A DNA stretch of 64,000 nt from Tridacna crocea. Its lineage: Eukaryota; Mollusca; Bivalvia; Cardiida; Cardiidae. The notes under the pieces are model-generated. The model was not told the DNA's origin. It ran no database searches and saw only the letters and a list, made by a program, of their open reading frames with translations. The stretch lies in the NCBI GenBank assembly GCA_943736015.1, contig OX031070.1:25379673-25443672 (forward strand), written 5' to 3'. Each line of letters begins with the position of its first letter. The first letter of the stretch is position 1. Shown in pieces: positions 1 through 64,000 of this stretch. The position numbers and the translations under genes are program-made.

Positions 1-180
1 ATGGATAATTCTTAATTTCTTTGTCATTTCAGTCTAGTCTGTGTTAAAGACTGACTTGTCAATTTTTTAGCATATGCAACCCTAGCAGCGACTACAAGTG
101 GTCACATATGCTAAATGTCAGCATATAGAGCGTATTGCAATACGCTTTTTACCTTATTGTTTCACCCCTACTTGATATAC

Positions 181-225
181 CTGGATCACATGTTTATTTC
201 TATCAACAACAAACATGTGATCCAG
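181..225. repeat. Perfect 15-bp inverted repeat
   Basis: CTGGATCACATGTTT at 181-195 is repeated inverted at 211-225 around a 15-bp spacer. It is a possible foldback remnant with no assignable family. Confidence 0.7.
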
Positions 226-838
226 GCAAGTTAAGGAAATATTATTCTACCAATTTTTTCTGGGAATAATGGCCATTTGTAACTGACAATTGGAAGAAAT
301 AGTTGACAGCTGAATTAAATAATAAAAAATGTTGATAATTTGATTTGCAGAGCAAGAACTGCTGATGGCTGATTGTCATGTTTTGCATGCTGTTCAAATT
401 GTAAAAACACATGTTTAAGCTTTTAATAATCCAAAACTTGAAACTTTTATCATTTTTGATTCAGGACTTTGCAGTGTTGCATCCAGGAATTCTGCCGAGA
501 GGGGGAGATCCCCTATGGAATTTTCGAAATGGGGGGAGTAAAAATTTTCAGGGGTAGGTGGAGGAAAATCAAGTATACACAAAATATGTATATTATCTGT
601 TCAATTTACTTTTTTGAATTGAAATGAATATTGTCTTTCAAGCCTTCAAAGGCTGCTAAGATATTTGCTATACTTTTACGGTTGCCAGGGGAGGGTTGAT
701 ACCTATTGGGTTGATCTTACCTTATTTCTAACACAAAACATTATAGATTCTGATTCTTGATTGATAATGTGCAAGTATTGATGTACACATCAATTTTTGT
801 TCACGATTACGTACGATGCATGCTCGGTAGTGGTGTGC

Positions 839-921
839 GGTAAAAATGTCAGAGGTAAAAATGCCATAGGTAAAAATGTCATAGGTAAAAATGTCATTTT
901 TACCTCTGACATTTTTACCTA
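839..921. repeat. Tandem 15-mers ending in their own inverted copy
   Basis: The unit AGGTAAAAATGTCAT, with small variants, is repeated about four times at 839-896 and is followed by the inverted form through 921. The stretch could fold into a long hairpin. Confidence 0.75.
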
Positions 922-2376
922 CATTCTCAGTAGTGAGTCAAGACCTGGGGCCAAACAAACTTAAGTTTATTCCCCGCTGTTTTCACTCAATTCTTTCCAT
1001 AATATCATCATATGAACCATCGGCGTCGGCAACAGAACCAATTAAAGTCTTTGACATGTTTTCTTTCGGCGGAATACATGACAAATCGTAAGTTTAAAAT
1101 CGCCACATTCTTCAATTCGTCAGCATTTTGAAAGTAAACATTCAATGCGCATGCATAGATATATTGTTTCCCCGCTTCAATGGAAACTTCGCTATGAAAT
1201 CGGAAACCACCTGGAACAGTCTTCATGTAAGGAAGCATTGTAGGACTTTCAATTATTTTATTAAAATGACGTGAAACCGGACCCGACTTTTTTAATTTCT
1301 CTTTTATTCACGCAGCTGTGTCTTCTTTTCGCGGGAGTTACACCAATATTGCGCAATTGCTCCCCCATCACATTCACGGAATTGCGTGACGGCAAAAAAT
1401 AAAGCGTGAATCCCGCAAACGCGCGGCCTGGATGCAACACTGCTTTGTTGGGCGCAATTTGATATTCTCCTAAACCTCTGATCATAAGTTTTTGCATGTA
1501 TTAATAGTAACAGACGAATGACATATATTAAAACAAGGCTCCATTCCTCAATGTGCCGATTTGTATTTACCTGGGTGACGATGCATCTGTTTATCACCGG
1601 TTTTCGCGTCAACAACAGGTAAGGCTAAACAACAACACTTTTCAGATACCGACAGATCCTGTCAATCTTGAAACTAATCCTACGAGCAGCATTGGCATCA
1701 GTTTCGAACCCAATTCAAATAATTTTAAAATATAACCCAATTTTTACTTCAGTGAAAGTTTGTTGAGCGATTAAAGCTGGTTTGTTTACGAATTGTGGTC
1801 TGCAAAGAAGCGCATGCGCATAACCTGGAATGCAGACGGGTTGTAGAAAAACATTTCAAGACGGGTAAGCCTAAAACACAGAAAAGACTATTTTTCACAA
1901 AAAAAAGGACGAAATGGAAATCGTCTTCCCGAAGTGGAAATCGTCTCTGGCTTCCATTGGGGGTCTACTTGAAATGGAATGACATACATCACGTGATGAT
2001 ATCATTTCAATATGTTTTTAATAGCCAATACATAATTTGTGCACTTTTTCCTCATGATTTAGCATTTCGTTTTACAATCTGTTACCCAAATAATAAAATT
2101 TGTATGTGGAAAGGGTGGGAAAAAATGTGAAATAAGGAGAAAACAAACTGTGCATAAATTATTGGTGGCCGTCCTTGTCCATTCAAATGTTCTTAAAAGA
2201 AATAGTGTAAATTGTAGTTCTGGGATAGTTACGTAATTAGGGTATGAAGATTATACGATATTGACCGTCTCCATTCAATCCAATTAACCAAATGTTACTT
2301 CTTTGATTTCAAATCATTATCTGAGTAACATTTTCAACTGTTACTTTATTAACTTTTTAACGAATTAGCAGAACTT

Positions 2377-2421
2377 TGGACTTGTTAAAATTGAAAGTGT
2401 TTGCAGACGAGATAAAATCAA
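2377..2421 (-). repeat. Remnant of the TTAA palindromic MITE (arm only)
   Basis: GGACTTGTTAAAATTGAAAG followed by a degraded TTTGCAGACGA matches the outer arm of the family in - orientation. The central palindrome is absent. Confidence 0.5.
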
Positions 2422-3269
2422 AGTACTGATCGATAGTACTGAAGGCCAGGAAATTGAGGATACGAAACAACACATCAGGTCAATTTTAATTAATACAAAC
2501 AGGTAGACGGACAGGGATACAAGCGGATTCCACTAAGCCCCTGGAATTCTTGGTTTTATCAGGAAATTTTGAACTGATACTAGAAAGCACCAGCCAGAAA
2601 CTAATTAAGCCAGAGCTAGGCATGTGCTCACAGTTATGCGATGCTTGATAATGGCTTAGAATACTTAGTAATTTGTCGTGCTTTAAAACAATCCCAAGTC
2701 AAAATTGAACCGTATTCAATCGGTGCAATACCAACTTTGGTTATCTAAATTTTCTGAGACATGTGACGTCTTGTAGTCCTGAATGACGCTATTTTTTACA
2801 TTTATGACGCAAGAACATATTTATTGTTATTGATTCATGTAAGATACATGTAGATATCAAGGTAAAATGTAATGAATAATAAAGATTGGAGTGATACGGC
2901 AGATGGTCATGTTGTCTCTACCTTCCACAAGTCGACGAAATTTTGAACTGGTCATATTTGAAGGAAGTTGTAGATGAAAATCCAAAGTAGTTCTTGGTGT
3001 ATATTAAAGTAAGATTTTGGGGAAATTGGGAGGAATTGCTAGTTACAATCGAATTCTCTTTTGGCCAAATTATTTTCTCAATAAAATACTGTGAAAAGGT
3101 TGGATTGTTTTGGGAAAACGATTAGGCTCGGTTTTCCTATTTTACTTGCCTATTTTACGGACTAGTCACAGTGACTTGAGCTTCGATACTTTTATCTACA
3201 TAATATAAAAAGACGTTAATCCTAATTCATAAGCGTTGTCCAAGAACAACTTGTGTCAAGCCCGCGAAC

Positions 3270-3560
3270 ACTTGACTCTCAAGCTTGACCTAGACCCTGG
3301 ACCTAAATAAATGTTTCAAAGGGAACTTCTACTCATGATGGAGAACAATGCATTATGCTAATTTATATCGGAATCTATCCAAAATGTAGGAGTTATGGTT
3401 CGGACGAAAAATTGGCCTTCAATGTGGCCTTGATCTTGAACCTACTTGGACTGATGTTTCAAATGGCACATCTAACCGTGATGGAGGTCAATTGTGCCAA
3501 ATTATTTTGAAATCCATCCACAATTGTAGAAGTTATGGACCGGAAATATTCGGATGCACA
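3270..3560. repeat. Two diverged ~145-bp tandem units
   Basis: Two similar stretches run 'catgatggagaacaatg...gtaggagttatgg' and 'cgtgatggaggtcaattg...gtagaagttatgg'. They look like an old tandem or dispersed repeat of a type I associate with mollusc genomes. Confidence 0.5.
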
Positions 3561-3654
3561 CAAGCCCCAGTGAACACTAGAAATATGTGTGTCAGAGACT
3601 CTGATGCCCCTGCTAAATGGTATTGGTCATAGGTATGTCATTATGGCACTAGTA

Positions 3655-3670
3655 GAGAGAGAGAGAGAGA
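3655..3670. repeat. (GA)n microsatellite
   Basis: About eight GA units immediately precede an A-rich run and the left end of the candidate 5-kb element. Confidence 0.85.
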
Positions 3671-4020
3671 TAAAAAAAAATACATTAAACAGGGTTCCCA
3701 CGCAGTCGGGAAAACGGGAAAAAGTCGGGAATTTCGAAATACCCGTTCCCGGTCTTGAAAAAGTTTTGATTTTTGTTATACCTCTGAAAAACCGGGAAAA
3801 AACCGGGAAAAGTACGAAACGTTTTGGGTGTGAAACAAGAAATTTAGGACGATAAAAATCTCCGGTCTGCGTCCTCCATTTTTCGGATAAAGATCCAATA
3901 TTTTGTATAATATATAGACCGTCATTGGTCGAAGTAGGTGAATTTCCCAAATACATGACGGTCTTTTTTTAGGTTCACTGGTCCCGGAATTATTCTAATA
4001 TTTAAATAAACCGGGATGTA

Positions 4021-4143
4021 AACTGGCCACCGTTGTATACCGTGTATTACAACAGGCACAAGCTAATCGTACCGTGCCCTGTGATTGGATAATTGATACG
4101 GCCAATGAAACGGCTCGAAACATATATCGAGTAACCTGACAAT
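4021..4143. repeat. 125-bp motif, copy 1
   Basis: It starts AACTGGCCACCGTTG and ends near the sequence ATATCGAGTAACCTGACAATG. It recurs as a tandem pair at 5225-5474. Confidence 0.85.
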
Positions 4144-5224
4144 GTGCTCAGTTGACTTTATTTCATTCTTATTTTGATTATTATGTTATTAATAAATAAT
4201 AGAATACAGGTATTCATAGAGCATAATTTATAACTTTCAGATAAAAGGACCTTTTCCATCTAGAATGATAATTTATTTTTAGATAAAAAGGAGAGGGAAA
4301 TCTGAACATTCCATTGTGAGAAAAGGAGAAACTACTTGTAACAAGCAATTTCTCCTTTTCTCACAAATTTTTCTACCCTATATAGTACTTATTTTCAATT
4401 TAAATGCTCTTTAAAATGTCGTCTGCAATTTGTTTCAATTTGGACTAGTCTAAAATTTGGTCGTCTGGTAATGGGTTAATTAGATACTTTTATTTCAAAT
4501 CCTCTCTAAATTCTTTATTCATTTAATTTTTTGACTATTAGACATCTGAACAACTGAGTAATACATAATTTTTTTCCCCCAAACACTTGTTAGTAAATGT
4601 TGAAACATGCTTCTTTATTCCTTACAAAACAAAGAAATTAAATGTTAAGGGAGAATTAAATGATGATTAGACACCACATGTGTTTTGTTGCCCCTAGGCT
4701 TATCTCTGCAGGCTTCTTCAAAGGGACAACAGACTTTAATCTTTGAGAATTGTAACCTACAATTCAATTTATAAGATAATTGATTATCTTATTACCCTTT
4801 CTGCTTTATCAAGTACAATCTTGTGCATTATATTTGTTATTTTGATGTTAATTTTTTTAGTAAAAGTTCAACGTCAGCACTTGAAAATTTTTCATGTATT
4901 CATTAATTTAGCTTTTATTATAAACATAATAATCAAATAATACTCTTATAATCATTAACATTTTTTTTTCTATCAAATTTTAGACATTCACCTATCGTTT
5001 GTTGAAATGATACCATGCATAAGTAATTATGTTATGATCACAAAAAAATCACTTTAAAAGACAGTAATATCGAAAATTATTTTCATAGCTATTGCTTTTT
5101 ACACCCACCAAAAACATACACACAAAAATCAAGAGACGCTACTCCAAGTTACTACTTGCACAGTTACCTCGCATAATACGGGCAGAATTCGCCCCGTTTC
5201 GATTTAGCCTGTACCGGTCCCTAT
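4136..5224. repeat. Tandem unit A (~1.09 kb), lacking the internal MITE
   Basis: Collinear with units B and C from CTGACAATGTGCTCAGTTG onward, but without the 222-bp TTAA-type MITE: ATAA at 4776-4779 is a single copy. It also lacks about 30 bp present in B and C near 5897-5925. A diverged MITE relative (right boundary TTAA 4476-4479) is shared by all three units. Confidence 0.85.
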
Positions 5225-5474
5225 GAACTGGCCACCGTTGTATACCGTGTATTACAACAGGCACAAGCTAATCGTACCGTGCCCTGTGATTGGATAATTG
5301 ATACGGCCAATGAAACGGCTCGAAACATATATCGAGTAATCTGACAATTGAACTGGCCACCGTTGTATACCGTGTATTACAACAGGCACAAGCTAATCGT
5401 ACCGTGCCCTGTGATTGGATAATTGATACGGCCAATGAAACGGCTCGAAACATATATCGAGTAACCTGACAATG
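5225..5474. repeat. 125-bp motif, tandem pair
   Basis: Two nearly identical copies (from 5225 and 5350) of the motif at 4021-4143. They sit at the junction between units A and B. Confidence 0.85.
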
Positions 5475-6841
5475 TGCTCAGTTGACTTTATTTCATTCTT
5501 ATTTTGATTATTATGTTATTAATAAATAATAGAATACAGGTATTCATAGAGCATAATTTATAACTTTCAGATAAAAGGACCTTTTCCATCTAGAATGATC
5601 TTTTTTTTTTAGATAAAAAGGAGAGGGAAATCTGAACATTCCATTGTGAGAAAAGGAGAAACTACTTGTAACAAGCAATTTCTCCTTTTCTCACAAATTT
5701 TTCTACCCTATGTAGTACTTATTTTCAATTTAAATGCTCTTTAAAATGTCGTCTGCAGTTTGTTTCAATTTGGACTAGTCTAAAATTTGGTCGTCTGGTA
5801 ATGGGTTAATTAGATACTTTTATTTCAAATCCTCTCTAAATTCTTTTTTCATTTAATTTTTTGACTATTAGACATCTGAACAACTGAGTAATACATAAAT
5901 ACTCGGCAAGCAATTTTCCCCCCTTGTAATTTTTTCCCCCCAAACACTTGTTAATAAATGTTGAAACATGCTTCTTTATTCCTTACAAAACAAAGAAATT
6001 AAATGTTAAGGGAGAATTAAATGATGATTAGACACCACATGTGTTTTATTGCCCCTAGGCTTATCTCTGCGGGCTTCTTCAAAGGGACAACAGACTTTAA
6101 TCTTTGAGAATTGCAACCTACAATTCAATTTATAAGATAACCCATTACCACTCAATCCCTACTTTTGACGCCCCTGAGAAAGAAGCCTTTTGAAAACACT
6201 GTGGGAAAAGGAGAAAATGCTGGTAACCAGCATTTTCTCCTTTTCCCACAGTGTTTTCTACCCTTCCCAGACCATATTTCTATTTTTCAGTCACCTTTAT
6301 TTTGTCGTCTGCATATTTTTTTCAATTTGGACCAGTCCAAAATTTTCTCGTGTGGTAATGAGATAATTGATTATCTTATTACCCTTTCTGCTTTATGAAG
6401 TACAAACTTGTGCATTATATTTATTTTGATGTTCATTTTTTCAGTAAAAGTTCAACGTCAGCACTTGAAAAATTTTCATGTATTCATTAATTTAGCTTTT
6501 ATTATAAACATAATAATCAAATAATACTCTTATAATCATTAACATTTTTTTTTCTATCAAATTTTAGACATTCACCTATCGTTTGTTGAAATGATACCAT
6601 GCATAAGTAATTATATTATGATCACAAAACAATCACTTTAAAAGACAGTAATATCGAAAATTATTTTCATAGCTATTGCTTTTTACACCCTCCAAAAATA
6701 TACACACAAAAATCAAGAGACGCTACTCTAAGTTACTATTTGCACAGTTACCTCGCATAATACGGGCAGAATTCGCCCCGTTTCGATTAGCCTGTACCTG
6801 TCCCTATACACGTAGTGTATCAGGGGAGGTAACCAGTCTAT
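5466..6841. repeat. Tandem unit B (1.38 kb)
   Basis: Starts CTGACAATGTGC; the next unit starts 1376 bp later. Nearly identical to unit C. It includes a diverged MITE relative (right TTAA 5806-5809) and an intact-looking MITE at 6141-6362. Confidence 0.9.
6141..6362 (+). mobile_element. TTAA palindromic MITE in unit B, flanked by ATAA
   Basis: 222 bp from CCCATTACCACTC to GTGTGGTAATGAG, with the palindrome at its core. ATAA flanks both ends (6137-6140 and 6363-6366), while the same site in unit A is a single ATAA. This fixes the element ends and a 4-bp duplication. Confidence 0.9.
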
Positions 6842-8220
6842 CTGACAATGTGCTCAGTTGACTTTATTTCATTCTTATTTTGATTATTATGTTATTAATA
6901 AATAATAGAATACAGGTATACATAGAGCATAATTTATAACTTTCAGATAAAAGGACCTTTTCCATCTAGAATGATCATTTTTTTTTTTTTAGATAAAAAG
7001 GAGAGGGAAATCTGAACATTCCATTGTGAGAAAAGGAGAAACTACTTGTAACAAGCAATTTCTCCTTTTCTCACAAATTTTTCTACCCTATATAGTACTT
7101 ATTTTCAATTTAAATGCTCTTTAAAATGTCGTCTGCAGTTTGTTTCAATTTGGACTAATCTAAAATTTGGTCGTCTGGTAATGGGTTAATTAGATACTTT
7201 TATTTCAAATCCTCTCTAAATTCTTTATTCATTTAATTTTTTGACTATTAGACATCTGAACAACTGAGTAATACATAAATACTCGGCAAGCAATTTTCCC
7301 CCCTTGTAATTTTTTTCCCCCCAAACACTTGTTAATAAATGTTGAAACATGCTTCTTTATTCCTTACAAAACAAAGAAATTAAATGTTAAGGGAGAATTA
7401 AATGATGATTAGACACCACATGTGTTTTATTGCCCCTAGGCTTATCTCTGCGGGCTTCTTCAAAGGGACAACAGACTTTAATCTTTGAGAATTGCAACCT
7501 ACAATTCAATTTATAAGATAACCCATTACCACTCAATCCCTACTTTTGACGCCCCTGAGAAAGAAGCATTTTGAAAACACTGTGGGAAAAGGAGAAAATG
7601 CTGGTAACCAGCATTTTCTCCTTTTCCCACAGTGTTTTCTACCCTTCCCAGACCATATTTCTATTTTTCAGTCACCTTTATTTTGTCGTCTGCATATTTT
7701 TTTCAATTTGGACCAGTCCAAAATTTTCTCGTGTGGTTATGAGATAATTGATTATCTTATTACCCTTTCTGCTTTATCAAGTACAAACTTGTGCATTATA
7801 TTTATTTTGATGTTCATTTTTTCAGTAAAAGTTCAACGTCAGCACTTGAAAATTTTTCATGTATCCATTAATTTAGCTTTTATTATAAACATAATAATCA
7901 AATAATACTCTTATAATCATTAACTTTTTTTTTTCTATCAAATTTTAGACATTCACCTATCGTTTGTTGAAATGATACCATGCATAAGTAATTATATTAT
8001 GATCACAAAACAATCACTTTAAAAGACAGTAATATCGAAAATTATTTTCATAGCTATTGCTTTTTACACCCTCCAAAAATATACACACAAAAATCAAGAG
8101 ACGCTACTCTAAGTTACTATTTGCACAGTTACCTCGCATAATACGGGCAGAATTCGCCCCGTTTCGATTAGCCTGTACCTGTCCCTATACACGTAGTGTA
8201 TCAGGGGAGGTAACCAGTCT
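6842..8220. repeat. Tandem unit C (1.38 kb)
   Basis: Differs from B by scattered substitutions and small indels, which points to a recent duplication or conversion. It carries the second filled MITE site (7522-7743) and a diverged relative (right TTAA 7186-7189). Confidence 0.9.
7522..7743 (+). mobile_element. TTAA palindromic MITE in unit C, flanked by ATAA
   Basis: Same insertion as the one in unit B, copied with the unit: identical boundaries (ATAA at 7518-7521 and 7744-7747) and the same 222-bp length. Confidence 0.9.
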
Positions 8221-8290
8221 ACGGTCCCTATACACGTATAGATTGGTTACCGCCCTGATACACTACGTGTATAGGGACCGGTACAGGCTA
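8178..8290. repeat. ~50-bp inverted repeat closing the tandem array
   Basis: GATTAGCCTGTACCTGTCCC...GGTAACCAGTCTA faces its near reverse complement ending GGGACCGGTACAGGC. The same sequence marks the end of units A (cut at 5224) and B, so it is probably a terminus of the repeating element. Confidence 0.75.
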
Positions 8291-8760
8291 AATCAAAAAA
8301 TAATAATCAATAATGTAGACCTTTACTGCTTTGTACTCAGGTTAGTGATATAGGACCATCATGGTCCTATTGTTCCCAATTTGCCTGGTTACTGGTATGT
8401 AGTCTAATAAGGATCTATACTATTTGCCTTCAAATACTTCATTACTTGTAGGAACTGTAAGTGAACAGCATGGATCCTTATTAAACTGCCTGTATGGATA
8501 TGCTAATTTGAATCTATATTCGGTCATTTGTAGTTTTTTTAACTGGCCAAGTAAAGAAATGAAATAACTATGATGCAGTTAGAATGTTCTTTAGATCTTA
8601 ATTTTTCATTAAAACAAGGAATGTATGTAAGAAAGTAGCTTTCAAAAGGTTTTGCATAAATTTCCAGTTTTTCTATTGGAAAAAACCTTGAATTTTGAAA
8701 AAAAATCCTGGAAAAAGTCTGGAATTTTGCAAGCAGAAAGTTGTGGGAACCCTGATTAAA

Positions 8761-9650
8761 TGACAAGCGAACGACTACAGAAAAAAATTATAAGCATTTA
8801 TTTGGTTTCAAATCAAAGTCAATCAAAGACATTTTTAAGAATCACACAGGTGTAATCTACATGTATTTGTGACAGGTGTAAAAGGTGTGAAATACATCCT
8901 ATCAGTGTGAAATAGGCAGTATAAACAATGACAAAACTACCAAATAATTCTTGGATAAAGGTAACTAATACACATAATGTACATACTAAAAATATGATAA
9001 ACATAACACGGGCCAAGCAGTTTGGGGACGATTTTTCCAGGGGCCGATTTCTCCAGCATTCCGCTGAACTACCCTAGATTTAGTCTATATACATAAGAAA
9101 AAGTGATAAACATAATACGGGCCAATATTCTATATGTAGCTTGCTTTATTTACAATCGCATTTTAGCGGAGACGCGTTTTGTGACACGCATGTTCAAATG
9201 TCAACACAACGTTATAGACAAACTCCGAGCATAGTCGTCGTTCGTTAATCTCACCATACCTGAATGTGAATGATCCGGAGTGTAAGAGAGAGCGTTATAG
9301 ATATTAACCGTATACAGCGCGTATGAATACACAACTGCCGGATAAAGCTAAGTTCATTAGGTTACGCCTTTATTAGGTCAGTGTTAATGACAAAAACGGG
9401 ATAAAAAACACACACTCGTCAGTTATTAAAGGATTGTAATACCCTTGCAATTCCATGGCGTTTTGCAGATGAAAGCTTTGAGGAAAGGAAAGCATTCACA
9501 CCGTGTGATAAGCAATCTCTGAAACTAGTTGTTTTGGCGGACTCAGCAATATAGAGTGGACACACCGTCGAACATTTTTGTCTGAATAGGCAGCTTACGA
9601 TCCCTATAGGCAAGGGAATCCCTTGAGAGGGATTCTCTGGCCTAAAAATG
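8761..9650. other. No gene seen
   Basis: A short motif (GATAAACATAATACGGGCCA) occurs twice, at 8996 and 9105, and some CpG is present near 9170-9300. Nothing else was identified. Confidence 0.4.
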
Positions 9651-9654
9651 ACAC

Positions 9655-9739
9655 AAAAAGGCTGCTTAATAGCATTTTTTTCTTTTCCCCACAATGTTCA
9701 CAAAAGTGAAAACTCGTAGTTGTGTTGTACAGGGGTTAA
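9655..9739 (-). mobile_element. Truncated MITE copy
   Basis: Only half of the palindrome and the inner arm up to TTAA (9736-9739) remain. Confidence 0.6.
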
Positions 9740-9847
9740 TGTTCTTCTTGACAATTATTAGATTATACTTTAAACCTATTCTACAGGTTAATAGGGTGGC
9801 TATAATCATCAATATTCCAAGCCATGACGTCAAACGATTTGCATGCA

Positions 9848-10066
9848 TATGAAAATTAATAAGAACATGAATTGACCTTTTTTCCTCATGACAAAATTTT
9901 AGACTTATTATTATTAGAAGTATTAGTGGATGATTAACAGAATGTGACTGAGTTAGGGAATTCGCCTTTGAAACGGTAGAAAAGTTAATAAATTGATAAG
10001 AACATGAATTGACCTTTTTACCACATGACAAAATTTTAGACTTATTATTATTAAAAGCATTAGTGG
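9848..10066. repeat. Local duplication containing MITE-arm sequence
   Basis: A segment from AAGAACATGAATTGACC to AGTGGATGAT occurs twice (about 9860-9934 and 9999-10066). The following stretch TGACTGAGTTAGGGAATTCG recurs in variant form at 10320, on the other side of the next MITE. Confidence 0.7.
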
Positions 10067-10068
10067 AT

Positions 10069-10314
10069 GATATACTCTTTACCAAAGGACATTATTTTAG
10101 ACTGGTCCAAATTGAAAGCGTTTACAGACGACAAAATTAATGCGACTGACGAACTGAAATTTGTTTTAGGAACAGAAGAAAACAATGTGGAAAAAGGAGA
10201 AAATGCTAGTTACCAGCATTTTCTCCTTTTCCCCCATTTTTTTTTTTTTTTTTTTTTTTTACAGGCTTCTTTCTCAGGGTCGTCAAAAGTAGGGATTGTG
10301 TTGTAATGGGTTAA
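10069..10314 (-). mobile_element. MITE copy with an expanded poly-T
   Basis: A full-length - copy ending in TTAA (10311-10314). A run of over 20 T replaces part of the second palindrome arm. Confidence 0.85.
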
Positions 10315-10364
10315 CTGAATGTGACTCGAGTTAGGGAATTCGCCTTTGAAACAGTAGAAAAGGT

Positions 10365-10442
10365 TTTATTCCTTTTCACGTGTTTTAAAAAGCCACCTCA
10401 TTTCAGGGTTGTTAGATTCAAGATTGTGTAGTAAAGGGTTAA
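10365..10442 (-). mobile_element. MITE right-half remnant
   Basis: Half palindrome plus an arm ending GTAAAGGGTTAA at 10442. It follows a duplicated flank also seen near 9936. Confidence 0.55.
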
Positions 10443-13400
10443 GGTTACAATTATGACTATTGATTTGAAGTCAATAAGACTAAGTTACAAACAACCCTCC
10501 ACAAGGAATTCTTTTGCCGACATGTTTCTAAAAGTGAATTGTAGGAGCTTTTAAGAAGTTTCAAGTCAACAAAGTGTCTCTCAACTTGAGATTATGCTCC
10601 TGTCTTAATGATTTCATAAGGTATTTGCAACAAACTTATATCACATTTTCAGACCAGAGAATAAAGTCATTGCACATAAAGAGAACTGCAGACTGTTTTG
10701 TCCGATTTTTTAAATCTTTTTCATGTGCAGAAGCTGCAAGTATGTCACCTGTAGTAGTGAGTATTAATCCTCTACCAAACATTTAAAAAAATGAGTTAGA
10801 CCCCAAAATAAAAATATGTAATAATTTGTGCGGTTTTTAGAAGTTCCGGTATTTCATGAACACTTTTACATTCTTTAAACTCTGTTGACACTGATTTACG
10901 TCAATGGGAAGCTCTGTGTAGCACAAACAGGAAACCGGCTAAAATAAGGAATAATTTATGGTCAAAGGGAGAAAACTGGTATATACTTCATCGCTTTCTA
11001 CATGGCAGAGTTACGTCCCTTATATTTTTGTGGACAGCATAAAAGCAAAGACGAACAGCATCATTGCAGTTTATGAAGACGATCATTCTGTATCGAAAAA
11101 AATGTTCGTAGAGGTGTCATTATTTGTTGTAAAGGTTATGATAGAATTGTCAAAGGTACTGTTACTTCTGAAAATATCGTGACAGTTGACAAAAGAAAGA
11201 AAAACAAATTGCAGACGTGCTTACTCTCTTTGTAAATAGGCGATAGTTTCCCTTGTATTTCATCACATTTGTAAACATGGCGACCGCCAAAATTTTAACT
11301 TGGAATTAACAATTTGGTTATCAAAGTAAGAGCTCACACAGAAGCGAAATATAGTTGTTGGTTTTTTTTATATAAGAGAAATTATCACTTGATGAATGAA
11401 AACAACAAACAAGCTTTCTTCTATTGCATTTTAACCAACGACACGTTTTCGTTCAACTAGATTTTCGAGGTTATTGGGTAAATATCGTTAATACGTATTG
11501 TCGAATTCCAATCATTTCTTTGATCATTGACCGCAAGGAACAGGGGACAGAAAGTGAAAGCATACCCGAATCTTCCAAGCTAATAAATGTAGATAATAGC
11601 TACGTCTTTCCCTGATATTACTGATGTTGGTCACTATCTATCAATTTGAACATTTAACCCCTATGACAATATATTTAAAATAACGCAATATCATCCTGCC
11701 TCTGACTAAAATATAAAAGCAGACAAACGATAACTTCAAGAATCAGTACTTGTAGACTAAACTCGGGTGAACAAGTTTATGAACGTGCAGTCTGATCTGA
11801 AATCTGGGCCAATCACAACATTTTTCCAAAAGAAAATTCCCGTGAACAAACGATAGATTGGCTTTTTAAAATCTGCTTAAAAGCTTCATTTTACTTATTT
11901 AGCAGGATAAGGGTTAACAGAGTGTCCAGGTTTTCCAATTGACCTAATAGATATAAATTCACCTCGCAAAGGTTCTTAAAATAATGAATAGTGACAGTTT
12001 TGTAACTGTTGGGAAAAAAAAGACTATCTTCGGGGAGGGGGGGTGGCGGGACCCAATTTAGGGGGGAGAGTACTCTTCATAACTTATGGATAAACAGATT
12101 GTACGAGTTTTTCCCCTTGACCATAAGATCACAATGGAATTTGGCTGTTTCCAGACTCAAGACCGATCTACAATGATAATAAGGAGCATGACTTTCTATC
12201 GCTTTCTTTATTCAAGTACAATTTTGATCTATCAAAACGTCTTTTTCATAGATCTATTAGCCTCTACTGTTTATACAGATCGATTGAAAATTAGATTTTC
12301 TTATTTCATGTTGTTGGCTGGTTAGGACAGGAGGCCGACCTTCAATTTGGAGGGTAGATCTATTGTAATTTTTGAGGCGTTTGTTTTACGCTCTAGCCCT
12401 AAGTGGAGAAACAATTAGTAGTGCGTTATGTTTACCCATTGTTTTGAAGGTGGAAAGGGAATGGATCTAATAAACAATCCCCAGATGTTTACCCTGTCTC
12501 AAATGGGATTCGGGGGACCTATACCTCCGAAAAAATAATTTAATTACAATAATTCTGACGCATTTTGAGACCACGTGTGCCACTGAAACTCAAATAAATA
12601 GACTAATTCTTTCTTCAATTAAAACTTGCCGGCTTACTCAGATCTAGATCTGCTGTAAGCGGTAGAAATAGTGGTCCAGCCATGGCTGGACTGCCGACGC
12701 CAGCTTTGAATGAAAAAAAAAATGTCTGAATTTTGGTGGAAATGGGGGGGGGGGGGGCGCGGTGGCGCTGGTATTACTCCATACAGACATTAGTTTTGAC
12801 TGTGATTTACTCTTGCATATATAAAGAGATGCGCAGTTAGAAAGGGAAACAGACGGAAACTGGTCAATCGTAACCTGTAACCGGCTCTACATAGAAGTGC
12901 AAACAGACAAACGAACATCGGAAGGCATACAATATCACCGCAAAGAATACCATTAGGGTCATATATATATATAGTATGATGGTGATAGTCGCGTTTAAAT
13001 TGAACAAAATCATAGGCAATGGCCCTAATGGTATTCCGTAAAGAATCAATCTACACATCTTAAATCTTTTACAGAATTGATATCATTTCGTTGAACATTA
13101 TTGTTTCATCTATTTTAATGTTTAGTTGAACTATGATATTTAAGTAGATAGTATTTAGAGGGATATTAAATTGAAAAGATACGGATACACACAAACTATG
13201 TGGATCATGGTAGGTCAATGTTTTAGTCAGACAGGCAGGCAGGTAGGCAGACAGGCTGACAGATTTGACTATTTTTTTTAATTCAAATCTTGATTACTTT
13301 TTATCCTGTATAATGAATGATTAAAAGAGACAGAGAGAAAGATAGAGAAAAGATGGAAAGGCGTATGGCTGCTTTAATAACTCATCTTTAAAATCAGTTA

Positions 13401-13775
13401 AAAAGAATATTTGCTCTTGTAAAGCTAACACTCAAATCAGATATTCTGATCATTTTTCCATGGCAATGTTTGCATTTTGTGTATCCTATACATGTATATT
13501 GTTGTGATAGATGGGGGCCGCAAAAAGGCCCACAAAAAAGGTCTGCAGAATCAACAGATCTCCTCATAGGCAATAAAATCAAAATTAGGCTTCTGTACTT
13601 ATCAACTCTTTGCCCCTGCTCGTTCTATTTAGTAATTTTATGAGCACACATGAGATGACAGACTTATTTTCAGTCCGCAGTATCATTTCCAAAGACTGCC
13701 CGCTGATCCGCCTCTTGGGACTTTGATTAAAATGTTTTCGATAACCCGACTAGTAATCCTTGATAAATAAACAAA
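10443..13775. other. Intergenic, no gene recognised
   Basis: Contains homopolymer G runs (near 12025 and 12747), a (TA)n run near 12961, a GACAGGCAGGCAG microsatellite near 13230, and the presumed promoter and 5' UTR of GPN1 just before 13776. No conserved exon was seen. Confidence 0.45.
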
Positions 13776-16700
13776 ATGGAAGCGAAAGTAGACGACACGC
13801 AACATGTGAGAGAAATAAACAAAGATTCGTGTCTTCAAACAGATGAAATGGGTGATGGAGCTACTGCCGAAATCGAAGAATCAAATAAGCCGATATGCCT
13901 TGTGATATTAGGAATGGCAGGGTCGGGTAAAACCACACTTGTTCATGTGAGTATTGTCATGAGAATAAAACATTTATAATGTAATAGTAACCGGATACTA
14001 CTGAAATTCCGGATATTGAACCTGTGTTTCTATCTCTTGACCCCCTTCTCCTACTCCAGTAGCTCTTCAAATCGACCCATGATAAATGTAACATTTTTGT
14101 ATGAGATTGCAAGTGCTTTAGTGTATATTCAATCTTTTTATTTTATTATTATCTATAGTATATTTTTTCCTACCTTCAGTCTGAAGGTGTCTGTTCTGAT
14201 GCTATTTTTGTTATTGGTTTTCGCATTCACCTACAGACCAACATTCATTAAAATTATCTGGAACAAATACAATTTCATCCGCATCTTTTTAAACTGCTCT
14301 AAGCGACAAAATTTCCGATGACAACTAATAAAATGGGCATGGATCATTAGATAAATGGTTAATCTTTACCATCACACAAACTGTGCTGTGAAATACCAAT
14401 TAAGTCAATAGAAATTTACCTTTTTTCCCAACATTAATAAATCCAGTGTAATTTGTAAACAACTACCACGGCGACTTTCGTTAAACAGGCATGCACACTC
14501 AACGGAATTTGAATTTTTAACAGTCTGGTTCCCTAACCCTAACAAGCATTTTCGCTCAAGGTTCCTTTGTCAACAGCGAAATTTGCAACTAAACCGTCCT
14601 GTAGCGTGTCAGAGATAATGTCATTTTTGCCGAGACATGCGCATTGATGATATCACCGTATTTTGATCTCTGGTGATGTAGGTCAGCGTTTATTTACGTT
14701 GAAAAGTACAGATTTCCACGAAGGTAAGATTTAGATATTAACTAACATCAGTTTTTTTGTAAAGATTAATCATTTATCAATCAATCGATGCCCAATTTAT
14801 TAGTTGTAAGGAAATTTGGTCGCATAAAGCCGTTCGAAAAGATGCGGGTAAAATCGTATTTGTTCCAGTTTCTTTTATGAACATTGGTCTGAAGGAGAAT
14901 GTGAAGACCAGTCACAAAAATAGCATCGGAGCAGACACCTTCAGACTGAAGGTAATTTTTTCCTACATTTGGTGACTGTTTATATTTTACCAGGTAAGGA
15001 AGAAAAGAGGTTTATGGCACCACCCATTGAAATTGATGTACTTTCTTGCAGTTTTTATTGTGATATTGAAATGTGCATAAGAGGTAGATATAGTCTGATC
15101 AGAGAAAACAAGAAATAAATGCATGATGAGATACTAGAATAAGAATATTGCAACACTTTAGTTGCTCACTATGAAGATAACTCTTTACCACACGATCCTG
15201 ACTTTTAATGACCCAGATAAAGAAGCCTATAGAAAATATTGTGGGAAATGGAGAAAATGCTGGTAACCAGCAATATTTTCTACCCTATCAAAGTCAGCAA
15301 TCGTCATATTACCAAGATACAGATGCTTTGAATTTGGTTCAGTCAAAAAAAATGTTGTTTGGTAAAGAGTTAGAAAAGTTGGTAAAGAAAAACAACCTCT
15401 TTGACAATTGCCTTGGGTTTGAACATTTTACTTGATTTTCTGTTCTGGGGTTTTCTACAGCTTGTAGTTTTAATTCTCTTTAGTCCAGATTTGTTTCAAT
15501 TCATAAGGAAAGAAAGGTACCATGGAAATACTTTTGTTTCAGAGGCTGGTATCACAGTTACACACCCAGAAAACACCTCCCTATGTTATCAACTTAGATC
15601 CAGCAGTGTATGAAGTCCCTTTTCCAGCTAATATTGGTAACTAGATTATCACTCGGAGTAAATGCAACACACAATTTCACTTTATAACTCGAGTGCGAGC
15701 AATTACCGTTTAACGCTTTACCGCATAATGCCAACTTTTAATGACCTTTGGATAGAGGCATTTTGGAAACATTTTGGGAAAAGGAGAAAATGTTGGTAAC
15801 CAGCACTTTCTCCTTTTCCTTCTGTTTTCTACCCTATCAAAGAAAATCTGCACCTTTTGACCTACATAAAAATTGTTGTTTGCAAATGCTTTCAATTTTG
15901 TCAAGGCTAAATTTTTGTCATCTGGAATAGAGTCGGAACTTACTCTTGTCCAGAATATCTGAACCTAAGTGGACAGACAAAACCAAAGATCAAAAGTCTG
16001 CAAAAAAAGTGAACTTGATCTAAACTGACCACAAAGGCAAATAAACTTATGAAAGGTTCTTTATGTCTATATTGGAATGAAGTAATCATTAAAAGATTGT
16101 TATTTGCCAAAGAAAGGATGATATTTCATCAGTTCATCACATAAACCTTTGTTTTGGGCACAAAATGTGTTAGTGAGACAGATAAACGCACAGTAAGAAA
16201 TTATGATCAAGGAAAAGTTTCATTTTCATCTCAAAGTTTTCAAAATGTTTTTCAATTTTTGCCAAGAAAGTAACTGCAGCTGAGCAGTGGGACCCAGATG
16301 TGGTGCTCTTGTTTCTCTACTTAGTTCAGGAAAAGAGTATTCTTCTTTAGATATTTCTGCTTTGTGTTATTTGAAGGGGGTATTTAATTGCTTTAATTCT
16401 TGATGAAGAATGCTTTTAAAAACATTTTTGGAAAAAGAGGAAAACAGCATTTTAACTTTATACCAAACAACAAAATTTTAGACTGGTCTAAAGGCGCATG
16501 CAGACGACAAACATGACTCAAAAATTGAAATTTGTTTCCAGAAAGGTAGAAAACATTGTGGGAAAAGGAGGAAATGCATTCTCCTTTTCCCACAATGTTT
16601 CCAAAAGTCTTCTTTCTAAGGGTCATTAAAAGGCATGATTGTTTGGTAATGGGTTAAGGGCAAACTTTAGTTTGTGAGACACTTTTCATTTGACATCTGT

Positions 16701-19700
16701 ACATTCTTTCAAATTTGACAGGTCTAAAGTTTCATTGTGTGGTATTGAGTTAAAAACTTTAGTCTGAACTGGAAGAATTTGCACATGACAAAGTTAATGC
16801 AGCTAAAATAACATAAATAATGTCTGAGAAAGGACAGAAAACTTTATTTTGGAATTCAACAAAATTCTGTTTACCAGCATTGTCTCCTTTTCCCAGTGAG
16901 TTTTCTAAAGCTTTCTTCTGTACTTTGTTAAAAGACTGGAATTTTGGTTACCCTTTACCACACAACCTAGAGTTTCGATTATCCCATATATTGGAAAAGG
17001 GGAAAAAATGGTAATGTTCTCCCACCATGTTTGCTACCCTTTCAAAGACAGAGGTCATAATTTGTGTCCCACATTTGATTTGGCATCTGCAAAACCTTGT
17101 TAACCCATTACCACACAATTCCTACTTTTGACGCCCCTGAGAAAGAAGCCTTTTGAAAACACTGTAGGAAAAGGAGAAAATGCTGGTAACCAGCATTTTC
17201 TCCTTTTCCCATAGTGTTTCCTACCCTTTCCAGAACAAATTTCAGTTTTTCAGTCACCTTTATTATTTTCGTCTGCAAATGCTTCTAATTTGAACCAGTC
17301 TAAAATTTTGATGTTTGGTAATTACTTAATTTGGACCAATGTAATTTTTTTTTTGTGTATAGAGTTTAACGCTTTACCTAGCCACAATTTATAAACTGGT
17401 CCAAATTGAAAGCATTAATTTGCAGACAACAAAATAAATATGACTGGGGAATCAAAATTTGATTTGGGAAGGTTAGAAAAGATTGTGGGAAAAGGAGAAA
17501 ATGCTGGTTACCAGCATTTTCTCCTTTTCCCATAATGTTTTCGAAAGGCTTCTACCTCAAGGTCGTCAAAAGTCGTTATTGTGTGGTAAAGGGTTAAACT
17601 TAGCATGTACAGAAATAACTTGGACACCATTGTGTATATAACTGTTTCTTTTGTAATGATATATGTCTAAACATTTTTTTCTTGACATGAATTCTTTCAG
17701 ATATCAGAGACACTGTAAATTACAAAGAAGTTATGAAACAGTATCCTTTTTTTTGTATGTGTGGGATTGAAACCTTGATAAATGGTCCAAAACTGATTAC
17801 CACACAAGAAAATCCTAGATCGGCCCAAGTTAACCCATTACCACACAATCCCTACTTTTGATGACCCTGAGAAAGAAGCCTATAGAAAACTGTGGGAAAA
17901 GGAGAAAATGATGGTAACCAGCATTTTCTCCTTTTTCTGCAATGTTTTCTACCCTTCACAAAACAAATTTTGTCATTTGGTAATGAGTTCAGCTGTCTTC
18001 CTCTTGTCATGAAAAAGTAGGATTATCACCGTGGCCAAACACCTGCCCCTGCTTTCTGCAGTTTCTACTACCAGTTCAGTATTCTTAGTTATCAAGCCGA
18101 TGACTGTTAAAAGATCATCTTACATAATCACCTTTGAAACAGTTGTTAGTGGTAAGAGAGAAATGAGTTCTGTAGTAATGACTGTCATCCATTCTCTGAG
18201 AGAATTAGATGAGGTAGGGGTTTGAACCAGCTATGGCCTTATTTTCGGTCCAGTACCTGAACAACTGAGCTACTTGGCTTGGTTATTTTTAACCCTTTAC
18301 CAAACAATCCCTGGTTTTTACAACCCTAAGATGGAAGCCTTTTGAAAACCTTGTGGGAAAAGAAGAAAATGCTGGTAACCAGCATTTTCTCCTTTTCCCA
18401 CAATGTTTTCTACCCTGCTGGAAACAAATTTCAAATTTTGAGTTACTCTGAATTTGTTGTCTGCATATGCTTTCAATTTGGACCAGTCTAAAATTTTGTT
18501 GTTTGGTAAAGGGTTAATGTGAAAAAGGAAAATAAAAAGGTAAAATATAGCAGACTTTTTTCTTAACTTTGAACCAGGTATAATTTAGGCCCAAATGGGG
18601 GTATAGTGACTTCCTTAAACCTGTTTGCAACTCGCTTTGATCAGGTGATGCAGTTTGTAGAGAAAAAGAAGAAATCAGAGTGCAAGTACGTATGTATATT
18701 TTGATATGATCTATGAAATCTTTACCCATAAAGTACCTTTCACAACTAATATTTCCCTGGTGGCCAATGTAGATGGAGATCATACTGCACAGCTGTGCAG
18801 TCTTATCTTTCATCTAAACGGTTCACGTACTGAGACATTCTGGACAAAAGCAACTTTTAAGGTGCAACTACCTAGGTATTGTCTTTAACTCTCTACCAAA
18901 CAACAAAATTTTACGGACTGATCCAAATTCAAAGCATTTGCAGACGACAAAATGAATTTTAGTAAAGAACTGAAATTTGTTTTAGGAAGGGAAGAAAATA
19001 CTGTAAGAAAAGGAGAAAATGATGATTACAAGCATTTTCTCCTTTTCCCACAATGTTTCCAGGGCGTTTTTCACGGGGGCATTAAAAGTCGGGATTGTGT
19101 GGTAAAGGGTAAATAGACTGGAAATATCTGGTAGGTTTATTTGGCCTTCTAAGCAATAACCTTTTACCACACAATCCAATGTTTTTACGACCTTGTGATA
19201 CCAACCTCAGAAATAAATCAAAAGCATTTTCTCCTTTTACTAAAATTTTATCCTTTCTTATGCAAATCCTATTGTTGGCAGAATATATAAATTGTGGTCT
19301 GGAGGTGCTTTCAATTTGGACCAGTCTAAAGTTTGCTGTCTGATAAGGATTCTGCAGTTCCATATTTTTACAAGATACATGTACTGAGACTAAAACTGTC
19401 TGCAAATGGTTTAGGTTTCTTCACTGGAAATGTCTATTGCATTTATTTGGAATTCTTTATTATAACTCTAGTAAAGATTGGATCATTTGAAATACATCGG
19501 AAATACTGTAAAAGACAACTTCCCCCACAAACATTTATGTGGCAGACCTTTTTAAAAAGATCCATGTAAAATGTTGATATTCATTTTGAAAAAAGACTGA
19601 ACACTTGCGACATAAAAATACACTGTGGCGAAAAAAGTTGCTCAGCAGTTCCTCCACTTAACCCATTACCACACAATCCTTACTTTTGATGACCCTAAGA

Positions 19701-22700
19701 AAGAAGCCTTTAGAAAACATTCTAGGAAAAGGAGAAAATGCTGGTAACCAGCATTTTCTCCTTTTCCCACAATGTTTTTTAACCTTCACAAAACAAATTC
19801 TGTGTCACTTTTATTTTGTCATCTGCAAATGCTTTTGATTTGGACAAACCTGAAATTTTGTCATCTGGTAAGGAGTTTACAACGATTTTGAAAGCACACT
19901 GCTGCAATACAGAAAATGTTCTCCGACTGGATAATGTATATTACAAGTCTATATCTCAAATCTTAATCTTTCAGATACATTGTTATTGATACACCCGGGC
20001 AGATAGAAGTTTTTACATGGTCAGCATCAGGATCCATCATAACAGAGGCTTTAGTAAGTTATGATTGTTTACAATAATTATTATGAATATTGATTGAATT
20101 TGCGTTTATTTATCGTTGCCACTGGTTTCCCATATGGGCAACACCCCCTGAAGGCTGTTAGTATTGTTACGGGGGATAGTACAGATTCAGGACAAAACCA
20201 ATCTTAAGTTTCGCCTGGTTCTTTAAAGTGCTCAGAGTATAGCACCGTCACACAAGACGTCGGTTTAAAGTGTCATCAGAAAGACTATCGGTAATTTTAG
20301 ATGGCCAGCTGAGGGAATGGAACCACACTCACATGATCACAAGTCCTACGCTCTACCAACTGAGCTGTGCCGGCTGGTCATTATGAATATTATTAGAGTC
20401 TCTTCCCTTTACATTATGTTGTTGGTATTGAATGCCTGCTTCAACTTTATGTTACATTGCAGTCGCTGGTGCTCCTGTCACTGCTTTTCCTGAAATAACC
20501 CTTTACTACACAATGACAACTTTAAATGACCCTGAGGAAGAAGCCCTTTGAAAACATTGTGGGAAAAGGAGAAAATGCTGATAATCAGCATTTTCTCCTT
20601 TTCCTACAAAGTTTTCTACCCTATTTAAGTAAACTTGTGTCATTTGAGCTACTATGAAATTGTGGTTTGCAAATGCTTTCAATTTGGGTAGGTCTAAAGT
20701 TTTGTTGTGTGGGAAAGGGTTAATTCAGCACAACATTCTTCCGAAGCCACATACTAGTAAACATTGCTAAAACTTTATCCAGTAGTGAGAGAGAAATAAA
20801 TCCTGTAATCAATCTAAAGAAAGCATTTGGCTCATCTAAGAATTTAAGCGGCAGTCGCTAGGTTGCAAGTCATGCATGTTACAAACTGAGCAATGGGGTG
20901 GCTGAGTGCAACACTATCCTAAGTGCCTATAAAAGTATAGGCACTTAGGATAGTGTTGCACTCACCCATTGAATTATATTATGGGGTTTGGGCAATTTTG
21001 AATTACCAAGTTATAGAACTTACAATAGTTGGTGAAAATAGACCCAGAAAAAATGTTATAATACTAGTATCCTTGCCTTTTCTAAATTCCAGACCTCTGA
21101 TTTTTTTTCAAACAAGAATGCAAGAGATGACGATTTCATTTTATGTTCCAGGCATCTGCGTTTCCAACAGTTGTTGTGTATGTGATGGATACATCCAGAA
21201 GTGTCAGTCCAGTAACCTTTATGTCCAACATGACCTATGCTTGCAGTATACTCTACAAATATAAACTTCCCTTCATAATAGCTATGAACAAAGTAAGCTA
21301 TTGTTTACCTGTAGACTATAAATAAGTAGACATTTGGTTGACTAATGTTCTTCAGTCTTGACACAGCTGTAACCCCTCAACTGTTTACCCGATAATTCCA
21401 AGTTTTAACAACCCTGAGAATAAGGCCTTTCAAAAAGGCTGTGGGCAAAGGAGAAAATTCTTGTTACCAGTATGTTCTCCTTTTCATGTGATTATCTACT
21501 TTGTACGAATTTAATTTGTTGATTGCAAAATCTTTTAATTTGGATTAATGAAAGATTATTCTGTTGGCCAAGAGTAAACATCACTTAGAAAAGAGGCTTT
21601 TAAAATCATTGCAGGAAAAGGTAGCTAAAGTAGAAATTCCTGTAAGGAACAATACGAATCCATAGGGTCAAATGACAACCTTTAACCTTGTACAAGGCAA
21701 ACCAGTGTTTTAACAACTTAGAGGAAGAAAGTATTGGAAACACTTTTTGAAAAGAAGAAAAGAGAGAAAATGGTATAAAATAGCATTTTCTCCTACTCTA
21801 TTTCCTAACAATGTTTCATACAGATTCTATCATCTGAAGCACATTTAATTTGTCGTCTACAAATACTTTCAATTTTGTGAAGTCTAAAACCTAATGGGAT
21901 GGTAAAGCTAGCTCTGACTGCTGTGATATGACTTACGGTGTTAAAAATTGTGATAAAGTCTCACTTCATCAATCAATTGAGGGAAAGAATTAACCCATTA
22001 CCACACAATTCCTACTTTTGACGACCCCGAGAAAGAAACCTTTAGAAAACATTGCGGGAAAAGGAGAAAATGCTGTTAACCAGCATTTTCTCCTTTTCCC
22101 ACAATGTTTTCTACCCTTCTTAAAACAAATTTCAAATTTTCAGTCACTTTTATTTTGTCGTCTGCAAATGCTTTCGATTTGACAAACCTAAAATATTGTC
22201 GTTTGGTAATGAGTTGAATGATACCATTCATAATGTTTTGCAGATTGATATTGTGAGTCATAAGTTTGCTGTGGAATGGATGACAGATTTTGAAACATTT
22301 GAAAATGCTTTAGAACATGAGACCTCATATACTTCCAACCTCACACGCTCAATGAGCTTGGTCCTGGATCAATTTTATGCTACAATAAAGGTGAGGACAA
22401 CTTCTGTTTCTATCTTTATTTGTAAGGTATGACTTTTAAAATGATAAAAAAAACAGTTTGGGTTGTTTTCAGCATCACCACTAAAGGTCTACCCTTTACC
22501 AATCAATCTCGGGTTCTGATTACCCAGATGGAAAATGCTTTTAAAAACATTGTGAGAAAATAAGAAAGTGCTTGTACCCAGCATTTATTGTTATTCCAAG
22601 AATTTTTTTTACCCTCTCAAAAGCAAACCCATCTTGTCAGCTATGTTTGATTTGCCAACTGTATTATTACTATAAAGTTTGACTGTTAGTCTAAACTTTG

Positions 22701-25700
22701 TCATCTAGTAAAGAGTCAACCTCTGCTACTCAATATGGCCTGCCAGAAGGGAAAAGGGACATTCTGATATTTGGCTAAAGTATCGTCTTGGATCAGCCTA
22801 CGCAGTCTGCATAGGCTTATCCAAACAACGACACTATCTGTTAAGTAATTTATTGTTTTGCTTACGTCTACTGTGGGACAAAATCTAATGAAGTCGTAAA
22901 GTGCCGTCTTGGATTAGCCTTCGCAGACTGCACAGACTGGTTCGAGATGACACTTTTCACTTGTTGCAGGCCATATATATCGGACACTTTGTGTAAATAA
23001 CCTATTTCAAAAAGGAAAGACAGCAGCACCAAAGCAAACTCATCCGTAATACTTGAGTAAAGAATCCTGACAATTGAAACACCAACACCCAGATAATATA
23101 CAACTTTTTAGTTCGTACGTACTCCTTACCACAAAGCATTTCAGACTGGTCCAAATTGTAGGTATTTGCAGACAACAAATCCAAAGTAGCTCAAAATTAA
23201 TGATGTTTTCTGTCTTTGATCGGGTAGAAAACAGCTTGGAAAAAGGAGGAACTGCTTCTGACTGGCATACACTCTTACTTGAAAACCATTTTCTTCTTTG
23301 TCATGATTTTTCCTTATGTATCTTTTAGGGTTCAAGTCAAATATATGTGTCATCTTTTCAAACATTGCTAATATTTATATCAAGCACTTTGGTTAAGAAC
23401 CATTTTTCCCTTACTCTCAGAATGTTGGAGTATCAGCTGTAACTGGCACAGGCCTAGACAAGTTTCTTTCCCTTGTTGATGAAGCAGCCCAGGAATATGA
23501 AAAGTAAGTACAACATAATCTTTGATAATCTAGGTTAAAGAAGGACAGCACAGAGATAAGTCGAAATTATTTGTGCATTGAGATTATGAAACAATTTAAC
23601 CCATATCTAAAAGACCCATTTTTTTCCACCATCCCTCTTCCCCCCCCCCCCCCCCGTGAAATTGGGCATTTTTTTAACACACTTTGCTGAAGAAGAAAAT
23701 TGCATCAGACGTTTGAAACGCATTTAACACCTTACTGAACAACAAATTTAGACTGGTCCAAATTGAAAGCATTTGCAGACAACAAAATAAATGTGACTGA
23801 AAAATTAAAATTTGCTATGGGAAGGATAGAAAACTTTGTAGGAAAAGTAGAAAATGCTGGTTAACAGCATTTTCTCCTTTTCCCAAATGTTTTCAAAAGA
23901 CTTCTACCTTAAGGTTGACAAAAGCCGTCATTGCATTGTAATTGGTTAAGTTGATGTCAAAAAAATGTCTTTCGTGTAGGCAAGTCTAAAAGTATAAAAA
24001 CCATTGAAGTGAATGGGGAAAAAGAGACATAATGATAAAGCAACAACACTAACATTCTGTGATGACCACATGATAAAAATTTAAAATGAAATTTAAACAG
24101 GATTAATGTTTTGACTGTTTTTACAGAGAATACAAGCGTATGCTTGAGGCCAAGAAAAAAGAATTACAAAAGAAAGAACAGAAAAGACAGAGAGATACAC
24201 TGACTGAAGTAATGGCCGATAGAGAAGAAGAGCTGATTCAGTCGCAAGGTTAGTTGGTTTGTAAGCCTGTGTCACACTGTCCAGTCTTTAACTCATTACC
24301 AAATGACAAAATTTTGGTCAAATTCAAAGCAATTGCTGACAACAAATTAAAGTAGCAAAAATGACACAATTTGGCTTTGATAGGGCAGATAACATTGTGG
24401 GAAAAGGAGAAAATGCTGGTTACCAGCATTTTCTCCTTTTCCCACAATGTTTTCAAAAAGCTTTTCCTTCAGGGTTGTAAGTCGGAATTGTGTGGTATAG
24501 AGTTAAACAACCTTGAAGGATGAGACTTTATGAAACATTTAGGGAAAAGGACTCAATGCTGGTGACCAGCATTTTCTCCTTTTCACACAATGTTTTCTAC
24601 CCTTTCACTTGAGCCACATGTGTTGTCAGTAAATGATTTCAACTTGGATGAGCCTAAATTTTGTTGTCTGATAAAGAATTAACCAAACAACAAAATTTTA
24701 GACTGGTCCAAATTGGAAGCATTAGCAGACAACAAAATAAATGTGACCAAAGAATTGAAATTTGTTTTAGGAAGGGAAGAACACATTGTGGGAAAGGGAG
24801 AAAATGCTGGTGACGATCGTTTTCTCCTTTTCCCACAATGTGTTCTAAAGGCTTCTTTTACAGGGGTGTTAAAAGTGGGGATTGTGTGGTAAAGGGTTAA
24901 TTAATGTAGAACTAAAACCCCCACATATAAATATTGTGGTCGCATTGTTGCTAGAGAGGTAGAATTAACTCTTTATCGTATGACAATTTTATGAACTGAT
25001 CAAATTTGAAAGCATTTGTAGACGAAAAAATGATTTTGACTAAAAAATTGAAATCTGGTTTGGGAAGGGTAAAAAAATGTTGTGAGAAATGGAGAAGATG
25101 CTGGTACCACAGCGTTTTTCGATAGGCTTCTTTCTGAGGTCCTTAAAAGTCTGGATTGTGTGGTAAAGAGTTAAGGTCACTTCTTGTGAAAGGTTTTATT
25201 TGTAATTTTATATTTGCAGGTGCTAGAATGAGCAAGATGGTACTAACTCCTGGACTTGGGGACGAGGACGAGGATAGCGAGGAAGATTTTAGACAAGAAG
25301 ATGCTATGGGTAAAAACATTTGTCAGTTTTTACAAAATTGTTTTATGCTGCTTTGAAATGTCCTCTACCAAACAATTCCTAGGTTTTACAACACTGAAAT
25401 AGAAGCCTTTTGAAAACATTGTGAGAAAAGGAGAAAATGCTGGTAACCAGCATTTGCTCCTTTTCCTGCAATGTTTTCTACCCTGCTGGAAACAAACTTA
25501 CAGTTTTTGAGTTGCGTTTATTTTGTCGTATGCAAGTGCTTTCAATTTGGACCAGTCTAATGGTTGTTGTTCGGTAAAGGGTTAACAAGAAGTGTGGAAT
25601 ATTACATGAATTTGTCAATGGAATTACTGATAGTAGGCATTTTTTCTTGTATCCCCCATATCTAACTTGATTTATAGATTTCTATAATGTTTAAAGCTTT

Positions 25701-26623
25701 TTTCAACATTATTTCATTAGTCCGTACACCTATCCGTGCTTTGTGGGAGTTCCTTTTACCAGTACTTCACACAGTACTCTTGCTATGGTTCTCAAACATA
25801 TGTATCAAGTCGTTAGTTCAAGAACAAAAAGAAAATTGTTTGTTGGAAGTTAACAAGTTAACCCTATTCCACACTAACCAGACTGTTAACAGCCTGAATG
25901 AAAAAAGCTTATGAAAACATTGTTGGAAAAGAAGAAAATTTCTACAACATTTTCAACCCTTTCACAGTTTTCACTATTCTCTGAGCTACATTTAATTTGA
26001 TCTCTGCAAATGCTTTGGATCTAGAGAGATCCAAAACATAGTCGTATTTGTAAGAGTTAATACTCACATATGACTAGTTCCACAATGATGTCGCTACGGT
26101 TCAACCAGCAGACATTTTCACATTGGACAAACTATGATGTATAAAGTAAGTGCTTGAACATGCATGCATCTGCCAAGGCATGGCTGCAGTTGCTCTTAGA
26201 AATGTTTTAATTTCATGGAAAATTCTAAGTCGAAAAAAGGACATAACTGTGTCAAAAATATTTTGATGGTTACCTATCGTAATGGTATGAGTTCAACTTA
26301 AGATAGGTAACAACAAGTCAAGAGTTTGAAGTAAAATACCTTCAGTAGTAACAGAGATATCATATTGTAAAATTTCAACTTTTTGCATGACAATAGGGCT
26401 ATGCCAGTAACTCGGCATTTTTTTCAAAAACAGCCAAGCTAACTTGGCCTAATTTGTTGCCATGTTCTACTTTTGGAGACATAGCTATCTTTCCTTCTTG
26501 TTTTTTTGTGTAAATTTAGATGAGGATGAAGCAAGGGAATACCAGTCATTTAAAAACTTCCTGAAAAGCCAGAAAGAACGACAACAACAGAAAGCAGACA
26601 GACAGTCCGAGGGGAATACCTAG
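13776..26623 (+). CDS. GPN1: GPN-loop GTPase 1 (GPN1/XAB1), complete, 11 exons
   Basis: GPN1 is a small GTPase that assembles with GPN3 and is needed for nuclear import and biogenesis of RNA polymerase II. Coding exons: 13776-13946, 15543-15636, 17701-17740, 18578-18685, 19975-20053, 21152-21292, 22244-22390, 23421-23503, 24127-24248, 25220-25309, 26520-26623. They sum to 1179 nt (392 aa plus stop), every junction keeps frame and is GT-AG; the human protein is 374 aa. Visible motifs: P-loop GMAGSGKTT (46-54), the family-defining Gly-Pro-Asn loop (106-108), switch II DTPGQ (143-147), NKID base-recognition motif (210-213). The C-terminal ~110 residues are charged and helical-looking, with an acidic run near [10 protein letters not shown]. 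The ATG follows aacaaa. The first 40 residues are not conserved with human, so that start is likely rather than certain. Exon 3 is only 40 nt. The stop codon lies on the edge of a transposon copy. Confidence 0.96.
14171..14954. mobile_element. 784-bp long-TIR element (MULE-like foldback) in GPN1 intron 1
   Basis: Ends read TACCTTCAGTCTGAAGG and its complement. The inverted repeats extend about 200 bp at roughly 80% identity by eye. The nine bases ATTTTTTCC flank both sides exactly (14162-14170 and 14955-14963). A 9-bp duplication with long TIRs is typical of Mutator-like elements. The ~380-bp interior has no useful open frame, so the element is non-autonomous. Confidence 0.88.
15181..15371 (+). 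mobile_element. MITE copy, shortened palindrome
   Basis: Left end CTCTTTACCACAC; the palindrome is cut just after its centre. The right end is GGTAAAGAGTTAG. Confidence 0.75.
15710..15930 (+). mobile_element. Diverged full-length MITE, GPN1 intron 2
   Basis: TTAA at 15710-15713. Both palindrome arms are recognisable with several mismatches. It starts about 75 bp after the exon 2 donor. Confidence 0.75.
16385..16757 (+). mobile_element. Old MITE split by a younger copy
   Basis: The left half (to 16451) and right half (16658-16757, ending GAGTTAA) belong to one + copy. The insertion point is the centre of its palindrome. Confidence 0.7.
16452..16657 (-). mobile_element. MITE nested inside another MITE
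   Basis: TTAA flanks both ends (16452-16455 and 16654-16657). Its palindrome loop is shortened: the central GCTGGTTACCAGC is missing. Confidence 0.85.
16755..17100. mobile_element. Two eroded MITE copies in series
   Basis: A - copy (about 16755-16950) is followed by a + copy (about 16965-17100). Both have decayed palindromes. The second abuts the next copy at TTAA. Confidence 0.6.
17100..17329 (+). mobile_element. Intact-looking MITE
   Basis: TTAA 17100-17103 to TTAA 17326-17329. Its palindrome is near-perfect. The left arm reads CCCATTACCACACAATTCC. Confidence 0.9.
17366..17597 (-). mobile_element. Intact-looking MITE
   Basis: TTAA at both ends (17366-17369 and 17594-17597). It ends about 100 bp upstream of GPN1 exon 3. 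Confidence 0.9.
17830..17991 (+). mobile_element. MITE with deleted right arm
   Basis: Left TTAA 17830-17833. The palindrome is present, but most of the right arm between ACAAATTTTG and GGTAATGAG is gone. Confidence 0.85.
18212..18283 (-). repeat. tRNA-like SINE head
   Basis: On the - strand, a box-A-like TAGCTCAGTTGTTCAGG and a box-B-like GGTTCAAACCC lie ~40 bp apart, as in a tRNA-derived SINE. The acceptor stem does not pair, so it is not a functional tRNA. The body may extend to about 18010. Confidence 0.65.
18289..18517 (+). mobile_element. Intact-looking MITE, reference copy
   Basis: Reference for the family. TTAA at 18289-18292 and 18514-18517; ends CCCTTTACCAAACAATCC and TTGTTTGGTAAAGGG form ~13-bp terminal inverted repeats. 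The left arm is ~60 bp. The palindrome is ~60 bp, centred on ATGCTGGTAACCAGCAT and flanked by TTTCTCCTTTTCCCACAATG. The right arm is ~105 bp and carries TTTGTTGTCTGCATATGC and GGACCAGTCTAAAATTTTG. The element is non-coding. A TTAA target with a CCC terminus matches piggyBac-type non-autonomous elements. The central base distinguishes orientation: GGTAACC in + copies, GGTTACC in - copies. It ends 60 bp before GPN1 exon 4. Confidence 0.92.
18768..18820. repeat. Palindromic GATC/TGCACA repeat
   Basis: GTAGATGGAGATCATACTGC faces an inverted GCAGTCTTATCTTTCATC. The same family is at 27651, 53316, 54167, 58293 and 59716. Confidence 0.6.
18885..19112 (-). mobile_element. Full-length MITE
   Basis: TTAA 18885-18888; the far end has decayed to GGGTAAAT. 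The loop is altered to GATGATTACAAGC, giving a few mismatches in the palindrome. Confidence 0.85.
19156..19347 (+). mobile_element. MITE lacking the first palindrome arm
   Basis: The left arm runs straight into the second palindrome arm (GCATTTTCTCCTTTTAC). The right arm is complete to TCTGATAAGG. Confidence 0.7.
19658..19880 (+). mobile_element. Intact-looking MITE
   Basis: Left TTAA 19658-19661; right end GGTAAGGAGTTTAC is slightly decayed. The palindrome has few mismatches. It ends ~95 bp before GPN1 exon 5. Confidence 0.88.
20128..20378 (-). repeat. tRNA-derived SINE, - strand
   Basis: Head at about 20310-20378: on the - strand CAGCTCAGTTGGTAGAGC (box A) and GGTTCCATTCC (box B). It is followed by a ~170-bp body that includes TTTAAACCGACGTCTTGTG. 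I cannot name the body class. Confidence 0.7.
20495..20723 (+). mobile_element. Intact-looking MITE, ATAA/TTAA flanks
   Basis: Left flank ATAA (20495-20498), right TTAA (20720-20723). The loop is GCTGATAATCAGC, a matched change on both arms that keeps the palindrome perfect there. Confidence 0.88.
20891..20981. mobile_element. Small foldback element, family 2, copy 1
   Basis: GAGTGCAACACTATCCTAAG and GTGCCTATA form ~30-bp arms around AAAG. The outer CAATGGG/CCCATTG also pair, with a small bulge. The core is shared with 33094-33162. It lies in GPN1 intron 5. Confidence 0.85.
21376..21910 (+). mobile_element. Two eroded MITE copies
   Basis: Copies at about 21376-21576 and 21686-21910, both +, with heavily mismatched palindromes and arms. 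They are older than most copies here. Confidence 0.65.
21990..22218 (+). mobile_element. Intact-looking MITE beside GPN1 exon 7
   Basis: TTAA 21990-21993; right end GGTAATGAGTTGAA. It stops about 25 bp before the exon 7 acceptor (22244), so the branch-point region is probably inside or next to the element. Confidence 0.9.
22487..22718 (+). mobile_element. Diverged MITE
   Basis: CCCTTTACCAATCAATCTC to TAGTAAAGAGTCAA, with a degraded palindrome. It starts ~95 bp after the exon 7 donor. Confidence 0.7.
22770..22945. repeat. Bivalve-type CAGTCTGCACAGGCT palindromic repeat
   Basis: CTTGGATCAGCCTACGCAGT followed by CTGCATAGGCTTATCC, and again CTTGGATTAGCCTTCGCAGA with CTGCACAGACTGG. Two inverted-repeat units lie about 120 bp apart. 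Fragments occur at 28345, 28590 and 35065. Confidence 0.6.
23122..23339 (-). mobile_element. Diverged MITE, GPN1 intron 7
   Basis: The outer arm is clear (CATTTCAGACTGGTCCAAATT). The palindrome is decayed and it ends ~80 bp before exon 8. Confidence 0.6.
23724..23949 (-). mobile_element. Full-length MITE, GPN1 intron 8
   Basis: TTAA 23724-23727 and 23946-23949. The loop is GCTGGTTAACAGC and the second arm is shortened by one C. Confidence 0.87.
24288..24506 (-). mobile_element. Intact-looking MITE, GPN1 intron 9
   Basis: TTAA at both ends. The ~60-bp palindrome is perfect by eye. It begins 39 bp after the exon 9 donor. Confidence 0.92.
24503..24682 (+). mobile_element. MITE, sharing TTAA with both neighbours
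   Basis: The left arm is eroded; the right arm is complete. Its bounding TTAAs (24503-24506 and 24679-24682) are also the ends of the adjacent copies. Confidence 0.7.
24679..24900 (-). mobile_element. Intact-looking MITE
   Basis: TTAA at both ends (second at 24897-24900). The loop is mutated to GCTGGTGACGATCG. Confidence 0.88.
24965..25174 (-). mobile_element. MITE missing its second palindrome arm
   Basis: TTAA 24965-24968 and 25171-25174. Only the first arm (GAGAAATGGAGAAGATGCTG) remains. It ends 45 bp before exon 10. Confidence 0.82.
25360..25585 (+). mobile_element. Full-length MITE
   Basis: CTCTACCAAACAATTCC to GGTAAAGGGTTAA (25585). It begins 50 bp after the exon 10 donor. Confidence 0.87.
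25858..26060 (+). mobile_element. MITE with collapsed palindrome
   Basis: TTAA 25858-25861 and 26057-26060. The central loop (GCTGGTAACCAGC) is deleted. Confidence 0.8.
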
Positions 26624-26850
26624 CAGTTCACCAAACAATTTGAACTTTTAACCACCTTGAGAAAAAAAAGGCTTCCGAAAACATTATGGGAAAAGAAGAA
26701 AATGCTGGTAACCAGCATTTTCTCCTTTTCCCACAATATTTTCTACTCTTTCAAATGGAAATCTCACCATTCGAGCTACATTTAACTAGTTGACTGTAAA
26801 TGTTTTGGATTTTGGCAAGTCTTAAAATTTTGTTGTTCGATAAAAACTTC
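26620..26850 (+). mobile_element. MITE that begins at the GPN1 stop codon
   Basis: The left end aligns as CTAG-CAGTTCACCAAACAA against the family's TTAA-CCCTTTACCAAACAA, so the TAG stop (26621-26623) falls in the target-site position. The palindrome (26684-26741) is near-perfect. The right end GTTCGATAAAAACTT has decayed. Confidence 0.85.
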
Positions 26851-26887
26851 GTGATTTGTTTTTAAATACATGAGAACCATCTTCATC

Positions 26888-26893
26888 AATAAA
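26888..26893 (+). terminator. Probable GPN1 polyadenylation signal AATAAA
   Basis: AATAAA lies 265 bp past the GPN1 stop codon, just beyond the transposon copy that fills most of the inferred 3' UTR. It is the first canonical hexamer after the stop. Confidence 0.55.
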
Positions 26894-27086
26894 CTCATTG
26901 ACATTAATTTTATGTTTTTTGTCTTTACATTTTTGTCACAATTTATTACTGCAAAGGCTATTTCTATTCCTGCTGAAACCTTTGCAAATCACAAAAAGGA
27001 AGAAAGATTCGAGCAAAAAAGAATACACAGCTTTTGAACAGTTTGGAAAGCATTTTAACCTTTCTTAGTGTCCTGTTTTCACAATC

Positions 27087-27315
27087 TTAACCCTTTACCA
27101 AACAATCCCTGGTTTTCACGACCCTGAGATAGAAGCCTTTTAAAAACATTGTGGGAAAAGGAGAAAATGCTGGTAACCAGCATTTTCTCCTTTTCCCACA
27201 ATGTTTTCTATACACCTGGAAACAAATTTCAATGTTTGAGTTGCATTTGTTTTGTAGTCTGCAAGTGCTTTCAATTTGGACCAGTTTAAAATATTGTCGT
27301 GTAGTAAAGAGTTAA
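27087..27315 (+). mobile_element. Intact-looking MITE
   Basis: TTAA at both ends. The ~58-bp palindrome is perfect. It is followed by a second eroded half-copy to about 27410. Confidence 0.9.
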
Positions 27316-27827
27316 GGGAAAAAGTCTTTTGTAAACATTAAGGAAAAAAGAGAAAATGCTGTCTCATCCAGTATTTTCTTGTTTTCTCTCAGAGTTTGCA
27401 AAGGGAAACTGGATTGCAGTATTCTAGAATTAGGTACCGTTCAATTTGAAATTACTGTCCGGTTGTGCAACTCTTTTTTTTTTTCCTAGTAACTTGTCAT
27501 GTGCATTTGAGCTTCCTTGTTTCTTTATTCCATAATTTCCAGCAAATGGGAGGCTATGTTAATGAATCAATCATTGTTTGAGCGAGGAATAAATTCACTA
27601 TTCCTTTTCTGCCAAGAAATTAGACCCCATTGTTTTTTCTAGCAAAGCAGACAGTAGAGATCAAAGATCAGATTGCATGTTTACTTCATTCTGATCTCTG
27701 TGTGCTCCCTAAAGAAAGTAAAAGTGGAACTGCAAGTGTGAAAAGTCTTGAAATTTACATGTCAACTACAGCAGGCAACTTTGTTCATCATGTGACATAC
27801 CATTTCTAAAATAGCAGAGCCATGCAG

Positions 27828-28052
27828 GGGGTTTTACCAAATTATCCCTGGTTTTTGCAACACTGAGATAGTAGCCTTTTGTAAACATTGTGGGAAAAGG
27901 AGAAAATGATGGTACCCAGCATTTATTTTCTCCTTTCCCACAATGTTTTTGACCCTGCTGGAAACTTATTTCAGTTTTGTTTAATCTGCAACTGCTTTCA
28001 ACTAAGACCTGTCCAAAATTTTGTTGTTTGGTAAAGAGGTGAATGCGTATTT
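27828..28052 (+). mobile_element. Diverged MITE
   Basis: Left arm from TTTTACCAAATTATCCC. The second palindrome arm carries a few inserted bases. The right end is GGTAAAGAGGTGAA. Confidence 0.75.
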
Positions 28053-28059
28053 GTAATTT

Positions 28060-28970
28060 TTAGTGTCCAAGCAATCCATCACGTCTTGCATGGATCCATA
28101 AAATCTATTTTTGTCAACAACCAACTGAATACCGAGGTTGGATGGTACTTGGGATATGTAGAAAGTTTACCAAAAGCAAAGAAGTTTTGATGGTGGCTTT
28201 GGGTTGTTACTTATCAAGATAGTATAGTAAGAGGTTAAATACATTTTTTGTACTTTTGACTCCGTTATACGTTCAACGTGTACTATACTTGTCTAGCTTA
28301 ATAAAAATCTTAACAAAAATTCATCTGCAAAAAGTTTTGACCGCAGGTTGGCCTGCGCAGTATGCACAAGCTGACATGTGACAGCTTGTCCTATTTGAAT
28401 ATGCCAAACCTTTTCATGAGACATTTCAACCAAACAATCGGCAACTGGGAGGCTTAGGTGACCAATTTGTTCATAAACCAATTATCTACATTACACAATT
28501 GCAAAATTTTCCTCATGAACCCCACCTTCTTTTGAAAATGTGACCTGTTACATAAAAAGGGACCTTCTGGGAACTGCAAAAAATGTGGACCCTGTTTAGA
28601 CTGCGGGAACTGCACAGGCTGACCAGGTTTGACACTTTTCACTTTTATATTTTCTGCATGAAAAGTTGGTATTAACTACACAATCATTCTTGAACTACCA
28701 ACTAAAAAAGACCTACACTTTCTATAATCTGTTTTCGTCAAACTGATATACAGAATTTCCAGATGGTTCCTTTTTGTGTGATAGTTCACAAATACAACAA
28801 GAGTGGCAAATTATTGCAAGATACGCCCATCTTACCCCAAGTTGTAAAGTTGGGGCATAATAATCATATAGGGGAGGGAGAGAAAAATAATAGTGCAGAA
28901 ATTTTTGCCATTGATTGAAGCAAATGGCAGTTGATTTCACATCTTTCAAAAAGAAATTAATATCTACAAA
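28060..28970. other. Intergenic, no gene seen
   Basis: Includes GCAGTATGCACAAGCT-type repeat pieces near 28350 and 28600. No exon was recognised. Confidence 0.4.
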
Positions 28971-28974
28971 TAAG

Positions 28975-29720
28975 AGGATGAAATTTCATATTGACAACAC
29001 CTATACTCTTGGAGATACAGTGTTGTCAAAATTCATGTGTAGAAATAACTAAAGATATCATGTCATGAAATTTCATAGCCATAGCTAGCATAGCATTTGA
29101 GAATCCTCCAAACAAAATTGAAGTCTCAAAAACAATACAGGGGAAAAACACGAAAGTTTGGGAAGCAGGAACAATTCCTTACAGTTCTATTTCATAAGAT
29201 GTACTCTCCCACAATAACTCAAAAATTAAGCAAGCAAGAGTTGGAATTTATAAGCACTGCACTCCCCCTTGATGGAATGTATCCATGCATGAAATTTCAT
29301 AACCCTAGCTAGTATAGTTTTTAAGATATGCGCCAGACAAAATTCAAGTATTAAAAACAACAAAGGGCAATAATTCAAATATTAAGCGAGCAAGAGTTAT
29401 GATTCCTGTGCACTGCACTCCCCCTTGATGAGATCTATCCACCCATGAAATTTCATAACCCTAGCTAGTAATATAGTTTTGGAGATATGCTGCGGACAAA
29501 ATTCAAGTATGAAAAACGACAAAGGGCAATAACTCAAAATTTAAGCAAGCAAAAGTTATGATTCCTGTGCACTGCACTCCCCCTTGATGAGATCCATCCA
29601 CCCATGAAATTTCATAACCCTAGCTAGTATAGTTTTGGAGATATGCTCTGGACAAGGAACTAGACGCCGCCCGCCCACCACGGGTGATCCCATAATACGT
29701 CACGTCTTCGACAGGCCTAT
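28975..29720. repeat. ~158-bp tandem repeat block (AAAGGGCAATAA type)
   Basis: At least three units carry CCCTTGATGAGATCTATCCA, CATGAAATTTCATAACC and ACAAAGGGCAATAA. The block ends with ATAATACGTCACGTCTTCG, a diverged form of the end seen at 37985-38006. Confidence 0.8.
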
Positions 29721-30139
29721 AAAAAGGAGAAATCTCACAGTAAGCAATTTCACATCATTTTAGTCTTCACTTACCTCGATTCACATTATCTGTATCTCTT
29801 AGAGCTCCATATAGGAGAGAGAGTGATAGTACTGTTCTGAATCCATTTTTTCCTCTGAAACCCTATGTTATGGGTACTCATTGGAATTGTAATAATGAGA
29901 CGATTTTAATTAGTACCCTCAACATTGGGTTTAGTGGACAATATTTTCAATTTGAAATCGAAATCATTCCCTCTATCTGGAGTTCTGTTCTTACTAGGAT
30001 GAAGTCATCTCCTGCAGTGTGTGTGGGTGGGTGGGGGGGGGGGGGGGGTTGTTGAGAAATATTAATAACTCAATTTGTATGATAATGTTTATGTTCATAA
30101 TCATTAAGTACATACATATTTTAGAAGTTGTTTTTCTTT
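29721..30139. other. Intergenic with a poly-G run
   Basis: A long G run near 30033-30049; otherwise nothing was identified. Confidence 0.4.
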
Positions 30140-30369
30140 TTCACGTCCCAATGACAAAATTTTAGACTTATCCAAACTAAAAACATAGAGGACAACAAAA
30201 TAAACATCGCTGAAAAATTGTGAAAAATTGAAACCTGACTTTTGAATAGAAGAACACATTCTGAGAAAAGGAGAAAGTGCTGGTTACCAGCATTTTTTTT
30301 CCCAAACTTTTTTTCAGAAGGCTTCTTCCTCCGAAGAGAAAAACCAAGGATTGTTTAGTAAAGGGTTAA
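30140..30369 (-). mobile_element. Diverged MITE
   Basis: Right TTAA 30366-30369. The second palindrome arm is shortened and T-rich. Confidence 0.75.
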
Positions 30370-31075
30370 AGCAATGAGTAGCCTTATAACCCTTTCCCAT
30401 ACATCAACTAATGGGTAAACATGGAACTGAGTGGAAATGGGTTCCAGTCAGCATCGTGGAAGAAGGTGAAACTGCTCAAATTGCCTTTTTTATTTCCCAC
30501 ATTTCACAATACTTTTAACAACAGTTCTTACTAAACATGATACTTGAAAGATTTCTGCCAGCATTTAAAATTTCGAATAAAAAGAATGTCTCTCAAAAGA
30601 TACAAATGTTTCTTCATAAATTGTAAACAAACAAAACCACCCAAGAAGTACCTTCACCTTTTGCTCTTACGTTACCAAATATATACACAAATTTTCATAC
30701 CAAACGTTTGGAACACAATGGGACAAAAGGAGAAAATGCTCATAAAAGAGTAATTCTGCTTTATCCAAACTGGTTTCAAATGTATTCCAGTATAAAATCT
30801 TCATTCATAATTGTTCTGATATCACATTCAAAATAATCTGCAGCATGTTTTCTTGAGGAGATAATTAACGTTTACTGTAAGACAATACTTTTTACTTATC
30901 CACATCCCTAGCCTTTGCAGACCACAAATTCTAAATAAGCCTAAATTTTGGAATTGTCTTCGACAGGATGAAACACATTAATACCAGCATTTTTCTTTTT
31001 CTTACAACTTTTCAAAAGCAGTCATCCTGGAAGTCCTTAAAATTTTGATGATGTAGGAAAGGGATGACAATTATA
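30370..31075. other. MITE debris and intergenic sequence
   Basis: Weak family fragments are visible near 30390-30510, 30690-30745 and 30890-31065. No gene was seen. Confidence 0.45.
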
Positions 31076-31085
31076 TACACAAACT

Positions 31086-31314
31086 TTAACCCTTTGCCAA
31101 ACAATCCCTCGTTTTAACGACCCCGAGATTGAAGCCTCTTGAAAACATTGTGCGAAAAGGAGAAAATGCTGGTAACCAGCATTTTCTCCTTTTCCCACAA
31201 TGTTTTCTACCCTGCTCGAAACAATTTTCAATTTTTGAGTAACCTCTATTTTGTAGTCTGCAAATGCTTCGAATTTGGACTAGTCTAAAATTCTGTCCTT
31301 TGGGAAAGGGTTAA
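31086..31314 (+). mobile_element. Intact-looking MITE between GPN1 and RPA1
   Basis: TTAA 31086-31089 and 31311-31314, with one mismatch in the palindrome. It ends ~30 bp beyond the RPA1 polyadenylation signal. Confidence 0.9.
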
Positions 31315-31342
31315 TTTATGACCTATATTTATGTATCTCAAT

Positions 31343-31348
31343 TTTATT
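31343..31348 (-). terminator. Probable RPA1 polyadenylation signal
   Basis: On the - strand this reads AATAAA, 213 bp past the RPA1 stop codon and just outside the transposon copy at 31086-31314. Position and spacing fit; no transcript evidence is available. Confidence 0.45.
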
Positions 31349-31561
31349 GTTCAGGCCCAACAAATTTTTAGACTGAAAAACATTCTTCAAAAAATCCCTA
31401 TGAACTAACCAAATCCAATTCATGACAAGGGCTGGGCCTTGGCACCTATGGGACAAAGATCCATCAAAATTACGTGTTTCAAATATTTTGACATGCATTA
31501 ACAACATAGTTCCAGTTCAGCACTATTCCAAGGGATTATGTTCAGTCCAAAATTTACTCCT

Positions 31562-34500
31562 TCAACCAAGCATTGTGTTGATTTCCTTAATCAGTCGTTT
31601 TCCATCTTCTACCCAGTTTAAAGGTGTTGCATTCATACAAACAGTCTTCAAGCGGCTTTCTTCCTGTATTTTGTAAAGAATAGAAAATAAAAGACTGTAT
31701 AGTATACAGTTTTAAGATTACTTTTGTTTACCTTTGTAGCATACAAATTTCCTTGCAGCAGGTCTGCAATATTTTTTATAGCCTCTGTCTTTACAATATA
31801 TATATTGTATGTCGACACTATCACAAACAATCTGCAGATTTAACTATCCTAAAGAAGACAAATGGACAAAAGGACAAATGCTGGTTTCCAGCATTTTCTT
31901 CAATTCCTATAGTGTTTCTAACCTTCAGAGATAAATCTCTTCTTGAGGCACAGAAATGTCCTTTCATAAATATACCTTATCATGCTATACAAGCCTTTTT
32001 CATGTCTAACTAAAGACGCTCGACTCAATTTGGATGTTACAAACAACGAAATTATAATTCAGCTCATGGCACAGATCCAGGATCAGAATGCAGCACCTAT
32101 GTAGTCTATCTTGATCAACATTTAAAGAGAAAGTTGTTGTATTATGGTTTAACGCCACTTAAACAGCTAAGGTCATATCATGGCAGTCGATGTACATGTG
32201 TTTCTTGGCTTTCTCATACCAGTGCTAACACAACTTTCTTTCCAAAGCCACAAAGCCACTGACTACTTTTCTCATATGCTTCAGCTGAGCTGAGAGGCGA
32301 AAATACGCCAGAAAGAAAGTTTGCCTCAACCGCGTATTTTAAGAGAAAGAGGCATTGTTTTGTATCTATGGTGCTGCAAAGTTAAAAGACCTTAAAAAAA
32401 ATTGTGGAAGACAAAGAAAACGCTTGTAACAAGAATTTTCCCTTTCAAACAGATATCCTTTAACTTGAACCACATTTAATTACTTGTCTACTTATGCTTT
32501 CAAAACAGACGTGTATCTATGCTAATGCTTTAATAACAGAAAAATATAATATCATGTAGTCTCCTAAAGTCAAATAGAAACAAGATCTACGCATGCAGTT
32601 GCCAATGCAAAGCAGAAGTTGCTTTAACTCTTTACCAAACTACAAAATTTTAGACCTGTCCAAATTGAAAGCATTTGCAGATGACAAAATAGACGTTACT
32701 CAAAAATTGACGCTTGACTTTAAAAGAGTAGAAAACATTGTGGGAAATGAAGAAAATGCTGATTACCAGCATTTTCTCCTTTTTTCACAACATTTTTAGA
32801 AGGCTTCTTCCTCCGGGTCGTAAAAAGCGGGGATTTTAAGTGAAAATTCTATACCTCAACATTTTCCCAGGAACAAAAACAGCTGAGCTAAACATTAACT
32901 TACATTGTAGGTCTCCATCTTTGCTCTCAGCTTGAAAATACAGGTTTTGAAGTTGGCATCATTGAACACATTGTCATAGGCTTGTTCATTCTGTAAATAA
33001 AGGAGAGAAAATATGAGATCTGGACAACAAGAAATCCCAAGTCTTAACCAAATGACAAAATTTTACCTTTGCCTTAATTGAAAGCATTTCGACAGGTGAG
33101 TGCAACACTATTCTAAGTGCCTGTACATTGTACAGGCACTTAGAATAGTGTTGCACTCACCTACTGATTTGCCAACAACACTATTATTCAAGTATGTCAT
33201 TGTGGCCAGTACATCTATCCATGCTTTCCTGGAGTTTCTTTTACCTAGCCATTGGCTGTTTTCCATATAATCATTCTTGAAACAATCATCTGCAATGAAT
33301 ATCGTCAGTCCCTGAATAGCAATACCACAAACCCAAGGATTTGAACCACTGACCCTCTGCTTTCAAGTCCTTGGTCTGTATTCACCAATCATTCTTAAGA
33401 ATGTCCTTTGCCTTATTCTTCAAGATTATCTGTGAAAGTAACAGAACTTCTGACTGGCTAAATAAAATGAATAAGCCAATCATAAGTTCTCTTACTTTCA
33501 CAACGACGAAATTCTGAAGAATAAGACTAAGATTATTCTAAAGAATGGCTGGTGAAAACAGACCTTGTACATGGCCGTGCTTCACTATGATGAGGGGATA
33601 CGGTAATAATTTATACTAACTGTATCTTTCAACTGTCCAAGGTCGTCTGCTGACAAACCTAGAATGGTTTCAGCTGATTCTTGGAAACATGTCACCCACT
33701 GGTTGTCTGTATGATCTGCAAGGTTTACCTGCCATGTAGAAAGATAATAAAGTGTTTTTTGTACATTACATTTGGACTAAGAATATTTACTTCTTTACAT
33801 GATGACACAAAATTATAGACTAAAACACATGCAAACTATCTGGAGACCACAATACTGCATCAAACACTTGAATTTGTCTTGGAAGGATACAAAATAATGT
33901 GGAAAAAGACGAAAATGCTGGTTACCATTCCTTTTACTAGATCCTATGACACCAGTTTACAGTACAACATACAACAGAATTTAAGAATTGTTTTAATGGA
34001 CATAAACTTGCTTACAATAAATGAAATGTGACTCTGAAAGATGGTACTTTGAGAGGGCAAGAAACCTTGCTGGAAAGAGAGAAAGCAGCTTTCATCCACA
34101 CTGTTGTAAAATCAGGTAAATAATTTGGTGAAAGATTTGACACCAAAGGTCGACTGTAGAGGCTACAGAATCTGCTACAGGGTAAAGATTGGGTCTTTTT
34201 TTACCTTGCAGGAAGAATAAACTATTAAAACATTAATGAAAGAAAGTAACTTACTGAGAGTATCATTCTATATTTAAAGTTTGGGTATGTTTTGTTGCAC
34301 TTTTCACATCTATACATGCCATTTCCCTGATCTACAAGTTTCTTGTTACACTGTTCAGTAGGACATGCCTAAAAAGTGATTTCAGAGAAAAAATATTAAT
34401 AAACTTACTACCTTCTGCAACAAAGTTGAAGAATGTGCCTTTAAACACATCAGTGTAAAAGATAATTACAAACATGAATGAGAGTCTGACACAAAAATAC

Positions 34501-37500
34501 ATGTGAAAAAGACTCTGGCTAAAAAATCTACTTATTTCATGTAGCAGTCATTCCAACCTATCAATGACACTTTCTTAATCTAAGATTTTAACTACAATGA
34601 GGAGCTACAAATTAATTTGCTTTGACACATGGACTGAACTGAAAATTATCGCTCTGGTTTTATCCAAGTAATAACTTGGAAAAATTAATTTATCATCAAT
34701 TCTGTCACAATTATAAAATTCTTTCAACAACAAGAACCCTGTAACATAGTTTACACTCTTACTTTTTAACAAACCTGAAGAAAGTAAATTGTCTACAAAC
34801 ATTTTCAATTTGCAAGTGTACAAAAATTTGTGGTGTGATAAAGAATTCAATGATCCAGTCAAACAATGTCTAAATACAGCTCCCTTACCTGGTACAGAAC
34901 ATTTTCTCGTCGAAGAAAGATAATCGTGCCTTTGCTTGTGAAGTATTCTGGCTTATCTTGACCAATATTTTCATTCTTGATTTCACCAAATGTCTTCCAG
35001 TTTGTTGCAGAACCTAGGATCATAAATCATAGATGAGCCATGCATCTGCCACAGATAATAACCCATATAAGCCAGGACAGTCTGCACAGGTCAAAACCTT
35101 TTGCATTTGGTCAATTTTCTGCATGTCAAAGGGCCATTGTCTATCAGGATTCAGTTTCTTGTTTGACGCTTGATCCATAATTATGTGATATCTTGCCTGA
35201 TAAAATGGATCACAGAGATGCATTAACCCTTTACCCCATAAGGCATGTCTATGGTATCTTTAACTGACCTTAAATAACAACGAAGATGAAGCAGTTTCAT
35301 ATGTGTATATGTCACCTTTTGATAGCATAGGAAACATTGTGGCAAAATGTGAAATTGCTCGTGACGAACAATTTCACTTTTTGCCACAATGTTTTCCAAA
35401 GGCTCCTACAAGCAATGCATAGAAATGAGTATCTATTGAGTTAAGGGTTACACCCCCTTTTGCCAGAGCAATTTACAGAGTAAGTGGTGTATACAATGTG
35501 CTACATACAATGGTTTGTGTACCAGGAAGTCCATGTAATTCTTAATAGGCCAAAAAAGTTCTGGAAATGTCTATTAAAAGCACCAGCAGACAACAAACGA
35601 GCTCAAATAATGGAATACTGGATAATCTCAACAGATCTAGTAAGTAACAAAAATTTCTTAAATCATCCCTTTGTTTTACAGACCTGAATGTGGAAAGCTC
35701 TTCAGCGGATTATTCAAATATACCTCCCTCTAAGGTCAGTAACAAAATATGGAAACAAAGATAACAAAACACCTGTGTGCTATTTATCAGCTTTTTCTTT
35801 CAAACTTCATGCCGACACATGTTATTACCTTAATTCTTTACTAAACAACAAAACTGAGAGCATTTTGTGGACAAAAGTGACTGAAAAAAAATTGGTATTT
35901 GTTTGGGGAAGGGTAGATAAGGTGGGAAAAGAAGACACTGCTTGTCACCAACATTTTCTTCCTTTCCCACCATGTTTTTAAAAGACATCTTTCTCAAGGT
36001 TGTTAAAAGTCAATATTGTGCGTGGTAACAGAGTTGATTAATTTGGAACAAGTCTGCCACAAATTACATAAAGCTGTTATCATAAAACAGCTTATCAACA
36101 TTAAAACATTGTTTATCAACACAAATAAAACAAGAACATACATGTACATGATGTCAAGACATGAAATGTCTTTTTTTGCAACCATGATTTTCTAAAGAAA
36201 TATCTACAAGATAACAGCAGGTCTGTTGACATAATATTTGACAAAATTTTGACCATGAAACCTTGGTTTGGCTCTACCTATCATTGCAGACATATCAAAC
36301 ATTGCTGAAATCATCGAATGAAATGAAAACTACAAGCATTTTACCTGCAGAGCCTTGATTCTCTGATCTGTAGCCTTGGAAGTCTGAATTCTGCCCATCC
36401 TTTTCCCACCAGCCCTTCAGTACATGGGCTTCCCTAATATCTGGGTTCAGAATCATTTGGCTGCTAGATAACAATGACAGTGATCTGCCACCCCAATCGG
36501 AAAGCCGACATCCTTTACATGCAATGACAGGGTTACCGTCTGATTTGAAAGATTCTGCCTGCAAATAATTAATGTATAACTCAAAGTACCAACGGTAATA
36601 AGAGCATTCAAAAATAGAAAAGTGAATAAAAATCTGAAGCCTCATAATTATATTCAGCTAAGCCTGACATCTCAATTGGTATCAAATTGAAATCCTGGGG
36701 TCTCATTGACCCTTTCTCACCGTATTCAGATTGGTAACAAAAGCTTCGCAAAGCGGCGCATATACGCCCGAAGGGGCTTGTCAGTGAAATGAGTTGAAGT
36801 GACGGAAGGGCCATGAATGAAGAGTAGTTAATCTCCACGATATGTGAAAAATATTAAAGAGCAATAACTAAACAAAGAAAGGGTGGCACAGTTACAAATT
36901 TTGTAAATTTCTGTTCTCCACAAGGTGTTCTATCAGTTTTGAAAGGTTCAAGATCATAGCTTTTATATTTTAGAAATTATGGCCCAGACGAAAATTCAAA
37001 GAGAAAACTAACAAAGGGCAATAAGTAAAAAAAGAAGGATGGCAGAGTTATGGTTCTTGTGCAGTGCACTTCTTTATAATGTGTTCTATAAGTCTTTGAA
37101 GTTTCAAGATAATAGGTTTTAAAGTTTGGGAGTTATTGCCTGGGCAAAAATTCAAACTAAAAAATTAACAAAGGGCAATAACTAAAAAAATAAAAGTCAC
37201 AGACTTATGTTTCATGTGCACTGCACTTCTCCATAATGTGTTCTATCGTTGTATGAAGTTGCAAGTTATTAGGTTTTATAGTTTGGAAATTATGGCCTGG
37301 ACAAAAATTCAAACTGAAAATTAACAAAGGGCAATAAGTAAAAAAATAAAGGTCGCAGAGTTATTGTTCATGAGCAATGCACTTCTCCATAAAGTGTTCT
37401 ATCACTATATGAGGTTGCAAGTTATTAGCTTTTATAGTTTGGATTTATGGCCTGGACAAAAATTCAAACTGAAAATTAACAAAGGGCAATAACTCAAAAA

Positions 37501-40500
37501 ATAAAAGTGGCAGAGTTATGGTTCATGTGTGATGCACTTCTCCACAATGTTATCTATCAGTGTATGAAGTTTCAAAGTTAATAGCTTTTATAGTTTAGAA
37601 GTTATGGCCTGGACAAAAATTCAAACTGAAAATTAACAAAGGGCTGTTACTCAAAAAATAAAAGTGCCTTGGCAGAGTTATGGTTCTTGTGCACTGCACT
37701 TCTCCATAATGTGTTCTATCAGTGTATGTAGTTTCAATTTAATACCTTTTATGGAATGGAAGTTATGGCCTGAACAAAAATTCAAAGTGAGAAGTTGGTT
37801 ATTTAAGAAATCAAGGGCAGATAATTTTGGAACGAAAACAGCGATCAAAATTCTAAGACCCAGGTGCACAACTAGACATCATGGAGATTCATTGTGGCAA
37901 GTTTCAAATAATTCCGATGAAAACTGTAGGAGGAGTTGCGCACACAAGAAATTGCTAACGGACGGACGACCGGGGGTATAACATAATACGACCCTTCGGG
38001 CGTATAACAACCCTTAGGAAGTAAGGCTTTGAAAACTTTGTGGGAAAAGGAGGAAACGCTGATGATCAGCATTCCCCCCACTTTCTATCCTTATATGGAG
38101 AATCCCATCATCTGCACCATATTTTATTTGTCATCTGAACATGATTTGAACATGAGAGTCTCTTATTTTCTGACTTGCAGCAAAGTGTTTTTGACATTTT
38201 GTAAGATAAAATGCACCACTTACATCACTTCCCCACAAAGTTAGATTCACCACCATTCCGGATTGGTCTACCAGCTGCACATCTCTCTTTGAAATCTCCT
38301 TCTGACTCTGTCGACCCGTCACTGTACTGACATCTGCTGCACTTTTCACTACTCCTACAACATCTGTTAGATGACAAGACAATTTATTTGCATGTTTTTT
38401 TCAGAGCACCTTTCAAAACGACAGAATACTTCACGGCATCCTCACGTGTCAATGGTGCAACCTTCACAAGATTCATATGCAAATAAACAGCACATACTGA
38501 AGTCCAAAATTTGCCATAACCTCTTATTTTGTAAACAGGGCTTGGGGGGGGAAAATGAGATTAATTCTTTGCCAAACAACAAAAGCTTGGACTTATCCAA
38601 ATTGAAAGTATTTGCAGACAAAAAATAAATGCCTCAATATTGAAACTTGACTTTAGAAGAGTAGAAAACATTGTAGGAAAAGGAGAAAATGGTGGTTACC
38701 AGCATTTTCTCCTTTTCCCACAATGTTTTCAGAAGGCTTCTTTCTCTATGTCGTAGACACCAGGGATTGTTTAGTAAAGAGTTTAAGGATTACTGTTATC
38801 TAAAATATACTCAAGACCTGAAGGTAAGAAAATCCTGGCTTGGGTAATAACAACCCCTAATAGGTCCAGCAGCAATGCCTCCCTGTGAGAAACCATGATA
38901 GGCTTCATGTACAAAAACTGGCTTTCTGGAAGGGATGGCCTGAAATATTTGCCATCTTTCGGTAAAACGTCAGTCAAATCTTAAACCAGATTTTGGTAGG
39001 GTTTATATCTTTACCAAACAATCCCAACTTAGAAGAAAAGCTTTTGAGAATATTGTTTGAACGGGAGAAAATACGGGTAACCACCATTTTCTCCTTTTCA
39101 TACAATAATTTCTACCAGTCCAAAAACAATTTTCAGCTTTTGAAAAAGATCAAAAGTGTCTCCTGCAAACAGTTTGCAGTTTGAAAATGTCAGACATTTT
39201 CTTGTTTGGCAATGATTTTAGAGGTAATGGATTTAAAATGATGTATAAGTTTGTTTTGATTCATACAAGAACTTACCAACCATACTGTTGGGCTGTTTGG
39301 CTTCAAGCTGATCTATCTTAACAAAATCAAAGCTCATGGAAGGAAGATCTGTATTATCATCACAGGGTTCAATGATTGTATCGTTATTGAAGGTCATCTC
39401 ATAGTCATTATTCACTGAAGAGTACTGTTTATTTGCCGTTTTCAAAGTAGCTTTAGATAAATAGTACACCTGAAACAAACATCAAATGTTGATGCAAAAG
39501 CTTGGCTGCTGTTGCTTGCAGAAATATACATGGTACCGTTTGTTTGATTCCAAACAGTAGTGTAATTTACGTTGAAAAGAGGGCATGACAGTATCACAAA
39601 TATTTTAAAGGTTATCTTAAAGGTGTGAATCCCCCTTCTGATATCCAACAGCTGGAGTTTTAATACCTTCAGTTATGACAAAGATATCAGAAAATGTCAA
39701 TGTTTTGAACAATGACACAGGCAACAAGGTATTCAAAATAATTCAACATTCTCCTGTAAAAATCTGATGAGAAAAAAAAGGGCAAGTTCTTGAAAACACA
39801 AATGTAAAAAGAAGTTAGACAATAATCAAAACCATTGATGTTTGAGTATTATCCTAAAAGTCAGGAAATTCAATTAACATTCCAGCAAAAGAAAAACACT
39901 TACTCAAACTATGCCACTATGCTCGATCCACTATTGACTTGCATGCCTAAACTTACCTTATTAACTTCAAGCATTTCATAGTATTTGTCAACAACGTCTG
40001 TAAAACCTGTTGCTCTTATTTCCCCGCTTTCGTCCAGCAAGTTCACGCTGAACAAACGACCTTCACCTCTAGAATTACTCCACGATCGTATGTTAGATTT
40101 CTGTGTCACTCTTGCTCGAATTCTCCATCTTGAAAGATAATTTTCACAACTTAATATCCAACCTTCATAACTACAGCTAAGTTGTGTCTACCTGATGAAT
40201 TTTCAATGTTTTTGTTGGAATGCATTCATTCACTTAATTTCAAGACTAACAGAAAGTTTTGATATTTGAATACCTTGCATAACTTTGATGGGTGCAAAAC
40301 CAAGGTCAGAATGTTATCTCTATGCAAGGGATTCTTAACTCTGTACTGCACTACAAAGTTTTGACTAGTCTAAATTGAAAGCATTCGCAGACCAAAATTT
40401 AAAAACAGCTTAACTTAAGGCTTACTTTTATAACAATGGAGAAAACACTGCAGATAAAGGAGAAAATGCAGTTTACCAGCAATTTCCCTTTTACCCAAAA

Positions 40501-43500
40501 TGTTTTCCAAAGGCTTATTTCTCAAGATTATTCTAACTTCAGCCTGTGGTAAGGGGTTACTTTGGATTAATTCACACTTTGAACAAGTAAACAACTCCAT
40601 CTGTATTCCAGATTCATCCTTTTCTCTTGATGTTGTTTGAGAAACAATTTCTTTCAACATAATTATACTGATCACTCTTTATGATTGCTTCATGAAAACC
40701 TTAGCCAGTACTCACATTGGAAAGGTGCTAGTTATAAAGATTTGTCACATTGAACAAACTAGTCATGAGATTCAAACCTGGAACTTTTGGTGAACTATGA
40801 GAAGAACGCTTTTAAAAACATTGTGGGGAGGAGAAATGCTGGTAACCAGCATTTTCTGGTTTTCCCAAATTGTTTGTTGTCAGCGAATGCCTTCAACATG
40901 GACAAGGCTAAAATCTTGTTGTTTGATAAAGAGTTAAGCGTTACCCTTTAACATCAATCATGTGTTCTAATGACCTCTACAAATATGCCCAATGCAAACA
41001 TATTGGGAAATATAGACTGTGTTGGAAAGCATTTTCCATCACCAATCCATACCAAATTGTAGTGTTTTGAGCTTGGTTTTATGTGTCAAATGCAAACACT
41101 TTCACTTCAAATGAGATTCTAGAATGAAGTTGTCTAGTAAAGTTACCAGCTAAACTACCTGTTCTGATATGGGGTTAGACTGGCAATGCTGTGTATTCTA
41201 CTGGAGCCTGGAGTCCCTGGAGCAGCCCCTCCTCTGATGTTGATGGCTGGCTTCTTTGCTGGAGGACTTCCTGCTCCATTCATACCACTACTGGGACCTG
41301 TTACACAAATTAATGTCAAAGGTTTATTGTTATAAGGTTCAACTCAATAAACTTAAGTCTGACACTTTAGAAGAAATAGTTCATAAAGAATGGTTCTGAC
41401 AATTCTCCATACTTTGTCCAGACTGTAGAATTTAAAATGATTTCCATCACATACAGCTGCTGAAGTTTTCAGACAAGTTTAATTCACTTCAATCTAAAAG
41501 TACTAGACCAGCTGATTTTGAACGCAACTGCTTATCTGTGAAAATTTATGATTCTAACCATTTCCATATATGTAGTATACAGCTCTGCAAGCCACAAGAA
41601 TTGATGCTCTGATGTTTCATTACTTCCCTACCTGAGAGGACCACTAAACATTTACTTATAACTTACCCCATTTTTTAAACAAATTTCCTACACTTTTAAA
41701 AAGTACAGGGACAAATCACCATTTTAATGAAATGGTTACTTGCATTTCTCCTTTCTTTATACTGTTTACAAAAGGACCATTAAGACATGGGACTGTTTTG
41801 GGGAGGTTCACCAGTATTTCATGATCAATTAAAATTCTGCAGCAACAAAGATAATCCTGCAGTGAGCTTTCAAAACTCAACATAAATTGGCTACCTTGAG
41901 ACACACCATTCGCTGGTCTTGCTGGAGCTGAAGATCCTCCTACACTACCATTGGTGGCTGCACCACCAGCCTGGTCTGCCTTGAAGGCCTGCGGATTACC
42001 CAGTCTCTCGCCCACCTCATCCCCCTTGGCAAGCACCTCCAGTTCCAACACAATCATCACTCGCCTACAAAGTACAGGTTATGTAAACCAATCAGACTGT
42101 CTACATGTGCCAGTAAGTTGGTTCTTCATCAGGTTATCAGACACCAGCGTTTTCTTCTTTTCCCACAATGTTTTCTACATTTGCAAATGTGAATCACATC
42201 ATTTGAATAAAATCAAATTGGTTCTGAGCACATGCTTTGAATCTGGACAAGTCTATATAAATTTTGTTGTTTTGTAAAGAGTTCAAGGACAAGTATGGCA
42301 ATTATTTTCTAATCTATTGACAAGCATCAAATTGGATTCAGCCATTACACAATTTTATCTGTCTAGGCATCAATCATTTTTCAACCAATCCCATGTTCTT
42401 CAAACCTTTGTAGTAAAGCTTAAACTCGAGATTATGTGTCAAAGTTATTAACAGATTAACAGGAACATAATTATCAACTAAGTCCAGTTCTAAAACTCTC
42501 TTTACCTGTTTCCAGCTAGTGTGTTGCAAATATACTGTTTCACCTTAATAACAGATAAACCATCCATGTCACCATTGTCCATTAGTTCATTCAGCTGAGT
42601 GGCCAACATAGCATCTGAAAATTACAATGAATGTATAAAAATTCTGTCTTTGAATTTGATTATTCCAATCCAATATATAGGAATATTTAATCCTAAACAA
42701 CACAGGGATAAGTTAAAATGATCATTAGGTAGAGGCCTTTTGAAGACACCGAGTGAAAAGTAGAAAATGCTCCTTTTTAGTTTTCACACAGTGTTTTCTA
42801 CTCAATGCGGAAATTCTATGCTTTGAGCAAAATTCAATATGTTGTCTGAAACTGCTCTCAATTTTGTCTACCCTCAGATTTTGTTGTATGGTAAAAAGTT
42901 AAGTATTACAATGGTTTCTGACGAAAAGGAAACAAGAGGTTTAGTTGCACACACAAGTAAACCCAAACATGCTGCTAGTCCGACACACATAAATAAATGA
43001 GGGAATAAAAATCATAAAACTATTAACTTAAGACCTTATGCATGTATCTTAAGCTTCCAGTGACTCCAAGTTAACCTGCATATGCTAGCAATTCAAGCCA
43101 ATACAAATGCTTTAACAGTAAAGGTCCTTTTCATATTTCTTTTAACTGATAACCACTGTTCAACACTGATAACCACTGTTCAACAGACAGTCACCAATTT
43201 TAAAGACTCTGAATGAGAGGGCAATTGAAAACATTGTGGTAAAAGGAGGAAACAGTCATAGAAATTAGGACTGAAATTTACAAGCAAGTTGGGCAAGTAA
43301 CTTAGCAATTTTCACTAACTCCCCCCCCACCAAAAAAAAAAAATTTTACTCGATCAAATTGAAGTCTGCAGCATGTTATATGTATTTTGTTATAAGTTAG
43401 CATACAAAGCAAACTTTTTTAATTCATTTTTTTTTCTTCAATTTGCACTGGATACATACTAAGCACAATGCACACACTCCTTTTCAGGTACATTGCAAGA

Positions 43501-46500
43501 CTGAAAGGTTTACCCTTGCCAATGCCATAACAGGAAAAAAATCTGGAAACACCTGATCGCAAATAGAATTTGACCCATGGCCCTACTGATAATATTCTAG
43601 TGTAGAACTTTATATTCATAATGGGCACTAAAATCCTGCCAAGGTACCTGCAGCCCAATAAGCATAATTGATAATCATTGACAGGTTAAGGATAAAAGTG
43701 AGATTGAATAATATTGGCGACTCAAAATGTTTTTTAACAAAGTGGATAAAAAAATTTAGAATCAATTTTTAACAAGATGCATTTTAGAAGTCTGTCTGTA
43801 TGCTTAATTAGGAATTTTACAAGCCCAAGGGAAAATCAACCAGTCTTCGGCCGTCTGGCTAATGGTAATTTCAACCACCAAAGAACAGATGATTATGCTG
43901 TGTGGAATTTCCCATGTGATTCAGACACTGCTCTACAATCATACACTGCCTATTCAAGCTAATGATTTAACAGAATACAGTCTACACCTTCAATCACATC
44001 ATCTATGGTTACATGTAATTTGGACCTACAATAATTGAACTCAACATCAGTTTGTGTTAACTTACGAGAATAACTGTGTTTTCCATCTGAAAGCAAAAGT
44101 CGGTACCGATCAGAATTTCCAGAGGAGATCTTCTTTGAACTCTGAAATTAGCACAATATAGATTTCAAATTTTAGGCATTCTGGTCTTAATTACTGTAAA
44201 AGGGACAAAAGATGTTCATTAGATGTTTATAAATAAGCTCTCAACTCTTCACCTCAGCATAAAATTTAAACTGTTATACATTGGAAAGCATTTGTAGATT
44301 ATTCTTGCAAAGAAAATGTTTGGTAAAGGTTTATTTAAAGCTGATCAAATTGTAAGGCCACTTTTTTTCTTTGATTTTTTTTTACGAATAAAAAGTGAAG
44401 TCAAGCCATTCAAAGCAAATTCTTTGCCTACAACACCTTATATAGCTAAGGCCTAAATTAAAAAATTGTTTGTTTGTCCTTTACCTACCCAGTATTTCAG
44501 TCTTGGGTAGGTAGGTAGGGAAATTATTATATTATATTTAGCGTTCTGTAGAAAGCAGACAAATAACATAAATAAAAGATTTTCAAAGATTTTAGCCACA
44601 GAACTTGCTGCTTGCATAGCCTTTTATTCTGCATCTGTTTTTCAATGAATGGGTTTTTTAAATCATTTTTAACCTTGCTTTCTATGCCCCTGTATATACA
44701 TAGCTAAAGGTTGTAGTTTAGCACTTTCATGATGAGTACTAGTATTACTAACCAAATATCTGTAGCATGTGTACTGTATGTCTGACCTAACCACACCTCA
44801 GTAGAATAGATGTAAACGTTTATGCTTTACCAACAGTTTTTAGATGAACCACAAGATCATAAATATTAGAACAAATGCAATCATGAGCAAATAGTCTAGA
44901 CCTAGACATGACGTTTGATACAGCAATGAGATTTGAACCGTACAAATGCTTGATTAGGATGTTAAAAAATATTTGATCTTATTGTAGCATATACTGAGTA
45001 TGTTCCAAATTTTTAATCATTATGGTACTTCTTAAATTTGGCTTATATTTGGTTTTTGGTAATGTAATTTTTGTGTCATCTTTTTTTATGATGTTTTCAT
45101 AATGCTTTGCGCTGCACCTTCAACAAATGTTAAATACTGACAAGAAAACATTTGTCTTTGTTATTATCTACAAATAATCAGGAAAAAAAAATCTTAGAGG
45201 CCAATCTAAGCATAGTAGCTGTTTTGCCTTGCTTGTGATTTCTGTTGTATTGTGAGGGTCCAAAGTCTCTAGAAAGTGGGAGGATCTCAGGAAACAAGAG
45301 TATTTTAAAAGTCTGTGAACTCACTTTTCACTCTATTTGGTGGTGGGGAGGGATCAAATGATCATTGGAGAGGTTATCAGACCTCTCCAACAGTGGTGAG
45401 TTTAAAAGGCAGAGTGCCTCAGAAATTGCTCTCTAAATCCAATCTTTGTAGGAGAATTGTTCTGATACACAGTCTTTTTTGTCATGATTTTATCAAAAAA
45501 TCGAAGTCAAAAAAATGAAATAGGAAATAGATGTGGTTTGTTTTTATATGGCGAATTTCAACAAAATTGTAAATATTTGATAGCATATGACATTTTTTTT
45601 CAGTTTTGTATTAAACAGTTAAATCTAAACAAAAAGGAAAAAAAGAACAAAAAAAATCTTAAAATAAAAAGGAACACAGCCAAAAAAATCATGTGACGTT
45701 AAAACGAGGGAAGAAGGTCATGTGACTCACAAAAATTACAAGGACAGATGAATGTGTATTTACAACTGAACAGATTTTAAAGACCTGTTTATTGCCTTGC
45801 TTGTTTCATTACATGTACCGAGATATATTTATTTTGAAAGCATATAAAGTATTTGAAAAAAATTGATGTCGACCTCTCCTGGCTTCTTTTTTTAAAGAAA
45901 CAACTTGTTTTTCTATCAGTTTGATCTGTCAGATATTCTTTGATCTACAGAAGGGGCCTTAAATCACCAAAACATTTGGTTAGAAAAGAAGAATGAATTC
46001 ACAGCTACATGTATTTGGTATCAGGAGAACTCGTACCCTGGAGAACTCGTACCCTGGAGAACTCGTACCCCAATCTCAAGGGTACGAGTTCTCCAGAGAA
46101 GTCGTACCCTGGGTACGAGTTCTCTGGAGAACTCGTACCCTACTAATAAATATATAATGTTAGTTTACCAGCATGCAGTCAACTTTTATTTTTATGCCGT
46201 TATTATGACGTAGATTTGATGATTTTTTTTTTGCTTGTACATGTGTGTTGAAAAGACAAATAAGTAAAGAAATATGTGTTTTTTCTCATGCAGTGCATGC
46301 TGTATTTGATGTAAAAATCGTAAAGAAAACATTTATGAACCATAAATAAATTATATTCAACTGAAAAATCATTAGTAGGATTAACTTTTGCTCTCTTGAA
46401 TTCTTCGGGTAACCTTCACTTGCATTCAAGTTTTGAACTGATGTTTGATGTTGTTTTGTGTAAGAACGGTCTAGGAATCAGTATTTGATTGGATTATCTA

Positions 46501-49500
46501 GATATTTGTTAAATGGAAGGAGTTGATAAAATGAACACAGAATTAATCAAATTTTCACACCTGGTGAAAAGGCAAATTTCCTGAACAAAGAGAGCAAGAA
46601 AGGTGTGATTTTCACCATGATAGAATTACTGTAACATAATTGCAATAATCTGTGTGATTTCAATATTGAACCCTTAATTCCCTTAACGCTAGAATCGAAA
46701 CGGGGGTAAAGAACAAGATGAATATGCAAAAAATGCAGTCTGAGCTTGGATTTACACCATCAAGATTCTCAGCCAAACCTTTCAGAAAAAAAGTCTTTAT
46801 TGAATTTTAGCGAGTCGTCGATGAAATCCCCTGTATACTTTTGGCGCCAAAAGAGTTAAGCAAGTAGGGTAATGATTGGAAAAATCAGTGTCATTTGTCC
46901 ACAATGTTTCAGCAATACAAAAATGCCTCTGAGAATCGCTTGTATATAAGTCGAAAACTTCGTATGAAGAAACTTTCAAAAGTTGTTTGAAATGATGAGA
47001 AAACACGTGGAAAAAGAAGACCATGTTGGTTATTTGATTTTGCGATTTTCCCAAAATGGTTAATTCTTCGGTGTGGTTGAAACTCGAGCTCGTGAAGTAA
47101 ACGCCCACAAAACATAGAAGAAGACTGCAATAAAAATGAGAGAGAGCGAGAGAAAATGCAAATATTGCTATACGTGAACTCAAAGTCTCTTCAAAATTGT
47201 ATATATCTGCATACAACAAATTCATATTTGGTACGACGTATTTATTTATCGGACTGAAAGTGTGGAAAAATCTGTGGGAAAATGAGAAAATGCTGGTTAT
47301 GTATGACCCTCTCCCCTTTTTCCAACAACATTTTCAAAAGCTATCTACCACAGTGTGGTAAGCCTATTTAGCAACTCAGTGCTATTTGGATCCATCAAAA
47401 TTCAAAGAGTTACATTTCTTCTTTTAATGTCTTTAATAGAGAACCGGTTATGATCATTTTATCCTTTTCCAACAATGTTTAAATAAGTCTTATTCCTCGT
47501 AAAATCATGCATTTGATTGGTAAAGGGTTAAGAGTCCTTTTGAAGAATGATACAGATTTAATTGCTGGTAAATGGCAAGTGTGCACAATCATGTTTATCA
47601 CACCTGATGTGTGTCTTCATTGTACCTGACACCTTTGACTCCTTAAAAAAAGAAACTGACATACTCCATTTACGAACCTAAAATATCTAAGCAAGCCTAA
47701 AAAAAAAAAACCCTATGTTCGAATTATTAGATAAATCCAGATTATGTAGATCTGAATGATAATTTCATTTTTCTTGAATTTACCTGCCAATTTACCTTAC
47801 TTCCTTTTCATTTTAATTAATGAAACATCCGGTAACAAAACTGATATTTTACTACAAATACCCGTTACCAATGCTTGTTTATTGTATAACTTACTCGATC
47901 ATTTCATGAAAGATAAAATGAAAATCATCAATTAATCAAAATCTGAATGATATATAGAGATACAAATTTATCCCCAAAAATATCTGTAGGGTACGAGTTC
48001 TCTGGAGAATTCGTACCCAGGGTACGAGTTCTCCAGAGAACTCGTACCCTTCAGATTGGGGTACGAGTTCTCCAGAGTACGAGTTCTCCAGGGTACGAGT
48101 TCTCTTGCAACCATGTATTTAAATGAATTAAATCTCTAAGGATTGGCAGCAACAAGAACATTTTAATAGATTTTCTTTTTGATACAACCAATAAAAAAAA
48201 TCAATTCTGCCAAAAAACTTTGGATAAAATCTAAAATGTACCAATAAATTGAGTAGAACTTGGGAAGTCTTGTGTGCATACACAGTGAAGAAACTGCTAT
48301 GGCGATTTTATCCATATACAGAGACGCAACTCTTTTAACCAGTTACAACAGCAGGAGTCAACTAGCAAAGAAGAGAATCTGGATTTCAGGAACAGCTTTA
48401 CATTTCAAACTGAAGTGATTGGCATATAATATCACAAATTTTCTATAAATTTGCACATCCTTATCTCTTTGCCATATGACAAAGTACTAGACTGATCCAA
48501 ATTGAAAGGTTAGATGTGCATAAAATGTTAATATTAATTTTCTTACAAAAGTAGAAAATCTGGTGGGAAAAAGAGAAAATTACTTGTTACCAGCATTTTC
48601 TCCTCTTCCCACGTTTTTGAAAGCCTACATTTCTTTAGTCAAGAAAACCAGGAATCGTTTGGTAAAGGGTTAATAACCTTTAACATTACTAAATATGTGG
48701 ACTGAATTGCATACAAATGGATCTAAAGTTAATGTCCGATGGCTTAATGTGCATAACATCATGAATGGAGAGAATTTGCTGATGGCCATTATGTTTCTTT
48801 TATCCTTAAATTCATTTTTTTTTTCATATCCCACAATAATAGTTAACTCTTCAGCCATATTAAATTGTCGACCCGAAATGTTTTGAAATTGACAAGTCCA
48901 CATCTTTCTCCTGTCTACATTTGTCGTTTAAAGAAGTAATAGGTGAAATCAGTGCATGTATTATTCAATTACAGGAATTACACAACAAGAATACTTTCGC
49001 AATGGCCAAATAAAGTGCAAATAAAGTTCAGAACTGATTTTTTTCGATGTCTCAGTAAAAACGTTCAAGAACAAAGAGGAAATTACACTCCTAACTTATT
49101 AAAGCAAACAAAACATACACCCAATAATACAAAAACAAAATATGAAAACTGGACCGAGTTCCCTCTATTTCTCAACGATTGGGCCGAATCTTCTCCAAGA
49201 AAGGCCCAATCGAATCTTCTCCAAAAAAGGGATGAGAAGTACGGTCCTGAGAAGTACACCACTAAAATCAACTAATAATGGCGTTAGCAAAACACGGTAA
49301 TGATCGTAACGTTCTGCAAAACCACATGTACAGTATTCACATGTACGATTAATCATTTAACGTTTCAGAATTTATAGTCCAATCAGGTAATTTTACTGAT
49401 AAAATCAATCTATACAACCTGTGCCGAATCTTCTCACCCTTGGGGCCGAATCTTCTCACCTGCTGGGCCGAATCTTCTCAAAAATCGCTGGAAGGCCCGG

Positions 49501-51665
49501 TGCCGAATCTTCTTGGGTCCGAATCATGACTTCCGTTTTGACGAGTGAACCCTATTATAGACGGGTTTTCGTGCTATTTAATGGAAATTGTAATCTTTCT
49601 GTCTGAAAATTCTCCTAGCACAGTCTACCATCTGTCTCGCGCGTAAGAACGCTTGATTATTCATATTGATGTGACAACAAAGCTTCGGACAGATCAAGAG
49701 GAACGAACGTCTATGTCTGGCATCGAACTACCGAGTTTATTTCATAAAACCGGATTCCTTCCAAATAACCGGATGTTTCGGCCGCGAACGATAAAAATAT
49801 TTTGTCCTCACGAGAATGCAATATAATTTTTTGAGTCGGGGGGTAAATTGTGGGTCGGGCGGTCGAGGACAAACAAACAAAATTTTACTTTCAGCCTAAT
49901 GTCCTGTACAATGGGACAAAGGTTCAAGTTCCTTTGGTTGCAATGGCAACCAGAGTTTTTGACGGAATCAAATTCTGTGAACAATTTTTAAAGAGGACCT
50001 CCCAAGGAACATTCCACACAATTTTAGTCCAAATTGGTCCAGCGGTTTAGGAGATGACCTTTTAAAGAATTGTTGACAACGCACTTCTTTAATTTGGACA
50101 AGTCTAAAAGTTAATTGTCAGGTAAGAGTTAATCTATTTCATTCTAATACATGTACTTGAAAAACTTTGTTTTAAAGAATCTATTGTGCTGAATATTTAC
50201 TCAGTATTGATGAAAATTACTTACAACAACCTGAAGAACTGGCTGGTCACATGCTGTACCACTGACAATAGCCTGAAATCAAACAGAATAGAAGAGTAAC
50301 CAACTAAGTAGCCTGCTTGGTAACTCAATGTTTAGCACATCCCACTTGTGACCTGTTGGTTCCGAGGATAAAACCAGGTTGAGGCAACCTTTTCGGCCTT
50401 TTTTCACACTTGATACAAGTCAGGAAAGTAGTAAATGGCTAGTAAAGGAAAGTTCTGTCAGTGCCTGTGTAAGAAAGCCAGGAAATACATGCATAGGTAC
50501 ACTGACCACTGTAATATGACTTCAGCAGTTACAACTGTTTTAACTCCAACAAAACTGACCAACCCACCAACCATTCCCATTTTAAGGAAAGCTGCTGTTG
50601 TATTTTATTTTGTCTTTTATCTATTTATTTATTTTTTTTCATTTTATCAAGCTGCAGTCTTTGAGAATAGGTATTTTAATTTCAGCATAACTGATATAAG
50701 CATTTGCAAGTCTGTCAATAATCATCAGTACCAATAAATCTTCCTAAGACCTCCCTCTAATCCATCCTAACCCAGCCCTTTTTCTATACGAAAAAGGAGT
50801 AACTCCATGGTAAATCAATCCAGATCAAGTATAGAGCAAAATAGGGCAGCAGCGCAACTAGGACACCACTCTAATATTTCAGAGCTATATGCCACATCTC
50901 AGCCATTGACAGCCGGTTTTCCGGCTTTGTAATTAGGCCTAAATTCGAACCCTGTAATATCTGCCCTTCTGTCATATTCGACCTCTTGTCTATATTTACG
51001 TACAAAAAAAAAACAACACTTGATCGAGTCTCTGTGGACTACCCCTATATGATTGTTCCCCTACAACTTCCAAGAAGCAGCCATTCTTAATATACTTCTG
51101 GTAAAAGATTATAATACCTGCATGTTTAAATGTGGAATACATTCACACATTATCCTATGGATAGAAGTTCTTGACCCTTCTCCATTCAAATGGAAAGTAG
51201 TGGCAGTATTATTAGTACATAGCTCTGTACATTGCAATTTCATCGGTAAGGTAGTGTGAAATAAACAGGCACGGGCAAACAAGCACGCGCGTACAAGCCC
51301 ATGGACGAATCAGTCCTGGGGATGAATTGGTTATGGGACGAACTAGGCTATAAAATGTCATGGAACGTCTTACCGTGTCAATCAAAACCCTCAGTTAGAT
51401 TTTTTCCGTATATATACCAGTCCGTTTTGACACACCAATTCTAATTAGCCTTCAGAAATAAAAGCGAAACCTGGCATCGACAAGTGAAAATGCTAAAATC
51501 TCTCATTCGTTTTACGCAATAATAAAAATAAACAATGAAGTTTATTGATAGATATTTATCAAGAAGGCGATTTCTATTGTTATCAGTAATTTACTCGGGT
51601 CATGAGATATTTCAAATCGTCTGCTGTACCTCAATCGCTCCTTCTGTAAGCTTGAACATCTTCAT
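31562..51665 (-). CDS. RPA1: Replication protein A 70-kDa DNA-binding subunit (RPA1), complete, 15 exons
   Basis: RPA1 is the large subunit of the heterotrimeric single-strand DNA-binding protein used in replication, repair and checkpoint signalling. Coding exons in transcript order: 51630-51665, 50225-50272, 44066-44141, 42506-42614, 41895-42064, 41159-41297, 39957-40128, 39277-39469, 38224-38363, 36345-36558, 34889-35013, 34255-34368, 33621-33728, 32904-32990, 31562-31663. They sum to 1833 nt, 610 aa (human 616), all in frame with GT donors. Visible parts: N-terminal OB fold ([12 protein letters not shown]...), a Gly/Pro/Ser-rich linker in exons 5-6, DBD-A (exon 7, [11 protein letters not shown]), DBD-B (ending LWGSD, Trp358), DBD-C with a zinc site at Cys476, Cys481, Cys495 and Cys498 in the same spacing as human, and the C-terminal trimerisation part. 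An in-frame ATG two codons downstream (MFKL) could also start. Intron 2 is 6.1 kb. Exon 1 (12 codons) rests on reading frame, donor and similarity to the human N-terminus. Confidence 0.96.
31664..32620. other. RPA1 intron 14, distal part
   Basis: Contains eroded MITE pieces (about 31855-31930 and 32340-32510) and a short TATA run near 31795. No exon was seen. Confidence 0.5.
32624..32840 (-). mobile_element. MITE, RPA1 intron 14
   Basis: TTAA 32624-32627. The palindrome has a few mismatches and the far end is truncated at about 32840. It sits ~65 bp from the exon ending at 32904. Confidence 0.85.
33045..33200 (-). mobile_element. MITE arm interrupted by foldback family 2
   Basis: ACCAAATGACAAAATTTTAC and AATTGAAAGCATTTCGAC are MITE outer-arm sequence; after 33163 the arm appears to resume with GCCAACAACA. 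No palindrome is left. Confidence 0.6.
33094..33162. mobile_element. Small foldback element, family 2, copy 2
   Basis: A 69-bp perfect palindrome: AGGTGAGTGCAACACTATTC...GTGCCTGTACA and its complement. It shares its core with 20891-20981 and is inserted in a MITE arm. Confidence 0.88.
33373..33564. mobile_element. 192-bp inverted-repeat element in RPA1 intron 13
   Basis: GGTCTGTATTCACCAA...AATAAAATGA faces GGTCTGTTTTCACCAG...(inverted) with ~80% pairing along nearly the whole length. It is a hairpin MITE unrelated to the TTAA family. No clear target duplication was found. Confidence 0.75.
33785..33930 (-). mobile_element. Eroded MITE
   Basis: The outer arm and first palindrome arm (GAAAATGCTGGTTACC) are visible; the rest is gone. 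Confidence 0.55.
35223..35444 (-). mobile_element. MITE, subfamily C
   Basis: TTAA at both ends but distinct arms (CCCCATAAGGCATGTCTATG, GGCTCCTACAAGCAATGCAT) and a distinct palindrome core (ATTGCTCGTGACGAACAAT). Another member is 60876-61087. Confidence 0.85.
35830..36036 (-). mobile_element. Diverged MITE, RPA1 intron 10
   Basis: TTAA 35830-35833; the palindrome is recognisable but poorly paired. The right end is GTGGTAACAGAGTTGA. Confidence 0.7.
36761..38006. mobile_element. 1.25-kb TIR element with internal tandem array, RPA1 intron 9
   Basis: TATACGCCCGAAGGG at 36761-36775 is inverted exactly at 37992-38006. The interior is a tandem array (from 36856) of ~156-bp units starting AAAGGGCAATAA at 37013, 37170, 37326, 37481 and 37638. 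After the array comes ACGGACGGACGACCGGGGG. No target duplication or transposase was found. Confidence 0.75.
38009..38160 (+). mobile_element. Partial MITE adjoining the TIR element
   Basis: Starts inside the left arm (CAACCCTTAGGAAGTAAGGC), with a degraded palindrome and a truncated right arm. Confidence 0.6.
38561..38786 (-). mobile_element. Full-length MITE, RPA1 intron 8
   Basis: TTAA 38561-38564 and 38783-38786. The palindrome has one or two mismatches. Confidence 0.9.
39005..39225 (+). mobile_element. Diverged MITE, RPA1 intron 8
   Basis: TTTACCAAACAATCCCAAC start. The loop is ACGGGTAACCACC. The right arm has decayed. Confidence 0.7.
40334..40558 (-). mobile_element. Diverged MITE, RPA1 intron 6
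   Basis: TTAACTCTGTACTGCAC to GGTAAGGGGTTAC. The palindrome is partly decayed. Confidence 0.75.
40800..41145 (+). mobile_element. Two eroded MITE copies
   Basis: A copy lacking its left end (40800-40937, ending GATAAAGAGTTAA) is followed by a very old one to about 41145. Confidence 0.6.
42120..42285 (+). mobile_element. MITE right half, RPA1 intron 4
   Basis: Second palindrome arm (CCAGCGTTTTCTTCTTTTCC) and a full right arm. It starts about 55 bp from the exon ending at 42064. Confidence 0.65.
42700..42901 (+). mobile_element. Diverged MITE, RPA1 intron 3
   Basis: The loop is reduced to ATGCTCCTTTTTAG. The right end is GGTAAAAAGTTAA. Confidence 0.65.
43147..43186. repeat. 20-bp tandem duplication
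   Basis: The stretch GATAACCACTGTTCAACACT is immediately followed by a near copy. Confidence 0.85.
46017..48111. mobile_element. 2.1-kb element with compound terminal inverted repeats
   Basis: Near-identical ~117-bp inverted repeats (about 46024-46141 and 47989-48105) each consist of direct and inverted copies of GGGTACGAGTTCTCCAGA. CATGTATTT flanks both sides (46008-46016 and 48112-48120), consistent with a 9-bp target duplication if the ends are GGTATCAGG and TTGCAAC. The outermost bases pair poorly, so the exact ends are uncertain. The interior has no transposase and carries two eroded MITE copies (about 47250-47531). Confidence 0.8.
48465..48673 (-). mobile_element. MITE, RPA1 intron 2
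   Basis: Right TTAA 48670-48673. The palindrome is imperfect (TTACTTGTTACCAGCATT). Confidence 0.8.
49178..49535. repeat. Clustered GGGCCGAATCTTCTC motif
   Basis: The 15-mer or close variants occur about six times (near 49180, 49208, 49423, 49442, 49465 and 49502), irregularly spaced. One pair around 49180-49210 is locally inverted and repeated. Confidence 0.75.
49850..50055. repeat. Dispersed repeat, bivalve type
   Basis: CCCAAGGAACATTCC...GGTCCAGCGGTTT matches a motif I associate with repeats in clam genomes. It includes a 66-codon open frame that is probably not a gene. Confidence 0.4.
50085..50130 (+). mobile_element. MITE right-end remnant
   Basis: TTAATTTGGACAAGTCTAAA to GGTAAGAGTTAA only. 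It lies about 95 bp downstream (transcript sense) of RPA1 exon 2. Confidence 0.5.
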
Positions 51666-51837
51666 TTGTGTTTTTGTTGACTTCGCGGAAAAACCAACTC
51701 CCGCGAAATTCGACGACTGTGTGTATACGCATGCGCAGTCGGTTTCATTTAGTGGTATGGGCAAAATTTGTGTCTTGACGATCACCCTGCAGTGTATTCA
51801 TACTTCCCTTAATTCTCAACAGAATCTCATCATGTGT
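51666..51837 (-). promoter_or_regulatory. RPA1 5' flank / 5' UTR and likely promoter
   Basis: The 170 bp between the RPA1 start codon and the next transposon copy contain CpG and a GCATGCGCA motif near 51729 but no TATA box that I can defend. Its promoter role is inferred from position only. Confidence 0.4.
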
Positions 51838-52055
51838 GGGCCCCATACCACACAATCACGAATTGTAACGACCCTAGAGAAGAAATAACCCGAATACATT
51901 ATGGAAAAAGAAGAAAATTCTGGAAGGCAGCATTTTCTCCCTTCCCACAATGTTTTCTACCCTATCACAGACAAATTTCATCATTTGAGTCACATTTCAT
52001 GTTGTCTGCAAAAGCTTTCCCCTTTTTTTTGTCTGGTAAAAATTTCAATTGAACT
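51838..52055 (+). mobile_element. MITE just upstream of RPA1
   Basis: CCCCATACCACACAATC to GTCTGGTAAAAATTTCAA. The loop is altered (CTGGAAGGCAGC). It sits about 170 bp upstream of the RPA1 start codon. Confidence 0.82.
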
Positions 52056-52235
52056 TGAAATCAGCCTTATCAGGTCTCAATATATTCAATATCTAATTCG
52101 CTTGTTTTCAATTATTTTTGTAGAATGGTCTGAACAGAGCTTGAGAAGAACAGCACTAAACTGTATTCGCTGATGCAAGCAATATAGATCAGACTGCAGA
52201 GAATGCAAGATTTATCTACAATCTGCAATTGCTCA

Positions 52236-52489
52236 CTTATCCCATTACCAAAAAATTCCAGACAATAGTTTAGGTCGAAAGCATTGCGTGAAAAGGAGAA
52301 ATCGAAAGCATTTGCAGACGACAAAATAAAAGTGACCGGAAATTTGAAATTCGTTTTGTGAAGGGTAGAAAACATTGTGGGAAAAGCAGAAAATGCTTTT
52401 TACCAGCATTTTCTCCTTTTCCCACAATGTTTTCTAAAGGCTTTTATCTCAGGGGCATCAAAATTAGGGATTGTGTGGCAATGGGTTAA
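52236..52489 (-). mobile_element. MITE with an internal arm duplication
   Basis: Right TTAA 52486-52489. Near the left end, TCGAAAGCATT occurs twice around a stray GTGAAAAGGAGAAA, giving a copy longer than usual. Confidence 0.82.
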
Positions 52490-52728
52490 AACTGAAGATA
52501 CATCGTCTGGTAGTTAATTCTCAATTAGTCGTCTGCAAATTATTTAATTATGACCAAGTATAAGATTCCAGTTTCAATTTAAGACTCTAAAAAGTTATGA
52601 TCTAATCTTTCGTTTGTTAAATACGTTAATTGATCACGTACATGTATGTACACTTTTAGACAAAAATCACACACACAGAGAAATGACATTAATGTGTACA
52701 ATGCTCCCTAATGACCCTTAATTCCTTA

Positions 52729-52950
52729 TTCTTTACCAAACGCAAAAAGTCTGGACTTGTCCAAATTTAAAGCATTTGCAGATGACAAAAGTTACTGCAA
52801 ATTTGAAATTTGCTTTGAGAAGGGTAGAAAACGTAGCGAGAAAAGGAGAAAATGCTGGTTACCAGAATTTTCTCCTTTTCCCAGAATGTTTTCTAACGGC
52901 TTCTTTCTGAGGGCCGTCAAAAGTCTAGGGATTGTGTGGTAATCGGTTAA
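52729..52950 (-). mobile_element. Full-length MITE
   Basis: Right TTAA 52947-52950. The palindrome has scattered mismatches (ACCAGAATTTTC). Confidence 0.86.
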
Positions 52951-53106
52951 ACAATGATTTTGGAACTGAAAGATACTGCTTATGAAAAATTAATATATTT
53001 AGAAATGAGCTTTTAAAAGTTCTTTGTCAGAAAAACATATTGTTATGGGAATGGAAGCAGTTCATAACCAGCATGCACTCAATGCTTTTAAAGACATTCT
53101 TTCTCA

Positions 53107-53295
53107 GGGTTGTTAACCCTCAACCCTTGGCCTTTTTCCAAATCGAAAGCATTTGCAGACAACAAAATTAAAGTGACTCAAAAAATGAAGCTTGTCCTGT
53201 GAGGACAGTAAATACTGTTGGAAAAGGAGAAATGCCGGTTCCCAGCATTTTCTCTTTTTCCCAGAATGTTTTCAGAAGACTTTTTTATCAGCTTT
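53107..53295 (-). mobile_element. Truncated MITE
   Basis: The outer arm starts at TTTTTCCAAATCGAAAGC; the palindrome has loop GCCGGTTCCCAGC; the inner arm is cut short. Confidence 0.7.
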
Positions 53296-53315
53296 AGTTG
53301 TTTTTTGTGGCCAAT

Positions 53316-53365
53316 GTAGATCAAGATAAGGCTGCACAAAATGTAAAGCCTGATCTTTGGTCCAC
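53316..53365. repeat. Palindromic GATC/TGCACA repeat
   Basis: TGTAGATCAAGATAAGGCTG and the inverse GCCTGATCTTTGGTCC; a member of the family described at 18768-18820. Confidence 0.5.
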
Positions 53366-53411
53366 ATTGTCCACTTTGCTGAAACATTGTCAACAGAGGC
53401 AGAAAATGTGT

Positions 53412-53492
53412 AACGGGTAGCATAACTCAGTCGATAGAGCAAGAGACTCTTAATCTCGGGGTCTTGGGTTCGAGCCCCACGTTGGGCTCCAA
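53412..53492 (+). pseudogene. tRNA-Lys(CTT)-like pseudogene or SINE head
   Basis: D arm (CTCAGTCGATAGAGC), anticodon stem-loop GAGA-CTCTTAA-TCTC with anticodon CTT, and T arm GGGTTCGAGCCC are intact. The 5' acceptor strand (GGGTAGC) does not pair with the 3' strand (GTTGGGC), so a working tRNA is unlikely. Confidence 0.75.
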
Positions 53493-53517
53493 ATGTAGCA
53501 GGTGGTGGAAAAATATC

Positions 53518-53596
53518 GCGGCTCGATTGGGATTCGAACCCAGGGCCTCAGAAATACCGTTCCTGCACTCTAACCAACTGAGCTACCGAACCACAT
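53518..53596 (-). repeat. tRNA-like SINE head, facing the previous one
   Basis: On the - strand: GGTAGCTCAGTTGGTTAGAG (box A) and GGGTTCGAATCCC (box B), without a cloverleaf-competent acceptor stem. It converges on the tRNA-Lys-like copy with a 25-bp gap. Confidence 0.72.
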
Positions 53597-54166
53597 GTCA
53601 ATACGGCTGCACGATATATCACCAAATACCTGTACCCGGCTACACATGAAATTGTAATTATTTTGGTCTTAATTCTAAAATGTCTGGAATGTTTCTTGGG
53701 CACTGTAGGGCTAAAAACGGGATTATTTGGGGTAATGGGGTAAGTGAGTAATGGTAGATTTTGGGTAGTAGCCTTTGATTCTTTATAGTCTGATCTTATT
53801 GTCCACAAAAACAAGTAATATTTTGATTATATTCTTCACAAGCTGTGCTCAGACCATGCTATAAAGATAACTGAAAATGAGCTACATAATTAGATACTGA
53901 CATTAGATTTACTTATCCTAGGAATTTATATACATTTATGATACATGGCAGTTTTGTATTTGATTGCATAAGGACTGAGACAAGCCAAATAGATAATGGT
54001 TATAATGAAACAAAGTTTACCAAAAATTATGTTGCTTCTGTATTTGATCTGAAAAGAAGCTATTAACCCAGCTAAATAACAAACGAAATTTTCAATTCTA
54101 TGGTAACTACCCAAACAAATATTGTTATTTCAAGGTTATATTTTAGGGAATATCATCTCCTTAACA

Positions 54167-54222
54167 GTGTAGATCCAAGATCAGATTGCACGTTCTGTGC
54201 AGTCTTATCTTGATCTACAATA
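54167..54222. repeat. Palindromic GATC/TGCACA repeat, best copy
   Basis: GTGTAGATCCAAGATCAGAT then TGCACG, and the inverse TGTGCAGTCTTATCTTGATC. It is the clearest member of this small family. Confidence 0.7.
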
Positions 54223-54256
54223 TCCGCAAAAGGTCGGCGAGACATGATAAGGAGCC

Positions 54257-54485
54257 AAGACCCTTTCCCAAACAATCCCTGAATTTTACGACCCCGAGAT
54301 AGAACCTTTTTGAAAACATTGTGGGAAAAGGAGAAAATGCTGGCAACCAGCATTTTCTCCTTTTCCCACAATGTTTTCTACCATGCTGGGAATAAATTTC
54401 AATTTTTGAGTTGGGTTTATTTTGTCGTCTGCAAATGCTTTCAATTCGGACTAGTCTAAAGTTTTGTCATTTGGTAAAAAGTTAA
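54257..54485 (+). mobile_element. Intact-looking MITE
   Basis: CCCTTTCCCAAACAATCC to GGTAAAAAGTTAA (54485). The palindrome has a single mismatch (GCTGGCAACCAGC). Confidence 0.9.
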
Positions 54486-54656
54486 GATACTGAAGATATT
54501 GATGATAATGTTATAAAGATTTTGCTGCCTTTGTGAATTATGCCACATTTGAATATGATACCATAGATAAAACTTAACAAGCCAATATGCTTCTCATGAT
54601 GATGATCTGTTGTTTTTAAACCCTTTCTCTCTGACAAATTTCAGACTCTTTCATGT

Positions 54657-54891
54657 TTAACCCTTTACCACACAATTCCGACTTATAACACCCCTGTGAA
54701 AGAAACCTTTTGAAAACATTGTGGGAAAAGGAGAAAATGCTGGTAACCAGCATTTTCTCCTTTTCACACAACCTTTTTACTCTTCCTAAGACAACATTGG
54801 ATTCTCTAGTCACGTTCATTTTGTTGTCTGCAAACGCTTTCAATTTGGACCAGTCTAAAATTTTGTCGTTTGGTAAAGTTTAAAGGGTTAA
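54657..54891 (+). mobile_element. MITE, intact ends
   Basis: TTAA 54657-54660 and 54888-54891. The loop is intact and the outer second arm has decayed (CTTTTCACACAACC). Confidence 0.88.
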
Positions 54892-55073
54892 AGCATCTGC
54901 AGATGCCAAATTCATCATTGGATACAAATTGTTTTTAGGCCACTTGTTGGGCAGAAAACATGGTTGGAAAAGGAGGAAATACAGTAGTATCATTTTCTTC
55001 TTTTACCAAAATGCCTTCAAAAGCCTTTTCTTCCCAGAGTAGTTAAAATTTGGGATCATGTGGTAACTGGCTA
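54888..55073 (-). mobile_element. MITE sharing TTAA with its neighbour
   Basis: Begins in the outer arm right after the shared TTAA (54888-54891). The palindrome is decayed. Confidence 0.65.
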
Positions 55074-55211
55074 AGAATTGTAAAGGGGTTGAGAAATAAA
55101 AGTCAAACATTTAAGTTTACATGATTTATTCTTGTATTGTGATGATGAAATATCTGAAACTTTTTCTTTTTCATACAAATAAATATGAGCCATGCCACAT
55201 TAAAAGGGGGT

Positions 55212-55440
55212 TTAACTCATTACTGTATAACAATATTTTGGACTAGACCAAATTGAAAGCATTTGCAGACCACAATTCAACTCTTGCTGAAAAGATGATT
55301 TCTGTCTATGATAAGGTAGAAAACATTGTGGGAAAAGGAGAAAATGCTGGTTACCAGCATTTTCTCCTTTTCCCACAATGTTTTCAAAAGGCTACTATTC
55401 TAGACCCGTAAAAACCTGGGATTGTTTGGGAAAGAGTTAA
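55212..55440 (-). mobile_element. Intact-looking MITE
   Basis: TTAA 55212-55215 and 55437-55440. Its ~60-bp palindrome (about 55321-55384) is perfect. Confidence 0.93.
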
Positions 55441-55589
55441 CTCGTTACCATACGACAATATTTTAGGCTTCTCCAAATCGAAAGCATTTGCAGACGACAA
55501 AATAAAAGTGACTGAATTTTTCCAACAATGTTTCACAACCCTTCCTCTTCAGAGCCTTTAAAACACAGGATTGTGTGGTGAAGGGTAAA
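55437..55589 (-). mobile_element. MITE lacking most of its palindrome
   Basis: Starts at the TTAA shared with the previous copy. Only CCAACAATGTTTCACAACC remains of the hairpin. Confidence 0.8.
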
Positions 55590-55610
55590 CTGGCCATATA
55601 TACTGACAGT

Positions 55611-55847
55611 TTAACTCCTTACCACACAATCCCTACTTTTAACGACTCTGAGAGAGAAGCCTTCTGAAAACATTGTTGGAAAAAGAGAAAATGCTGGTTA
55701 TCAACTTATCAGCATTTTCCCCGTTTGCCACGATGTTTTCCACCTTATCAAAGACATAAATTATCATTTGAGGTACTTTTGTTTTGTTGTCTGCACATGT
55801 TTTGAATTAGGACTGGTCTAAAATTACCTTGTGTGGTAAAGAGTTAA
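55611..55847 (+). mobile_element. MITE with a duplicated loop
   Basis: TTAA at both ends. The loop carries a small duplication (TTATCAACTTATCAGC). Confidence 0.88.
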
Positions 55848-55997
55848 ATGCAACATGTTAAGGAGATATTATGGACATGTCCTATCTTATAAAAGAAAGG
55901 AAAACCTAGTTAGTGGAAAGATAGTGAAAAATAAAGATTGGAAATTCTGACTAGACTCAATGCCTTTCTACCTTATGTAAAGGCTCAGCTATGTTCC

Positions 55998-56233
55998 TTA
56001 ACTCTTTACCAAACAACAAACTTTTAGACTGGTCCAAATTGAAAGCACTTGTAGATGACAAAGTCAAAGTGACTCAAAAGTTGAAATTTGTTCTGGGATA
56101 GGGTGCAAAACATTGTGGGAAATAGAGAAAATGCTGATTACCAGTATTTTCTCTTTTTCACACCATATTTTTAAAATGCTTCTTTCTCATTCTCAGAGGT
56201 CAGAAAACCTGGGATGATTTAATTAAGAGTTAA
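55998..56233 (-). mobile_element. Full-length MITE
   Basis: TTAA 55998-56001 and 56230-56233. The palindrome is moderately diverged. Confidence 0.86.
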
Positions 56234-56660
56234 CAAAATAGTCCTATGTTCAAGAATTCCAGGAAAATAATTTTCAAAAACAGGGTGGAAAAAGGAGAAA
56301 ATGCTTGTAATCCATAATGTTCTCAATCTTTTCAAAGAAAAAATCCATTGTATAGTTCTACATTGCAAAAGGAAAACAAAATTAATGGTCATAGTTCTAC
56401 ATTGCAAAATAGGAACACAATTGCATCAGAGTATTTTAAGGGTAACCTACCCTTTAGTGTTGGGTTCCACTTTGGGTGTTAAATAGCTCACCTGAGTTTC
56501 AAACAAATATCTTCAGACAGAAATGAAAGAAAATGGGAAAGATTTTATTCCCTTCCCATAATGTATTAAAAGTGTTCTTTTCAGAGTCTTTAAACACTTG
56601 GGAATGAGTTGTAAAGGGTACAGAGGACTGACATTTGTATTTGTAGGGAGTAAGCTACAG
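56234..56660. other. MITE debris
   Basis: Weak fragments at about 56240-56335 and 56520-56625, plus a local duplication of ATAGTTCTACATTGCAAAA (56353 and 56389). No gene was seen. Confidence 0.5.
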
Positions 56661-56667
56661 TATCTTT

Positions 56668-56896
56668 TTAACTCATTACCAAACGACAAAATTTTAGGTT
56701 TGCCTAAATTGAAAGCATCTGCAGACGACATAATAAAAGTAACTGAAAATTTGAAATTTGATTGGTGAAGGGTAGAAAACATTGTGGGAAAAGGAGAAAA
56801 TGCTGGTTACCAGCATTTTCTCTTTTTCCCGCAATGTTTTCTAAAGGCGTCTTTCTCAAGGGCGTCAAAAGTAGGGATTGTGTGGTAATGGGTTAA
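56668..56896 (-). mobile_element. Intact-looking MITE
   Basis: TTAA at both ends. Two mismatches in the palindrome (TCTCTTTTTCCCGC). Confidence 0.92.
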
Positions 56897-57112
56897 CCTT
56901 TAACCCCATGACAAAATTTTAGATTACTCAAAATTGAAGGCATTTGCTGGCTAAAAGCTCAATGTGGCTCATATAATGAAGTTTGTCTTTGAAAGTATAG
57001 AAAACATTGTGGGAAAAAGAGAAAATGTAACCAGCTTTTTCTCCTTTTCCTATATTGTTTTGAAAAGTCTTTTTCTTTAGGGTCTTTTAAACTCAGGATG
57101 ATGTGGTAACAG
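56893..57112 (-). mobile_element. MITE abutting the previous copy
   Basis: Its left arm starts within a few bases of the shared TTAA. The loop is shortened to ATGTAACCAGC. Confidence 0.75.
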
Positions 57113-57576
57113 AGACAATGGACAGGAATTTGAAAGCTCTCTTTAATGTCTTTACACTAAAAGTTCTGAGACAAACACATACCAAAAATTCAAACAAATA
57201 GCTTGAGATTTCTAAAATAATACTGATATTGAGTAATGATTTTGGATACATAAAGCCATTATTTTACACTTGTAATGGCCTCTGTGTTAATTTCATTACA
57301 TCAAAAAGAGAAAAACTACATGTACCTGTAATCAACTTGGATTTATGTAAAATATAACACTTATAGGTAAAATTTTGTGATCTAAGTTTTTGTCAATTAG
57401 TTGCATAATACATGTATAAGTAGTGAGGGCAACCAACCCCTCATCGAATTCCAAGATACTAGGCTGGTAAAAATTAAGAGCATCTGCAATCAGCAAATTG
57501 AACCTGGCTCAAAAGATAGGCCTTAGGTAAGTGTGAGACATTTTTATGATATGTGAATACTAGTAATGTATAAAAT
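57113..57576. other. Intergenic, no gene seen
   Basis: A single weak MITE-arm match near 57460-57500; nothing else was identified. Confidence 0.4.
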
Positions 57577-57794
57577 TTAACCCATTTACCAAACAATATT
57601 TATCAAGGCTTGTCCAAATTGAACGCATTAGCAGATGACAATTCCAATGTGGCCATGGTCTTTGAATTTGTCTGACAAAGGATAGAAAACATTCTGGGAA
57701 AAGCAGAAAATGCTAGTTACTATTCTGCACAATCTTTTCAAAAGCTGTCTTTCCTTGGGACATTTCAGTTTTGCATTGTGTGTTAAGGGATTAA
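57577..57794 (-). mobile_element. Diverged MITE
   Basis: TTAA 57577-57580 and 57791-57794. The second palindrome arm is truncated. Confidence 0.78.
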
Positions 57795-58020
57795 CTCTTT
57801 CCCAAACAAGCCCTGCTTTTTATGTGTCTGCAGTTAAAAGTCTTTCGAAAACACTGTGGGAAAAGGAGAAATTGCTCATAACGACCAATTTCTCCTTTTC
57901 CCACAGTGTTTTCTACCCTTTGTGAGAACTTTCTGCCATTTCCTCCAAAACTAAAATTGTTGTCTGCAAGCTCTTTTGGTTTGGAAAGAGTCCAAAATTT
58001 GACGTTTGGAAAAGGGTTAA
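57791..58020 (+). mobile_element. MITE, subfamily B
   Basis: Shares TTAA 57791-57794 with the previous copy and ends in TTAA 58017-58020. The left arm reads CCCAAACAAGCCCTGC; the palindrome core is ATTGCTCATAACGACCAAT with outer CACTGTGGG. Confidence 0.9.
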
Positions 58021-58527
58021 GTTCTCTTTCATCCATAAACATTGCAGCCAAGAGAAATGTTACCCATCCTTGTGACCAATGACCACAAAGAAATGTTCAG
58101 ACTCTCATAACTGACTTCTATGACAAATGCAGTCCATGTCTGTATCAATGAAACTTGGAGACAATCAGGAAATCATTGTGAAAATGAGACAAAATGCTTG
58201 TTTAGGAAGGCTCTTCCAATTTTTATAATTGTCTATACATTGACGTACATGGGCTGAAGCACAACCATAACTCCAGATAAAAAATGGCTGACATTGTAGA
58301 TCAAGGATCACAGTGCATGTTTCTTGCTAGCTGACCTTGACTTAACATGATAATTATTATACTACAAAACAATCTTACAAAAATCTCACAATTTGCTCAC
58401 AATTTACAAACCTGCACACAACTTTTTGAAAACCTTGAAGACAACTATTGAAAACATTCTGCAACAGAAAAACTGCACTTAAAAAGCATTTCTGCTGTAA
58501 TCAAAACTCCTTGGCCTCCATTTAGGT

Positions 58528-58844
58528 TTAACTCTTTACCAACAATAACACAACTTGACATTCCTAAGGAAGAGGGCTTCTGAAATTGTCGGGAAAGCAA
58601 AAAATGATGATAACTAGTATTTTCTCTCTTTATCAAGTTCTAAAAATATTATCTGCCCAAAATGCCAGTCATCTGCAGACTACAATTTGGCTCAATATTT
58701 TTAGATTTCTCAACAAAATGTTAGACAACAGTGTGGGAAAAAGAGAAAATGCTGCTTACCAGCATTTTCTGCTTTTCTCACAAAATTTTTAGAAGCCTTT
58801 TCCTTCAAAATGTTAAAACTGAGGTTTGGGTGGTGATGAGTTAA
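58528..58844. mobile_element. Two MITE halves in opposite orientation
   Basis: A + left portion (TTAA 58528-58531) grades into a - copy ending at TTAA 58841-58844 with its own palindrome (58732-58785). Confidence 0.7.
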
Positions 58845-58914
58845 GCTGAATAAAACAGTTACTAGACCATGCTGTAAAGGACCTTTGAACAAGAACTGAT
58901 CAAACAAGAGGTCT

Positions 58915-58920
58915 TTTATT
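58915..58920 (-). terminator. Probable HPD polyadenylation signal
   Basis: AATAAA on the - strand, 61 bp past the HPD stop codon. A short 3' UTR ending before the transposon pair at 58528-58844 would fit. Confidence 0.55.
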
Positions 58921-58980
58921 TCTAAGCACAAGACTTAGTGATGATATGTTTCATGCAAATCTTTCTCTTTGGCAACATCA

Positions 58981-62776
<3,796 letters not shown>

Positions 62777-63610
62777 CTGGAAATAGGTCATGCAATAAGT
62801 CTTTTAAGTATTAAACAGAAAATAAAGATGAGATCTTAAGGCTTTACTTCATATCAATAGATTTCAAATGTCGACAAATAACATTTGCCACTTGAGCTAA
62901 CATGTCATAGCTGTTTTATTTATAAATCTAAATTTGTCATTATCACTTTGTCCTTGTATCAACATAAAATCTAAATGTATTTCAGTTGTTTGCCATCTCC
63001 CAAAATTTCAAGGATCCTATACATCAAATGGAAAAAATTCTAAATATCAAATATAAACAGAATAGTTTCTTTATTTAATGCAATTCAGTAATTCAGCAGG
63101 AAATAATGGTAGATTACTTGTTTGACAATTCATGGTTATAGCCAGTAAAATCAACTGTAAGTATTTCCGTAATACTTTAATTACATCTGGAAACAGCTAT
63201 TGCACACTTGTTACGTAGGTAAACAGTGCATGCCATTCAACCGGAAGGAAAATTTGACATAATTTACCTGGATTTATCCCGACATTTCTTGTGCTACACC
63301 TAATATTGTAATACATCCTAAAGAGGGCATGCATTCTTATGTGGAGGAAGATAGACTATGAGGAAATAACAAAAATAACTGGACTTAATTGTGATGAAAA
63401 CAGACAAAAGAAGGCAGAAGTATGGAATAAAAGCAATATTCTTTTTTATCAATGCAAGATTGAAATTGATTTCATATCATGAACATCACCAGAAATATAT
63501 TTACATGTGGCTATACCACTTATGAGAATATTACTGATGATGTTCATTAAAAAAGAATGCTCTTTCTCTTGTATAGATTAAAGTAAATGTAATTCTTACC
63601 ATTGATAACC
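62777..63610. other. HPD intron or upstream sequence, nothing identified
   Basis: AT-rich, without MITE copies or a recognisable HPD exon. It is the longest family-free stretch on the right side of the window. Confidence 0.5.
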
Positions 63611-63611
63611 C

Positions 63612-63846
63612 TTAACCTTTTCCCAAACAGGAAGTTTTCGAGACTTCTAAATTGACAATGGCTGCAGACAACAAATCTAACAAATCAAAATGTAGCAAAA
63701 ACCAAATACCTTTCTTTCAAAGAATAGCAAACATTGTGGGAAAAGAAAAAAAAAATGCTGGTAATCAGCATTTTGTCTTTCATCCACAATGTTTTAAAAA
63801 GGCTCCTTTCTCCTAGATCACCTCAGGTCATTTGGTAAAGAGTTAA
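63612..63846 (-). mobile_element. MITE with A-run expansion
   Basis: TTAA 63612-63615 and 63843-63846. An A9-10 run interrupts the first palindrome arm. Confidence 0.86.
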
Positions 63847-63861
63847 TAAAACAATCCCATG

Positions 63862-64000
63862 TTAAACCCTTTACCAAACGACAAAGTTCTAAACTGGTCC
63901 ATATTGAAAGCACTAGCAGATGACAAAATAAACTGAAATTTGTTTCCAGCAGGGTAGAAAATACTGTGGGAAAAGAACATTTTCTCCTTTTCCCACAATT
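63862..64000 (-). mobile_element. MITE running off the right edge
   Basis: TTAA 63862-63865. The palindrome is shortened (GGGAAAAGAACATTTTCTCC) and the copy is cut by the window end. Confidence 0.85.

What the first reader, a model, noticed from the sequence alone, without database searches (positions are those of the whole stretch)
4776..7747. Empty and filled insertion sites side by side in a tandem array
Units B and C carry a 222-bp MITE bounded by ATAA on both sides. Unit A has the same flanks with a single ATAA (4776-4779) and no element. This proves the element boundaries and the 4-bp duplication, and shows a variant (ATAA) target. Either A predates the insertion or the element left A without a footprint, as piggyBac excision does.
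Basis: seen in the sequence. Interest (0 to 1): 0.8.

Follow-up and report, generated by a model that had tools for sequence, protein, structure and literature searches.

The report
Transposons nested inside other transposons
Three copies of one mobile DNA element sit one inside another; two brought a smaller passenger element with them and the oldest shows no sign of ever having had it, so the side-by-side filled and empty sites are ordinary transposon history rather than evidence of traceless removal.

Summary
The sequence observation is right: a 222-bp MITE (6141-6362, 7522-7743) is flanked by ATAA in units B and C, and A has a single ATAA (4776-4779). The interpretation changes. The units are no tandem array but three copies of a dispersed ~1.26-kb transposon ('carrier', 9-bp target duplications) nested like dolls: B (5349-6840) inside C (5224-5348 + 6850-8221) inside A's tail. 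Genome-wide, 219 places match the empty junction and 23 the filled one. In a tree of 75 copies the 20 filled fall in one 22-row clade (100/99) with two empties; A is outside, has 0 of 11 scorable clade bases, and A+B+C is rejected (p-AU 0.00013). So the MITE entered one carrier once, elsewhere, and was copied as a passenger; 12 of 15 complete filled carriers have identical 9-bp flanks. A shows no sign of ever holding it. The family's usual target is TTAA (34 of 36 exact duplications); ATAA/TTAT use is published for Pokey. The two empties in the filled clade are best read as pre-insertion; excision there is neither shown nor excluded.

The parts
4019..5223 (+). Carrier A, 5' part: the outermost and oldest of the three nested carriers; empty state; lacks a ~31-bp segment that B and C have
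   Evidence: 99.25% identical (gaps not counted) to dispersed empty copies such as L013; matches L013 up to its tail once C is taken out
4776..4779 (+). Single ATAA in A: unoccupied target site, the family's commonest state
   Evidence: 219 empty junctions; gap 0
5215..5223 (+). CGGTCCCTA, left copy of the 9-bp duplication made by carrier C in A's tail
5224..5348 (+). Carrier C, first 125 bp (its head), cut off from the rest by carrier B
   Evidence: C without B is 1497 bp and matches carrier L044 end to end at 99.6%
5340..5348 (+). TCTGACAAT, left copy of the 9-bp duplication made by carrier B in C
5349..6840 (+). Carrier B, complete, 1492 bp, filled
   Evidence: its joined flanks match 200 contiguous bases of a carrier at 97.5%
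6137..6140 (+). ATAA, left duplication of the MITE in B
6141..6362 (+). 222-bp MITE in B; identical to a copy with TTAA on both sides elsewhere (L002)
6192..6258 (+). 67-nt internal palindrome of the MITE (33-nt arms, 100% complementary)
6363..6366 (+). ATAA, right duplication of the MITE in B
6841..6849 (+). TCTGACAAT, right copy of B's 9-bp duplication
6850..8221 (+). Carrier C, remainder, filled
7518..7521 (+). ATAA, left duplication of the MITE in C
7522..7743 (+). 222-bp MITE in C; differs from B's at element positions 47 and 217, each change shared with carriers elsewhere
7744..7747 (+). ATAA, right duplication of the MITE in C
8222..8230 (+). CGGTCCCTA, right copy of C's 9-bp duplication
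8231..8298 (.). Rest of A's tail, running into an inverted carrier tail (rearranged 3' end of A)
4312..4479 (+). Older degraded relative of the same MITE in the carrier body; right end GGTAATGGG next to TTAA (also about 5642-5809 in B and 7022-7189 in C)

Best explanation
A 222-bp piggyBac-type MITE inserted once, at a variant ATAA target, into one copy of a dispersed non-autonomous 1.26-kb transposon (9-bp duplications, MULE-like). That filled carrier then multiplied by its own transposition, and the MITE travelled as a passenger to 23 places in this assembly. At the window locus an empty carrier (A) came first. A filled carrier (C) then jumped into A's tail, and another filled carrier of a different sublineage (B) jumped into C's head. 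The filled and empty sites lie side by side because carriers of different lineage were nested here, not because the MITE moved here. Shown: the nesting, the 9-bp and 4-bp duplications, the placement of every filled copy tested in one clade, A's empty-lineage haplotype, and the linkage of the MITE to the carrier haplotype. Inferred: the superfamilies, and the reading of the two empty members of the filled clade as pre-insertion.
For: Empty junction 219 places, filled junction 23 places. The tree of 75 of 82 extracted copies puts 20 filled plus 2 empties in one clade, 100/99, with A elsewhere; with 22 filled rows the clade stays 100/99, and A+B+C together is rejected, p-AU 0.00013. Of the 22 filled rows, 20 have the clade base at every scorable one of 13 diagnostic positions and 2 (B, L058) miss one; A has 0 of 11. 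12 of 15 filled carriers with both ends (B included) have identical 9-bp flanks, differing between loci (45 of 53 over all complete carriers), so whole filled carriers transposed. Nest: identical 9-bp repeats flank B and C; C minus B matches a carrier end to end at 99.6%; B's joined flanks match 200 contiguous carrier bases. A right-TIR change at element position 217 is present in 17 of 22 filled copies at different loci, C among them and B not, so the altered MITE spread with the carrier. A copy identical to B's MITE with TTAA on both sides exists elsewhere (L002).
Against: Two empties (L072, L090) lie in the filled clade and the tree does not resolve them. The best trees do not make the filled copies one side of a branch (2 and 3 changes), although filled monophyly is not rejected (p-AU 0.44). 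L072 shows the filled base at 13 of 13 diagnostic positions and shares one base (+110) with B, and L072+B is not rejected either (p-AU 0.40), so excision there is not excluded. No autonomous partner was identified for either element.
Confidence: 0.93

Rival explanations
1. A once held the MITE and lost it by precise, piggyBac-like excision that left one ATAA.
For: The junction is seamless, and piggyBac excision is footprint-free (PMC7351741, passages read).
Against: A has 0 of 11 scorable filled-clade bases, lies outside the filled clade, and shares its empty state with 219 junctions genome-wide.
Confidence: 0.01
2. A true tandem array: local duplication of one unit, with the MITE inserted before the B/C duplication and after A split off.
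For: Three copies in direct orientation with similar spacing. B+C as sisters is not formally rejected (p-AU 0.098).
Against: B and C are each complete carriers with their own 9-bp duplications of two different target sequences. C matches a copy on C3 at 1111 of 1112 bases, against 1098 of 1107 for B. B has the older and C the newer base at carrier positions -359 and +182, and the newer bases are in 16 of 20 and 14 of 18 filled copies with a base there; MITE changes at positions 47 and 217 in C recur at other loci.
Confidence: 0.02
3. The MITE was excised precisely from one or both empty members of the filled clade (L072, C1:58911600; L090, C14:3677398).
For: Both are empty, have filled-type bases on both sides, and fall in the 100/99 clade. 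L072 has 13 of 13 diagnostic bases and L090 11 of 13.
Against: L090 has the older base at -235 and -65, where every filled copy with a base is derived. Both L072 and L090 have the older base at -359 and +182, and L072 at +437, where most filled copies are derived (+182 borders a T run). Gaps aside, the one newer-looking base L072 shares with a filled copy is +110, with B (also in one empty), which conflicts with +437. A base position, before insertion, needs no excision and is not rejected. L072 still cannot be told apart from an early filled lineage such as L008 or L056.
Confidence: 0.12
4. Independent repeated insertion of the MITE into the same ATAA of several carriers.
For: A target inside a short palindrome (TAAGATAA-TTGA-TTATCTTA) could be a hot spot.
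Against: All 22 filled rows examined share the clade haplotype, one orientation, one site and near-identical elements.
Confidence: 0.01

Closest known systems
Pokey and mPok (piggyBac superfamily, Daphnia), PMC3849761 (one passage read)
   Same: TTAA duplications with a minority of ATAA and TTAT (5.09% and 5.93% there; here 1 ATAA event and 1 TTAT among 36 exact duplications)
   Different: A 222-bp MITE with an internal palindrome; no transposase partner identified; rDNA targeting not examined
piggyBac (mechanism paper PMC7351741, passages read)
   Same: TTAA-type 4-bp duplication; seamless excision is possible in principle
   Different: No excision demonstrated here; the ends (CCCATTACCA) were not tied to a piggyBac transposase
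Kolobok T2-MITEs of Xenopus (PMC6004289, passages read)
   Same: TTAA targets and MITE amplification
   Different: Kolobok ends are AG / AGGRR in that paper; here they start CCC or CTC
Mutator-like elements (MULEs); nested insertions in them, PMC3903597 (abstract and passages read)
   Same: 9-bp target duplications (MULE range, partly recalled) and nested insertions
   Different: The carrier has only short imperfect terminal repeats (TGAACTGGCCACC / TAGACTGGTTACC), no MULE transposase was looked for, and it nests into its own kind, whereas that paper says few coding MULEs insert into other elements

Membership tests
piggyBac superfamily (the MITE) | 4-bp TTAA target duplication | tested here: met
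   Of 60 distinct near-complete family copies in the DNA held, 34 have exact TTAA on both sides, 1 ATAA (carrier site, counted once), 1 TTAT, 24 no exact duplication. Seven of the loci (L062-L068) were chosen by a pattern close to such flanks.
piggyBac superfamily (the MITE) | Terminal inverted repeats starting CCY (recalled criterion) | tested here: met
   CCCATTACCAC at the left, CTCATTACCAC (read inwards) at the right
piggyBac superfamily (the MITE) | Ends shared with an element encoding a DDE_Tnp_1_7 transposase | tested here: inconclusive
   118 PF13843 matches in the genome. Six short flanks of 3 of them showed no matching pair of ends: one flank (L095) holds a MITE copy and a TTAACCCTTT, another (L100) a TTAACCCTTT, four nothing of the kind. 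The other matches were not examined.
piggyBac superfamily (the MITE) | Footprint-free excision | not testable with these tools
   Needs other individuals or an excision assay; two candidate empties are unresolved
Mutator-like elements (the carrier) | Target duplication of about 9 bp (recalled criterion) | tested here: met
   45 of 53 complete carriers have identical 9-bp flanks
Mutator-like elements (the carrier) | MULE transposase sharing the ends | not tested
   No search was made with a MULE model
Kolobok (the MITE) | Terminal RR (AG/AGG) next to TTAA | tested here: not met
   Ends are CCC or CTC against AG ends in PMC6004289 (passages)

The most novel reading that the evidence does not exclude
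L072 (C1:58911600) is a natural seamless excision of the MITE from its non-canonical ATAA site: an empty carrier with all 13 filled-clade bases that split off after the insertion. This would show that variant-target copies remain mobile and revert without a scar.
Probability: 0.12. Interest if true: 0.45.

Novelty: new member of a known kind. Interest (0 to 1): 0.3.

Why it matters
It corrects a tempting inference: filled and empty sites next to each other can arise without any local insertion or excision, simply because the host repeats are themselves mobile and nest into each other. The carrier family offers an ordered series (empty, early filled, late filled with a mutated MITE end) for studying passenger spread. 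The two empties at or near the base of the filled clade make the excision question testable with a few PCRs.

Tried and rejected
Tried: a gapped pattern for leftover bases at the site found nothing. It is too strict to count as proof, because it also misses the two copies with 6 extra bases, whose flanks read TTTTTAAG rather than TTTATAAG. Excision from A, local tandem duplication and repeated insertion were rejected for the reasons in the rivals. Linking the MITE to a piggyBac gene in the genome was inconclusive. The placement of L072 and L090 relative to the filled copies could not be resolved. A paper search for one non-autonomous DNA transposon amplified inside another found 0 papers with 4 of 5 terms; that is one narrow search and no evidence of absence. 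Other paper searches were used as listings, from which four papers were opened for passages. Rows left out: 7 of 82 extracted copies were too short for the first tree; two of them (L005, L041) were put back for the later tree, where L005 had 48% of the columns. Of the 23 filled places, C20 (a 55-kb contig, cut at its end) has no right side and is in neither tree. The empty rows were not a random sample: 30 loci were the best matches to A, 20 came from the listing, the rest were chosen by haplotype. The output was cut in the middle; one search repeats the site list whole.

Full report
Observation. Reading the sequence confirms the finding. B and C each hold a 222-bp element (6141-6362 and 7522-7743) between ATAA repeats, and A has one ATAA at 4776-4779 with no extra base (gap 0). 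The three-unit comparison alone leaves a 2-bp ambiguity, because AGATAA is repeated. A copy identical to B's element on C11 (L002...TTAA-CCCATTACCAC...GTGGTAATGAG-TTAA...) fixes the element at 222 bp with a 4-bp duplication.

What the units are. The window lies in a 1.05-Gb genome (G000, C15). The unit is a dispersed repeat: a search with half of it gave 323 first-look candidates, of which 40 were scored, all 98-100% identical over its full length. Aligning copies gives ends TGAACTGGCCACC...GGTAACCAGTCTA, length 1233-1298 bp empty and 1455-1497 bp filled. Of 53 copies with both ends, 45 have identical 9-bp flanks that differ between loci. I call it the carrier.

The array is a nest. B (5349-6840) is a complete filled carrier flanked by TCTGACAAT. 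C is 5224-5348 plus 6850-8221 and is flanked by CGGTCCCTA. C without B is 1497 bp and matches carrier L044 end to end at 99.6%. A without C matches an empty carrier (L013, 95.9% with gaps) up to its tail, which then runs into an inverted tail. B's joined flanks match 200 contiguous carrier bases at 97.5%. So the order at this locus is A, then C into A, then B into C.

Where the MITE came in. Searches with up to 2 mismatches found the filled junction 23 times at ATAA (22 exact, 1 with one mismatch), plus 9 hits where the element end follows TTAA, and the empty junction 219 times. One more filled copy has an internal deletion from the old MITE relic into the new MITE (L089). I extracted 82 carrier copies; 75 were long enough for the first tree (54 empty, 20 filled, 1 with 6 extra bases at the site). 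The 20 filled rows fall with two empties in a 22-row set supported 100/99, and A is elsewhere. Thirteen substitutions separate the filled clade from the bulk of empties: 20 of 22 filled rows have the clade base at every scorable one, B and L058 miss one each, A has 0 of 11, and the six nearest empties have 5 or 6. A+B+C as a clade is rejected (p-AU 0.00013). Twelve of 15 filled carriers with both ends keep identical 9-bp flanks; of the other three, L004 shows a 10-bp repeat and L039 and L061 none. The MITE therefore spread inside the carrier. A change in its right terminal repeat (position 217) is in 17 of 22 filled copies, including C but not B, as expected for a passenger. B keeps the older base also at carrier positions -359 and +182, where 16 of 20 and 14 of 18 filled copies with a base there, C among them, have the newer one. 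C's closest copy is on C3 (1111 of 1112 bases) and B's on C12 (1097 of 1104), against 1098 of 1107 between B and C. B+C as sisters is not formally rejected (p-AU 0.098).

Excision. Nothing supports it for A. Genome-wide, a right-side haplotype search found 26 places: 22 filled, one filled with a deletion (L089) and three empties. One of these, L022, has none of the 13 diagnostic bases, so its match is coincidental. L090 has the older base at two positions fixed in filled copies (-235, -65). L072 and L090 have the older base at -359 and +182, and L072 at +437, where most filled copies have the newer one. Both fit a base position before the insertion. Filled monophyly is not rejected (p-AU 0.44), but neither is L072 with B (p-AU 0.40), so L072 stays open.

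Target. Of 60 distinct family copies with near-complete ends in the DNA held, 34 have exact TTAA duplications, one ATAA (the carrier event), one TTAT (L064; the same tetramer on the other strand) and 24 none. Seven loci had been picked by a pattern close to such flanks. Published Pokey figures are 5.09% ATAA and 5.93% TTAT (PMC3849761, passage read), so the variant target is known. Ends and target fit piggyBac (recalled criteria) better than Kolobok, whose ends start AG (PMC6004289, passages read). The genome has 118 matches to the piggyBac transposase model, but no autonomous partner was tied to this MITE.

Verdict. This is a nested family of mobile elements with a passenger MITE: a new member of a known kind, useful as a caution and as a tractable series, of modest surprise.

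Noticed in passing
window 6192-6258 (and 7573-7639): The MITE's internal 67-nt palindrome is conserved: across 59 family copies (97% identity or less) it differs from B's element at 6% of bases against 18% outside. Where both sides of a pair changed, 35 cells are complementary and 4 are not (152 one-sided changes; 4 to 18 two-sided changes of any kind under shifted pairings). This suggests selection on, or conversion of, the hairpin arms (cells count sequences, not events).
   Followed up: partly
window 4019-8298; L012, L014, L015, L016, L018, L038, L039, L061, L070, L072, L084: Carriers cluster: 13 of 53 complete carriers (B included) have other carrier sequence within 100 bp, some inside a carrier end. 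The sample was not random, but the family seems to target itself.
   Followed up: partly
L047 (C8:4544331) and L072 (C1:58912892): Two carriers have 6 extra bases at the very same site (AAGATA-GATCTA-ATTG), possibly the footprint of another transposon with TA duplications.
   Followed up: no
L089 (C5:42682200-42683500): A filled carrier with a deletion running from the palindrome of the old MITE relic into the new MITE.
   Followed up: no
L064, 795-1015 on the reverse complement: Another family copy flanked by TTAT on both sides, a second, independent non-TTAA duplication.
   Followed up: partly
window 8231-8298: A's tail breaks into an inverted carrier tail, a fold-back rearrangement.
   Followed up: no
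window, 41 places: The window is full of relatives of the MITE: 41 matches to CCCATTACCA with up to one mismatch against 3.8 expected; 32 of 51 TIR-like ends stand next to TTAA.
   Followed up: partly
window 29212-29655 and 36914-37790: Tandem arrays of 159-bp and 156-bp units.
   Followed up: no
window 53519-53592, minus strand: tRNA family match, 48.8 bits.
   Followed up: no
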